From assembly GCA_012517375.1 (NCBI GenBank), contig JAAYVC010000051.1, forward strand, positions 1-34,263: a DNA stretch of 34,263 nt, in the 5' to 3' direction. The notes beneath the pieces are model-generated. The model searched no databases, had not been told where the DNA came from, and saw only the letters and a list, made by a program, of their open reading frames with translations. Within the stretch, counting starts at the first letter, position 1. The number at the start of each line of letters is the position of its first letter. The translations under genes and the position numbers were made by a program. This DNA comes from a bacterium. Its GTDB lineage: Bacteria > Hydrothermota > Tepidihabitantia > B3-TA06. This document shows positions 1 through 34,263 of the stretch, piece by piece.

Positions 1-887
1 TGGTCGTCCGCAGCCGCGCATTTAAAGATGCCTGAGCCGCCCGACTGGAAGGTCTTGAACCACTTCACGTTTCCGGCATTGTCGTATTTTATGATTATGG
101 CCTGGGTGTTGGCGTTGTCGTACGTTCCGCCTACTACAAAGATGTCGCCTGCGGTATCGACCGCGATGTTTTCAACGTAGGTGTAGGGCTGACCTGTTGT
201 GTAGGTTTCCTTCCAGTCAGGTACCCAGCCTATGTTGGGATCAGCGATAGGGATATTGATAGTCCACGGCGTATTGAGTGATTTCTGGTAGCCGGTGGCG
301 TAGATGCCCCTGGAATCGGCACCGATAGCCTCGCCGATCTCGTTATGGTCTTCATTGAACTGCCAGTCCCAAGTTTTGGCGCCCGTCTCCTTGTTGCGCT
401 CGAGGATGAAGAAGTCCATGCCGCCCGCGCCCGATATGGCGCCAACGGCATAAGCATAAGCGCCTCTCACGACTGCGTCGGTTCCGTATATAGGATCAGA
501 ACTCGTATTATAATCGTTTTCCCAGAGAATGGTCTGGTTCGAGCAGTCCAGTCTCGCCATGTAAAGGGAATAAGGAGTCTCCTTCGAGGACACGACATAG
601 ACCGAGCCTGCGTCCGCGTAAATGCCGCCGTGATTGGCGATATTCGTCCACTGCTTTGTCCACAGGAGCGCGCCCGTCTCCTTGTTGTAGGCCTTGACGA
701 GCGTACCGTTGGTTGGAAGGAAATCGGCTATGTACACGTTCGAGCCGTCAGCGGTCATGTCGTAATCCCATACCATTCCTACATTGTCGCACTGGATGTC
801 CCAGACCTCCTTAATGGGCTGGGCTGAAAGACCTGCACCCACAGCTATCACCCCGAGTAAAATTGAAAGACACTTGAAGAGTTTCAC
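1..887 (-). CDS. Exported beta-propeller-like protein (3' end beyond window)
   Basis: The frame is open from a GTG at 887 to the window edge, so the C-terminus is missing. GTG is chosen because AAGGAG lies just upstream and the first ~22 residues form a signal peptide (KLFKCLSILLGVIAVGAGLSA). The rest has repeated blade-like units with motifs such as VYVVSSKETP, YATGYQKS and IFVVGGTYDN, each roughly 45 residues apart, as in PQQ/SBBP-type propellers. It is clearly a paralogue of the next gene upstream (943-2070): both begin the mature part with VWDxxCDNxG and share FxILERxKxxG. It lies 55 bp after that gene, so the two are probably one transcript. A periplasmic or surface role is inferred. No enzymatic motif is visible. 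Confidence 0.85.
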   Translation of the reverse strand, partial: MKLFKCLSILLGVIAVGAGLSAQPIKEVWDIQCDNVGMVWDYDMTADGSNVYIADFLPTNGTLVKAYNKETGALLWTKQWTNIANHGGIYADAGSVYVVSSKETPYSLYMARLDCSNQTILWENDYNTSSDPIYGTDAVVRGAYAYAVGAISGAGGMDFFILERNKETGAKTWDWQFNEDHNEIGEAIGADSRGIYATGYQKSLNTPWTINIPIADPNIGWVPDWKETYTTGQPYTYVENIAVDTAGDIFVVGGTYDNANTQAIIIKYDNAGNVKWFKTFQSGGSGIFKCAAADD

Positions 888-942
888 GGTTTCTCCTTCG
901 GTTTCAGATTAATAAATTTCCGATTCTAACAGGTCTCGAATA

Positions 943-2070
943 CTAATCAGAGTCCTGGGTATAGAAGTTCTTGAATTTCACGACGCTTGAGCCCGATCCG
1001 GTGCCCATGAGAACGTAGACATCCTCGCCCACTATCGCGAGATCGACCGCATAGCTTTCATAACTCTTCTCGTAACGGTATTGCCAGAGCATCTCTCCGG
1101 ATGTGTTGAACTTGCATACAAGCATGTTAGTCACGCTGTCTTCTTTGTCGTAGCCTAAACCTGCAGCGTACACGTACCCCGAATCGTCGAGCTTGACCGC
1201 AAAAAAACTAGCGCTTGCGGAATCGTACTCGAGCGATTTATACCACTGTTGCATTCCGGCAGAGTTGTATTTCACGATGACGGCTTCGCGAGAACTGGCT
1301 GTATTCGTCTCACCTACCACATAGGAGTTGCCTGATTCATCAGCCGCGATATCGCTCATGTTATCTATATAAGGGCTGTCATACTTCACCCCCCACTGGA
1401 CCGGCCAGCCGGGTTCGTGAGGCTCGATGGGAATCTTCAAAGTCCATCCGTAGTAAAACAACACATGACCTGTAGCGTATATGCTTGTATTATCGGATGT
1501 TATAGAAACAAGCAGCTCCTCTGAACCGTCATCACTCTCGTTTATCCTCCACTGATAGCTGCAGACACCAAGGGTTTTGTCTCTTTCGAGGATGAGGAAA
1601 TCGGTGGCTATCGTCCCCCCTACTTTGCCCGCGGCGTAGACGTAAAGGCCGCGTACGCAAATATCATTTGCCTCAATCCAGCCCGAGGGATCGCCGAAAC
1701 TCGCCACCCACAAGGAATCGCCTGAGGAGACGTCGAGCCTTGCCATCCAGATGCTGTCGGGATTTTCTTTGTTGCCGACCACGTAAAGATAATCTTTATC
1801 CAGCGCAAGTCCACGGCCCGAAATCGAGTCGTTGAGAGGCTTACTCCACAATGGATTGCCGTCGCTATCGTAGGCTCGAATCATCTTCGTGCCCAGGACG
1901 TACACATTGCCGTCATCGGCCGCAAGCGCCTGCGGATAACCGATATTGTCGCAAGCGACATCCCAGACGACCTCAAGGGCTTTATCCCTTTCCTTGGGTA
2001 TGCACGCTAAAGCAACCGATATGAGGAAAGCGGCTCCAGAGAACACCAAAAACCTTGCATTACGATTCAT
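943..2070 (-). CDS. Exported beta-propeller-like protein, possible lipoprotein
   Basis: A 375-residue protein. The N-terminal hydrophobic segment ends in SVALAC at residue 23, a weak lipobox because Ala rather than Leu is at -3. About seven repeated units follow with the pattern GNxYVVGxT / YVYAAGxG, each containing aromatic-rich strands and a 'W' such as LWSKPL or LWQYRY. This matches the SBBP/PQQ-like propeller class of delta- and candidate-phylum bacteria, whose function is unknown. It is the upstream paralogue of the gene at 1-887 and shares VWDVACDNIGY and DFLILERDKT with it. It has its own promoter at 2106-2133. A role in surface binding is inference only. Confidence 0.85.
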   Translation of the reverse strand: MNRNARFLVFSGAAFLISVALACIPKERDKALEVVWDVACDNIGYPQALAADDGNVYVLGTKMIRAYDSDGNPLWSKPLNDSISGRGLALDKDYLYVVGNKENPDSIWMARLDVSSGDSLWVASFGDPSGWIEANDICVRGLYVYAAGKVGGTIATDFLILERDKTLGVCSYQWRINESDDGSEELLVSITSDNTSIYATGHVLFYYGWTLKIPIEPHEPGWPVQWGVKYDSPYIDNMSDIAADESGNSYVVGETNTASSREAVIVKYNSAGMQQWYKSLEYDSASASFFAVKLDDSGYVYAAGLGYDKEDSVTNMLVCKFNTSGEMLWQYRYEKSYESYAVDLAIVGEDVYVLMGTGSGSSVVKFKNFYTQDSD

Positions 2071-2105
2071 GCATTCCTCCGCAATGGTTTCGGTTTTAAA
2101 TTCGA

Positions 2106-2133
2106 ATCATACTTAAAAGAGAAATGGTGTCAA
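2106..2133 (-). promoter_or_regulatory. Promoter for 943-2070
   Basis: On the minus strand TTGACA (2133-2128), 16-bp spacer, TATGAT (2111-2106). It lies about 35 bp upstream of the ATG at 2070. Confidence 0.7.
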
Positions 2134-2254
2134 TTAAAATTGTTTCTTTTGACAAATGATCTACGGTGTAGACTTTACATATAAGCCTGTCTCAGCTTTT
2201 TTGCTTCTGCGAAAGGGGTTCCCTAAAAAACATCCTGTGTTTGTTAGGGTCTAG

Positions 2255-2860
2255 TTAGTTCCCTACTGAGACCCCAAGCCCGAATATGAAGCCGGGATCA
2301 TCAAGGGTTGTAGAGCCAGCCGAGGAACCGATTGCAAGGGGCACACCGATGCCTCCTTCGCCGTAAAGTGAAAACATCTCGCCAAGACGCAGCCTGAGTC
2401 CCAAAACGCTTGAGAACATCGAAATCCCTGCCCAGTTATAGTCGCCGGTAATAGTCTCCGAAGCGCCTGTAAGCGAAAGACGAGCAACACCGTAAGGATA
2501 GAGAACCTTACCCGGGATACCAGCATAAAGCGAAGCCTCTCCTCCGTATATAAGCACACCAAAGGAGGCAAGGGATGCTCCAGCACCAAGGGCAAACCAA
2601 TCCGAAAAACTGTATTTTGTATCGACCTTGAGGCCAAGTCCCCAGGAATGTACGCCTATGTCCAGATTCGGTACTACACCTGCACGAACCCAAAATCCAG
2701 GGATGGCAAAGGGAAAATCACTTATAGTTATTCCTGCAAGACCTATGCCTCCTGCAACCTTGCCCTGCGGGACGACCTGCGGGGTTTGAAGGTGATACAT
2801 TGAACATCCGGTAAAGACAAGCAGGAATAATGTCAGAATCCCGACTGTTTTTTTCAACAT
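2255..2860 (-). CDS. Small outer-membrane-barrel-like lipoprotein
   Basis: 201 residues with a lipoprotein signal: LFLLVFTGC, with the modified Cys near residue 19. The mature part is glycine-rich with alternating hydrophobic strands (GGIGLAG, WGLGLKVDTKYS, ALGAGASLASFG, GEASLYAG), as in small eight-stranded barrels. It is a paralogue of 11246-11875: CSMYHLQTPQVVPQG here matches CAVYHMQAPRTTPEG there, followed by SWGxGxKxDxKY and AxGAGA in both. The start has an upstream AGGAG ('caggagtagag' on the minus strand) and a promoter at 2887-2914. Location in the outer membrane is inferred from lipidation plus strand pattern. No function is known. Confidence 0.85.
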   Translation of the reverse strand: MLKKTVGILTLFLLVFTGCSMYHLQTPQVVPQGKVAGGIGLAGITISDFPFAIPGFWVRAGVVPNLDIGVHSWGLGLKVDTKYSFSDWFALGAGASLASFGVLIYGGEASLYAGIPGKVLYPYGVARLSLTGASETITGDYNWAGISMFSSVLGLRLRLGEMFSLYGEGGIGVPLAIGSSAGSTTLDDPGFIFGLGVSVGN

Positions 2861-2886
2861 CTCTACTCCTGGGTTAGATTTTGAAG

Positions 2887-2914
2887 AGAATAGCGATTAT
2901 CAACTAATTGTCAA
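2887..2914 (-). promoter_or_regulatory. Promoter for 2255-2860
   Basis: Minus strand TTGACA (2914-2909), 16-bp spacer, TATTCT (2892-2887), 26 bp before the ATG. Confidence 0.65.
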
Positions 2915-2928
2915 GGTCAGAAGAAATT

Positions 2929-2959
2929 GCCCCTTCGCCTGCAGGACAAGCGGAGGGGC
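2929..2959. repeat. GC-rich hairpin
   Basis: GCCCCTTCGC (2929-2938) pairs with GCGGAGGGGC (2950-2959), with one G-U type mismatch and an 11-nt loop. It has no T tract. It sits upstream of the -35 box of the 2255-2860 gene. It could be a transcript-end hairpin for minus-strand reading or a mobile palindrome. Confidence 0.5.
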
Positions 2960-3490
2960 GATCACGGAGGAGATTATGCTAATTTCCGATTAAAAGGGCT
3001 CTAAGCAAACCCTTAAGATAATCACCTGTTCTATCCCATCCCCATCTGTTTCTCATCCTTATTCGTTTACTTCGCACTTGAAAACTCCTTTCAACGATCC
3101 TTCAGAGTTCCGCGATGATGGCTTATGGGACATCCTCCTCTAATATATTGTTAGACGCTAAAAACTGAAAAAAGTTACACCAGATATCCTGCAGGTTATC
3201 TGGAGACTTTATAATGGATCGGTATCGCCTTCTTCCCAACGCTATCTAATAGTTCAGACTTCTACACCTTTAGTTCACGAGCTATATGACCCAGAACGTA
3301 ATCCTGAGCTTAGGTTCAGGCCAGTCAATCACTTCGATCTCAATCTTCCATACATTAAGATCGGGTTTCTTCACAATAGCCTCCTGGGTCTAAGACCCTT
3401 GTAAAGGAGTTTATTGATACAGTATACTCACCGAGGCAGGATATGCAATAGCTTAACTGCATTATGGCGATTTCACAGCTAGGTCGAGAC
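2960..3490. other. Long intergenic region with one possible peptide
   Basis: 530 bp without a convincing gene. The only coding-like signal is the 30-residue frame at 3282-3374 described separately. No RNA gene or repeat copy was recognised. The base composition is A+T-rich compared with the flanking genes, which fits decayed sequence. Confidence 0.5.
3282..3374 (-). CDS. Possible 30-residue peptide or gene remnant
   Basis: A GTG codon at 3374 has an excellent AGGAGG five bases upstream (3381-3386 on the minus strand). The frame reads (M)KKPDLNVWKIEIEVIDW, then PEPKLRITFWVI and stops at TAG. The alternating charged/hydrophobic beta-like start looks coding. The abrupt stop suggests either a genuine small protein or the 5' remnant of a longer gene whose body has decayed into 2960-3280. 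No family was recognised. Confidence 0.3.
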   Translation of the reverse strand: MKKPDLNVWKIEIEVIDWPEPKLRITFWVI

Positions 3491-3931
3491 TCATTCGCTT
3501 TGTTCGCGCTTTCTTTTCAAAATCTCTTCTATTCTTTTTGAGTGAATGGAGTACTTTATCTTTCCTCCTCCCTTCATCTCCTCCCAGCTTATCGAATCTC
3601 GAGCAAGAAGGTCTGTGTTCTCACTGTTTAGAATGTCCATCCAGATCAAGACACGTTGGACAGACTGATTGCTCAACGCAAGAATCTCAAGAAGCGTTCT
3701 GTCCTGAATCTCAAAAATAGGCTCAAGCTGACGCCTCAGATTTTCCTTTCCTCCATTAAGAGACCAGTCGGAAAGAATAGTGACAAGAATATCACCGTCC
3801 GTTAACTCTATCCTTTCTTCTGTCTCTCTATGAATCCTGAAACCGAATTCCCTTAAAGCCGCAATCACGTCTCCGGTGGACGGTATGGTTTGTCCCTTAT
3901 CGCCCTCGACCCTCGTGTCAAGAGCGTTCAT
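3491..3931 (-). CDS. HicA-like-fold small protein, copy A
   Basis: 146 residues. Residues ~18-95 read STGDVIAALREFGFRI, then a DGDILVTI strand, then LRRQLEPIF, then VQRVLIWMDIL. That layout (helix, GF turn, DG strand pair, helix ending in IF, last helix with W) is shared with three other genes in this window (4744-5043, 12757-13038, 13039-13332). The first half resembles the alpha-beta-beta start of HicA/YcfA dsRBD-like proteins, but the HicA catalytic His (GSHH motif) is absent and no HicB gene is adjacent. This copy has a unique basic C-terminal tail (KRIEEILKRKREQSE). RBS AAAGGA precedes the ATG. Function unknown; HicA relationship is a pattern-level inference. Confidence 0.7.
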   Translation of the reverse strand: MNALDTRVEGDKGQTIPSTGDVIAALREFGFRIHRETEERIELTDGDILVTILSDWSLNGGKENLRRQLEPIFEIQDRTLLEILALSNQSVQRVLIWMDILNSENTDLLARDSISWEEMKGGGKIKYSIHSKRIEEILKRKREQSE

Positions 3932-4231
3932 TGATAAGTCCTTTAAGGCAGAAGCCTTAGTTATTCCTGTGTTGTGACATCAACCTCTCACGGGGTTCAT
4001 GCACGTCCTCCTCAAGCTGTTCCGATTCTACGAATAAAGACGCAAGCCCGCACCAAGAAGTTACAGCTATGACGACCTCATGATTAAGAAAGAAGCAACC
4101 CGCATGCCATCTCCAAAGTGAGTATTAGTGGATACTATACAGCAACTTACGTGACGAACCGATATCGATGAAGCACGCAAAGATGCAATAAAATTCGCAA
4201 TGCATGCAGGATTCCGCATCTTTGGTATGTA
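3932..4231. other. Intergenic region, no supported gene
   Basis: About 300 bp. There is a short AAGGC-TTCT-GCCTT hairpin just upstream of the 3491-3931 gene (around 3946-3959). A plus-strand stretch near 4163-4240 reads as an amphipathic open frame, but it has no start, no ribosome site, and runs antisense into the next gene, so it is not called. Confidence 0.45.
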
Positions 4232-4630
4232 TCAAGATCTCTTCTTTTTTGAAAGAATGGCAATCAATGCCGCAATAAAAGGTATCACGGTCCCTAGTAT
4301 GATGGGTAAATATTCACGTGAAAATAACTTAGGAAGAGCGGTACCCTTCGTTTGCATGGAATAGAACATTATAATCCCGCCCGTCGCGAGTATTGAAACG
4401 GCGATAATTAGAGGTATGCTGCTTCTCTTCCTTACTGCTCCTGCGTCTTCAAACCCTTGCCGGGAATCATGTGAATCAGCAGGGCTATCCGGTTTTCGCG
4501 GTTCATAAGGCATTTTATATTGGATATTTGCTCCTGGAGCGGACTCTCTTCTGTTCCGGATGATGACTATTATCAAAACAATTACTATAAGCACACCTGT
4601 AGCTATCCCGGCTATTAAAGGAATATTCAT
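4232..4630 (-). CDS. Small membrane protein
   Basis: 132 residues. An N-terminal membrane helix (residues ~3-25, IAGIATGVLIVIVLIIVII) is followed by a ~45-residue Pro/Asp/Ser-rich soluble linker. Two more hydrophobic helices follow (~72-92 and ~108-127), and the protein ends in a positive KKKRS tail. RBS TGGAG lies ~8 bp upstream of the ATG. It is on the same strand as HicA-like copies A and B and lies between them, possibly in one transcript with B. No family recognised. Confidence 0.7.
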   Translation of the reverse strand: MNIPLIAGIATGVLIVIVLIIVIIRNRRESAPGANIQYKMPYEPRKPDSPADSHDSRQGFEDAGAVRKRSSIPLIIAVSILATGGIIMFYSMQTKGTALPKLFSREYLPIILGTVIPFIAALIAILSKKKRS

Positions 4631-4685
4631 CTATACTGTCTCCATTTTAAGATTACATTTACTTTTCACTGAATATTCGATACGC

Positions 4686-4717
4686 ATAAGGCGGAGACCT
4701 TTCGACCTCCGCCTTAT
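4686..4717. repeat. Intergenic stem-loop
   Basis: A perfect 11-bp stem, ATAAGGCGGAG (4686-4696) with CTCCGCCTTAT (4707-4717), and a 10-nt loop. It lies between 4744-5043 and 4232-4630. No T tract follows on either strand, so it may be a factor-dependent end or a processing/attenuation hairpin rather than an intrinsic terminator. Confidence 0.55.
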
Positions 4718-4743
4718 ACAAAAGAAGCCTTCGAGAAAAACGT

Positions 4744-5043
4744 CTAGTGTCCTCCGTTTATTTCTGATGCCCAGAAGGCAACTCGTTTAAGGGTTTCATC
4801 AAAGCGCTCCGAATCCATATCTTCTGTAAGTTCAGACACTTCCAATGCGTAGTAGGAGAAAATCTCATCGAGCTTGTCTTTGAGTTCTGATGCATCCTTG
4901 GTTGTTGTCTGGATTTTCGGCACATTGACCGTGTACGTACCGTCGCTCAATACCGTTGTTATGGGAGTTTCTTCGCCTGCGATGAATCCTATGCTTACAA
5001 GTGCAGCCACTATGTCGCTTGAGGGAGGTATCTTTGTCTTCAT
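4744..5043 (-). CDS. HicA-like-fold small protein, copy B
   Basis: 99 residues, the most compact family member on this strand. It reads PPSSDIVAALVSIGFIAG, then VLSDGTYTVNVPKI, then ELKDKLDEIFSYY and LKRVAFWASEI. The helix-GF turn-strand-'DG...VP'-helix pattern is that of HicA/YcfA-type small alpha/beta proteins, without the catalytic His. It shares the pattern with copies at 3491-3931, 12757-13038 and 13039-13332. The start is well fixed by a perfect GGAGGTGA six bases upstream. No antitoxin-like partner is seen. Function unknown. Confidence 0.75.
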   Translation of the reverse strand: MKTKIPPSSDIVAALVSIGFIAGEETPITTVLSDGTYTVNVPKIQTTTKDASELKDKLDEIFSYYALEVSELTEDMDSERFDETLKRVAFWASEINGGH

Positions 5044-5187
5044 TTTTCACCTCCAAAGTTTGATATCCCATCCTATCCATTTTAGCCGCTCCAATTATTC
5101 AGACGAACCAGAGGCTTAATTTGTTTGCATGTGCAGAGGTCATTCGAAACGCCGCGGGCTCGAACTCATTCATGTATCTTTCTATCC

Positions 5188-5258
5188 GCTAATGGCTCTC
5201 AACACATAGACAGGCCGTTAGCAGTACCATAAAGCCTGCCTTCTTGGAGTGATCGGCC
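5188..5258. repeat. Two hairpins downstream of the TldD-like operon
   Basis: GCTAATGGC (5188-5196) pairs with GCCGTTAGC (5214-5222). A second element at ~5232-5258 (GCCTGCC...GATCGGCCTA) resembles the hairpin at 8845-8870 upstream of the same operon. On the minus strand both follow the stop of 5270-6946 and could end its transcript. Confidence 0.4.
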
Positions 5259-5269
5259 TAACAAAACCT

Positions 5270-6946
5270 CTACATCTCTTCTGGAGCTGCGATAACCGGA
5301 AGTTTCTGATAGCCTTTGTTGCTCTTTCGTATCTCCATCTCTGAAAGAAGGATGCTCGGCGCAACAAAAGAACTCAAGCCGTTCTTCGCAGTCCAGACTC
5401 GGGAATCAGCGCCAAGGGCTATCACCCTGTTAAGGGTAGAAAGAGGAGAGGCCGAAAGCACCTCTATACCTCGCACCGGTTCCTTGCGGCCGTCAGTATA
5501 GAGCTTGTACGCTTCCAGGGGCCTGAATTTGCTCGTAGGCCTTGCTCCTTCTGCTGTTGTAAGAACCATGCCGTCGACGATAACCATGTTGGTTTGCGCA
5601 TCCTCTCCTTCATCCAGCCGTGCCGATGAGATGACAAGACCGTATGGTTTTCCAAGTCTGCGGCACTCGGCAATGAGCGAGTTCTCAAGCGCTCGCTCGC
5701 TCAAAGGAGCAGACGATTCGAGAATAAGGTTTCCTGCTGATACTTTGCCTGAACGGTAGTGTCCGTTTGAGTTCGGAAATTCCTTACTTGGCGAACGCGA
5801 CATGAGCATGTTCTTCAGCACGCCTTGCGAAACGAGGTTCACTCTCTGAGCCGGAACACCCTGATCATCGTAGCGGTAGTAACCGGCAAGAGCCTGTCCT
5901 TCGTATTCACTTATAGTCGGGTCATCATAGATGTTTAAGGAAGGCAGCAATACACGTTCGCCGACTTTCTTTTCAATTCCCTCAGAAGAGTTATTCAGTT
6001 TTCTTTGCGTCATAAAAAGAGGCGCAAGCTCTGATTCGAGATAAACGGAAGAAGCCGAAGCTTTGATGAGTACCGGCCCGGCGTAAGCTTCACACGTAGG
6101 TTTATTCCTGAAATCGGTAAGGGTCTTGGCCATTCTGGTTACTGTCTCGTCCAGGAACCCCGAATCAAGACCGCCGTCAGCCAAGACAAGTCTTTGCTCG
6201 GCGCTTGTCGGCATCCCGTCCTCGGAACGCGTGAAGGCCGAGATAATAACGGCGAATCCCAATTGGCCGTCCTGGATTGCCGACCCCTCGCTTGAAACGA
6301 AGTAGGTGTTCAATCCGTTTGCTTCCAGCGCGACGCTGGAAATCAATATATCCGGATACCGCTTAAAGATGGCTGAAAGGTTTCTTATTCTCTCCTGCCA
6401 TAGGGCTTTATCCGCTGCGAGATTGACTTCGTCTCCGATATAATTTGCCGCATCTTCCCTGCTGAAATCACTGGGCTTGTCTTCGTCGGGATCAAGGGAA
6501 ATCATTCTCGCTTTCTTTGAATAATCTTCGAGCGCTTCCTTGTAATAATAATCCGTGGCAAGCCACAACCGGTGCTTGATGACCGCCGTATCATTATCAA
6601 CAGGAATCTGTCTGTACTTCCAATAATCCTCAGTGCTCATCCAGGAATCATTTCCTGCGTTTGAATTGTCAAGTTTATAGTCGCCAACCCTGAGTTCCAC
6701 ATCCAGGTTTCGCATATGGGACTCATCGGACTTGACAAGTGATCCAAGACTAGCCTGAACGATTACTTTAGATATGTCGCAAATTCGGTAGCTTATAAAA
6801 TAAGGCCTCTGGCTGCCCGCTATTTCGAGGTTTTTCATGGAGCGGTTCAGCTCAGACTGCATGGCATTAATAATCGGAGAAGGCGAAGCGGCCAGAACCA
6901 GCGAGGCGGATGCAAGAAAAACTAGAACTATTCTTGTCTTTTTCAT
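5270..6946 (-). CDS. Exported TldD/PmbA-like protein lacking zinc ligands
   Basis: 558 residues with a cleavable signal peptide (RIVLVFLASASLVLAA). It is a full-length paralogue of the upstream gene: PYFISYR, VGDYKLDN, YDDPTISEYEGQALAGYYRYDDQG, SNGHYR and the C-terminal APSILLSEMEI all align with it. At the metal site the partner has HETYGH; here the aligned residues 304-309 are ESELAP. The late Cys (GFCGAES in the partner) is also gone. In E. coli TldD carries HExxxH and TldE/PmbA does not, and the two form one heterodimeric protease. By analogy this is probably the non-catalytic subunit. RBS AGGAGG fixes the ATG, 11 bp after the partner's stop. Confidence 0.88.
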   Translation of the reverse strand: MKKTRIVLVFLASASLVLAASPSPIINAMQSELNRSMKNLEIAGSQRPYFISYRICDISKVIVQASLGSLVKSDESHMRNLDVELRVGDYKLDNSNAGNDSWMSTEDYWKYRQIPVDNDTAVIKHRLWLATDYYYKEALEDYSKKARMISLDPDEDKPSDFSREDAANYIGDEVNLAADKALWQERIRNLSAIFKRYPDILISSVALEANGLNTYFVSSEGSAIQDGQLGFAVIISAFTRSEDGMPTSAEQRLVLADGGLDSGFLDETVTRMAKTLTDFRNKPTCEAYAGPVLIKASASSVYLESELAPLFMTQRKLNNSSEGIEKKVGERVLLPSLNIYDDPTISEYEGQALAGYYRYDDQGVPAQRVNLVSQGVLKNMLMSRSPSKEFPNSNGHYRSGKVSAGNLILESSAPLSERALENSLIAECRRLGKPYGLVISSARLDEGEDAQTNMVIVDGMVLTTAEGARPTSKFRPLEAYKLYTDGRKEPVRGIEVLSASPLSTLNRVIALGADSRVWTAKNGLSSFVAPSILLSEMEIRKSNKGYQKLPVIAAPEEM

Positions 6947-6957
6947 CTATTCCTCCT

Positions 6958-8706
6958 TTATAAATCAGGTTCGCTTCTATCTTTTCCATCATCCTGCGGC
7001 AAGGAAGGATATAGAGGCGAAGGCAGTATTGGCGGTTTGCGGTTGCTTGCCGCATCCTTGGCTATTTCAATCTCCGAGAGGAGAATGCTTGGCGACACCA
7101 GTCCTACGGGAACAGAGCCCGACTCCGCCCCGCAGAAGCCGTTGAAGACCTCGGGATCATCGCCTGCAGCCATTATCTTGTTCAACGCAGCAAGCGGAGT
7201 TCCGCCGAACTTGATTCCGCGAACGAGTTCCTCCTTGCCGGTCTTGACATCCACCCTGTAAACCAGAAGCGGGTTGGATTGAAAAAGTTCCATAAAACCG
7301 CGGCTTGTATTGGTCGCTCCGCCCTCTGAACGTACAAAGATCAAGCCGTACGGTTTGCGCTGCTTGCGGCATTCGGCAAGAAGCTGTTTTTTCAGCTGTT
7401 CAAACGGCACAGGCCGTGAATTCTCAAGAATGAGATTGCCTTGTCTTGGAACAGGGATGCCGCCCCATCCTATGTATTCCATCTGCGCTCGGCCGTGACC
7501 GTTTGAGTATGGAAATGCTTTAATGGGCTTGCGAGAGCACAGAAAGTTCTCAAGAACGCCGTTTGAGATAAGGGTAACGCGTCTTGAAGCGACGCCTTCG
7601 TCGTCGTATAGATAAAAGCCGTTCAAGGGCTTACCTTTATAGTCCTTTATAGTGGGATCGTCGTAAAGGGAAAGGAAAGCTGGAAGGATTCTGCTGCCTA
7701 CCTTGTCCTTGAAGGTCTCGCCCGATTCCCTTGATTCTATCCTATGCGATTCAAGCCTGTGCCCGTATGTCTCGTGGATAAAAACGCCTGCCGCCCTGCT
7801 TTCAATAAGCGCAGGCCCCACGTAAGCCTCCATCACGGGCGCGTTTTTAAGGGCAAGCACCTCGTTTACGAGCATTGCAATCTCTTTGCGTACGCTGTCA
7901 TCTGAAGGCAGCCCCTCGACAGACCAGCCGAAATAATTGCGGTAACTCTGTACCCACATACCGTCATCGGCTTGGGTTGAGGCGATGATTCTCAACCAGC
8001 AATAGAGTTTTCCTTCTTGTATCTCCGAGCCTTCAGTTGAACAAAAATAGTTATTCCTGGCTTCTACCGAGAAGGAAACTTTAGATTCTTGAATCTCGGG
8101 ATAATCGGCGAAAATAGAGGAATACTGCCTGATTTTTTGCTCCCACTTCGACCGGTCGACCGTTAAGCGAACCTCTTCGCCTATGTAGGATACAGGATTC
8201 TGGCGATCGAAATCATCCGAACACTCTTCCTCGACCTCTGTCGCGCGCCGACCTTCTTTTTTTGCGTACTGCCTAAGCGCCTGCTTGTATCGGATATCGG
8301 TCATCAGCCATAGAGCGCGGGAAAGAAGCGCGGAATCTTCCGCAAGCGGAATTGGAACCTTTTTATACTCTTCATTTGCTTTATTGTCTTCAGGAGCGTA
8401 ATCGTAAATCTGATCGGCGGAAGGCATATTATCGAACCTGTAATCCCCTACTCGAACCTGGACGTTGAGGAACCTCGAATGGGTATCAGAAGAATCCATG
8501 AGTGCGCCAAACTTGGCGCTAGCTGAATATTTGCATCTGTCTACAAGCAAGTAGCTTATAAAATATGGCTTCTTTTCCCCCTCTAGACTGAGATCGCTCA
8601 TCGACCTGTCCAGCTCCTTTCTCATCGTTTTAAGAAGAGCACTAGGAACGGCTCCGAGGAGCATCGTTGATACAAGTAACGAAATAATAAAGAACTTAAG
8701 TCTCAC
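6958..8706 (-). CDS. Exported TldD/PmbA-like metalloprotease, catalytic
   Basis: 582 residues from a GTG at 8706, chosen because AAGGAGG lies five bases upstream. An ATG 39 bp further up would add residues before a clear signal peptide (LKFFIISLLVSTMLLGAV). The TldD/PmbA fold is evident: the zinc motif HETYGH at residues 311-316 corresponds to the family HExxxH, and the C-terminal domain has YDDEGVASRRVTLISNG, SNGHGR and GFCGAES, the last a candidate third zinc ligand. Cytosolic TldD acts on peptides such as microcins and CcdA. Export to the periplasm or surface is unusual. It is first in a two-gene operon with 5270-6946. Confidence 0.9.
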   Translation of the reverse strand: MRLKFFIISLLVSTMLLGAVPSALLKTMRKELDRSMSDLSLEGEKKPYFISYLLVDRCKYSASAKFGALMDSSDTHSRFLNVQVRVGDYRFDNMPSADQIYDYAPEDNKANEEYKKVPIPLAEDSALLSRALWLMTDIRYKQALRQYAKKEGRRATEVEEECSDDFDRQNPVSYIGEEVRLTVDRSKWEQKIRQYSSIFADYPEIQESKVSFSVEARNNYFCSTEGSEIQEGKLYCWLRIIASTQADDGMWVQSYRNYFGWSVEGLPSDDSVRKEIAMLVNEVLALKNAPVMEAYVGPALIESRAAGVFIHETYGHRLESHRIESRESGETFKDKVGSRILPAFLSLYDDPTIKDYKGKPLNGFYLYDDEGVASRRVTLISNGVLENFLCSRKPIKAFPYSNGHGRAQMEYIGWGGIPVPRQGNLILENSRPVPFEQLKKQLLAECRKQRKPYGLIFVRSEGGATNTSRGFMELFQSNPLLVYRVDVKTGKEELVRGIKFGGTPLAALNKIMAAGDDPEVFNGFCGAESGSVPVGLVSPSILLSEIEIAKDAASNRKPPILPSPLYPSLPQDDGKDRSEPDL

Positions 8707-8844
8707 TATAGCCTCCTTGGATTGGATGTTAAAAAGGGCAACCAACAGATTCCCTTTGTTAATATTGATATTATATGACGTTGTAATGCCCTAAAAAGTT
8801 GACTTTTTTGCTGTCCAGGTTGTTTTCGATAGCGCGCAAAATAA

Positions 8845-8870
8845 GGCTGACCCTCTTGGGGTGGTCGGCC
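8845..8870. repeat. REP-like hairpin
   Basis: GGCTGACC (8845-8852) pairs with GGTCGGCC (8863-8870). It is similar in sequence to the element near 5232-5258 and to the arms of the larger palindromes at 16538-16622 and 19499-19563 (GGGCCGACC...). The region 8746-8994 otherwise shows no gene. Confidence 0.5.
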
Positions 8871-8994
8871 TAAGATGGAATGAGGATGGGGTTGATTAGA
8901 ATACAAATCTAGTATATTGAATATTCAGAACAATCTTCTTGATTAAGCGTGAATCGGCGGATTAAAGAAAAAACAGGCTTGCAAAGCTGATGCT

Positions 8995-9522
8995 TCAGTG
9001 ATAGCGCTTCAGGTGAACCCTGTACTCTTCTTCCAGGGAAGCTACGAATCTGTAAATCCCTTCCAGGTTTCTCTCAAGGAGCGGAATCTTTTTTTCTATG
9101 CCTTGCGACGTAGCTATCCTTGAGTAGAATTTAGCCCATTCGATATGCTTTATCTCGTGATATTGATTCAGGTGTTCGAAATAGACCTTCTTGAACGCCC
9201 ACGCACAGTCGTATAGAGCGTCCGTTTTCAAAAAGAGAAGCCGGATGCGCTTTTTCGAAGATAGTTCACCGGCGTTGCCCGGATAGAGCAAATCGGCCTG
9301 GCAGCCCGCTCGATAACGCTCCAGCAGCGAGTCCTGCATACTGTGATTTTTTTCAAGGTGGTGATTGTAATCCCCTATCAAGGAGTCAAGCATTTCTTGA
9401 GTCAGCACATAAGTTGTCTCAAGAGATGCAAGGCGAACGCTGGTTTCATTAATCGCTTGCACGCTCGGCGCGCAGGCAACCCAAAAAAGCAGCAGTGAGA
9501 AAATAGAACATCTAGATATCAT
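8995..9522 (-). CDS. Exported helical protein, unknown function
   Basis: 175 residues from the ATG at 9522. Longer in-frame starts exist upstream, but this one is favoured because the hydrophobic export signal (IFSLLLFWVACAPSVQA) follows directly and a TTGAAA-N16-TAAAAT promoter ends only 7 bases before it. An atypical lipobox (WVAC) makes lipidation possible. The mature part is almost all helical and charged, with heptad-like stretches (ETTYVLTQEMLDSLIGDY and IPLLERNLEGIYRFVASLEE), so a helical bundle or coiled coil is likely. Divergent from 9735-10565. No family recognised. Confidence 0.7.
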   Translation of the reverse strand: MISRCSIFSLLLFWVACAPSVQAINETSVRLASLETTYVLTQEMLDSLIGDYNHHLEKNHSMQDSLLERYRAGCQADLLYPGNAGELSSKKRIRLLFLKTDALYDCAWAFKKVYFEHLNQYHEIKHIEWAKFYSRIATSQGIEKKIPLLERNLEGIYRFVASLEEEYRVHLKRYH

Positions 9523-9529
9523 CTCATCA

Positions 9530-9557
9530 ATTTTACTCTTCAATATATGCTTTTCAA
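9530..9557 (-). promoter_or_regulatory. Promoter for 8995-9522, leaderless configuration
   Basis: Minus strand TTGAAA (9557-9552), 16-bp spacer, TAAAAT (9535-9530), then 7 bases to the ATG at 9522. Transcription would begin at or within a base or two of the start codon. Confidence 0.6.
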
Positions 9558-9646
9558 GAGGATTAGTTAAGAGCTGCATCCGTCTGTATTCGTAAAGCTG
9601 ACTTAAGAGGATAACTGAAACCATACTTCGTTTGACTGCAACCTTA

Positions 9647-9675
9647 TTGACATTCAAGCGTCTTCTAAGCATACT
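9647..9675 (+). promoter_or_regulatory. Promoter for DUF4097 gene
   Basis: TTGACA (9647-9652), 17-bp spacer, CATACT (9670-9675). The predicted start of transcription (~9682) falls inside the palindrome at 9673-9710. Confidence 0.55.
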
Positions 9676-9710
9676 TCGAGAATATCGGAGCGTTCTCCGG
9701 AATTCGAAGT
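9673..9710. promoter_or_regulatory. Nested palindrome over the promoter, candidate operator
   Basis: Outer arms ACTTCGA (9673-9679) and TCGAAGT (9704-9710), inner arms CGGAG (9686-9690) and CTCCG (9695-9699). It overlaps the -10 box and the transcription start of the 9735 gene, which suits a repressor site. It could also fold as an RNA hairpin in the 5' leader. Confidence 0.5.
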
Positions 9711-9734
9711 GAAATTCTAACCTAGGAGGAGTCA

Positions 9735-10565
9735 ATGTTCAAAACCAAAGCATTGGCAATGACCGCTATCCTTGTGCCTTTCCTACTTTTTGCCGCGGAT
9801 CTCAAAACGTCAACCTATTCATCGGACGACTTTAAGCGCGTGGAGCTCGAGACTTTCAATGGCTCCATATCGGCGACAGTTACCGATGACGAAGATATCA
9901 CGATAAAATACAGCATCGGCACCGGCGTGCTCCCTGAGGAAATGGATAATGCCTTAGGAGCCTTAACAAAGCTTGCGTCCGAGCTCGGCGGCATTGATGA
10001 CCTGAACGTCGAAGTCCAGAAGGACAAGGAGGCAGGCATTCTCAAGATCAAGGTTGACCAGGATGAAAACGAATCAATCACAGGCTGCAACGTCGAAATC
10101 TCAGTTCCCGAAGACATTTATCTCAAACTCTCTACCGATAACGGCTGGATAACGGTCGACGGACTCAAGAAAGGCTTCGACATCTCAAGCATCAACGGTT
10201 ATCTCGACATAAAGAATACCTCAGGAAACGCCAGATTCGAAGCAACAAACGGCTACGTAAAAATCGATCATAAGGGCAACATCACCGGCAACGCCACGAA
10301 CGGCTACGTATCAGGCAAAGTAGTTATGGCTGACCACAACGGGGCATGCAAGATATCCTCGGTCAACAACAACATCGATATAGAGGTCCCTTCCACTGTC
10401 GGCGCCAGGGTGTCCTTATCGACCGTACACGGAACGACCGCTATATCCGGATTCGATGTAGAGACAAAAGAGATAGACGGCGACATAGTAAGAACGATAG
10501 GCGACGGTTCAGGAACCATTGACCTCTCAACCGTGAACGGCGATGTGGAGCTAAGGGAGCTTTAA
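9735..10565 (+). CDS. DUF4097-type exported beta-helix protein
   Basis: 276 residues with a signal peptide (LAMTAILVPFLLFAA). The mature protein is a string of short strands with repeated NG/SG turns: TFNGSISATV, TDNGWITVDG, SINGYLDIKN, ATNGYVKIDH, ATNGYVSGKV, TVHGTTAISG and TVNGDVELRE. This is the pattern of the DUF4097 family, predicted right-handed beta-helix proteins often tied to envelope stress or adhesin-like functions. Length fits the family. TAGGAGGAG lies ~4 bp before the ATG. A palindrome overlapping the promoter suggests control by a repressor. A periplasmic or surface location is inferred. Confidence 0.85.
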   Translation: MFKTKALAMTAILVPFLLFAADLKTSTYSSDDFKRVELETFNGSISATVTDDEDITIKYSIGTGVLPEEMDNALGALTKLASELGGIDDLNVEVQKDKEAGILKIKVDQDENESITGCNVEISVPEDIYLKLSTDNGWITVDGLKKGFDISSINGYLDIKNTSGNARFEATNGYVKIDHKGNITGNATNGYVSGKVVMADHNGACKISSVNNNIDIEVPSTVGARVSLSTVHGTTAISGFDVETKEIDGDIVRTIGDGSGTIDLSTVNGDVELREL

Positions 10566-10628
10566 GCTTTAACTTAACAAAGCTCTCTAATACTCAGCCC
10601 TTTTGTAAACGAGTCTGGTTTGCAAGAC

Positions 10629-10656
10629 TTGACATGTGTTCATGTTTATTTAAACT
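10629..10656 (+). promoter_or_regulatory. Promoter for 10675-10908
   Basis: TTGACA (10629-10634), 16-bp spacer, TAAACT (10651-10656), 18 bp before the ATG, so the leader is about 12 nt with only a weak GAGTAG. Confidence 0.5.
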
Positions 10657-10674
10657 CTTTTTAGAGTAGTTTCA

Positions 10675-10908
10675 ATGGATACAAGTCATATCTTTCTTTT
10701 AGCGCTCGGCTGCGTATGCGTTGTTTCGGGCGTGATGCTGTTTCTGGCTCTGAGAAGTGAAACGCAAAGGATTGGCAACTCCGACCCTCCCCCTGAAAGC
10801 AACCTCTATAAGAGTCTGCGCATGAAAGCGGTCGAATGGGCAATACTCATATGCTTCAGCGTAATAGGAGTCTTTCTCATCCTTTTTTCGATCCTTGTCA
10901 AAGACTAG
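10675..10908 (+). CDS. Small two-helix membrane protein
   Basis: 77 residues with two hydrophobic helices (~5-26 FLLALGCVCVVSGVMLFLAL and ~53-73 WAILICFSVIGVFLILFSIL) joined by a polar Pro-rich loop. Its own promoter lies just upstream. The following small membrane gene 10951-11136 also has its own promoter. No family recognised; a stable small membrane protein is likely but not proven. Confidence 0.6.
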   Translation: MDTSHIFLLALGCVCVVSGVMLFLALRSETQRIGNSDPPPESNLYKSLRMKAVEWAILICFSVIGVFLILFSILVKD

Positions 10909-10915
10909 TCCTTGT

Positions 10916-10944
10916 TTGACAATCCCTCTCTCCTCCCTTAAAAT
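10916..10944 (+). promoter_or_regulatory. Promoter for 10951-11136, leaderless configuration
   Basis: TTGACA (10916-10921), 17-bp spacer, TAAAAT (10939-10944), then 6 bases to the ATG at 10951, with no ribosome binding site between. Confidence 0.55.
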
Positions 10945-10950
10945 CCGCTG

Positions 10951-11136
10951 ATGTTTCTTTTGTATGGCCTAATAAGCCTCGCCTCTAGCGCGCTTCTGTT
11001 CATGGTCTTCATCTACAAGCGCAAAACTAAAGGCTCTTTTGTGATGTTAATCTTCGCAGCCCTCATGCTGCTATTAGGGCTTCTTTCTTTATTCTGGGCT
11101 TATCACACGGCTACCTTCAGCCTAATCACCGGATAG
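10951..11136 (+). CDS. Tiny two-helix membrane protein
   Basis: 61 residues with two hydrophobic helices (~3-21 and ~30-51) separated by a basic KRKTKGS loop, so both ends probably face outward. A good promoter ends 6 bases before the ATG and no Shine-Dalgarno is present, which points to a leaderless mRNA. Similar in size and layout to the preceding gene, but with no clear sequence identity. Function unknown. Confidence 0.5.
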   Translation: MFLLYGLISLASSALLFMVFIYKRKTKGSFVMLIFAALMLLLGLLSLFWAYHTATFSLITG

Positions 11137-11245
11137 CCCACCCCACCTCTGACGTTGGCGGAACGCATGTAGCTGGCTTCCGTATTATGTCCCCCGCCTT
11201 ACAGATTGTTTTCAATGATAATAGGCTTTCAGCCGCTTGTACCGT

Positions 11246-11875
11246 CTATTTGTTGAAGAAGAAACCGATGTTTGCATTAAGCATCAAGTCGTTTTGCCAG
11301 GGGCCTGAATCATGATAATACGCATTGAGCACGCCTGTCTCAAGAAAAATGCTCGTACGCCGGAACAAAGGAATCTTAAGCCCTGCCATTGCTGCAAGCA
11401 TGGGATTGACCGCGTAGGTGCCAAGACCAAGGAGCCAGACTCGACCTGAAAGATAGGGATAGACCTTCTTGAAAGGATAACCCAGGTACAACGACCCCTC
11501 CCCTACGTAGAAGAACGGAAACTCTGCGATGCTGAAAAGCGTGCCGATTCCTGCACCCGCGCCAACGGCAAGATAATCGGGGATGATGCCATACTTGCAG
11601 TCGAGCTTGGCTCCCACGCCCCAGGACGAGATGCCCACGTCGAACCGTTTCCCGATTCCGTAACGCGCGCCGAACCCGGCTAAAGGTATGGCACCGAACT
11701 CGAGCTTGCCCGTGCTGTCGGTGCTGAATAAACCTACGCCGCCGATTGACCCGCCGAAATCCCATTCGCCCTCGGGAGTCGTTCGCGGCGCCTGCATGTG
11801 GTACACTGCACAGCCCGGGAGCGCCAGTGCTATCAAGCAAAGCCCATGGATGAGAGGTCTGATAGAGGCGTTCAT
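11246..11875 (-). CDS. Small outer-membrane-barrel-like lipoprotein, second copy
   Basis: 209 residues from the ATG at 11875. The start is set by the ATGA overlap with the upstream gene and by a lipoprotein signal (LCLIALALPGC, Cys at residue ~22). The mature part is glycine- and aromatic-rich with alternating strands (GGSIGGVGLFS, SWGVGAKLDCKYG, LAVGAGAGIGTLF, GEGSLYLGYPFKKVYPY). It is a paralogue of 2255-2860, sharing CxxYHxQxP, the SWGxGxKxD segment and the SLYxGxPxKxxYPY segment. It is translated after, and coupled to, the small membrane protein 11872-12120. Function unknown. Confidence 0.85.
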   Translation of the reverse strand: MNASIRPLIHGLCLIALALPGCAVYHMQAPRTTPEGEWDFGGSIGGVGLFSTDSTGKLEFGAIPLAGFGARYGIGKRFDVGISSWGVGAKLDCKYGIIPDYLAVGAGAGIGTLFSIAEFPFFYVGEGSLYLGYPFKKVYPYLSGRVWLLGLGTYAVNPMLAAMAGLKIPLFRRTSIFLETGVLNAYYHDSGPWQNDLMLNANIGFFFNK

Positions 11876-12120
11876 TCGCGCTTCTTGTTGCTTGCGAAGA
11901 GTGCGATCAAGATCACCCACATGCCGGCCATGAACGGGATGGATGCCGGGTACGACTGCCTGTCTGTCAACTCGCCGATTATTATGAGCCCAACTGCAAG
12001 AACCACGGGTACTGCCATGTAGAGTATGTACACCCACTGCCTCTTGAGCACGGCTATGATAACGCCCAGAGCGACCAGAACTGCAGCAACGATTATTGCG
12101 GTAACGAACCACAGCGTCAT
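11872..12120 (-). CDS. Small three-helix membrane protein
   Basis: 82 residues with three hydrophobic helices (~3-23, ~30-48, ~60-76) and a KKRE tail. The stop overlaps the start of the lipoprotein gene 11246-11875 (ATGA), implying translational coupling. AAGGAGGAAGC precedes the ATG and a promoter lies at 12145-12172. No family recognised; the coupling suggests a shared envelope function with the barrel lipoprotein. Confidence 0.75.
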   Translation of the reverse strand: MTLWFVTAIIVAAVLVALGVIIAVLKRQWVYILYMAVPVVLAVGLIIIGELTDRQSYPASIPFMAGMWVILIALFASNKKRE

Positions 12121-12144
12121 GCTTCCTCCTTGTTTATTCAGCTA

Positions 12145-12172
12145 AGCATAGCCTTTGAATCGACCATGTCAA
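12145..12172 (-). promoter_or_regulatory. Promoter for the 12120-11246 operon
   Basis: Minus strand TTGACA (12172-12167), 16-bp spacer, TATGCT (12150-12145), 25 bp before the ATG. Confidence 0.65.
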
Positions 12173-12244
12173 GCATTTCAAGTTCGTGCGCCAGGGAATA
12201 GTTGCCAGTGGTTAAAGAGGGTATTAAAGAAAGCGGGGATCTCC

Positions 12245-12588
12245 AGCAGACTTAGAAAAAAAGAGCTAAAGAAGGAGAGAGCCGCTTATCCAACTTGCTT
12301 ATAAAACGCTAGGGAGCATGAACCTCCTGCAAACAGTAAGGATGAGCATATTATGTTATCAGATGCGCAAGCCTCTGCTGGTATCCAGGGAGCTAGAAAC
12401 TTCCGTCCGGCGGTTCGCAAGCGGTCGATACGTACCAGATCCCGGTTCATAACCAGATGGAACGATAAAGGCGAACCCCATTCCCTCTGCTGCAATCAGC
12501 TCTATGACAACTTCTTGCTCTTCCCTGTCCTACTTCTCGATGAACTCAATCCTACCCATCCCTGATGACGATGTCTTGATCATGGACA
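12245..12588 (+). repeat. 344-bp interspersed repeat, copy 1
   Basis: Nearly identical (about 95% by eye) to the reverse complement of 33918-34260. The two copies differ by scattered substitutions and three single-base indels. Those indels break every shared reading frame, so the repeat is probably not a protein gene today. No terminal inverted repeats or target duplication were seen. It may be a degenerate insertion element, a non-autonomous mobile repeat or a structured RNA. The rest of 12125-12756 holds only this repeat and the promoter at 12606-12633. Confidence 0.85.
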
Positions 12589-12605
12589 TCCATCCAACCC
12601 AAGGC

Positions 12606-12633
12606 TTGACAAATTATAGGAAAGTGCTATAAT
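12606..12633 (+). promoter_or_regulatory. Promoter for the HicA-like gene pair
   Basis: TTGACA (12606-12611), 16-bp spacer, TATAAT (12628-12633), a consensus match. It leaves a leader of ~117 nt before the ATG at 12757, long for this window and A+T-rich. Confidence 0.7.
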
Positions 12634-12756
12634 AATACAAAGGCAACCATAAGTATACTCTTATCCTGAGAGCCCATTTTCAATTAGTAAATGCCTTCTA
12701 ATTAAAGTTAGATTTTCTTATTTTTGCCTGAATAATTATTAATAAGGGAGAAGCTA

Positions 12757-13038
12757 ATGTCACGTACTATAATGACTTGTGAACATATTATCAGCGCGCT
12801 TAAAAAACTAGGCTTTAGCATAACTCGAATAAATGAGAATTTGGTAAGCTTGCGCAAGGGAATTCACTATATCAGGGTTTCCCGCGGAGTTCTAAATCGT
12901 GAGCGTGAAATCCGAATGCGTTCGGAGCTCCCAGCCATATTCACTTATTTCAAAAAAAGAATCAATGCATCAAAGGACGTCAATCTTCATAAGGTCAGAT
13001 ATTGGCTGATGACCCCGAATTCATTCAAGGAAGCCTAG
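12757..13038 (+). CDS. HicA-like-fold small protein, copy C
   Basis: 93 residues. It reads MTCEHIISALKKLGFSITRI, then LVSLRKGIHYIRVSRGVL, then RSELPAIFTYF and LHKVRYWLMT. It shares with copies A, B and D the opening helix ending in GF, a strand pair, a helix ending in IF, and a closing helix with a V-x-x-W motif. The pattern resembles HicA/YcfA dsRBD-like proteins without the catalytic His. It is strongly basic (many Arg/Lys), so nucleic-acid binding is plausible. AAGGGAG precedes the ATG. Its stop codon abuts the ATG of copy D, so the two form one transcription unit. Confidence 0.75.
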   Translation: MSRTIMTCEHIISALKKLGFSITRINENLVSLRKGIHYIRVSRGVLNREREIRMRSELPAIFTYFKKRINASKDVNLHKVRYWLMTPNSFKEA

Positions 13039-13332
13039 ATGGTTCAAACAACTGTAACTGGTGATAATATTATCACTTCACTTAAACTTCTGGGATTCAC
13101 CGAAACCCCGGGAGATTCTCAAGCCGCAAATCAAGTCGTTCTGGTTAACGGAAAACACAAAATCTCAATTCCTAAGGGATGGCTTGAGGGAGCCGAGGCA
13201 ACCCGCTTGTACAACGAACTTCTCATCATATTCAAGGCATTCGAAAACGAAGTTCAAATGTCATCTGACCGCAACCTGCACGACGTTCGGGACTGGCTCG
13301 AAGCCAGAACCGCGAAGATTAGAAACGGTTAA
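13039..13332 (+). CDS. HicA-like-fold small protein, copy D
   Basis: 97 residues. It reads TVTGDNIITSLKLLGFTE, then VVLVNGKHKISIPKGWL, then LYNELLIIFKAFE and LHDVRDWLEAR. Closest in window to copy C: both end in a (N/R)LHxVRxWL helix. Its first codon follows directly on the stop of copy C, and AAGGA ~7 bp upstream supports the start. The 'NGKHKISIP' strand corresponds to the 'vtvP' strand of HicA but without the preceding GSHH. No antitoxin gene is adjacent; the next gene, 58 bp on, is a radical SAM protein. Function unknown. Confidence 0.75.
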   Translation: MVQTTVTGDNIITSLKLLGFTETPGDSQAANQVVLVNGKHKISIPKGWLEGAEATRLYNELLIIFKAFENEVQMSSDRNLHDVRDWLEARTAKIRNG

Positions 13333-13389
13333 TCATACCGGCATAAAATTGTCAATCATATCTAAAGTTAAGAAAACTCGAGGAACAAG

Positions 13390-14721
13390 GTGGTTTTTAC
13401 GAAAAGTTTAACGACTAACCCAAAGGTGCTTTTGTGTACCGTTTACCGTCGATTTGCCAACGACTACTCTCGCATTGCCAACGCACCGCGCAGAGTGAGC
13501 CCAGGTTTGCGTTTCATTAAGCAAAACGTACCGCAGGTAGAGATACTCGAATACCCGCGCTGGAACCAATACGTAGAAAAGCTCCGCGAAGGTTGGGACG
13601 TAGTAGGATTCAGCTTTTACCAGAACGAGATAGCGGAGATAGGCAAAATGGCCGACGAGGCCCGAAAACAGGGTATAAAGGAGTTGTGGGCGGGCAACTA
13701 CGGCGCGCTCGACTACGGAGTCCCCTCCCTCGTTGACAGGGTTTTCATCGGCCCGGCCGAGGACGCCGTGGCGCAGGTTTTCGGCTATCGCGTGAAGCCT
13801 GAAGATATCCAGCACCCGGTTATGATGGTTCACTTTTCGCTTATTCCCGGGTTCCGCACCCTTACGTTCGGCCTCTTATACACCGCTCACGGCTGCCCTT
13901 ACAAGTGCGCGTTCTGCCAGACGCCCGCGTTCGAACGCAACCGCTTTACCATCAACCTCGAAAGTATCGAACGTGTTCTGCGCTACTACAAGAAACAGGG
14001 CGTCACCTACCTTTTCCCGATGGATGAAATCTTCGGCATCTACCCGAAGTTTACGGACGAGCTTACCAGGCTTTTTGCCAAATACAGGTTCCGCTGGTGG
14101 GCTCAGTCGCGGGCTTCTCTTTTCGTGCACAATCTTGACGAATGGCACAATCGCGGACTCCGCATCCCCTCCGTAGGTGTCGAGACTCTTACGCAGACGT
14201 CCCTAAACGATATAAACAAACGTCAGAGCATTGAGGAGATTTACGAGTTCTGCCGTCGCTCTAAAGAAAAGAGGGGCATGTACCGGATTAGCTATTCGAT
14301 GATCGGTCACGAAAATATGAACGCCGAGGAGACGCTAAAAGACGCATACCTCTTAAAACAAGCTGGCTTTGACGCACACGCAGTTTCGGTCATTACCCCT
14401 TTCCCGCAAACGCCTTTGTGGGACAAACTGAGTTCCGGTCACGGCATCTTTGATTACACCTACAGCCATTACAAGCTCAAGCACCTGGTGTGGCATCACC
14501 CCCACATTTCCCCTGCCGAAATGCGATACCTTTTGAATATAGTAATAGCAAAGCTTAACAGCCCTATAGAATTCATCCACAAGGGAATATCAAGACTCCT
14601 GTGGGGCGGTTTCCGGCAGGACGGACCAAAGATATTCTGGCGGAACTTAATCAAAGGACCAGTTGTCGCCAATCTCATCGACGACCGCAAACAAGTATTC
14701 TTTCAGCCTAACGAAACCTGA
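13390..14721 (+). CDS. B12-binding-domain-type radical SAM protein
   Basis: 443 residues. The N-terminal ~140 residues look like the Rossmann-type cobalamin-binding domain of this superfamily (WDVVGFSFYQNE, ELWAGNYGA, VFIGPAEDAV), but without the DxHxxG cobalamin-ligand motif. The radical SAM cluster motif CPYKCAFC is at residues 169-176, followed by MDEIFGIYPK and SVGVETLTQT, typical of the barrel. Enzymes of this layout are B12-type radical SAM proteins acting in methylation or lipid/cofactor synthesis; the substrate here is unknown. GTG start with GAGG ~6 bp upstream. It may be cotranscribed with the HicA-like pair. Confidence 0.85.
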   Translation: MVFTKSLTTNPKVLLCTVYRRFANDYSRIANAPRRVSPGLRFIKQNVPQVEILEYPRWNQYVEKLREGWDVVGFSFYQNEIAEIGKMADEARKQGIKELWAGNYGALDYGVPSLVDRVFIGPAEDAVAQVFGYRVKPEDIQHPVMMVHFSLIPGFRTLTFGLLYTAHGCPYKCAFCQTPAFERNRFTINLESIERVLRYYKKQGVTYLFPMDEIFGIYPKFTDELTRLFAKYRFRWWAQSRASLFVHNLDEWHNRGLRIPSVGVETLTQTSLNDINKRQSIEEIYEFCRRSKEKRGMYRISYSMIGHENMNAEETLKDAYLLKQAGFDAHAVSVITPFPQTPLWDKLSSGHGIFDYTYSHYKLKHLVWHHPHISPAEMRYLLNIVIAKLNSPIEFIHKGISRLLWGGFRQDGPKIFWRNLIKGPVVANLIDDRKQVFFQPNET

Positions 14722-14876
14722 GACTGCTCAATTGTTGCGTGGAGTATCTTGAGGAAACTCCTAAAAGCTCCGCGAATCGGAGATTAATTCACCGGCGTTG
14801 GCGACGAAATGCTGGCTGCTTAACTTCGATTCAAATCTTTCAGTGTTACTCAGAAGATCGGAACTAACGAGATTTC

Positions 14877-14904
14877 TTGACACTTAAGAATAACCATTTA
14901 TACT
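14877..14904 (+). promoter_or_regulatory. Promoter for methyltransferase-like gene, leaderless configuration
   Basis: TTGACA (14877-14882), 16-bp spacer, TATACT (14899-14904), then 6 bases to the ATG at 14911. An out-of-frame ATG at 14906 is even closer. No ribosome site is present. Confidence 0.65.
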
Positions 14905-14910
14905 TATGAC

Positions 14911-15516
14911 ATGAACACCAATGAAGATAAGACTCTAGGCACAAATGCTACTCATGTATTAGCTTCATCAAGCCTCTCTTCTACTGCAACCAAAAAAATA
15001 AAGATAGGTTATAAAAGAACTTGCGAATGCGGCCCTACTCACATAAATTGTATGACCCCAAAAGAGTGGCTAAAAAGCCAGCTTGGGGTGTGGCAATTTA
15101 CATATGAATCAAGGGATGTCCGTGACAAGAAAATTCACCCTGCAACTTTTCCTATTTCTTTAGCAAGGAAAGTTATCGAATTATTTACTCACCAAGGGGA
15201 ACTAGTCTTAGATCCATTTGTAGGCAGCGGCACAACCTTAGTAGCCGCGCAAGATTGCAACCGCAATGCTGTCGGTTTTGATTTGCGAATACCACCCTAT
15301 ACTACCGAAAATGAACCGATAGAGATTTGTAACCACTGTGGACGAAGCGTCGCATGGGGTTCAGGTCGGTTTGTGAATCGAGTACCTGACCTTAACGACG
15401 CTGTGACAAGAATTGCAAACGGCCTCTTGTTCCCAGAAGGTGATTACGTGTGTGACGAATGCGACCAGATGACTTCTGATGATGCACCCCTCTATTCTTT
15501 GGGTAAAGAGAAATGA
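14911..15516 (+). CDS. Truncated/chimeric DNA methyltransferase with zinc-binding tail
   Basis: 201 residues. Residues ~50-125 are a DNA amino-methyltransferase segment: PKEWLKSQLGVWQF, then HPATFPISLARKVIELF (motif X region), then motif I LDPFVGSGTTLVAA (D101-T109) and VGFDL. The catalytic motif IV ((D/N/S)PPY) that follows in this arrangement is absent. After FDL the protein switches to a 75-residue tail with CNHC (140-143) and CDEC (181-184), a probable zinc site. RTCECG near residue 37 adds further Cys. An 'IPPY' at 127-130 is probably chance because it sits too close to motif I. It overlaps the next gene by ATGA. Catalytic activity is doubtful. Confidence 0.75.
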   Translation: MNTNEDKTLGTNATHVLASSSLSSTATKKIKIGYKRTCECGPTHINCMTPKEWLKSQLGVWQFTYESRDVRDKKIHPATFPISLARKVIELFTHQGELVLDPFVGSGTTLVAAQDCNRNAVGFDLRIPPYTTENEPIEICNHCGRSVAWGSGRFVNRVPDLNDAVTRIANGLLFPEGDYVCDECDQMTSDDAPLYSLGKEK

Positions 15517-16541
15517 GCACCTCCATATCAGAAAAAACTATCGAAGACATCCTTGCAGCAGATAAGGCTATTTTGGCCGAGATACTTTCACTTTCCGCAT
15601 CCGACTTAAGCCTGATTATAAGACAAAAGCAGTTGAAATCCGGAAAGCTCGATTTATTGTACTTGCATAAAACGGAACTTCTACTTATTGAGTTGAAGGT
15701 CGTTGCATTCTATCGAGGAATCTTGAAACAGATTAATGATTACTGCACAGACCTAATGGAGTTGCAAAGCCAAAATAGAATAATCAACGCAGACATCAGA
15801 AAAATCCTGCTGGTAACGAATGCCCGTCCAGCCGACATAGACCTTTGCCGAAGAGAACAAATCGAACTAATAGTTTACAAGCCGCAAGATATACTTGCGA
15901 AATTCTTTGAGAATTTCAAGCAGATGACTTACTTCCTGAGGATAGAATCAGCCGATTACGGGGTTACGTGGCTTCGCTTGCTAAAGCCAACTTTGGCATT
16001 GTTATCTAATGGCAACTCCATTGAACAAATATGTCAGTCGCTAAACAAATCTTCGAATACCATTAGAAACAGGCTATCAGTTGCGATGCGTTTGCAGTTG
16101 GTATCAAAATTTAAACATAAGTATTTCTTAACCGATTTGGGAAACGCCCTTTTGTCGAAAAGTAATTCTGAGGGTGAGGACGAATTTAATCAAGAGCAGA
16201 TAGATTTGTTAGCCGATTTCATCATGGAAAACCCTTTCTTTTCCACGGTGACGTTCACCATCTTCAGTATCATCGAGTCGGCTTTTGTGTTATCCAAGAG
16301 CATTTATCCGGTTCCATTTGAAAGGTTACGCGATTATTTTGTTGAACTGGTCGGAAAAGCAAGCACATGGAAAAAGGCAAAAGCCAGAGATACTGCCACG
16401 TATATATTCTCCAATTATGCCTGCGAGCTTCAATTCCTTTCTAAAGTCAACAATTACTTCTACCTAACACCGAGAGGCATCCGCGCCGTTCTCCTGTTAC
16501 AGTTAAACCGCTCTTTAAAACTTATCGAATCTCAGGGGTAG
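15513..16541 (+). CDS. PD-(D/E)XK nuclease-like protein with winged-helix domain
   Basis: 342 residues. The N-terminal domain carries a PD-(D/E)XK-like site: GKLDLLYLHKTELLLIELK gives D47, E60 and K62, followed by Q73 and a Tyr (KQINDY) as in RecB/Hjc-like nucleases. Residues ~165-210 form a helix-turn-helix (IEQICQSLNKSSNTIRNRL then YFLTDLGNALL), and the C-terminus ends in a second winged-helix-like segment (YFYLTPRGIRAVL). Start is fixed by ATGA overlap with the methyltransferase-like gene. Its last codon and TAG stop coincide with the start of a palindromic repeat, so the C-terminus may have been altered by that element. Role as a restriction or repair nuclease is inferred. Confidence 0.75.
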   Translation: MSTSISEKTIEDILAADKAILAEILSLSASDLSLIIRQKQLKSGKLDLLYLHKTELLLIELKVVAFYRGILKQINDYCTDLMELQSQNRIINADIRKILLVTNARPADIDLCRREQIELIVYKPQDILAKFFENFKQMTYFLRIESADYGVTWLRLLKPTLALLSNGNSIEQICQSLNKSSNTIRNRLSVAMRLQLVSKFKHKYFLTDLGNALLSKSNSEGEDEFNQEQIDLLADFIMENPFFSTVTFTIFSIIESAFVLSKSIYPVPFERLRDYFVELVGKASTWKKAKARDTATYIFSNYACELQFLSKVNNYFYLTPRGIRAVLLLQLNRSLKLIESQG

Positions 16542-16622
16542 GGGCCGACTTTGGCGTCTAAACGCCGCTTTGCGTAAGTCGGCCCGTTTCTCTCCGGGCT
16601 GACCTGAAGGTTAGCCCCTACG
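16538..16622. repeat. REP-like compound palindrome, copy 1
   Basis: The outer ends are GTAGGGGC and GCCCCTACG. Between them lie a large arm (GGCCGACTT...AAGTCGGCC, enclosing a GGCGTCTAAACGCC hairpin) and a second arm (GGGCTGACCTGAAGGTTAGCCC). The same ends and second arm occur at 19499-19563. It supplies the TAG stop of the preceding gene and abuts the truncated endonuclease. Confidence 0.8.
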
Positions 16623-16625
16623 CTA

Positions 16626-17198
16626 ATGCACGTAGAACCCTCCCCTCGCGCTTGTAAGTTTGTTCCATCCGTTTTGCTTCCGCTTTACGGTTGGAAGCAT
16701 CAGGAAGCCGGAACCAAATACCCCTCAAACGAAATGAGCTTTCGACAAACAATCAGTGGTGCATCACGATCTGACCGCGGGTTTACCGTTATCATCGATA
16801 GCAATGAACAAAAGGTCAAAATTTCATTTGATGCAAACGCCGTAAGCCAAAAACATGCTGATTGGTTGAAATCTGTAAAGAGAAGAATTGGACTTGAAGA
16901 GTTAAACCCTCAACCCTACTGGGGTTTCAGCGATCTTTTCCATAAGGCAGGAACGAAACTTAAGAATTGTTTCTACGTTAGGGCAGAAAGAAAAATCGTT
17001 GAGGGTTGCGAGTATTTTTGGTACAAAAACATCATGGTGTTAAGCAAGTTCAGCTTGGATAAATTCTTAGCAGCTTTAGAAAAGGGATTTGTTCTGGTGG
17101 ATTTTGATGCACGAACAGGTCATAATCATGGTACTAAATTTAGACTGCGGCAAGACAAACTATCAGAATTATATAGTGAAAATACGGTAGTCGATTAA
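16626..17198 (+). pseudogene. 5'-truncated MvaI/BcnI-like restriction endonuclease
   Basis: A 190-residue open frame. Its body matches the C-terminal two thirds of the MvaI/BcnI restriction endonuclease family as I know it: SFRQTISGASRSDRGFTVII, then KNCFYVRAERKIVEGCEYFWY, FSLDKFLAALEKG and a C-terminal DFDARTGHNHGTKFR motif (159-173). Family members are ~240-260 residues and carry the catalytic D-x-(E/H)-L-K near residue 50. That region is missing here, and a REP-like element sits where it should be. The ATG at 16626 has no ribosome site. It is most likely a non-functional remnant of a restriction-modification system with the upstream methyltransferase. Confidence 0.7.
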
Positions 17199-17414
17199 CC
17201 TCTTATTCAATGGAGCTTTTATCCCTTTTCCTTGCCCCTCTTACACCCCACGCATCCGCTGCGCGTCCCGCGAGGACCCTGTCACCTTTTTTACCCCACA
17301 AGATCGCGCCAACGGAACACGCTTCTTGCGGGGACCCCCTGTTTCCTCGAAATCGATCTTGCCGAACGTCTGTGCTTCGAGCGCGCGTTCGGCCCATGCG
17401 ACCTCTGGTCGCTA
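17199..17414. other. Intergenic region upstream of aldehyde dehydrogenase
   Basis: GC-rich, with no supported gene. A minus-strand stretch near 17330-17410 reads AWAERALEAQTFGKIDFEE in one frame, which looks coding-like, but it has no start or ribosome site and runs into low-quality sequence. It may be a gene remnant. Promoter elements follow at 17415-17515. Confidence 0.4.
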
Positions 17415-17458
17415 TTTGTCCTACTTTTGTCCTACTTTTGTCATACTTTTGTCCATAA
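17415..17458 (+). repeat. Four tandem 11-bp direct repeats
   Basis: Units TTTGTCCTACT (17415-17425), TTTGTCCTACT (17426-17436), TTTGTCATACT (17437-17447), TTTGTCCATAA (17448-17458). The period is about one helical turn and the array ends 28 bp before the -35 box of the aldehyde dehydrogenase promoter, as expected for a cooperative activator site. Confidence 0.75.
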
Positions 17459-17486
17459 TATGGGACTTCATAGAATTAATCCGGAC

Positions 17487-17515
17487 TTGACTATTTGCCA
17501 TATCCGGAGTACAAT
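17487..17515 (+). promoter_or_regulatory. Promoter for aldehyde dehydrogenase
   Basis: TTGACT (17487-17492), 17-bp spacer, TACAAT (17510-17515). ATCCGGA-type sites flank the -35 (17479-17485) and lie in the spacer (17502-17508), a possible operator pair. Confidence 0.65.
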
Positions 17516-17550
17516 TTACAAAGTCAAATATCTTTGCCCTGGAGGAACTA

Positions 17551-19041
17551 ATGGCAGACCTTTACAAGAATTTTATAGGTGGGAGGTGGGTGGAATCGAA
17601 GTCCGGACAGACGTTCGAGAATCGTAACCCCGCAGATACAAACGACTTAATAGGCAATTTCCAGCTCTCGACAGAGCAAGATGTTGACGCCGCCGTGGCA
17701 GCTGCCAAGGTCGCCTACCCTGCCTGGCGCGACACACCCGCTCCCGCCCGAGCGGAGATAATGTACCGGGTTGCACACATCATGCGCGAGCAAAAGGAAG
17801 AAATTGCGCAACTTATGACGCGCGAGATGGGCAAGGTTCTTGCGGAGACTCGGGGCGATACTCAGGAAGGCATTGATACAGCTGACTTTGCAGCCGGCGA
17901 GGGCCGCAGAATGCACGGGCAGACCGTTCCGTCGGAGTTGCCCAACAAAGCAGCTTACGTAATCAGGCGACCTATGGGCGTATGGGGACTGATCACTCCG
18001 TGGAACTTTCCAATGGCTATTCCCACATGGAAGATCTTCCCCGCTATAACTACAGGAAATACGATAGTTATCAAACCGGCAACAGACACGCCCGCGACTT
18101 GCGCAAAGCTTATCGAGATTCTGGATAAGGCAGGCGTGCCCAAAGGCGTTGTAAATTACGTAACTGGGTCAGGTAGACAAGTGGGTGAACGGCTCATCAA
18201 CCACCCCGACATAAAAGGCATAAGCTTCACAGGTTCGTCGGATGTAGGCAAACACATCGCAGAGGCGTGCGGAAGGACCTTAAAACGCTGCTCGCTCGAG
18301 CTTGGCGGCAAGAATGCCCAGATAGTGATGGACGACGCAAATCTCGAACTTGCGGTAGATGGCGCGCTCTGGGGCGCATTCGGCACAACCGGTCAGCGCT
18401 GTACCGCGACATCGAGGATCATCGTTCACAAAAAAGTGCACGCAAAATTTTTGAAGCTACTCGTCGACCGCGCGAAGAAGTTGAAGGTCGGCAACGGCCT
18501 TATCGAAAGCGTTCAAATGGGGCCACTTGTATCGGAGGCTCAGCGCAAGGTGGTTGAGCACTATGTGCGCATCGGCGTTGACCAGGACAAGGCCAAGCTC
18601 GTTTGCGGCGGGCATGCCCTCACGAAAGGCGACCTGGCAAAGGGCTGGTTCTTTGAACCCACGATTTTTGATAAGGTTACGCCCACCATGCGGATCGCGC
18701 AGGAGGAGATTTTCGGACCCGTGCTCTCGGTCATCACGGTCGAGGATCTTGACGAGGCCATAAGTGTTCTGAACGGCACCGTTTACGGGCTTTCCTCATC
18801 GATTTACACGCAGGACGTGAACAGCGCAATGCGCGCGATCGAGCGCATCGAGGCCGGCATAACCTACGTAAACGGGCCGACTATCGGCGCGGAGTGCCAC
18901 CTGCCCTTCGGCGGAGTCAAGGAGACCGGCAACGGACACAGAGAAGGCGGCTGGACCGCGTACGAAATCTTTACGGAGCAGAAAACAGTTTACATTGATT
19001 ATTCGGGCAAGCTCCAGCGTGCTCAGATAGATAATAAGTAA
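17551..19041 (+). CDS. NAD(P)-dependent aldehyde dehydrogenase
   Basis: 496 residues, full length for the family. Key residues are in place: Asn152 (TPWNFP), Lys175 (VIKPA), the FTGSSDVG nucleotide loop (227-234), Glu250 (LELGGKN) and catalytic Cys284 (GQRCTATSR), then EEIFGPVL. GQRCTATSR is the form found in alpha-ketoglutarate-semialdehyde and related semialdehyde dehydrogenases, so a sugar-acid or amino-acid semialdehyde substrate is plausible but not proven. Cytosolic. GGAGGAAC lies ~5 bp before the ATG. The promoter is preceded by four 11-bp repeats. The final residues QRAQIDNK recur three times as broken copies downstream. Monocistronic, with a terminator at 19138-19167. Confidence 0.93.
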   Translation: MADLYKNFIGGRWVESKSGQTFENRNPADTNDLIGNFQLSTEQDVDAAVAAAKVAYPAWRDTPAPARAEIMYRVAHIMREQKEEIAQLMTREMGKVLAETRGDTQEGIDTADFAAGEGRRMHGQTVPSELPNKAAYVIRRPMGVWGLITPWNFPMAIPTWKIFPAITTGNTIVIKPATDTPATCAKLIEILDKAGVPKGVVNYVTGSGRQVGERLINHPDIKGISFTGSSDVGKHIAEACGRTLKRCSLELGGKNAQIVMDDANLELAVDGALWGAFGTTGQRCTATSRIIVHKKVHAKFLKLLVDRAKKLKVGNGLIESVQMGPLVSEAQRKVVEHYVRIGVDQDKAKLVCGGHALTKGDLAKGWFFEPTIFDKVTPTMRIAQEEIFGPVLSVITVEDLDEAISVLNGTVYGLSSSIYTQDVNSAMRAIERIEAGITYVNGPTIGAECHLPFGGVKETGNGHREGGWTAYEIFTEQKTVYIDYSGKLQRAQIDNK

Positions 19042-19055
19042 GCAGCCAAAGGCTA

Positions 19056-19089
19056 CCTGCGATCTTTTTACCGACGGTAAAAAGGAGCA
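19056..19089. repeat. GCGATC hairpin repeat, copy 1
   Basis: TGCGATC then CTTTTTACC-GAC-GGTAAAAAG then GAGCA. The same layout recurs at 19181-19212 and, more diverged, at 20531-20563. Confidence 0.65.
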
Positions 19090-19092
19090 TTG

Positions 19093-19119
19093 AAACGTGC
19101 GCAGATAGACAACAAATAG
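19093..19119 (+). pseudogene. Aldehyde dehydrogenase C-terminal tail relic 1
   Basis: Reads KRAQIDNK-stop, like the end of the 17551-19041 product (QRAQIDNK). It differs at four synonymous third positions (GCG, GAC, AAC, AAA) and ends in TAG rather than TAA. No other part of the gene remains. Confidence 0.7.
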
Positions 19120-19137
19120 AATTCCCCTCCCCCTTTA

Positions 19138-19167
19138 TCCCCCTCCACCAAGGAGGGGGATTTTTTT
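19138..19167 (+). terminator. Intrinsic terminator
   Basis: TCCCCCTCC (19138-19146) pairs with GGAGGGGGA (19152-19160), followed by seven T (19161-19167). It would end the aldehyde dehydrogenase transcript. Confidence 0.75.
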
Positions 19168-19180
19168 GTTGAGAGGGTAC

Positions 19181-19212
19181 ATGCGATCTTTTTACCGAAG
19201 GCAAAAAGGAGC
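19181..19212. repeat. GCGATC hairpin repeat, copy 2
   Basis: TGCGATC, CTTTTTACC and GGCAAAAAG arms, then GAGCA. As at copy 1 it is followed within a few bases by an aldehyde dehydrogenase tail relic, so hairpin and tail were duplicated together. Confidence 0.65.
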
Positions 19213-19216
19213 ATAG

Positions 19217-19243
19217 AAGCGTGCTCAGATAGATAATAAATAA
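19217..19243 (+). pseudogene. Aldehyde dehydrogenase C-terminal tail relic 2
   Basis: Reads KRAQIDNK-TAA. It is nearly identical in DNA to the real gene end (one synonymous AAA/AAG change and the Gln to Lys codon). Confidence 0.7.
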
Positions 19244-19279
19244 CGGTTTTCATAAAGCTCATTTGAATTTATAGTCAAA

Positions 19280-19300
19280 AATCTCACTCCGAGTGAGATT
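19280..19300. repeat. Near-perfect palindrome
   Basis: AATCTCACTC (19280-19289), one base, GAGTGAGATT (19291-19300). The loop is too short for a good RNA hairpin, so a dimeric-protein site or replication scar is possible. Confidence 0.5.
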
Positions 19301-19329
19301 AGCTCGTCGAAGTCGAGATTCGAAGACAC

Positions 19330-19379
19330 GTTTACATCGATTATTCAGGTAAGTTGCAGAGGCTCAGATAGATAATAAG
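19330..19379 (+). pseudogene. Aldehyde dehydrogenase C-terminal tail relic 3
   Basis: The longest relic: it reads VYIDYSGKLQ then, after a one-base deletion, AQIDNK with the stop codon lost. Compared with the intact gene, ATC/ATT, TCA/TCG, GGT/GGC, TTG/CTC and AGG/CGT are all synonymous. That pattern indicates descent from a separate functional paralogue, not a recent copy of this gene. Confidence 0.7.
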
Positions 19380-19394
19380 GAATCTATAATGTTA

Positions 19395-19415
19395 CCTCCC
19401 CCTCGACGGGGGAGG
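19395..19415. repeat. C/G-rich palindrome
   Basis: CCTCCCCC (19395-19402) and GGGGGAGG (19408-19415), loop TCGAC. It sits in a run of C- and G-tracts (19125-19480). The whole region 19042-19600 is relics and palindromes without an intact gene. Confidence 0.55.
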
Positions 19416-19498
19416 ATAAAGGTGGGGGTGATTTCTTGTTTCACCCTCCCCCTACCCCCTCCCGTCTAAGGAGGGGTAAGTAAAAGGTCGATTCAAAT

Positions 19499-19563
19499 GT
19501 AGGGGCCGGTCTTTAGACCGGCCCGACTAGTTATCCGGGCCGACCTGAAGGTCGACCCCTACG
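19499..19563. repeat. REP-like compound palindrome, copy 2
   Basis: Same ends (GTAGGGGCC, CCCCTACG) as 16538-16622. The first arm is a perfect hairpin GGGCCGGTC-TTTA-GACCGGCCC; the second arm is GGGCCGACCTGAAGGTCGACCC. Copy 1 has a larger insert in its first arm. Confidence 0.8.
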
Positions 19564-19600
19564 ATCTTCCCCCTTTGGAGATGTGGAGGTGTGTCAGGGG

Positions 19601-20422
19601 TTACGAGGATGGGGTGTAGTATTTATAGCTCTCATCCATCACGTAGCGGACGAACTCGAGCGTTAGCTTGTACTCCTCGGGGTCGGCGGGTTCGCGGACA
19701 CCTATCTCGGGCCTGGGGCGGTTGGCCCAGGTGCGGTCAATGAGGCCGCGCCAGCGGGGGTCGAGGTTGGCTTTCGCCCACTCGGCGCCGTCGCGTTTGG
19801 AGCCGGGAAAGCCGTTCTTAAGATCAAAGAGCATGCGGCACCAGTTAAGGGTAATGTAGGACTGATAGAACCTGTTGGCGTACTTCTCGGAGTTTTCAAG
19901 AACCTCCCTGCCCCAGAAGTGTATGGCCTCATAGATATAGCGGCGCAGAACGTCGACCGGAATGGGGTCCACAAGCGTGTCGGGAGGAGGACCTTCAAGA
20001 ATGACGCCCTTTTCGCGCACTATCCAGCGGACAAGGGCGGTATTGCAGTGGTCGGCCTTTATGAGCGCGCGGCTTCCGTTATCGAGATACCAGAGCTCCT
20101 TGCCTGCCTCGCGGAAATCCTTGAGTGACGCGCGCGGGAAGTATGAGCCCTCCAGGTGCTGGGGCCAACCGGGATCGATATCGAATATCCGGCCGTGCAT
20201 GGTCTGGAGGGCTGAGACCTGCGAGTCCGTGAGTTCTTTATTGATGACGATAATGAAGTCGCAGTCGCTGTCTTCGTCGAAACCGCCCACGGCGAACGAG
20301 CCTTGCAGGTACGCGCCGACAAAGTTATCCTTTAAGATATCCTTGATGCTTGTAACTAGCTCTTCCAAGATTTCGTTGAGACTTGGATAAGGAGTCGGGT
20401 TCTTGTGAGTAGATGACCACAT
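19601..20422 (-). CDS. Nucleotidyltransferase, ANT(3'')/AadA-like
   Basis: 273 residues. The nucleotidyltransferase signature is at residues 41-55 (GSFAVGGFDEDSDCD) with the two catalytic Asp of the DSDxD motif, followed by a helical C-terminal domain (residues ~150-270) with YQSYITLNWCRMLFDL and REPADPEEYKLTLEFVRYVM, the layout of aminoglycoside adenylyltransferases and DUF4111 proteins. The probable reaction is transfer of AMP to a small hydroxylated molecule; aminoglycoside resistance is possible but unproven. No ribosome site precedes the ATG, and the promoter at 20433-20460 ends only 10 bases before it, so the leader is at most a few bases. Monocistronic. Confidence 0.85.
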   Translation of the reverse strand: MWSSTHKNPTPYPSLNEILEELVTSIKDILKDNFVGAYLQGSFAVGGFDEDSDCDFIIVINKELTDSQVSALQTMHGRIFDIDPGWPQHLEGSYFPRASLKDFREAGKELWYLDNGSRALIKADHCNTALVRWIVREKGVILEGPPPDTLVDPIPVDVLRRYIYEAIHFWGREVLENSEKYANRFYQSYITLNWCRMLFDLKNGFPGSKRDGAEWAKANLDPRWRGLIDRTWANRPRPEIGVREPADPEEYKLTLEFVRYVMDESYKYYTPSS

Positions 20423-20432
20423 AAGGATTTAC

Positions 20433-20460
20433 AATATACGCTTCGATTGTTTTCTGTCAA
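20433..20460 (-). promoter_or_regulatory. Promoter for nucleotidyltransferase, near-leaderless
   Basis: Minus strand TTGACA (20460-20455), 16-bp spacer, TATATT (20438-20433), then 10 bases to the ATG at 20422. Confidence 0.65.
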
Positions 20461-20530
20461 TCCCCTCCCCCCCTTTTGTTCCCCCTTAATAAGGGGAACT
20501 CCTGCGTCATCAAGAAAGGAGCGAAGCGAC

Positions 20531-20563
20531 CTGCGATCATTTTGGCATTGTCAAAATGGAGCG
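20531..20563. repeat. GCGATC hairpin repeat, copy 3
   Basis: CTGCGATC, CATTTTGGC and GTCAAAATGG arms, then GAGC. It is diverged in the stem from copies 1 and 2 but compensates on both arms, so the hairpin is conserved. Confidence 0.55.
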
Positions 20564-20576
20564 GTTACGTATTGTT

Positions 20577-20613
20577 GCCGCCCGCACTATGCCAAAAGGA
20601 TAATGCGGGCGGC
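20577..20613. repeat. GC-rich stem-loop
   Basis: GCCGCCCGCA (20577-20586) pairs perfectly with TGCGGGCGGC (20604-20613), 17-nt loop. It lies downstream of the PEGA gene on the minus strand, where it could stop transcription, though no T tract follows. Confidence 0.55.
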
Positions 20614-20707
20614 TGGATTTAAGAAATTGGCCGTCACCCAAGTCGCATCGCCGCCAGAAAGGAGGTGTTACGGGGCGGAACGTTACGGGTGTTACGGGTG
20701 TTACGGG

Positions 20708-21604
20708 TTATTGAAACATTGCTATAACAATAACAGCAGTTACAAGTGCGGCTCCTGCGCCAATGCCGCCCCAGAAGCACGCATTCCGCCTGCGTCCCTC
20801 CTCCTTAATTAAATCGATAGTCGCTTGGTATTTACTATAATCCATAAAAATGGGTGTTGTGCCCTCGGATTGTACGTAAACCCAATAACTTGCAGATTCA
20901 ATTACGCGGCGTTCGTTGTAGGAAACGTTTGGTCCCGTGGTCGAGGTAATCGTTGTTACGGTCTTATCAGGACCCCAGTAGCCAGGATAGTAGTGATCCC
21001 TATCATGGTCTCTGTCATGGTCCCGGCCACGATTATGATCCTTATCCTTGTCTTTTTCTTTGTCCCGATCCCGATCTTTATCCTTGTCTCCGTCTTTGTC
21101 TTTGTCCTTGTCTTTATCTTGATCCTCGGGTCTATCTGTAGGTGAAACTACGCCATCATTGGTTTTATTATTATCGTCTCCATTGTCTGTAGGCGCAACT
21201 TCGCCTTCGTAGGTTTTGTCTTCATCTTTATTATCTTCACTATCCGTCGAAGAAGCTCCGCCCGTAAAAGTTACATGTACATGAAAGGGAGGATATTCCA
21301 CTTCGGTTTCCTTAGTGGTTGTAATAGTTGTTGGGACGTCGTCTCCTATTGGATAGAGCTTCGAAGTCCTTGAACCTGGCAAAAAACTCAACAAGTGTTT
21401 TCCTACTGGCAGCTTAATGCTATCCAACATTGGAAGCTTCCCGATATATGCACCGTCAACATAAAGGGTGGCGTTCTGGGCATCGGTGGTCACGCTAACA
21501 TAACCGTAATCTGACTCTTCAGCAAGAGCCAAAATCGGCAAAGCGAGCGTCAAAAAGACCGGCATCAAACGAAACATCTTTTGTTTCCATCCATCCGGTT
21601 TCAT
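20708..21604 (-). CDS. Exported PEGA-domain protein with Lys-Asp/His-Asp repeat linker
   Basis: 298 residues. It has a signal peptide (MPVFLTLALPILALAEE), then a PEGA-like beta-sandwich domain (residues ~32-80: YGYVSVTTDAQNATLYVDG, YIGKLPML, LPVGKHLLSF). A low-complexity acidic/basic linker (~120-205) follows, with two EVAPTD/VVSPTD units and runs of KD, RD and HD dipeptides. The C-terminal part has SYWVYVQSEG and a closing membrane helix (~275-297). PEGA domains are thought to sit in envelope proteins that bind cell-surface polymers. The repeat linker could act as a charged spacer; its His-Asp part could bind metal. AGGAGG precedes the ATG. Confidence 0.82.
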   Translation of the reverse strand: MKPDGWKQKMFRLMPVFLTLALPILALAEESDYGYVSVTTDAQNATLYVDGAYIGKLPMLDSIKLPVGKHLLSFLPGSRTSKLYPIGDDVPTTITTTKETEVEYPPFHVHVTFTGGASSTDSEDNKDEDKTYEGEVAPTDNGDDNNKTNDGVVSPTDRPEDQDKDKDKDKDGDKDKDRDRDKEKDKDKDHNRGRDHDRDHDRDHYYPGYWGPDKTVTTITSTTGPNVSYNERRVIESASYWVYVQSEGTTPIFMDYSKYQATIDLIKEEGRRRNACFWGGIGAGAALVTAVIVIAMFQ

Positions 21605-21731
21605 TCTATCCTCCTTGAGGTTAGAGTTTACTCTGCTCCTCAGTGATCCTTTTTCAATTTTTAATACAGTTTGAAGTTTGTTTTATTCCATTTTCTTCAA
21701 AGCTGATTGAGTAGAAAACTTTCATTCGCAC

Positions 21732-21759
21732 TTGACATTATTGGGGTCTTCGATAATAT
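21732..21759 (+). promoter_or_regulatory. Promoter for 21782-22810
   Basis: TTGACA (21732-21737), 16-bp spacer, TAATAT (21754-21759). GAAGG provides a ribosome site before the ATG. Confidence 0.65.
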
Positions 21760-21781
21760 ATAAAGAACTAAAGAAGGCAGG

Positions 21782-22810
21782 ATGAAAAAAAAATTGGGTT
21801 TTTTCGTTTTTATTCTTGGATTAGCTCTAGTCTCAGGGATAATCGTTTCATTGATAATTACCGAATACGTGCATTATAAAATCCAATACAGCAGTATAAT
21901 TCATTTACCTTTCACAGAGAAAAGTTTACGTAATCAAGTAATCGCCGGTTTATTTGTAAACATTGCAACCCCGATAAAAGGAAATGTATCTGTTTTTGGT
22001 GCACATACTCAAATCTCATCAAAAACGGAAGGGAGTCTTTTAGTGATGGGATTTCTGGTTGAAACATCTGCAAAGATCAAAGGCAGAACTAATATTTGTG
22101 CTTCAACAGTATACCTTAACGGCTCCATTGATGATACAGTATTAATAACTGCCGCTGATGTCATTATTACTGGAAGAATCAATGCACCTGTCATAATCAA
22201 GGCGCCCCTTTTGGTAATTGATTCAACCGCTGAAATCAATAACTCGATTCAGCACACTGGTCTACTTCAAGCAAGCAATCCTGAGGTAAAAAACTTTACC
22301 AAGAAAATAAATCCTGCATCCCAGCCCTTTAACAATTGGCTCGTTTTAACGCTCGTAGGACTAATTTTTTTATTAGGAATAGGTTTTGTGATGTCTTCTT
22401 TTTTCTCATGGCATCTGAATCAAACTATAAAATATCTTTTTGAAAAACCGGTCAAATCGGCAATACTCGGTAGCGTAGCGATTTTAGCATTCCCTGTTGC
22501 AGTACTTTTCGCGATTCTTCTTGCAATTACGATTATCGGAGCAACTGCTGGCGGTATTATAGTAGTGGCATATATTATTGGGTTTACATTATCGATCTTG
22601 TATGTCGGGACAGGATTAGCACAATGGTTTTTTAAAAAAGTGAATAAGAAAAAAGATCCTAATCTTTTGCTTTCCATGTTTACCGGGGTTTTCGTTGTAT
22701 TTCTTATCTGCCGAATTCCTTATGCAGGGATTTTCATATATGCGACAGTGACAGTATTTGGATTCGGCGCCTTTCTTGGAAGAAGAGTACTCATCAGTAA
22801 ACAGAGCTGA
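21782..22810 (+). CDS. Bactofilin-like domain plus membrane domain
   Basis: 342 residues. An N-terminal membrane helix (~5-27) precedes a region (~50-155) of regularly spaced strand repeats (KGNVSVFGAHTQI, KTEGSLLVMGFLVE, KGRTNICASTVYLNG, DTVLITAADVIITGRI, APVIIKAPLLVID), the pattern of polymer-forming bactofilin-type beta-helices. The C-terminal ~160 residues contain about four membrane helices (WLVLTLVGLIFLLGIGFVMS, ILGSVAILAFPVAVLF, TIIGATAGGIIVVAYII, VFGFGAFLG). The beta-helix would lie outside the cytoplasm. Related proteins are annotated polymer-forming membrane proteins of unknown role. Monocistronic with its own promoter. Confidence 0.72.
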   Translation: MKKKLGFFVFILGLALVSGIIVSLIITEYVHYKIQYSSIIHLPFTEKSLRNQVIAGLFVNIATPIKGNVSVFGAHTQISSKTEGSLLVMGFLVETSAKIKGRTNICASTVYLNGSIDDTVLITAADVIITGRINAPVIIKAPLLVIDSTAEINNSIQHTGLLQASNPEVKNFTKKINPASQPFNNWLVLTLVGLIFLLGIGFVMSSFFSWHLNQTIKYLFEKPVKSAILGSVAILAFPVAVLFAILLAITIIGATAGGIIVVAYIIGFTLSILYVGTGLAQWFFKKVNKKKDPNLLLSMFTGVFVVFLICRIPYAGIFIYATVTVFGFGAFLGRRVLISKQS

Positions 22811-22905
22811 TTACTTTCTAGATATTGAAAAGAATTACACAATGGCTAAATAATAAGCGCTCTATACGGTATTAATAGGTCTCCTGGCGCAAGAACTTAG
22901 CTTCG

Positions 22906-22933
22906 TTGACACATCTATCAACCCAACTATAAT
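22906..22933 (+). promoter_or_regulatory. Promoter for MATE transporter, leaderless configuration
   Basis: TTGACA (22906-22911), 16-bp spacer, TATAAT (22928-22933): both hexamers are perfect consensus. Seven bases separate the -10 from the ATG at 22941. Confidence 0.75.
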
Positions 22934-22940
22934 AGATTCC

Positions 22941-24383
22941 ATGACTTCTGAAACGACTGCATCTAATACACCTGGCTCAATAAATAAAAGACGCTCGGAC
23001 TTAATGGGTAGCGAACCTATTGGAAAACTGCTCTGGCAGTTTTCACTTCCAGGCGTTATAGCGATGCTTGTTAATGCAACTTACAATATTGTGGATAGAA
23101 TATTCGTTGGCGGGCTAGGACCAAGTGCAATCGCCTCGCTGACCGTTGTCTTCCCCTTACAGATGATAATTATTGCAATTGGTTCAGGCACAGGAATCGG
23201 TGCAGCCTCTCTTGTATCCAGACGGCTTGGCGAGGGTCGAATTGATGAAGCAAACACTACCGTTGGACAAACTCTTGGAATCTCAATCATTCTTGGTGCG
23301 TTGATTGCTATTTTTGGTCTGTTGCTTGGAAAACCATTGTTAAAGCTTATGGGGGCTTCAGAAGCAATCATGTCCGATTCTTTAGCTTATCTTACCATAA
23401 TACTCGGTTTTTCGATATTCAACTTCACAAACATGACAGGGAACAATCTCGTGAGGGCGGGCGGTCATCCAATAGTTCCCATGGTTGCAATGATCTCGGG
23501 TGCTGCGATAAATATCATACTCGATCCAATTTTTATATACACCCTCAAAATGGGTGTCAAAGGTGCGGCTATAGCAACCGTTATTGCGCAGGTAATAGTT
23601 ACCTTGATTCTATTCTATTATCTTTTCGGAAACAGAACCGATTTCAGAGTTAAGTTAAGGCATTATATTCCTCGATTTAAAGTCTGGACTGAGATTTATA
23701 GGATAGGAGGACCCCACACGCTCATGTCGCTTGTTGGAAGCGTAGCAATGGCGTTTGTCATATCGATTGCGGCCCCTTTTGGCGATCAAGTCATAGCCGC
23801 CTACGGAATCCTTTTCAGTTTTTTCCAACTAGGATTCATGCCCTGTATAGGCATCTCGACAGGCGCTTTACCCCTTATCGGTTACAACTATGGAGCGAAG
23901 AATTACTTGCGCGTCCGAAGCACTATACGGAGGACCTTTCTCGCATCAATGGCAATTACAACAGGTATATCCGTCATCGCTATAACGTTTCCCGAAGCGC
24001 TTGTCAAGCTATTCGTACTGTTTCAAAAGGATAGTTCTACGCAGGATGTCGCTGGCTTCGTGAAACTTGCATCTCACGCAATGCGAATCGCCTTTATCGG
24101 TTTTCCTTTTGTAGGCCCTCAAATAGCCTTTACAAGTTTCTTCCAGGGTACCGGTAAAGGCTTACCTTCGGCCATAATAGGCATTTCCCGTCAACTCCTT
24201 CTGCTTGTACCTGCAGTTTACATATTAACAACTCTCTTCGGTCAGAACGGCTTGTGGTTCGCATTACCGATATCGGATACCCTTGCTTTCATATTCTCAG
24301 CAATATGGGCAACAATCGCCATGTGCAGGATGGGAATAGGATTGTGGGGCAAGTGCAATAAATCTAAAAGCACAGGTAAATAA
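22941..24383 (+). CDS. MATE-family multidrug/organic ion efflux protein
   Basis: 480 residues with about 12 membrane helices. The start of the fold is typical of MATE proteins: MGSEPIGKLLWQFSLPGVIA, then TYNIVDRIFVGGLGPSAIAS and GIGAASLVSRRLGEGRIDEA; the second half repeats the pattern (ISIAAPFGDQVIAAYGI, GISTGALPLIGYNYGAKN). Such proteins expel cationic drugs or metabolites in exchange for Na+ or H+. The ATG at 22941 has no Shine-Dalgarno but lies 7 bases after a perfect -10, so leaderless translation is likely. A second ATG at residue 22 (MGSEP) also lacks a ribosome site. Monocistronic. Substrate not predictable. Confidence 0.92.
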   Translation: MTSETTASNTPGSINKRRSDLMGSEPIGKLLWQFSLPGVIAMLVNATYNIVDRIFVGGLGPSAIASLTVVFPLQMIIIAIGSGTGIGAASLVSRRLGEGRIDEANTTVGQTLGISIILGALIAIFGLLLGKPLLKLMGASEAIMSDSLAYLTIILGFSIFNFTNMTGNNLVRAGGHPIVPMVAMISGAAINIILDPIFIYTLKMGVKGAAIATVIAQVIVTLILFYYLFGNRTDFRVKLRHYIPRFKVWTEIYRIGGPHTLMSLVGSVAMAFVISIAAPFGDQVIAAYGILFSFFQLGFMPCIGISTGALPLIGYNYGAKNYLRVRSTIRRTFLASMAITTGISVIAITFPEALVKLFVLFQKDSSTQDVAGFVKLASHAMRIAFIGFPFVGPQIAFTSFFQGTGKGLPSAIIGISRQLLLLVPAVYILTTLFGQNGLWFALPISDTLAFIFSAIWATIAMCRMGIGLWGKCNKSKSTGK

Positions 24384-24735
24384 TCTCCAGACACTTTATT
24401 TCCAAAACGGATAGATTTTTTCAAAAAATACCATAATCTTGGAATGCCAGTCGTATCATTTCTGACTCAAAAGGAACTCCAGAAAATGCTTCTCGGAACG
24501 GATAAGTGCAGAATAATTAGATGGAAAGAAGATCGCTGGCATGTTTCATGGATTATGCGACTCGGTTTAATTAATAGACTTGCATATGTTTCCTGTATAG
24601 CGCAAAAAACAACTTGAAATTCATCTATTTATTAAAAACCAATTCTTAAGAATGAAGATGTAATTGATATGTTTTGAGCAATCGTCAAGGCAACTTGCCT
24701 GAGTGTTGACACTGCTCGCGGAGTAAGCTAAGGGT
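24384..24735. other. Intergenic region with one doubtful small frame
   Basis: About 350 bp between the convergent MATE and TPR-thioredoxin genes. It contains the 57-codon frame at 24444-24617 (separate entry). No terminator with a clean T tract, RNA gene or repeat was recognised. Confidence 0.45.
24444..24617 (+). CDS. Doubtful 57-residue open frame
   Basis: Starts MPVVSFLTQKELQKML and contains KCRIIRWKEDRWHVSW and RLAYVSCIAQ, with a balanced, basic composition. No ribosome site at a proper distance and no promoter were seen. It may be a small gene or the relic of one. Confidence 0.22.
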   Translation: MPVVSFLTQKELQKMLLGTDKCRIIRWKEDRWHVSWIMRLGLINRLAYVSCIAQKTT

Positions 24736-26307
24736 TTATTCAATAATCTCAAGCCACCATTCAAGCTTGTCGAGCAACGTCTGGTCGGACGCCTCGCCGT
24801 GACCGTACCCTAAGTTGTAATACTTCATAACCCCTTTCGAGTCTATCAAAAGAATGTACGGGGTGCCGACTATGCCGTATGCATCCTTTACATCAGGCGT
24901 GCAGACAAGATTGGGAAGCTTAACTCCCCACTTGCTGAATTGTCCAGCAACGCCCGGCAGGTCAGTAATATCGCATCCAACGCCATAAACAGGGATTTCG
25001 GGATGCGACTTCTGGAACTCCTCCAGAACCTTCAAGGTATACGCGCCTGCACCGGCGCAGCAATTCAACCAGAAGTCAAGAATGACCGGCTTTCCGCGCA
25101 GAGAGGAGAATGAAACGGTATCGCCGGTGAAAGAAACGAGAGTGAAATCGGGCGCAGGGGCGTTCAAGGGATTCGAACCGGCTTCAACCTTCGCGGCATC
25201 TTTCATCTGCGAGACAAGCCCAAGGAATCTTGCATCGCCTCTGAGGCTCTGGAGGCTCGAATCTGTTGAAGCGTAAGCATAGGAAGTGAATCCCTTCTCC
25301 ATGGATTGTTCGAGAAGTTTTATTGCTTTCTCCGTGTTTCCGCATGAAGCCTCAAGGCATGCCTTATCGAACAAGACCCCTGACTCCCATTTTGGACTTA
25401 CAGAAGCGGCGTAGGCCAGCCTGTAATCAAGCAAAAGAAGGGCGCTATCCGGCAGACCCAATGCCCGATATGTACTAGCAAGCGTCTCAGCGTAATAAGA
25501 AATATCCATCAGCAAATCCTTTTCGACCTCTGTGCGTTTATGAAAGCGCGCCTTGTCAAGCTCCAGCACTGACTCGTAATCGCCCAATCCTTCCGCCTTG
25601 TCGCGAGCGACCCAGAATTCATTAACGACAAGCATGGGATGCGGCGCCAGTTCATAAGCATGCAATGCCGCACCGATAAGCTCTTTTGGTCGAGCAGTCT
25701 CGTAGTACAGGGTAACTAAATCAGCGTAGGCGTCAGGTATAGTGCTATCAATTTCTGTAGCTCTTCTAAGACTCTTTTCCGCTTCCTCGTAGCGTTCGAG
25801 CGCGCTCAACGACCAACCCTTGAGTTCATGACCCCAGTAAGACTTCTTGTCCAGCTTGAGTATTTCATCGCCTAGCTTAAGGCGCCTCTCATAATCGTCC
25901 AGGGTTCGAGCGTAAAGGTAGATATTGGCTGCAGATTTCGGATTTTTCTCGTATAAATCTTTGTAATAATTGATGAGTGAATCCTTAAGAGCGGTCCTTT
26001 CTGCTTCAGGAACTGCATTATCCCCGCATCTATCGAAGGTTAAATTCTGAAGCCTCTGACCAAGCTCCACGGATTCAGGGTATCGCTTAAGTGCCCCGGC
26101 ATAAACCCTTGCCGCAGTTCTGTAGTAGTCGTCTTCAGAAAAAAAGTCGCTGTTCCCCATAACAGATCGCAGCTGATATTGGGTAGCTATAACCTGCTTT
26201 TCTGCCTCTCTTTGAGTTTGAACCATTCGGTCACGGTATGCAAAAAGCGTTACCGGCGCAGCAAAGAGCAATAAAAGGAATAATGTTATGAACTTCCGTT
26301 TGTTCAT
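24736..26307 (-). CDS. Exported TPR protein with thioredoxin-fold (TlpA/AhpC-like) C-terminus
   Basis: 523 residues. It has a signal peptide (FITLFLLLLFAAPVTLFA), then tetratricopeptide-like helical repeats (~60-350; e.g. LKGWSLSALERYEEAEKSLR and PDAYADLVTLYYETARPKEL). A thioredoxin-fold domain follows (~385-523): APDFTLVSFTGDTVSFSSL, KPVILDFWLNCCAGAG, and the cis-Pro loop GIVGTPYILLID. The usual WCxxC motif is replaced: Cys416-Cys417 stand where Trp-Cys would be, and the resolving Cys position is Ala. It is probably a periplasmic redox, peroxidase-like or binding protein rather than a standard disulfide exchanger. AGGAGG precedes the ATG. Confidence 0.87.
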   Translation of the reverse strand: MNKRKFITLFLLLLFAAPVTLFAYRDRMVQTQREAEKQVIATQYQLRSVMGNSDFFSEDDYYRTAARVYAGALKRYPESVELGQRLQNLTFDRCGDNAVPEAERTALKDSLINYYKDLYEKNPKSAANIYLYARTLDDYERRLKLGDEILKLDKKSYWGHELKGWSLSALERYEEAEKSLRRATEIDSTIPDAYADLVTLYYETARPKELIGAALHAYELAPHPMLVVNEFWVARDKAEGLGDYESVLELDKARFHKRTEVEKDLLMDISYYAETLASTYRALGLPDSALLLLDYRLAYAASVSPKWESGVLFDKACLEASCGNTEKAIKLLEQSMEKGFTSYAYASTDSSLQSLRGDARFLGLVSQMKDAAKVEAGSNPLNAPAPDFTLVSFTGDTVSFSSLRGKPVILDFWLNCCAGAGAYTLKVLEEFQKSHPEIPVYGVGCDITDLPGVAGQFSKWGVKLPNLVCTPDVKDAYGIVGTPYILLIDSKGVMKYYNLGYGHGEASDQTLLDKLEWWLEIIE

Positions 26308-26334
26308 GGTTCCTCCTTTGGATAATATTGCATG

Positions 26335-26362
26335 ATTTTATGTTTTTATTAAGGAAAGTCAA
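26335..26362 (-). promoter_or_regulatory. Promoter for TPR-thioredoxin gene
   Basis: Minus strand TTGACT (26362-26357), 16-bp spacer, TAAAAT (26340-26335). Divergent from the lolA promoter 35 bp away. Confidence 0.65.
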
Positions 26363-26397
26363 GAACAGCAGGCAACCTGCCGCGTCCTCCCTGCGTC

Positions 26398-26425
26398 TTG
26401 ACACATAGCCCGCAATGACTAGAAT
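26398..26425 (+). promoter_or_regulatory. Promoter for lolA-rimO operon
   Basis: TTGACA (26398-26403), 16-bp spacer, TAGAAT (26420-26425), 28 bp before the TTG start. Confidence 0.65.
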
Positions 26426-26453
26426 TAGACAAACCTTTTAAGGAGGTTCTATT

Positions 26454-27086
26454 TTGCGACGTATGATTTCAATTTCGCTTCTGGGAGTGGGGTTCCTGCT
26501 CGCTGCCACTCCGCAAGAAACTTTAAACTCCGTAATTAGCAAATATTCGAGCGCCAGTTCGCTTAAGGCGATTTTCAAGGAACAGATATGCTCCAAGTCT
26601 CAGGGTACGTGTCAGGAACTAAGGGGAACTTTCATATACTCCTCGCCTAATAAATTCAGATTGGATGTCGTAATCCCTATGGAACAACTTGTCGTCTCTG
26701 ACGGCAATACCTTCTGGATATACCTTCCTACCCAGAATCAGGCTATACAAACAAAACCTGGTCCTGAACAGGAACTTTTCCTCTTTGTGTCTAGATTATC
26801 CAACTACTCCGAAACCTACACGGTTAATACAGCTCAAAAAGATGGAACAGTTGAGGCAAAGTTCACCGCTAAGCCTGATAAACAACCCTTCCTGAAGGAA
26901 TTCACACTTCTGCTCGACCCTAACAAAAACGATATTGATGGCATTAAGATAACAGAAGGAGACTCCGAGATAATATTCTACATGGAATCCGTCAAACTAA
27001 ATGTAAAAACGTCTCCGAGTCAATTTCTTTTCTCGCCTCCCGAGGGAACAACGATAATCAAGGACACAGGCACGGGCTACCAGTGA
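26454..27086 (+). CDS. lolA: LolA-like outer-membrane lipoprotein carrier
   Basis: 210 residues with a signal peptide (ISISLLGVGFLLAATP). The LolA pattern is evident: an N-terminal helix (TLNSVISKYSSASSLKAIFKE), then LRGTFIYSSPNKFRLDVVIP, LVVSDGNTFWIYLPTQNQAI and a C-terminal FSPPEGTTIIKD, matching the family's 'F.f.pP.g..vi'. LolA carries lipoproteins across the periplasm to the outer membrane. The TTG start is supported by AGGAGG 7 bp upstream. It overlaps the next gene by GTGA and heads a five-gene operon that ends in a LolB-like lipoprotein. Confidence 0.87.
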   Translation: MRRMISISLLGVGFLLAATPQETLNSVISKYSSASSLKAIFKEQICSKSQGTCQELRGTFIYSSPNKFRLDVVIPMEQLVVSDGNTFWIYLPTQNQAIQTKPGPEQELFLFVSRLSNYSETYTVNTAQKDGTVEAKFTAKPDKQPFLKEFTLLLDPNKNDIDGIKITEGDSEIIFYMESVKLNVKTSPSQFLFSPPEGTTIIKDTGTGYQ

Positions 27087-27469
27087 CGCTTGAAAGGGAC
27101 AACTATTGTTTTGCGTGCGGCAAGGATAATCCTAGAGGGTTGAAGCTGGATATTTCATTTGATGCGGAAAAAGCATCGTGTGAGTATACAGTCCCAGATG
27201 ACCTCCAAGGCTGGCCAAAAATCACACACGGCGGGGTGATATCGACCATGCTGGACGAGATGATGGTTTGGGCGGCAGCAGGACTGCAAAAACATGTTGT
27301 CACAGCTGAACTAACTATAAGATTTAAAAAACCTCTGCCTGTCGGAAAGAAAATTAGCCTGGAGGCAAGGATTCTTGAAGATAAAAAACGAATAATGACT
27401 GCCCAGGCTAAAATCTTCGATTCCAAGGACGTTTACGCAGAAGCGTCGGGAAAACTTATCCCTGCATAA
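27083..27469 (+). CDS. Hotdog-fold thioesterase (PaaI/4HBT type)
   Basis: 128 residues from a GTG overlapping the lolA stop. It starts NYCFACGKDNPRGLKL, the signature of the THEM4/PaaI-like subgroup. The hotdog core has ITHGGVISTMLDEMMVWAAAG with the conserved HGG(V/I)xxxxLD motif and its general-base Asp, then TAELTIRFKKPLPVGKKI. The reaction is probably hydrolysis of an acyl-CoA thioester in the cytosol; the substrate is not known. Position between lolA and rimO may be only an expression convenience. Confidence 0.87.
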   Translation: MTLERDNYCFACGKDNPRGLKLDISFDAEKASCEYTVPDDLQGWPKITHGGVISTMLDEMMVWAAAGLQKHVVTAELTIRFKKPLPVGKKISLEARILEDKKRIMTAQAKIFDSKDVYAEASGKLIPA

Positions 27470-27514
27470 AATGCAACTTCTTTGAATCAACCATATGATA
27501 CTTAAGGCCGAAGG

Positions 27515-28828
27515 TTGAACAAATTACGGGTTTCAGTGATAAATCTCGGATGTCCTAAAAACAGGATTGACGCCGAGATAATCCTAGGTTCCTTAGCTCA
27601 GGCGGGATATCTGGTGACGGACGATACCAATGAAGCGGAAGTCGTCATAATCAATACGTGCGCCTTTATTGAAGAAGCGATTGAGGAATCTGCGGCAGTA
27701 ATCGAAGAATACGAATCCCTGCGCAGAAAAGGAATGCTAAGAAAGCTCCTTGTTACCGGCTGCTTGTCTCAAAGAAACACGACAGAGCTTTGCGGTCGCT
27801 TTCCGTGGGTAGATGCCTTCATAGGGCTAGATTCGATTCCGGATATTCCAAGGATCATAAAGGAAATAAACAGACAAGGCGAGGTATACGTTTATGCAAA
27901 ACCGGTTTGGAACCCTGCACAAGATCAACCAAGATTGCTTTCTACGCCTCAGCATTATGCTTACTTGAGACTTGCTGAAGGGTGTTCCAATCATTGTTCC
28001 TACTGTACAATACCATCAATCAGAGGAGATTTGAGACTGCGTAGCGTTGATGGTATTATCGAAGAAGCTGTCAATCTTGTTAACATAGGTGTAAAAGAAC
28101 TCATACTGATAGCGCAAGATACGACCGCTCATACCGAATTGACTGGAATTCTTGAACAACTTGAGAATATCGACGGTTTACGCTGGATACGTCTTCTTTA
28201 TTCTCACCCTGCTCATGTAACCGAGAAACTAATAGAACAAATGGTGAAAAGCAAGAAGATACTTAACTACATGGACATGCCGATTCAGCATTTGGCGGAT
28301 TCAGTTCTTAAAAGAATGAACCGAAGGATTCTCTCTTCAAGAATCAAGGAGATAGTGAAAACTTCAAGAGAATTCGACCCTGATTTCGTTTTGAGAACCA
28401 CCGTAATGGTCGGGTTTCCGGGTGAAACCGATTTGGAATATCAGGAACTAGTGAACGGTCTTGAGGAGCTTGAGTTTACACACCTGGGAATATTCGCGTA
28501 TTCCGCAGAAGAAGGAACAAACGCCGCCACGATGGAGGGAGCTGTTGAAAAAGAGGTGGTAAAGGAGCGTATTGAAATTTTGATTGATCTGGCTGAGAAA
28601 TATCAGACCAGGGATATGAAAAAGAAAAAAGGGACAATCCAGGAAGCCGTGGTAGATTTTATAACCCCGGATTCAGCCGTCGGGCGTCTTTGGAGCTCTG
28701 CCCCTGAAATCGACAGATTACTTGAAATTACAAACCCGGGTGATATTGCGCCCGGAACATTCACACGAGTGGAAATAACCGGAGGAAAAGATGACGTTAT
28801 TGTTGCTCGCAGGATTGAATCTGCTTAA
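27515..28828 (+). CDS. rimO: Ribosomal protein S12 methylthiotransferase RimO
   Basis: 437 residues. The N-terminal methylthiotransferase domain has Cys13 (NLGCPKN), Cys49 (NTCAF) and Cys83 (TGCLSQ) for one iron-sulfur cluster. The radical SAM motif is CSNHCSYC (157-164), followed by IPSIRGDLRLRS, a RimO hallmark. The C-terminal TRAM domain (~370-437: IQEAVVDFITPDSAVGRLWS, PGDIAPGTFTRVEI) binds the substrate. It adds a methylthio group to an Asp of ribosomal protein S12. TTG start with AAGG upstream. The 3' end overlaps the next gene by 38 bp. Confidence 0.94.
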   Translation: MNKLRVSVINLGCPKNRIDAEIILGSLAQAGYLVTDDTNEAEVVIINTCAFIEEAIEESAAVIEEYESLRRKGMLRKLLVTGCLSQRNTTELCGRFPWVDAFIGLDSIPDIPRIIKEINRQGEVYVYAKPVWNPAQDQPRLLSTPQHYAYLRLAEGCSNHCSYCTIPSIRGDLRLRSVDGIIEEAVNLVNIGVKELILIAQDTTAHTELTGILEQLENIDGLRWIRLLYSHPAHVTEKLIEQMVKSKKILNYMDMPIQHLADSVLKRMNRRILSSRIKEIVKTSREFDPDFVLRTTVMVGFPGETDLEYQELVNGLEELEFTHLGIFAYSAEEGTNAATMEGAVEKEVVKERIEILIDLAEKYQTRDMKKKKGTIQEAVVDFITPDSAVGRLWSSAPEIDRLLEITNPGDIAPGTFTRVEITGGKDDVIVARRIESA

Positions 28829-29645
28829 TGCCGTTCAAAAACCTATAGTCAGTTTTCCAATACAACCATCAGGTGAACTATTTGTAGGGAAGTACTTCCC
28901 TAATGATACCGGGCCTAAAGCAAAACTGTATAATATCGATGTAGGAATCGAGATATCAACCGACTTGATTGATGTTGCTGGACAGCGCTTCTTTATTTCT
29001 TACAGAGACGAGCTAATATCCGGAAACGATTTTGCAGCGAATGTAGCCTTCGACCCGCGCATGGCACATTTCTATCTCATTGGAGGATTCAGGTTCAATA
29101 TTCTGGACAAGGCTAATCTAGCATTATACCTAAACCACGACTGCACTCACAACATAGACCGCAGACCCGACAGCTTCAAAGTTGTGTTTAATAGAGTCAC
29201 CGTTGCGGCGGGAACGCCTGGCGCATTCAACAATGCAAATCTAAGGAAGATTTTTGAAACCACCTGGCCCGAGCGCCTTAACGCCAAGCTTACTTACGAG
29301 TGGTATCCGCATGACACCTTGATTGATGCATTGAACTCGACAGATCTTTACCACGCCTTCCAGCTCGATGCAAGCTACGATCAACCTATTTACAAAAACA
29401 TTTACGCATCAGCAAGGATATACGGTTATCTTACTCGAATTAAACCAAAACCCGGAACACCTGCTGATAGTATGTATACACCTTTCTGGGGCTACAAGTT
29501 CACTCCGCAGATAGGTGTCGGCGTTCTGAGACCAAAAGGGGCTCTTGAGCTTTACCTGCGCTACTGGGCTTTAGCGGACGTCGGCGATATCGGCTTTCAC
29601 GAACCCGGTCACTGGCCCTACCTGGGACTTCATTTGAGGTTCTAG
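28791..29645 (+). CDS. Outer-membrane beta-barrel-like protein
   Basis: 284 residues. A short signal peptide (TLLLLAGLNLLNA) is followed by aromatic amphipathic strands: KLYNIDVGIEISTDL, QRFFISYRD, AHFYLIGGFRFNI, ANLALYLNHDC, YHAFQLDASYD, IYASARIYGYL, and a C-terminal strand ending GLHLRF, the classic terminal Phe of barrel proteins. GGAGG lies upstream of the ATG inside the rimO coding end. Between rimO and a LolB-like lipoprotein gene in the same operon. Family not recognised. Confidence 0.75.
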   Translation: MTLLLLAGLNLLNAVQKPIVSFPIQPSGELFVGKYFPNDTGPKAKLYNIDVGIEISTDLIDVAGQRFFISYRDELISGNDFAANVAFDPRMAHFYLIGGFRFNILDKANLALYLNHDCTHNIDRRPDSFKVVFNRVTVAAGTPGAFNNANLRKIFETTWPERLNAKLTYEWYPHDTLIDALNSTDLYHAFQLDASYDQPIYKNIYASARIYGYLTRIKPKPGTPADSMYTPFWGYKFTPQIGVGVLRPKGALELYLRYWALADVGDIGFHEPGHWPYLGLHLRF

Positions 29646-30313
29646 TGAGAAAAATACTCGTTACGGGATTAGTTTTTTTATTCTTCATTACGGCTTGCAG
29701 AACTATCGTTAAACCCAATGGACCACGAGAGGCATTTATCGAACAAACCCAAGGAGAATACATCTACGAAGATTCCACGGATTCATATTCAGGAAGATTC
29801 ATACTTTTCTCCTATGGCGACAAGCTCTCAATTGATCTTTTTGCAGCATACTTTCCTGTTGCATCGATAAGATATTCGCCGGCATTGACACAGGTCTATC
29901 TTCCGGCAACGGCTGAACTACTGCTTCTTGACAAGGATGACTACCTGCCCCTCAAGGGCTGGGAGGTTCCCCTTTCGCCCCTTGCTTCGGCTTTTACAGG
30001 TTCCTGGCCAGATGCCGTCGATAGTTCAGTTCTTAAAGGGGATACTGTTTTCCACTGGCTCGGAGAAACAGCCTATCTTGAATCCATCCATAACAAGAGA
30101 CTCGCGGGGCTCGAAGGCAGGGACTGGACCCTATCTCGAACGGGTGAAATCAGCGGCGCTACAGGTCGTGACAGAGCATCAAAAATAGTTTTTAAGAGAA
30201 TCGATGCTGAACTTACACTTAATTTCATAAACTTCGAGTTAAAAGAAGCACGTCTTGATAATGTTTTTGAACTAGATCTTCCGCCTGGGATTAAGAAAAT
30301 AGATTACCGTTAA
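29645..30313 (+). CDS. LolB-like outer-membrane lipoprotein
   Basis: 222 residues from a GTG whose G is shared with the previous TAG. The lipoprotein signal is KILVTGLVFLFFITAC with Cys at residue 18. The body has the pattern of LolA/LolB-fold proteins: YSGRFILFSYGDKLSIDLFA, VASIRYSPALTQVYLPATAE, then WTLSRTGEISGAT, KIVFKRIDAELTLNFINFEL and FELDLPPGIKKIDY, the last resembling the 'F.l..p.g' end of LolA-type domains. In the operon headed by lolA, so a receptor role for LolA-borne lipoproteins is an attractive inference. Direct homology to LolB is not shown. Confidence 0.65.
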   Translation: MRKILVTGLVFLFFITACRTIVKPNGPREAFIEQTQGEYIYEDSTDSYSGRFILFSYGDKLSIDLFAAYFPVASIRYSPALTQVYLPATAELLLLDKDDYLPLKGWEVPLSPLASAFTGSWPDAVDSSVLKGDTVFHWLGETAYLESIHNKRLAGLEGRDWTLSRTGEISGATGRDRASKIVFKRIDAELTLNFINFELKEARLDNVFELDLPPGIKKIDYR

Positions 30314-30397
30314 GGTCAATCCAAAACAAAATTTCCGAGTTTTAGCGGCGAAACTTCTGCTTTATTGACGTTCATCTCAAGGATTTGACTATTATAT

Positions 30398-30630
30398 CTA
30401 TACCAGCTTCTTAGCCATCCTTGTTTCTAAGGGAACAAAACCTTGTTCTGCGAACAAACTCTTTGCCGGTTCATTTGACGCCCACACAATGAGATCGATT
30501 GTTGAAATACTACTCGACAGAATCCATTTCTCCGCTTCACACATAAGTTTGTAGCTTCTAGCTGCAAGCGTACAATAGAATCCAAATCGGATCCCATTGC
30601 TTTTCTTATAGCGATTGACATTTCTGACAC
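30398..30630 (-). pseudogene. GNAT acetyltransferase remnant
   Basis: The N-terminus (MSIAIRKAMGSDLDSIVRLQ) is a standard GNAT opening. After about residue 30 the frame changes, and another frame reads EAEKWILSSSISTIDLIVWA then SNEPAKSLFAEQGFVPLETR with MAKKL at the end, a typical GNAT C-terminus. The middle ~70 residues, including the acetyl-CoA loop, are absent, so the gene has lost an internal block and is out of frame. It ends at the TAG at 30398-30400. No intact copy is present in the window. Confidence 0.75.
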
Positions 30631-30661
30631 CTCACTAATTCCCGACCAAGGTCAGCCAAGG

Positions 30662-31576
30662 TTACTTTTTCTTCGGCTTCGCCTTCTTAACAGGACGGAA
30701 GATACCTATTTTCATAATTTCTGCAATATTCGCATGCTTGTCTATCTTCGGTACAATAAGGGGCTTTGCGGATGAAATCAAAGTAGTTATACCGGGACCA
30801 TGACCGGCTAGAAGGCAATCGGAATGAACGACTATCCCAATTGTGACTGCTCCTTTGCGCCAGCTGCGTCCATAGCAGTTGTCATGATCCATAATGGCAA
30901 CGAAATCGCCAAAACGAAGCCTGTCTAGCCCGAGCCTTTTTATCTCGGCGCGATCGGTAGTCATTATGTCGTAGTCGCCGGTGCCCATAGATGTAGAACC
31001 TGTGCCTGAACCCATAAGATAACCTGGAACCAAAGCGGCAACAGGCACTTCAATTTTGCCGGCTTTCAACTCCTTTATACCCATCTTCTGAAGAAGCATG
31101 GGATCAAGGCTGTAGCAGAGAATATCGGGATAATCGAGTAGCTTGAGACCTTGCCCCCATCCCTTTACGAGGAACTTATCGTCCATATTAAGCTTCTCAA
31201 GAACTTCATCAGGGAAATCGATCATCACGTGCTCAGCCCCGCCGTGATGACCTGTAACCACGCCTTTCTTTCCTTTTGCGTCGCCTGTAACTATGACAGC
31301 CTCGTTGCCTATGCAGGAGTAAAAATGGTAGGAAGCGTTTTGAAAACCATATCGCTTCTCCTCGTCGACAACCGTAGAGACACCAGGCTCCAGGTGGTCG
31401 CCCTCCCATCCGAAGGCGGAATGTCCGACTTTAATATTGTAACTAATGCCGCCAATTGAAGGCAGTGCGAAGGGACCTCCGCCAGCATCTACCGAATGAC
31501 TTCTCGTAGGCGCAGGAAAGGCAACCCTCCCCTGAACAGACAATTTTACTACCCTGTCTTTGTTTGTGCGAATCAT
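30662..31576 (-). CDS. DUF4438 family protein
   Basis: 304 residues matching my knowledge of the DUF4438 family, known from Thermotogae and other anaerobes and of unknown function. Characteristic parts are GHSAFGWEGDHLEPGVS, GDAKGKKGVVTGHHGGAEHV, PGYLMGSGTGSTSMGTGDYD and FGDFVAIMDHDNCYGRSW with several conserved His and Asp. There is no signal peptide, so it is cytosolic, and it ends in a Lys-rich tail (KKAKPKKK). AGGAGG precedes the ATG. Monocistronic with its own promoter. It is divergent from 31723-32415. Confidence 0.85.
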   Translation of the reverse strand: MIRTNKDRVVKLSVQGRVAFPAPTRSHSVDAGGGPFALPSIGGISYNIKVGHSAFGWEGDHLEPGVSTVVDEEKRYGFQNASYHFYSCIGNEAVIVTGDAKGKKGVVTGHHGGAEHVMIDFPDEVLEKLNMDDKFLVKGWGQGLKLLDYPDILCYSLDPMLLQKMGIKELKAGKIEVPVAALVPGYLMGSGTGSTSMGTGDYDIMTTDRAEIKRLGLDRLRFGDFVAIMDHDNCYGRSWRKGAVTIGIVVHSDCLLAGHGPGITTLISSAKPLIVPKIDKHANIAEIMKIGIFRPVKKAKPKKK

Positions 31577-31605
31577 AAATCCTCCTTGCGCGAGTCTTAA
31601 ATTGG

Positions 31606-31634
31606 ATTATAGTTGAGCATTAATATATTGTCAA
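31606..31634 (-). promoter_or_regulatory. Promoter for DUF4438 gene
   Basis: Minus strand TTGACA (31634-31629), 17-bp spacer, TATAAT (31611-31606), a full consensus. Confidence 0.7.
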
Positions 31635-31670
31635 ATATTAGCAAGTCTGTCGATTCAATCTTTCGCAAGC

Positions 31671-31698
31671 TTGACAACTCTCAAATTAGGTTTATAGT
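31671..31698 (+). promoter_or_regulatory. Promoter for 31723-32415
   Basis: TTGACA (31671-31676), 16-bp spacer, TATAGT (31693-31698), 24 bp before the TTG start. Confidence 0.65.
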
Positions 31699-31722
31699 TT
31701 TACCAAACCAAGGAGGATTATT

Positions 31723-32415
31723 TTGAAAAAGATACTTCCGATTGTATCGCTTGCTTTACCGGCAATCCTATCAGCTCAGTTGGGAGGATTGCTGAACGCC
31801 CCTAAACTCAACACCTCAAACGTCGACAATTTCGTAAAGGAAGTTGACGCTTTTGAGGTTAGAGTTGACACAGCGACAAATCTCTTATACACAGCCACGG
31901 ACATATTCTTCGTTTCGGTCGATTCCTTCAAGACCCTGCCTCCTATGGAGAAGATGTGGAACGATGTGAAAACCGATATCAAGAATGCTGCAACGGATGA
32001 GATGAAAACTGCCGCTCAGCAAGGTTATCTCAAGTACGCTCAAAACATAACTTCCAGAAAAGATAAACTAGACGAAATCTGGCAAGATAATACAGTCAGA
32101 AATGAACTTCTGGGTTATCTAATCGGACGCAAGGAGATGCTCAATATCGTAAAGGATAGCCTTCTTAAAGCTATTGAAATAGACGAGAAAGCCGTAATGG
32201 ATTATGAAGCCATTGTCAGCAAAGGCACTACAGCTGTAACCGATCTTACAAATCAGATAGCGGCAAACCCAATGTCAATAGCCTCTGCAAAACCCGTACT
32301 GGACAAAGGTAAAACAGCTCTTTCTAGCATAGCCGAAATCAAAAAAGATGTTGAAGAACACATAAAACTGGCTAAATACATTGTAGAGAAAATCAAGGAA
32401 GCCTTGGGCGGTTGA
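31723..32415 (+). CDS. Exported helical protein, unknown
   Basis: 230 residues from a TTG with AGGAGG ~6 bp upstream. It has a signal peptide (LPIVSLALPAILSAQ) and a mature part made almost wholly of long charged helices (VDNFVKEVDAFEVRVDTATN, DKLDEIWQDNTVRNELLGYL, EHIKLAKYIVEKIKEALGG), so a helical bundle is likely. No Cys, no enzyme motif. Probably periplasmic. It ends at the bidirectional terminator shared with the convergent 32475-33806 gene. Family not recognised. Confidence 0.75.
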   Translation: MKKILPIVSLALPAILSAQLGGLLNAPKLNTSNVDNFVKEVDAFEVRVDTATNLLYTATDIFFVSVDSFKTLPPMEKMWNDVKTDIKNAATDEMKTAAQQGYLKYAQNITSRKDKLDEIWQDNTVRNELLGYLIGRKEMLNIVKDSLLKAIEIDEKAVMDYEAIVSKGTTAVTDLTNQIAANPMSIASAKPVLDKGKTALSSIAEIKKDVEEHIKLAKYIVEKIKEALGG

Positions 32416-32433
32416 TAAGATAGAACAAAATCC

Positions 32434-32461
32434 AAAAAGCGGGGCTAAAGCCCCGCTTTTT
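32434..32461. terminator. Bidirectional intrinsic terminator
   Basis: AAAAAGCGGGGC (32434-32445), loop TAAA, GCCCCGCTTTTT (32450-32461). A/T tracts on both sides let it serve both convergent genes. Confidence 0.88.
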
Positions 32462-32474
32462 AATTATTTGACAT

Positions 32475-33806
32475 TTATTCAATTAAACCGCGTTTCCGTA
32501 AAAGTTCTGAGACTGAATTTTCGAGTTCCGGAAGTGCCATATCATCAAGATCATAGTAAACCCTTGTAGAAGGTTTATTGATTTCTATTATCTTTCCAAG
32601 ATCTATAGGAGTCCCAATTACAACCGAATCACAAGGAACAGAGTTTATTGAGGCCTTCATATCCGCTAGTTGTTCTGCTCCATATCCAAGCGCTGGCAGC
32701 AGAGGCGCCGTCTGATTGTACTTATCAATAGAGGCTTTAATACGACCAACAGCATAAGGCAAAGGGTTCACAATCTCGGAGGCGCCAAAACGCAGTGCAG
32801 CTACAGTCCCGGCTCCAGTTTTCATCTCGCCGTGCGTCAGCGTAGGACCGTCCTCTACAACAAGAACTCTTTTACCCCGAACAACACTCTCGTCCTCCAC
32901 TTTAACAGGGGATGCAGATTTAATGATCTTGGCGCCAGGGTTAAGTAATTTAGCGGCGTCTTCTACCTCTTTTATCTGTTCGGGTGAGGCAGAATCTATC
33001 TTGTTAATCAGAATGAGATCGGCCATACGGAAATTTACCGCCCCCGGGTAATAACGCCGCTCATGACCTGCCCTGAGTGGATCAGCTACAACAATTGCAA
33101 GATCGGATTTGTAGAAGGGAACATCGTTGTTTCCGCCATCCCAAATTACAAGCTGAAACTCCTTTTCACATTCTGCAAGTATCGCACCGTAATCTACGCC
33201 GGCAAAAACAGTATTACCTGCACGAATATGAGGTTCGTATTCCTCGCGTTCTTCTATTGTGCATTTTTGACTATCCATATCTTCTATCGAATCGAACCTC
33301 TGAACAGCTTGTGCGGCAAGGTCGCCATAAGGCATAGGGTGCCGGACAGCCGCATAACGTATCCCATGCTTACGCAGTATGGATGCTATAGCTCTTGAAG
33401 TTTGAGACTTGCCTGCGCCGGTACGAACTGCACAAACAGATATTACTGGTATTTTAGAAGAAATCATGGTCGACTTAGGTCCAAGAAGACGAAAATCCGC
33501 GCCACGGGAAAGCGCCCATGAAGCCTTGTCCATTACGTATTCATGACTGACATCTGAATATGAAAAAACAACTTCATCAGCACAATGCTTCCTGATTAAA
33601 TCTGAAAGCTTCTCCTCCGCCTCAATCGGAATTCCGTCCGGGTACAGTGAGCCTGCAAGTACTGCAGGGTATTTTCTGCCTTCGATGTCTGGAATCTGAG
33701 TAGCAGTAAATGCAACTACCTCGTAGTTCTCGTTACCCCTGTAAAAAACGTTGAAGTTATGAAAATCCCTGCCTGCAGCGCCCATTATTATTACTTTTTT
33801 TCTCAT
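32475..33806 (-). CDS. COG2403-type P-loop GTPase/ATPase (cyclic-2,3-diphosphoglycerate synthetase-like)
   Basis: 443 residues from the ATG at 33806, chosen over an ATG 27 bp upstream because AAGGAG is correctly placed. It starts with a Rossmann-like domain (KVIIMGAAGRDFHNFNVFYR). A P-loop follows at residues 130-136 (GAGKSQT in VRTGAGKSQTSRAI), then VIWDGGNNDVPF, LILINKIDS (an NKxD-like guanine motif) and VEDGPTLTHG. This is the layout of COG2403 predicted GTPases, related to archaeal cyclic 2,3-diphosphoglycerate synthetase. The actual reaction in bacteria is not established. Cytosolic and monocistronic. Confidence 0.85.
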   Translation of the reverse strand: MRKKVIIMGAAGRDFHNFNVFYRGNENYEVVAFTATQIPDIEGRKYPAVLAGSLYPDGIPIEAEEKLSDLIRKHCADEVVFSYSDVSHEYVMDKASWALSRGADFRLLGPKSTMISSKIPVISVCAVRTGAGKSQTSRAIASILRKHGIRYAAVRHPMPYGDLAAQAVQRFDSIEDMDSQKCTIEEREEYEPHIRAGNTVFAGVDYGAILAECEKEFQLVIWDGGNNDVPFYKSDLAIVVADPLRAGHERRYYPGAVNFRMADLILINKIDSASPEQIKEVEDAAKLLNPGAKIIKSASPVKVEDESVVRGKRVLVVEDGPTLTHGEMKTGAGTVAALRFGASEIVNPLPYAVGRIKASIDKYNQTAPLLPALGYGAEQLADMKASINSVPCDSVVIGTPIDLGKIIEINKPSTRVYYDLDDMALPELENSVSELLRKRGLIE

Positions 33807-33851
33807 GCGAGCTCCTTTATTGTATTGAGGCAATAATCCTGTCGGAATGCA

Positions 33852-33879
33852 AGCATACTGATTAGAGTTGACTTGTCAA
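33852..33879 (-). promoter_or_regulatory. Promoter for 32475-33806
   Basis: Minus strand TTGACA (33879-33874), 16-bp spacer, TATGCT (33857-33852), 45 bp before the ATG. Confidence 0.65.
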
Positions 33880-33917
33880 CACATCTTGTATAACCTATTG
33901 GTCAGTCTGCAGCTAGT

Positions 33918-34260
33918 TGTCCATGGTCAAGAGATTGTCATCAGGGATAGTAGGATTGAGTTCATCGAGAAGTAGGACAGGGAAGAGCAAGAAGTTATCA
34001 TAGAGCTGATTGCAGCAGAGGGAATGGGTTCGCCTTTATCGTTCCATCTGGTTATGAACCGGGATCTGGTACGTCTCGACCGCTTGCGAACCGCCGGGCG
34101 GAAGTTTCTAGCTCCCTGAATACCCGGAGAGGCTTGCGCATCTGATAACATAATATGCTCATCCTTACTGTTTGCAGGAGGTTCATGCTCCCTAGGGTTT
34201 TATAAGCAAGCTGGATAAGCGGCCTCTCTCCTTCTTTAGCTCTTTTTTTCTAAGTCTGCT
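33918..34260 (-). repeat. 344-bp interspersed repeat, copy 2 (inverted)
   Basis: Reverse complement of 12245-12588, about 95% identical by eye with three single-base indels. It ends 3 bp before the window edge, where the sequence already differs from the flank of copy 1, so the boundary is probably real. It lies upstream of the 32475-33806 gene without overlapping its promoter. No gene is supported here. Confidence 0.85.
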
Positions 34261-34263
34261 TAA

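Follow-up and report, generated by a model that had tools for sequence, protein, structure and literature searches.

To our knowledge, TldD/TldE is known only as a cytosolic two-part protease. In E. coli, TldD on its own is inactive; both it and TldE are required (PMC5810440). Together they form a hollow shell in which the metal is held by two His residues and Cys454 of TldD, the peptide cleft binds through backbone contacts, and Lys456 of TldD tethers a clamp (PMC5810440). A TldD homodimer from Sulfolobus has also been reported to be active (discussed in PMC5810440).

The window analyzed here is a stretch of 34,263 nucleotides, and it carries two adjacent genes, designated A and B, that resemble this system. 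Their features are as follows.

6958-8706, minus strand: gene A, 582 aa, GTG start behind an AAGGAGG ribosome site; predicted exported TldD-like metallopeptidase subunit
8650-8706, minus strand: putative Sec signal peptide of A, MRLKFFIISLLVSTMLLGA, from hydropathy and the -3/-1 rule (heuristic, not SignalP)
7759-7776, minus strand: HETYGH of A (residues 311-316), the HExxxH metal and catalytic motif
7117-7134, minus strand: CGAESG of A, including Cys525 (7132-7134), the equivalent of TldD Cys454, third metal ligand
5270-6946, minus strand: gene B, 558 aa, ATG start behind AAGGAGG; inactive paralogue of A
6887-6946, minus strand: putative Sec signal peptide of B, MKKTRIVLVFLASASLVLAA (heuristic, not SignalP)
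6020-6037, minus strand: ESELAP of B (residues 304-309), the degenerate counterpart of HETYGH in an alignment of 20 A and 19 B proteins from the window's phylum

The original prediction described two full-length paralogues in one operon, and this is what was found. A and B align along their full length with 37% identity (E 1e-120), and B lies downstream of A across a gap of 11 bases. Among the listed ORFs on the same strand, the gaps are 288 bases upstream of A and 639 bases downstream of B, which argues that A and B are a two-gene unit. Alignments of A with this genome's canonical TldD/TldE proteins covered short parts, with about 25-37% identity and E-values from 5e-4 to 4e-18. Alignment also confirmed the predicted contrast between HETYGH with a late Cys in A and ESELAP without a Cys in B: HETYGH and Cys525 of A align with the metal ligands of E. 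coli TldD (phmmer), B has no Cys in the corresponding column, and HExxxH was absent from every B examined. In the window's phylum, HExxGH and the Cys are present in 20 of 20 A genes and 0 of 19 B genes. Between relatives, pN/pS is 0.21-0.29 for A and 0.25-0.44 for B; the latter values indicate purifying selection on B, and thus that B retains a role despite having no metal site.

The resemblance of A and B to TldD/TldE is far beyond chance, as judged from both domain and structure matches. The sole Pfam match of either protein is PF19289, the C-terminal PmbA/TldD domain, with 100.1 bits for A (E 1.4e-28) and 76.5 bits for B (E 2.2e-21) against a cut-off of 22 bits. The N-terminal domain PF01523 was detected in neither A nor B (Pfam, E 0.1), though the fold match spans 540-560 columns. 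The AF2 models have pLDDT values of 89.8 (A) and 85.7 (B), and in Foldseek searches of the PDB at E <= 0.001 both matched TldD/TldE entries only. The best match of the A model is TldD 5njf (TM 0.79 by target length; E 3.5e-31 to TldD); that of the B model by E-value is Thermotoga TM0727, 1vl4 (TM 0.77, E 1.4e-26). B shares its fold with TM0727 and with Thermococcus TldE (6j6a), both of the cytosolic TldE lineage, but falls outside that clade.

In fold, A and B are like E. coli TldD/TldE (PmbA; PDB 5nj5, 5njf). In both systems the subunits are separately encoded, one with HExxxH and a distant Cys and one without. The likeness extends to a brace arginine, R421 of A aligning with Arg362 of E. coli TldD, and to E319, which aligns with Glu270. 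There are also distinct differences. A and B are predicted to be exported, are about 100 aa longer and lack a detected PF01523; their genes are adjacent, natural fusions of the two exist, and the dead subunit appears to come from a separate duplication. A has Ala at the position of Lys456 and an Arg directly after HExxGH. This Arg is found in 95 of 95 A-type members, and in the same tree set HExxGHRxE, CGA and the metal site are each kept in 95 of 95 proteins; the Cys is invariant in all 50 rows of alignment A3. Canonical TldD, by contrast, has CGK in 17 of 18 proteins, so that HExxGHR..CGA appears as a clear family signature. The best NCBIfam match was the archaeal zinc metalloprotease TldD, NF040952 (8.8e-26 for A, 6.6e-12 for B), but its score of 90.6 bits compares with a cut-off of 635, and the other TldD/TldE equivalog comparison gave 46.5 of 513 bits. 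A and B are members of the wider PmbA/TldD superfamily, yet by phylogeny (below), equivalog cut-offs and predicted location they are neither TldD nor TldE. Presumably, database records name proteins of these types only as TldD/PmbA family proteins.

The N-termini of A and B were originally proposed to be export signals, and both fit the heuristic used here: each has a positive start, a hydrophobic core (9-residue means of 2.8 and 2.9) and a small-residue cleavage site, and a signal peptide of similar kind to that of A is kept in its relatives. Among A-type ORFs, the heuristic passes 82 of 99 with all starts allowed and 57 of 78 when a single start is chosen for each; among B-type ORFs, the figures are 59 of 72 and 35 of 55. 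The same rule passes 1 of 34 canonical TldD/TldE proteins. Because 67 of 399 long ORFs (about 17%) pass as background, a signal-like N-terminus is weak evidence for a single protein; the family-wide pattern is a strong indication of export. Thus, A and B are predicted to be exported rather than cytosolic as TldD/TldE are. A LolA gene at 26454-27086 in the window makes it probable that the host cell is diderm. A Cys metal ligand could be open to oxidation in the periplasm, which counts against an exported metallopeptidase.

Natural fusions offer what we consider the best argument for the predicted export. A-B fusions were found in three genomes, one from the window's phylum (L076), one from Acidobacteria (L103) and one from Eisenbacteria (L132). 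Those at L076 and L132 consist of a signal peptide, A, a short soluble linker, and then B without a signal of its own; the L103 fusion has the same A-linker-B junction, and its start is cut by a contig end. That the fused B half has no signal peptide speaks in favour of A and B assembling 1:1 outside the cytoplasm.

The two-gene arrangement, whose presence in other genomes had been suggested as a check, is widespread. Among 147 genomes of the window's phylum (labelled Caldifarciminota or WOR-3 after its nearest named relatives), the pair occurs in 18, and A precedes B in every genome with both on one contig. Among named genomes, B directly follows A on the same strand at 61 of 80 loci, two of these being fused. 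The paired loci come from at least 12 phyla: Acidobacteriota, Planctomycetota, Caldifarciminota, Verrucomicrobiota, Zixiibacteriota, Cloacimonadota, Eiseniibacteriota, Gemmatimonadota, Bacteroidota, Ignavibacteriota, Cyanobacteriota, Pseudomonadota and Aminicenantes, as labelled by record titles, many of which belong to metagenome bins and some of which may be wrong. The remaining 19 loci comprise 17 of a solo-A clade, one on a contig that ends just after A, and one (L114) of A type outside the solo clade with no B within 7 kb. The spacing of A and B is an exact 4-base overlap in 20 of 55 measured cases. Across 70 pairs, the evolutionary distances of A and B are correlated (r 0.93, whereas none of 2000 permutations exceeded 0.21), which indicates that the two genes are inherited together. 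The exported family occurs in 23 of 149 sampled Acidobacteriota genomes, 21 of them with A and B adjacent. The original prediction held a secreted version of this architecture to be unusual; it is common rather than rare, but we found no description of an exported TldD-like pair in the open-access literature.

The 17 members of the solo clade are from Myxococcota and have A alone; no B was found elsewhere in the 12 of 12 such genomes searched. The solo exported proteins of Archangium (L116) and Corallococcus (L148) belong to the same family as A, with HExxGHR, CGA and about 40% identity, and differ in coming from a genome without a B partner. In Archangium's phylum, the family is present in 94 of 146 genomes, mostly as a single gene. 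An adjacent A/B pair is present as well in six of these genomes, most of which carry a solo-type A gene separately. One genome (G087) has two separate A/B pairs (L079 and L080).

Canonical relatives were also surveyed. The window's own genome (G000) has six canonical, signal-less TldD/TldE genes with PF01523 at four other loci (L089-L092, on contigs C95, C72, C91 and C25), an unusually large set for a genome of 2.5 Mb. A canonical PF01523 gene was absent from six of 14 exported-family genomes (G149, G151, G153, G155, G159 and G160), bins that may be incomplete. No relatives of A or B were found in viral contigs, and plasmid records gave only canonical TldD-like matches with <30% identity and at most 64% of A aligned.

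No gene neighbor of A/B conserved across phyla was found among the loci compared, and for this reason we name no substrate or pathway partner. Within the window, two short lipoprotein-like proteins, alike by eye, flank the pair on either side (2255-2860 and 11246-12112, both minus strand); their lipoboxes are GCSMYHLQTPQVVPQGK and GCAVYHMQAPRTTPEGE, and neither has a Pfam family. An exported protein that is weakly DUF4097 toastrack-like is encoded on the other strand upstream of the pair (9735-10565, plus strand). Farther away are a restriction-modification locus (14911-17198, plus strand) and a DUF4438 protein with both family halves matched (30662-31576, minus strand). The restriction-modification locus consists of a 201-aa N6/N4 DNA methylase fragment, a wHTH-like gene and an MvaI/BcnI-type restriction endonuclease; the fragment matches only positions 116-211 of a 221-position profile and looks incomplete as read.

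To place the two genes, trees were built from 200 proteins (95 A-type, 71 B, 18 TldD and 16 TldE) and from smaller sets. In the 200-protein tree, a long branch with support 1.0 sets A and B apart from the rest, and TldE forms a single group. A 57-protein tree under a site-mixture model gave SH-aLRT support of 100 for the split between A+B and TldD+TldE, with 67 for A, 82 for B and 99 for TldE. The placement named beforehand as a possible refutation, one gene with TldD and the other with TldE, was not observed; the other such condition, N-termini predicted not to be export signals, was not borne out either. Forcing B to group with TldE was 156 log-likelihood units worse and was rejected (AU p 3.6e-42). 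B as a TldE orthologue is refuted under the tree models used; hence the active site of B was lost independently of the loss in TldE. The duplication and loss that had been proposed as independent are borne out in this respect, but not as an event in one genome: the duplication and loss appear ancient and common to at least 12 phyla. The root inside A+B is unplaced in these trees, and the order of solo and paired forms is not readable from them.

Several other explanations of the pair were considered. The shared fold, the same active/inactive logic and the weak NCBIfam TldD matches would all suit a TldD and a TldE that had acquired signal peptides. We hold this to be highly improbable, given the rejection of B with TldE and the fully supported split of A+B from TldD+TldE, the scores far below the equivalog cut-offs, the A-type HExxGHR..CGA against canonical CGK, and the presence of ordinary TldD/TldE in the window's genome as well. 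Still harder to credit is the proposal that A and B are degenerate, functionless relics. Catalytic residues have indeed been lost in B, but full-length ORFs persist across many phyla with the low pN/pS values given above, and the metal-site residues of A are invariant; the conservation of both genes contradicts it.

The remaining alternatives concern how B arose and what it does. The window family may have duplicated and inactivated its own copy, which would mean two or more separate origins of a dead subunit among the exported proteins. Its B proteins lack an insertion that most other B have after the dead motif, carry the dead motifs ESELAP, AEVLVP and SAVLAP where other B have FQxLGKG, and are closer to their own A (39-42%) than to other B. 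A separate duplication in this family was not rejected with 57 rows (AU p 0.43) but was rejected with 36 rows (p 0.013), and all B group together in both trees (support 82 and 97, respectively). We regard such a local origin as unlikely; a single loss shared by the window family's B and all other B is probable, but less sure than the separation of B from TldE. Alternatively, A may function as a homodimer, the form also proposed for the solo clade; B would then be a distinct regulator or binding protein, inhibiting or titrating A, rather than an obligatory half of the enzyme. The solo clade with no B elsewhere in its searched genomes and the reported activity of the Sulfolobus homodimer (discussed in PMC5810440) speak for this. 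The near-fixed adjacency of A and B, their 4-base overlaps, the three fusions and the co-varying distances point instead to a constant 1:1 unit, and E. coli TldD needs TldE for its activity (PMC5810440); we find the homodimer proposal decidedly doubtful.

We therefore prefer, with good but not full confidence, to read A and B as an operon for an exported TldD/TldE-like heterodimeric metallopeptidase, in which B, rather than descending from TldE, arose when a gene of the exported family was duplicated. A would hold the metal site, with His311, His316 and Cys525 as ligands and Glu312 as the base, and B, its metal site lost, would supply the other, structural half. Once exported by Sec, the two would pair into a hollow two-subunit periplasmic shell, and on the simplest reading B would play TldE's part there. 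By analogy with E. coli, the cleft of A may bind extended peptides by backbone contacts and cut them. The likeliest role would be the trimming or clearing of unfolded or leader-type peptides outside the cytoplasm. What the sequences themselves show is the gene order, the motifs, the folds, the conservation, the fusions and the phylogeny; the dimer, the bound metal, the activity, the compartment and the substrate are inferred. Speaking against this reading are the heuristic basis of the signal peptides, the undetected PF01523, the Ala in place of Lys456, the lack of a B near A at L114 and the possible oxidation of a periplasmic Cys ligand.

With less assurance, we lean towards a broader proposal: that this is a widespread periplasmic two-subunit metallopeptidase whose dead partner came from an active exported ancestor of homodimer type, independently of TldE. 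If so, the active/inactive architecture of TldD/TldE arose at least twice, once outside the cytoplasm, and the surviving solo, paired and fused forms show steps of the change. A second independent pair outside the cytoplasm would be a natural replicate of how an active subunit comes to need a dead partner. The proposal would also name the pair and its likely mechanism in many soil, sediment and uncultured bacteria, in which periplasmic peptide processing is poorly known.

Follow-up and report, generated by a model that had tools for sequence, protein, structure and literature searches.

A zinc-ribbon and NucS-like nuclease cassette in place of the centre of a MvaI/BcnI-type restriction-modification operon

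Results and Discussion

The locus at positions 14911–17198 (+ strand) of the window, by which we mean the whole stretch of 34,263 nt of contig JAAYVC010000051.1 (GCA_012517375.1) that was analysed, is, to judge from its sequence, a broken methyltransferase-endonuclease (M-R) operon of the MvaI/BcnI kind, from which the predicted active sites of both the M and the R enzyme are absent and whose centre is occupied by a two-gene cassette. The reading that we favour, and consider probable, is that this cassette is most likely the working unit, probably related to defence, that the M and R pieces around it are recent debris, and that replacement took place at least twice, in separate lineages. The gain and loss of defence genes is commonly observed for whole units; here, instead, the core of one system would have been exchanged in situ for a defence-like nuclease cassette, apparently on more than one occasion, and this suggests that one defence-like gene can repeatedly take the place of another. 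Since both intact and half-way stages are found in relatives, the turnover of defence systems at one site becomes directly observable, and the locus points to a NucS-like nuclease family with a testable activity.

Three open frames, here called ORF1, ORF2 and ORF3, lie on the + strand at the locus, and an aldehyde dehydrogenase gene is found downstream of it in the window. The features are the following:

14911..15285, + strand: 5' stump of the M gene, 125 codons, matching only positions 8–107 of the 294 of PDLC03363
15286..15516, + strand: coding stretch for a zinc ribbon (CNHC...CDEC), an in-frame fusion to the M stump and a separate gene in relatives
15513..16541, + strand: nuclease gene P2 (342 aa), with an N-terminal NucS/EndoMS-like PD-(D/E)XK domain and then a winged-helix region
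16538..16621, + strand: GTAG-type REP dimer, two hairpins with GTAG...CTAC ends, fold z −5.0
16626..17198, + strand: 3' remnant of the MvaI/BcnI-family R gene (recognition/C-terminal part), matching PF15515 at 63–227 of 227, E 1.4e-35

Remnants of the M and R Genes

The family matches at the locus are far beyond chance, with E values of 3e-53 and 1e-35. ORF1 (14911–15516) encodes 201 aa, and its match to the 294-aa methyltransferase family PDLC03363 stops at residue 126, directly past FDL; a match to PF01555 covers residues 28–125 (E 7e-21). The stump keeps the N-terminal CxCGPTHxNC region and the SAM-binding motif I (DPFVGSGTT to FDL), and the catalytic motif IV (TSPPY) is missing from the window protein (P0001) together with the remaining part of the N4/N6 methyltransferase domain. 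Motif IV is found in the intact relative P0007, which covers positions 9–284 of PDLC03363, and in G004, a genome of the same family, with whose M gene the DNA match of the window stops at about 15281. ORF3, of 190 aa, aligns with R.MvaI in its C-terminal part only and is 73% identical to residues ~73–257 of the intact R of G004. The N-terminal catalytic PD-(D/E)XK residues (ELK in relatives), which are intact in G004, are missing from ORF3, since both the open frame and the DNA homology start about 10 residues past ELK; for the active site of MvaI we assume the numbering based on K87, drawn from a review.

The original arrangement can be read from G004, which carries an intact M of 305 aa and an intact R of 260 aa separated by one nucleotide and followed by the aldehyde dehydrogenase gene that also lies downstream in the window (84% identical), the synteny being one-sided and confined to this downstream side. 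The halves missing from the window would meet, as shown by G004, where the cassette now sits. Among 147 genomes searched in the phylum, nine have a near full-length M, each adjoining a PF15515 gene on the same strand, in the order M-R at seven loci and R-M at two, and in one of the nine (G144) contig ends interrupt the R gene. With three further intact M-R pairs from the class of Candidatus Scalindua, a MvaI/BcnI-family R adjoins 12/12 intact M relatives in two phyla. The window stump and remnant belong to these R-M operons with PF15515 endonucleases and PDLC03363-type methyltransferases, of which G004 is an intact syntenic copy, and differ from them in having neither M motif IV nor the R catalytic region and in the two-gene cassette between. 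Most of the layout had been anticipated in an initial annotation of the window, namely the end of the M match past motif I with a CxxC...CxxC stretch behind it, the loss of the N-terminal catalytic region of the endonuclease, and, at the place where the missing halves would meet, a translationally coupled PD-(D/E)XK plus winged-helix gene with a REP-like palindrome; all of this was borne out, and its premise that intact relatives neighbour MvaI/BcnI endonucleases holds at every locus counted above.

The zinc-ribbon stretch that follows residue 126 of ORF1 is 57% identical to a separate 67-aa ORF of Candidatus Scalindua (L010:5790–5993), and a lone zinc-ribbon gene (MSQICNHCGRSV...) stands elsewhere in the genome of G002 (G002:C15). 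As it is a separate gene in both, the tail is not part of M; we discarded the alternative of a C-terminal domain native to this M family, because no intact M protein seen carries the tail. Comparison with these genes indicates that the CxxC...CxxC tail is a small gene minus its own start, now read from the start codon of M, and not foreign sequence grown on the methyltransferase. The 201-aa product is not a widespread full-length family. A scan of viral contigs with the M-Zn fusion protein returned no relative, and the search for the chimeric methyltransferase plus PD-(D/E)XK pair in other genomes found it in G002, with a fusion of 174 aa.

The Nuclease Gene

The start of ORF2 overlaps the stop of ORF1 in ATGA (AAATGAGC). 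Its homologues are 28–69% identical, and a zinc-ribbon partner is found upstream of some of them, not of all. The residues E11, D47, E60-L-K62, Q73 and Y77 are present in the window protein, and in the alignment E11, D47, E60, K62, Q73 and Y77 are conserved among the homologues that cover them, one homologue being masked at its start and another being without that region; the resulting pattern E...D...ExK...QxxxY we take to be RecB-like, as in NucS. Between G002 and G006 the dN/dS of the nuclease gene is 0.10. The nuclease domain occupies residues 1–130 and winged helices come after it, with matches to Csa3/CasR over residues 140–214.

What is said about the fold rests on a model of the N-terminal 136 residues, obtained from a two-sequence alignment (pLDDT 79.5, pTM 0.74), the model of the full-length nuclease being poor (pLDDT 46.8). 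The closest fold is that of EndoMS/NucS (Z 11.5, rmsd 2.9, 107 residues aligned), to which Foldseek also matched the domain model with E 2e-5; the second-best fold family is Shedu, with Z 8.1, and the NucS_C profile gave a best E of 0.011 among the members of the nuclease family. In NucS, however, the nuclease domain lies at the C-terminus (PMC8228993), behind an N-terminal DNA-binding domain, whereas that of ORF2 is N-terminal with the winged helices after it; ORF2 is, therefore, not a NucS, and its family is not named in the family libraries searched. Fold and residue conservation together lead us to predict nuclease activity for the cassette.

As for a role in defence, the PADLOC candidate-defence models PDC-S41 (best 1e-6) and PDC-S11 matched members of the nuclease family weakly, and with respect to named anti-phage defence systems the nuclease yields weak PADLOC matches only. 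Shedu (SduA), PDC-S41 and PDC-S11 have, like ORF2, PD-(D/E)XK nuclease domains, tied in their case to defence, although their matches to ORF2 are weak and its winged-helix C-terminal part is not common to them. The weak matches to PDC-S41 and PDC-S11, together with the company of R-M genes, suggest a defence role for the nuclease. Neither the scan of viral contigs with the nuclease alignment nor the search of phage records found a relative, and the plasmid search gave one distant match, in Halobaculum (27%). That homologue (L014, plasmid NZ_CP119991.1, 5992–7077) stands beside folE, queC, queE and queD-type genes, and its neighbourhood, which also holds a tRNA-guanine transglycosylase homologue, is possibly one of deazaguanine DNA modification.

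The REP Dimer

A double palindrome of 84 nt (16538–16621) occupies the space between ORF2 and ORF3 and folds as two hairpins; ORF2 owes its TAG stop to the GTAG end of this element, which abuts the R remnant. It resembles the GTAG-type REP dimers described previously in its GTAG termini, its hairpins, its dispersed copies and the TAG stop that it lends to a neighbouring gene, as such elements often do (PMC3733652). There is no essential difference from those elements. Because it directly adjoins truncated R genes in four genomes, it may mark a point of breakage. This form of REP occurs in 1–4 copies per genome in 8 genomes of the family, 7/8 of which have matches to a Y1 transposase. It is not specific to the cassette, and its dispersal led us to reject it as the unique boundary of a mobile unit and to drop the earlier view that it belongs to the unit.

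In G003 (G003:C82, L037:5918–6300) an unrelated gene ends in a partial REP, followed by a full REP dimer flush with an R remnant of about 74 codons, so that the same R family is truncated beside a REP without the nuclease cassette. In the window itself, a second, degenerate half of a GTAG REP element lies at 19537–19562, past the aldehyde dehydrogenase gene.

The Cassette in Related Genomes

In Candidatus Scalindua (L010) an M of 303 aa is followed by the 67-aa zinc-ribbon ORF, a nuclease 60% identical to ORF2 and an N-terminal remnant of R. This M keeps motif IV, its last ~16 residues being unlike those of other intact M proteins; the R remnant begins 9 nt past the nuclease stop, from about residue 21, contains an in-frame TGA, and is followed by a fragment of another methyltransferase. 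At L010:7023–7643 the remnant is joined to this second fragment (PDLC03305 91–243), and it is the C-terminal part of the PDLC03305 family that matches MvaI-type R. The cassette is older than the M-Zn fusion. The initial annotation had pictured one replacement creating a new two-gene unit; as the zinc ribbon and the nuclease are already two separate genes in Scalindua, beside a nearly complete M and a cut R, this is not supported.

In G002 the 174-aa M-Zn fusion is followed, in the order seen in the window, by the nuclease, a REP and an R remnant, and this locus lies elsewhere in the chromosome than that of the window. M is broken after codon 125 in the window and at about codon 111 in G002, and R starts at about residue 73 in the window, 90 in G002, 187 in G003 and 200 in G006. 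In the last genome the nuclease gene itself lacks its beginning (present from residue 88 on) and is followed by a REP and then about 60 codons of R. G185 has a nuclease 32% identical to ORF2 and then an R remnant that starts near the same residue as in Scalindua and bears a one-base frameshift. What follows the nuclease in G207 is a different kind of methyltransferase frame (L051:9270–10514), which lacks a usual start codon close to its beginning and is apparently 5'-truncated. Altogether, an R or M gene without its 5' end lies 3' of the nuclease in 6/8 nuclease loci, and no R-M genes were found near the nuclease homologues of G153 and of the Halobaculum plasmid.

One Event or Several

The main rival to our reading is a single old insertion with later erosion, that is, plain decay, in which a common ancestor acquired the cassette between its M and R genes, ordinary deletions ate outward from it, and the nuclease was a bystander with no functional takeover. 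The graded erosion across genomes would follow naturally from such a course, as would the nearly alike nuclease-R junctions of Scalindua and G185 (R from about residue 21), each with a nonsense codon or frameshift in the remnant, and the position of the REP, which in three genomes coincides with the stop of the nuclease gene as though the two had been inherited together. However, the R and M pieces of G002 group with the intact G004 and not with the window, being 85% and 82% identical in amino acids to the former and 75% and 79% to the latter. A DNA tree forcing the window and G002 together was rejected for R (AU p 0.026) and for M+R (0.031) but not for M alone (0.49); protein trees pointed in the same direction, non-significantly (AU p 0.34 for M and 0.098 for R). 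Moreover, at the DNA level G002 and G006 share 83% identity in the nuclease gene and 70% in the R piece, so the histories of the cassette and of R differ. Given also that the remnants look fresh, we regard decay from one old insertion as unlikely, though it deserves some weight, and the single event of the initial annotation gives way, on the different breakpoints of G002 and its grouping with G004 (AU p about 0.03), to replacements that we infer to be independent in at least two lineages.

The freshness of the remnants needs some care. Where intact relatives are invariant, the M and R remnants of the window and of G002 have accumulated no excess change, the window R differing at 2.7% of such positions, against 2.7–24% for intact copies left out singly, and M at 0.6%; this conservation fits recent truncation or continued use alike. 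The dN/dS against the window is saturated and uninformative on selection acting on the remnants. The R pieces of G006 and G003 are too short for an enzyme (57–74 codons) and yet have a low dN/dS, which favours recency.

Continued use would be expected if the fragments had been repurposed, with the M stump-Zn fusion and the R recognition domain serving a new three-protein module as regulatory components that bind DNA or SAM. Two different in-frame M-Zn fusions exist, and the window R piece is open over 190 codons with its invariant positions kept; nevertheless, such a module appears improbable, given the shortness of the R pieces in G006 and G003, the stop codon within the 5' part of the G002 piece, which speaks for debris, and the lack of a clear ribosome-binding site ahead of the R piece, as judged by eye. 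The differing fusion points also fit a leader better than a domain.

A Possible Mechanism

In the reading that we prefer, of replacement with recent debris, the gene structure, breakpoints, synteny and fold of the nuclease domain are direct results, and activity, defence role, partner role and timing are what we infer from them. The centre of a type II R-M operon, in which an N4/N6-family M is followed directly by a MvaI/BcnI-family R, would have given way to two genes, one for a small protein with a zinc ribbon and the other for a nuclease that begins with a NucS-like PD-(D/E)XK domain and continues into winged helices. Since no other unit at the locus has an intact predicted active site, this cassette is most likely the working part. 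The M stump was probably kept because it provides the zinc-ribbon protein with a promoter, a start codon and a reading frame, and would likewise serve the nuclease by way of the ATGA overlap, while the R piece and the REP dimer would amount to debris and a terminator-like flank. We would expect the nuclease to bind DNA by its winged helices and to cleave it, as a stand-alone defence enzyme partnered by the zinc-ribbon protein.

A bolder idea, to which we attach little probability, is that the zinc ribbon and the NucS-like nuclease form a mobile cassette that inserts again and again, and by preference, into R-M operons and puts them out of action, perhaps in a homing-like manner; in the homing-like variant the nuclease would cut intact R-M alleles, the cassette would be copied into the break, and the target would be a competing defence system. 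Alternatively, the nuclease might be a new restriction enzyme that stepped in for R under the protection of the existing M, as in a Scalindua-like stage, M being lost later. Scalindua does combine an M with catalytic motifs, a dead R and an intact nuclease, but the M of the window and of G002 cannot work, which should be lethal in the case of a classical R-M nuclease, and yet the nuclease gene is open there with its motif residues kept; besides, homologues without M nearby exist (L052 and the Halobaculum plasmid), and we hold this last alternative to be very unlikely.

Other Features of the Window

Small look-alike ORFs of the LGF...VRDWL type are found at 12757–13035, 13039–13332, 3494–3931 and 4747–5043; two of them stand in tandem upstream of the locus, and they are perhaps a paralogous small-protein family. 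Finally, nearly identical ORF-like stretches (MLSDAQAS.GIQGARNFRPAVRKRS...) lie in opposite orientation at 12353–12562 (+) and 33930–34151 (−), and this pair is a repeated DNA element of about 200 bases.
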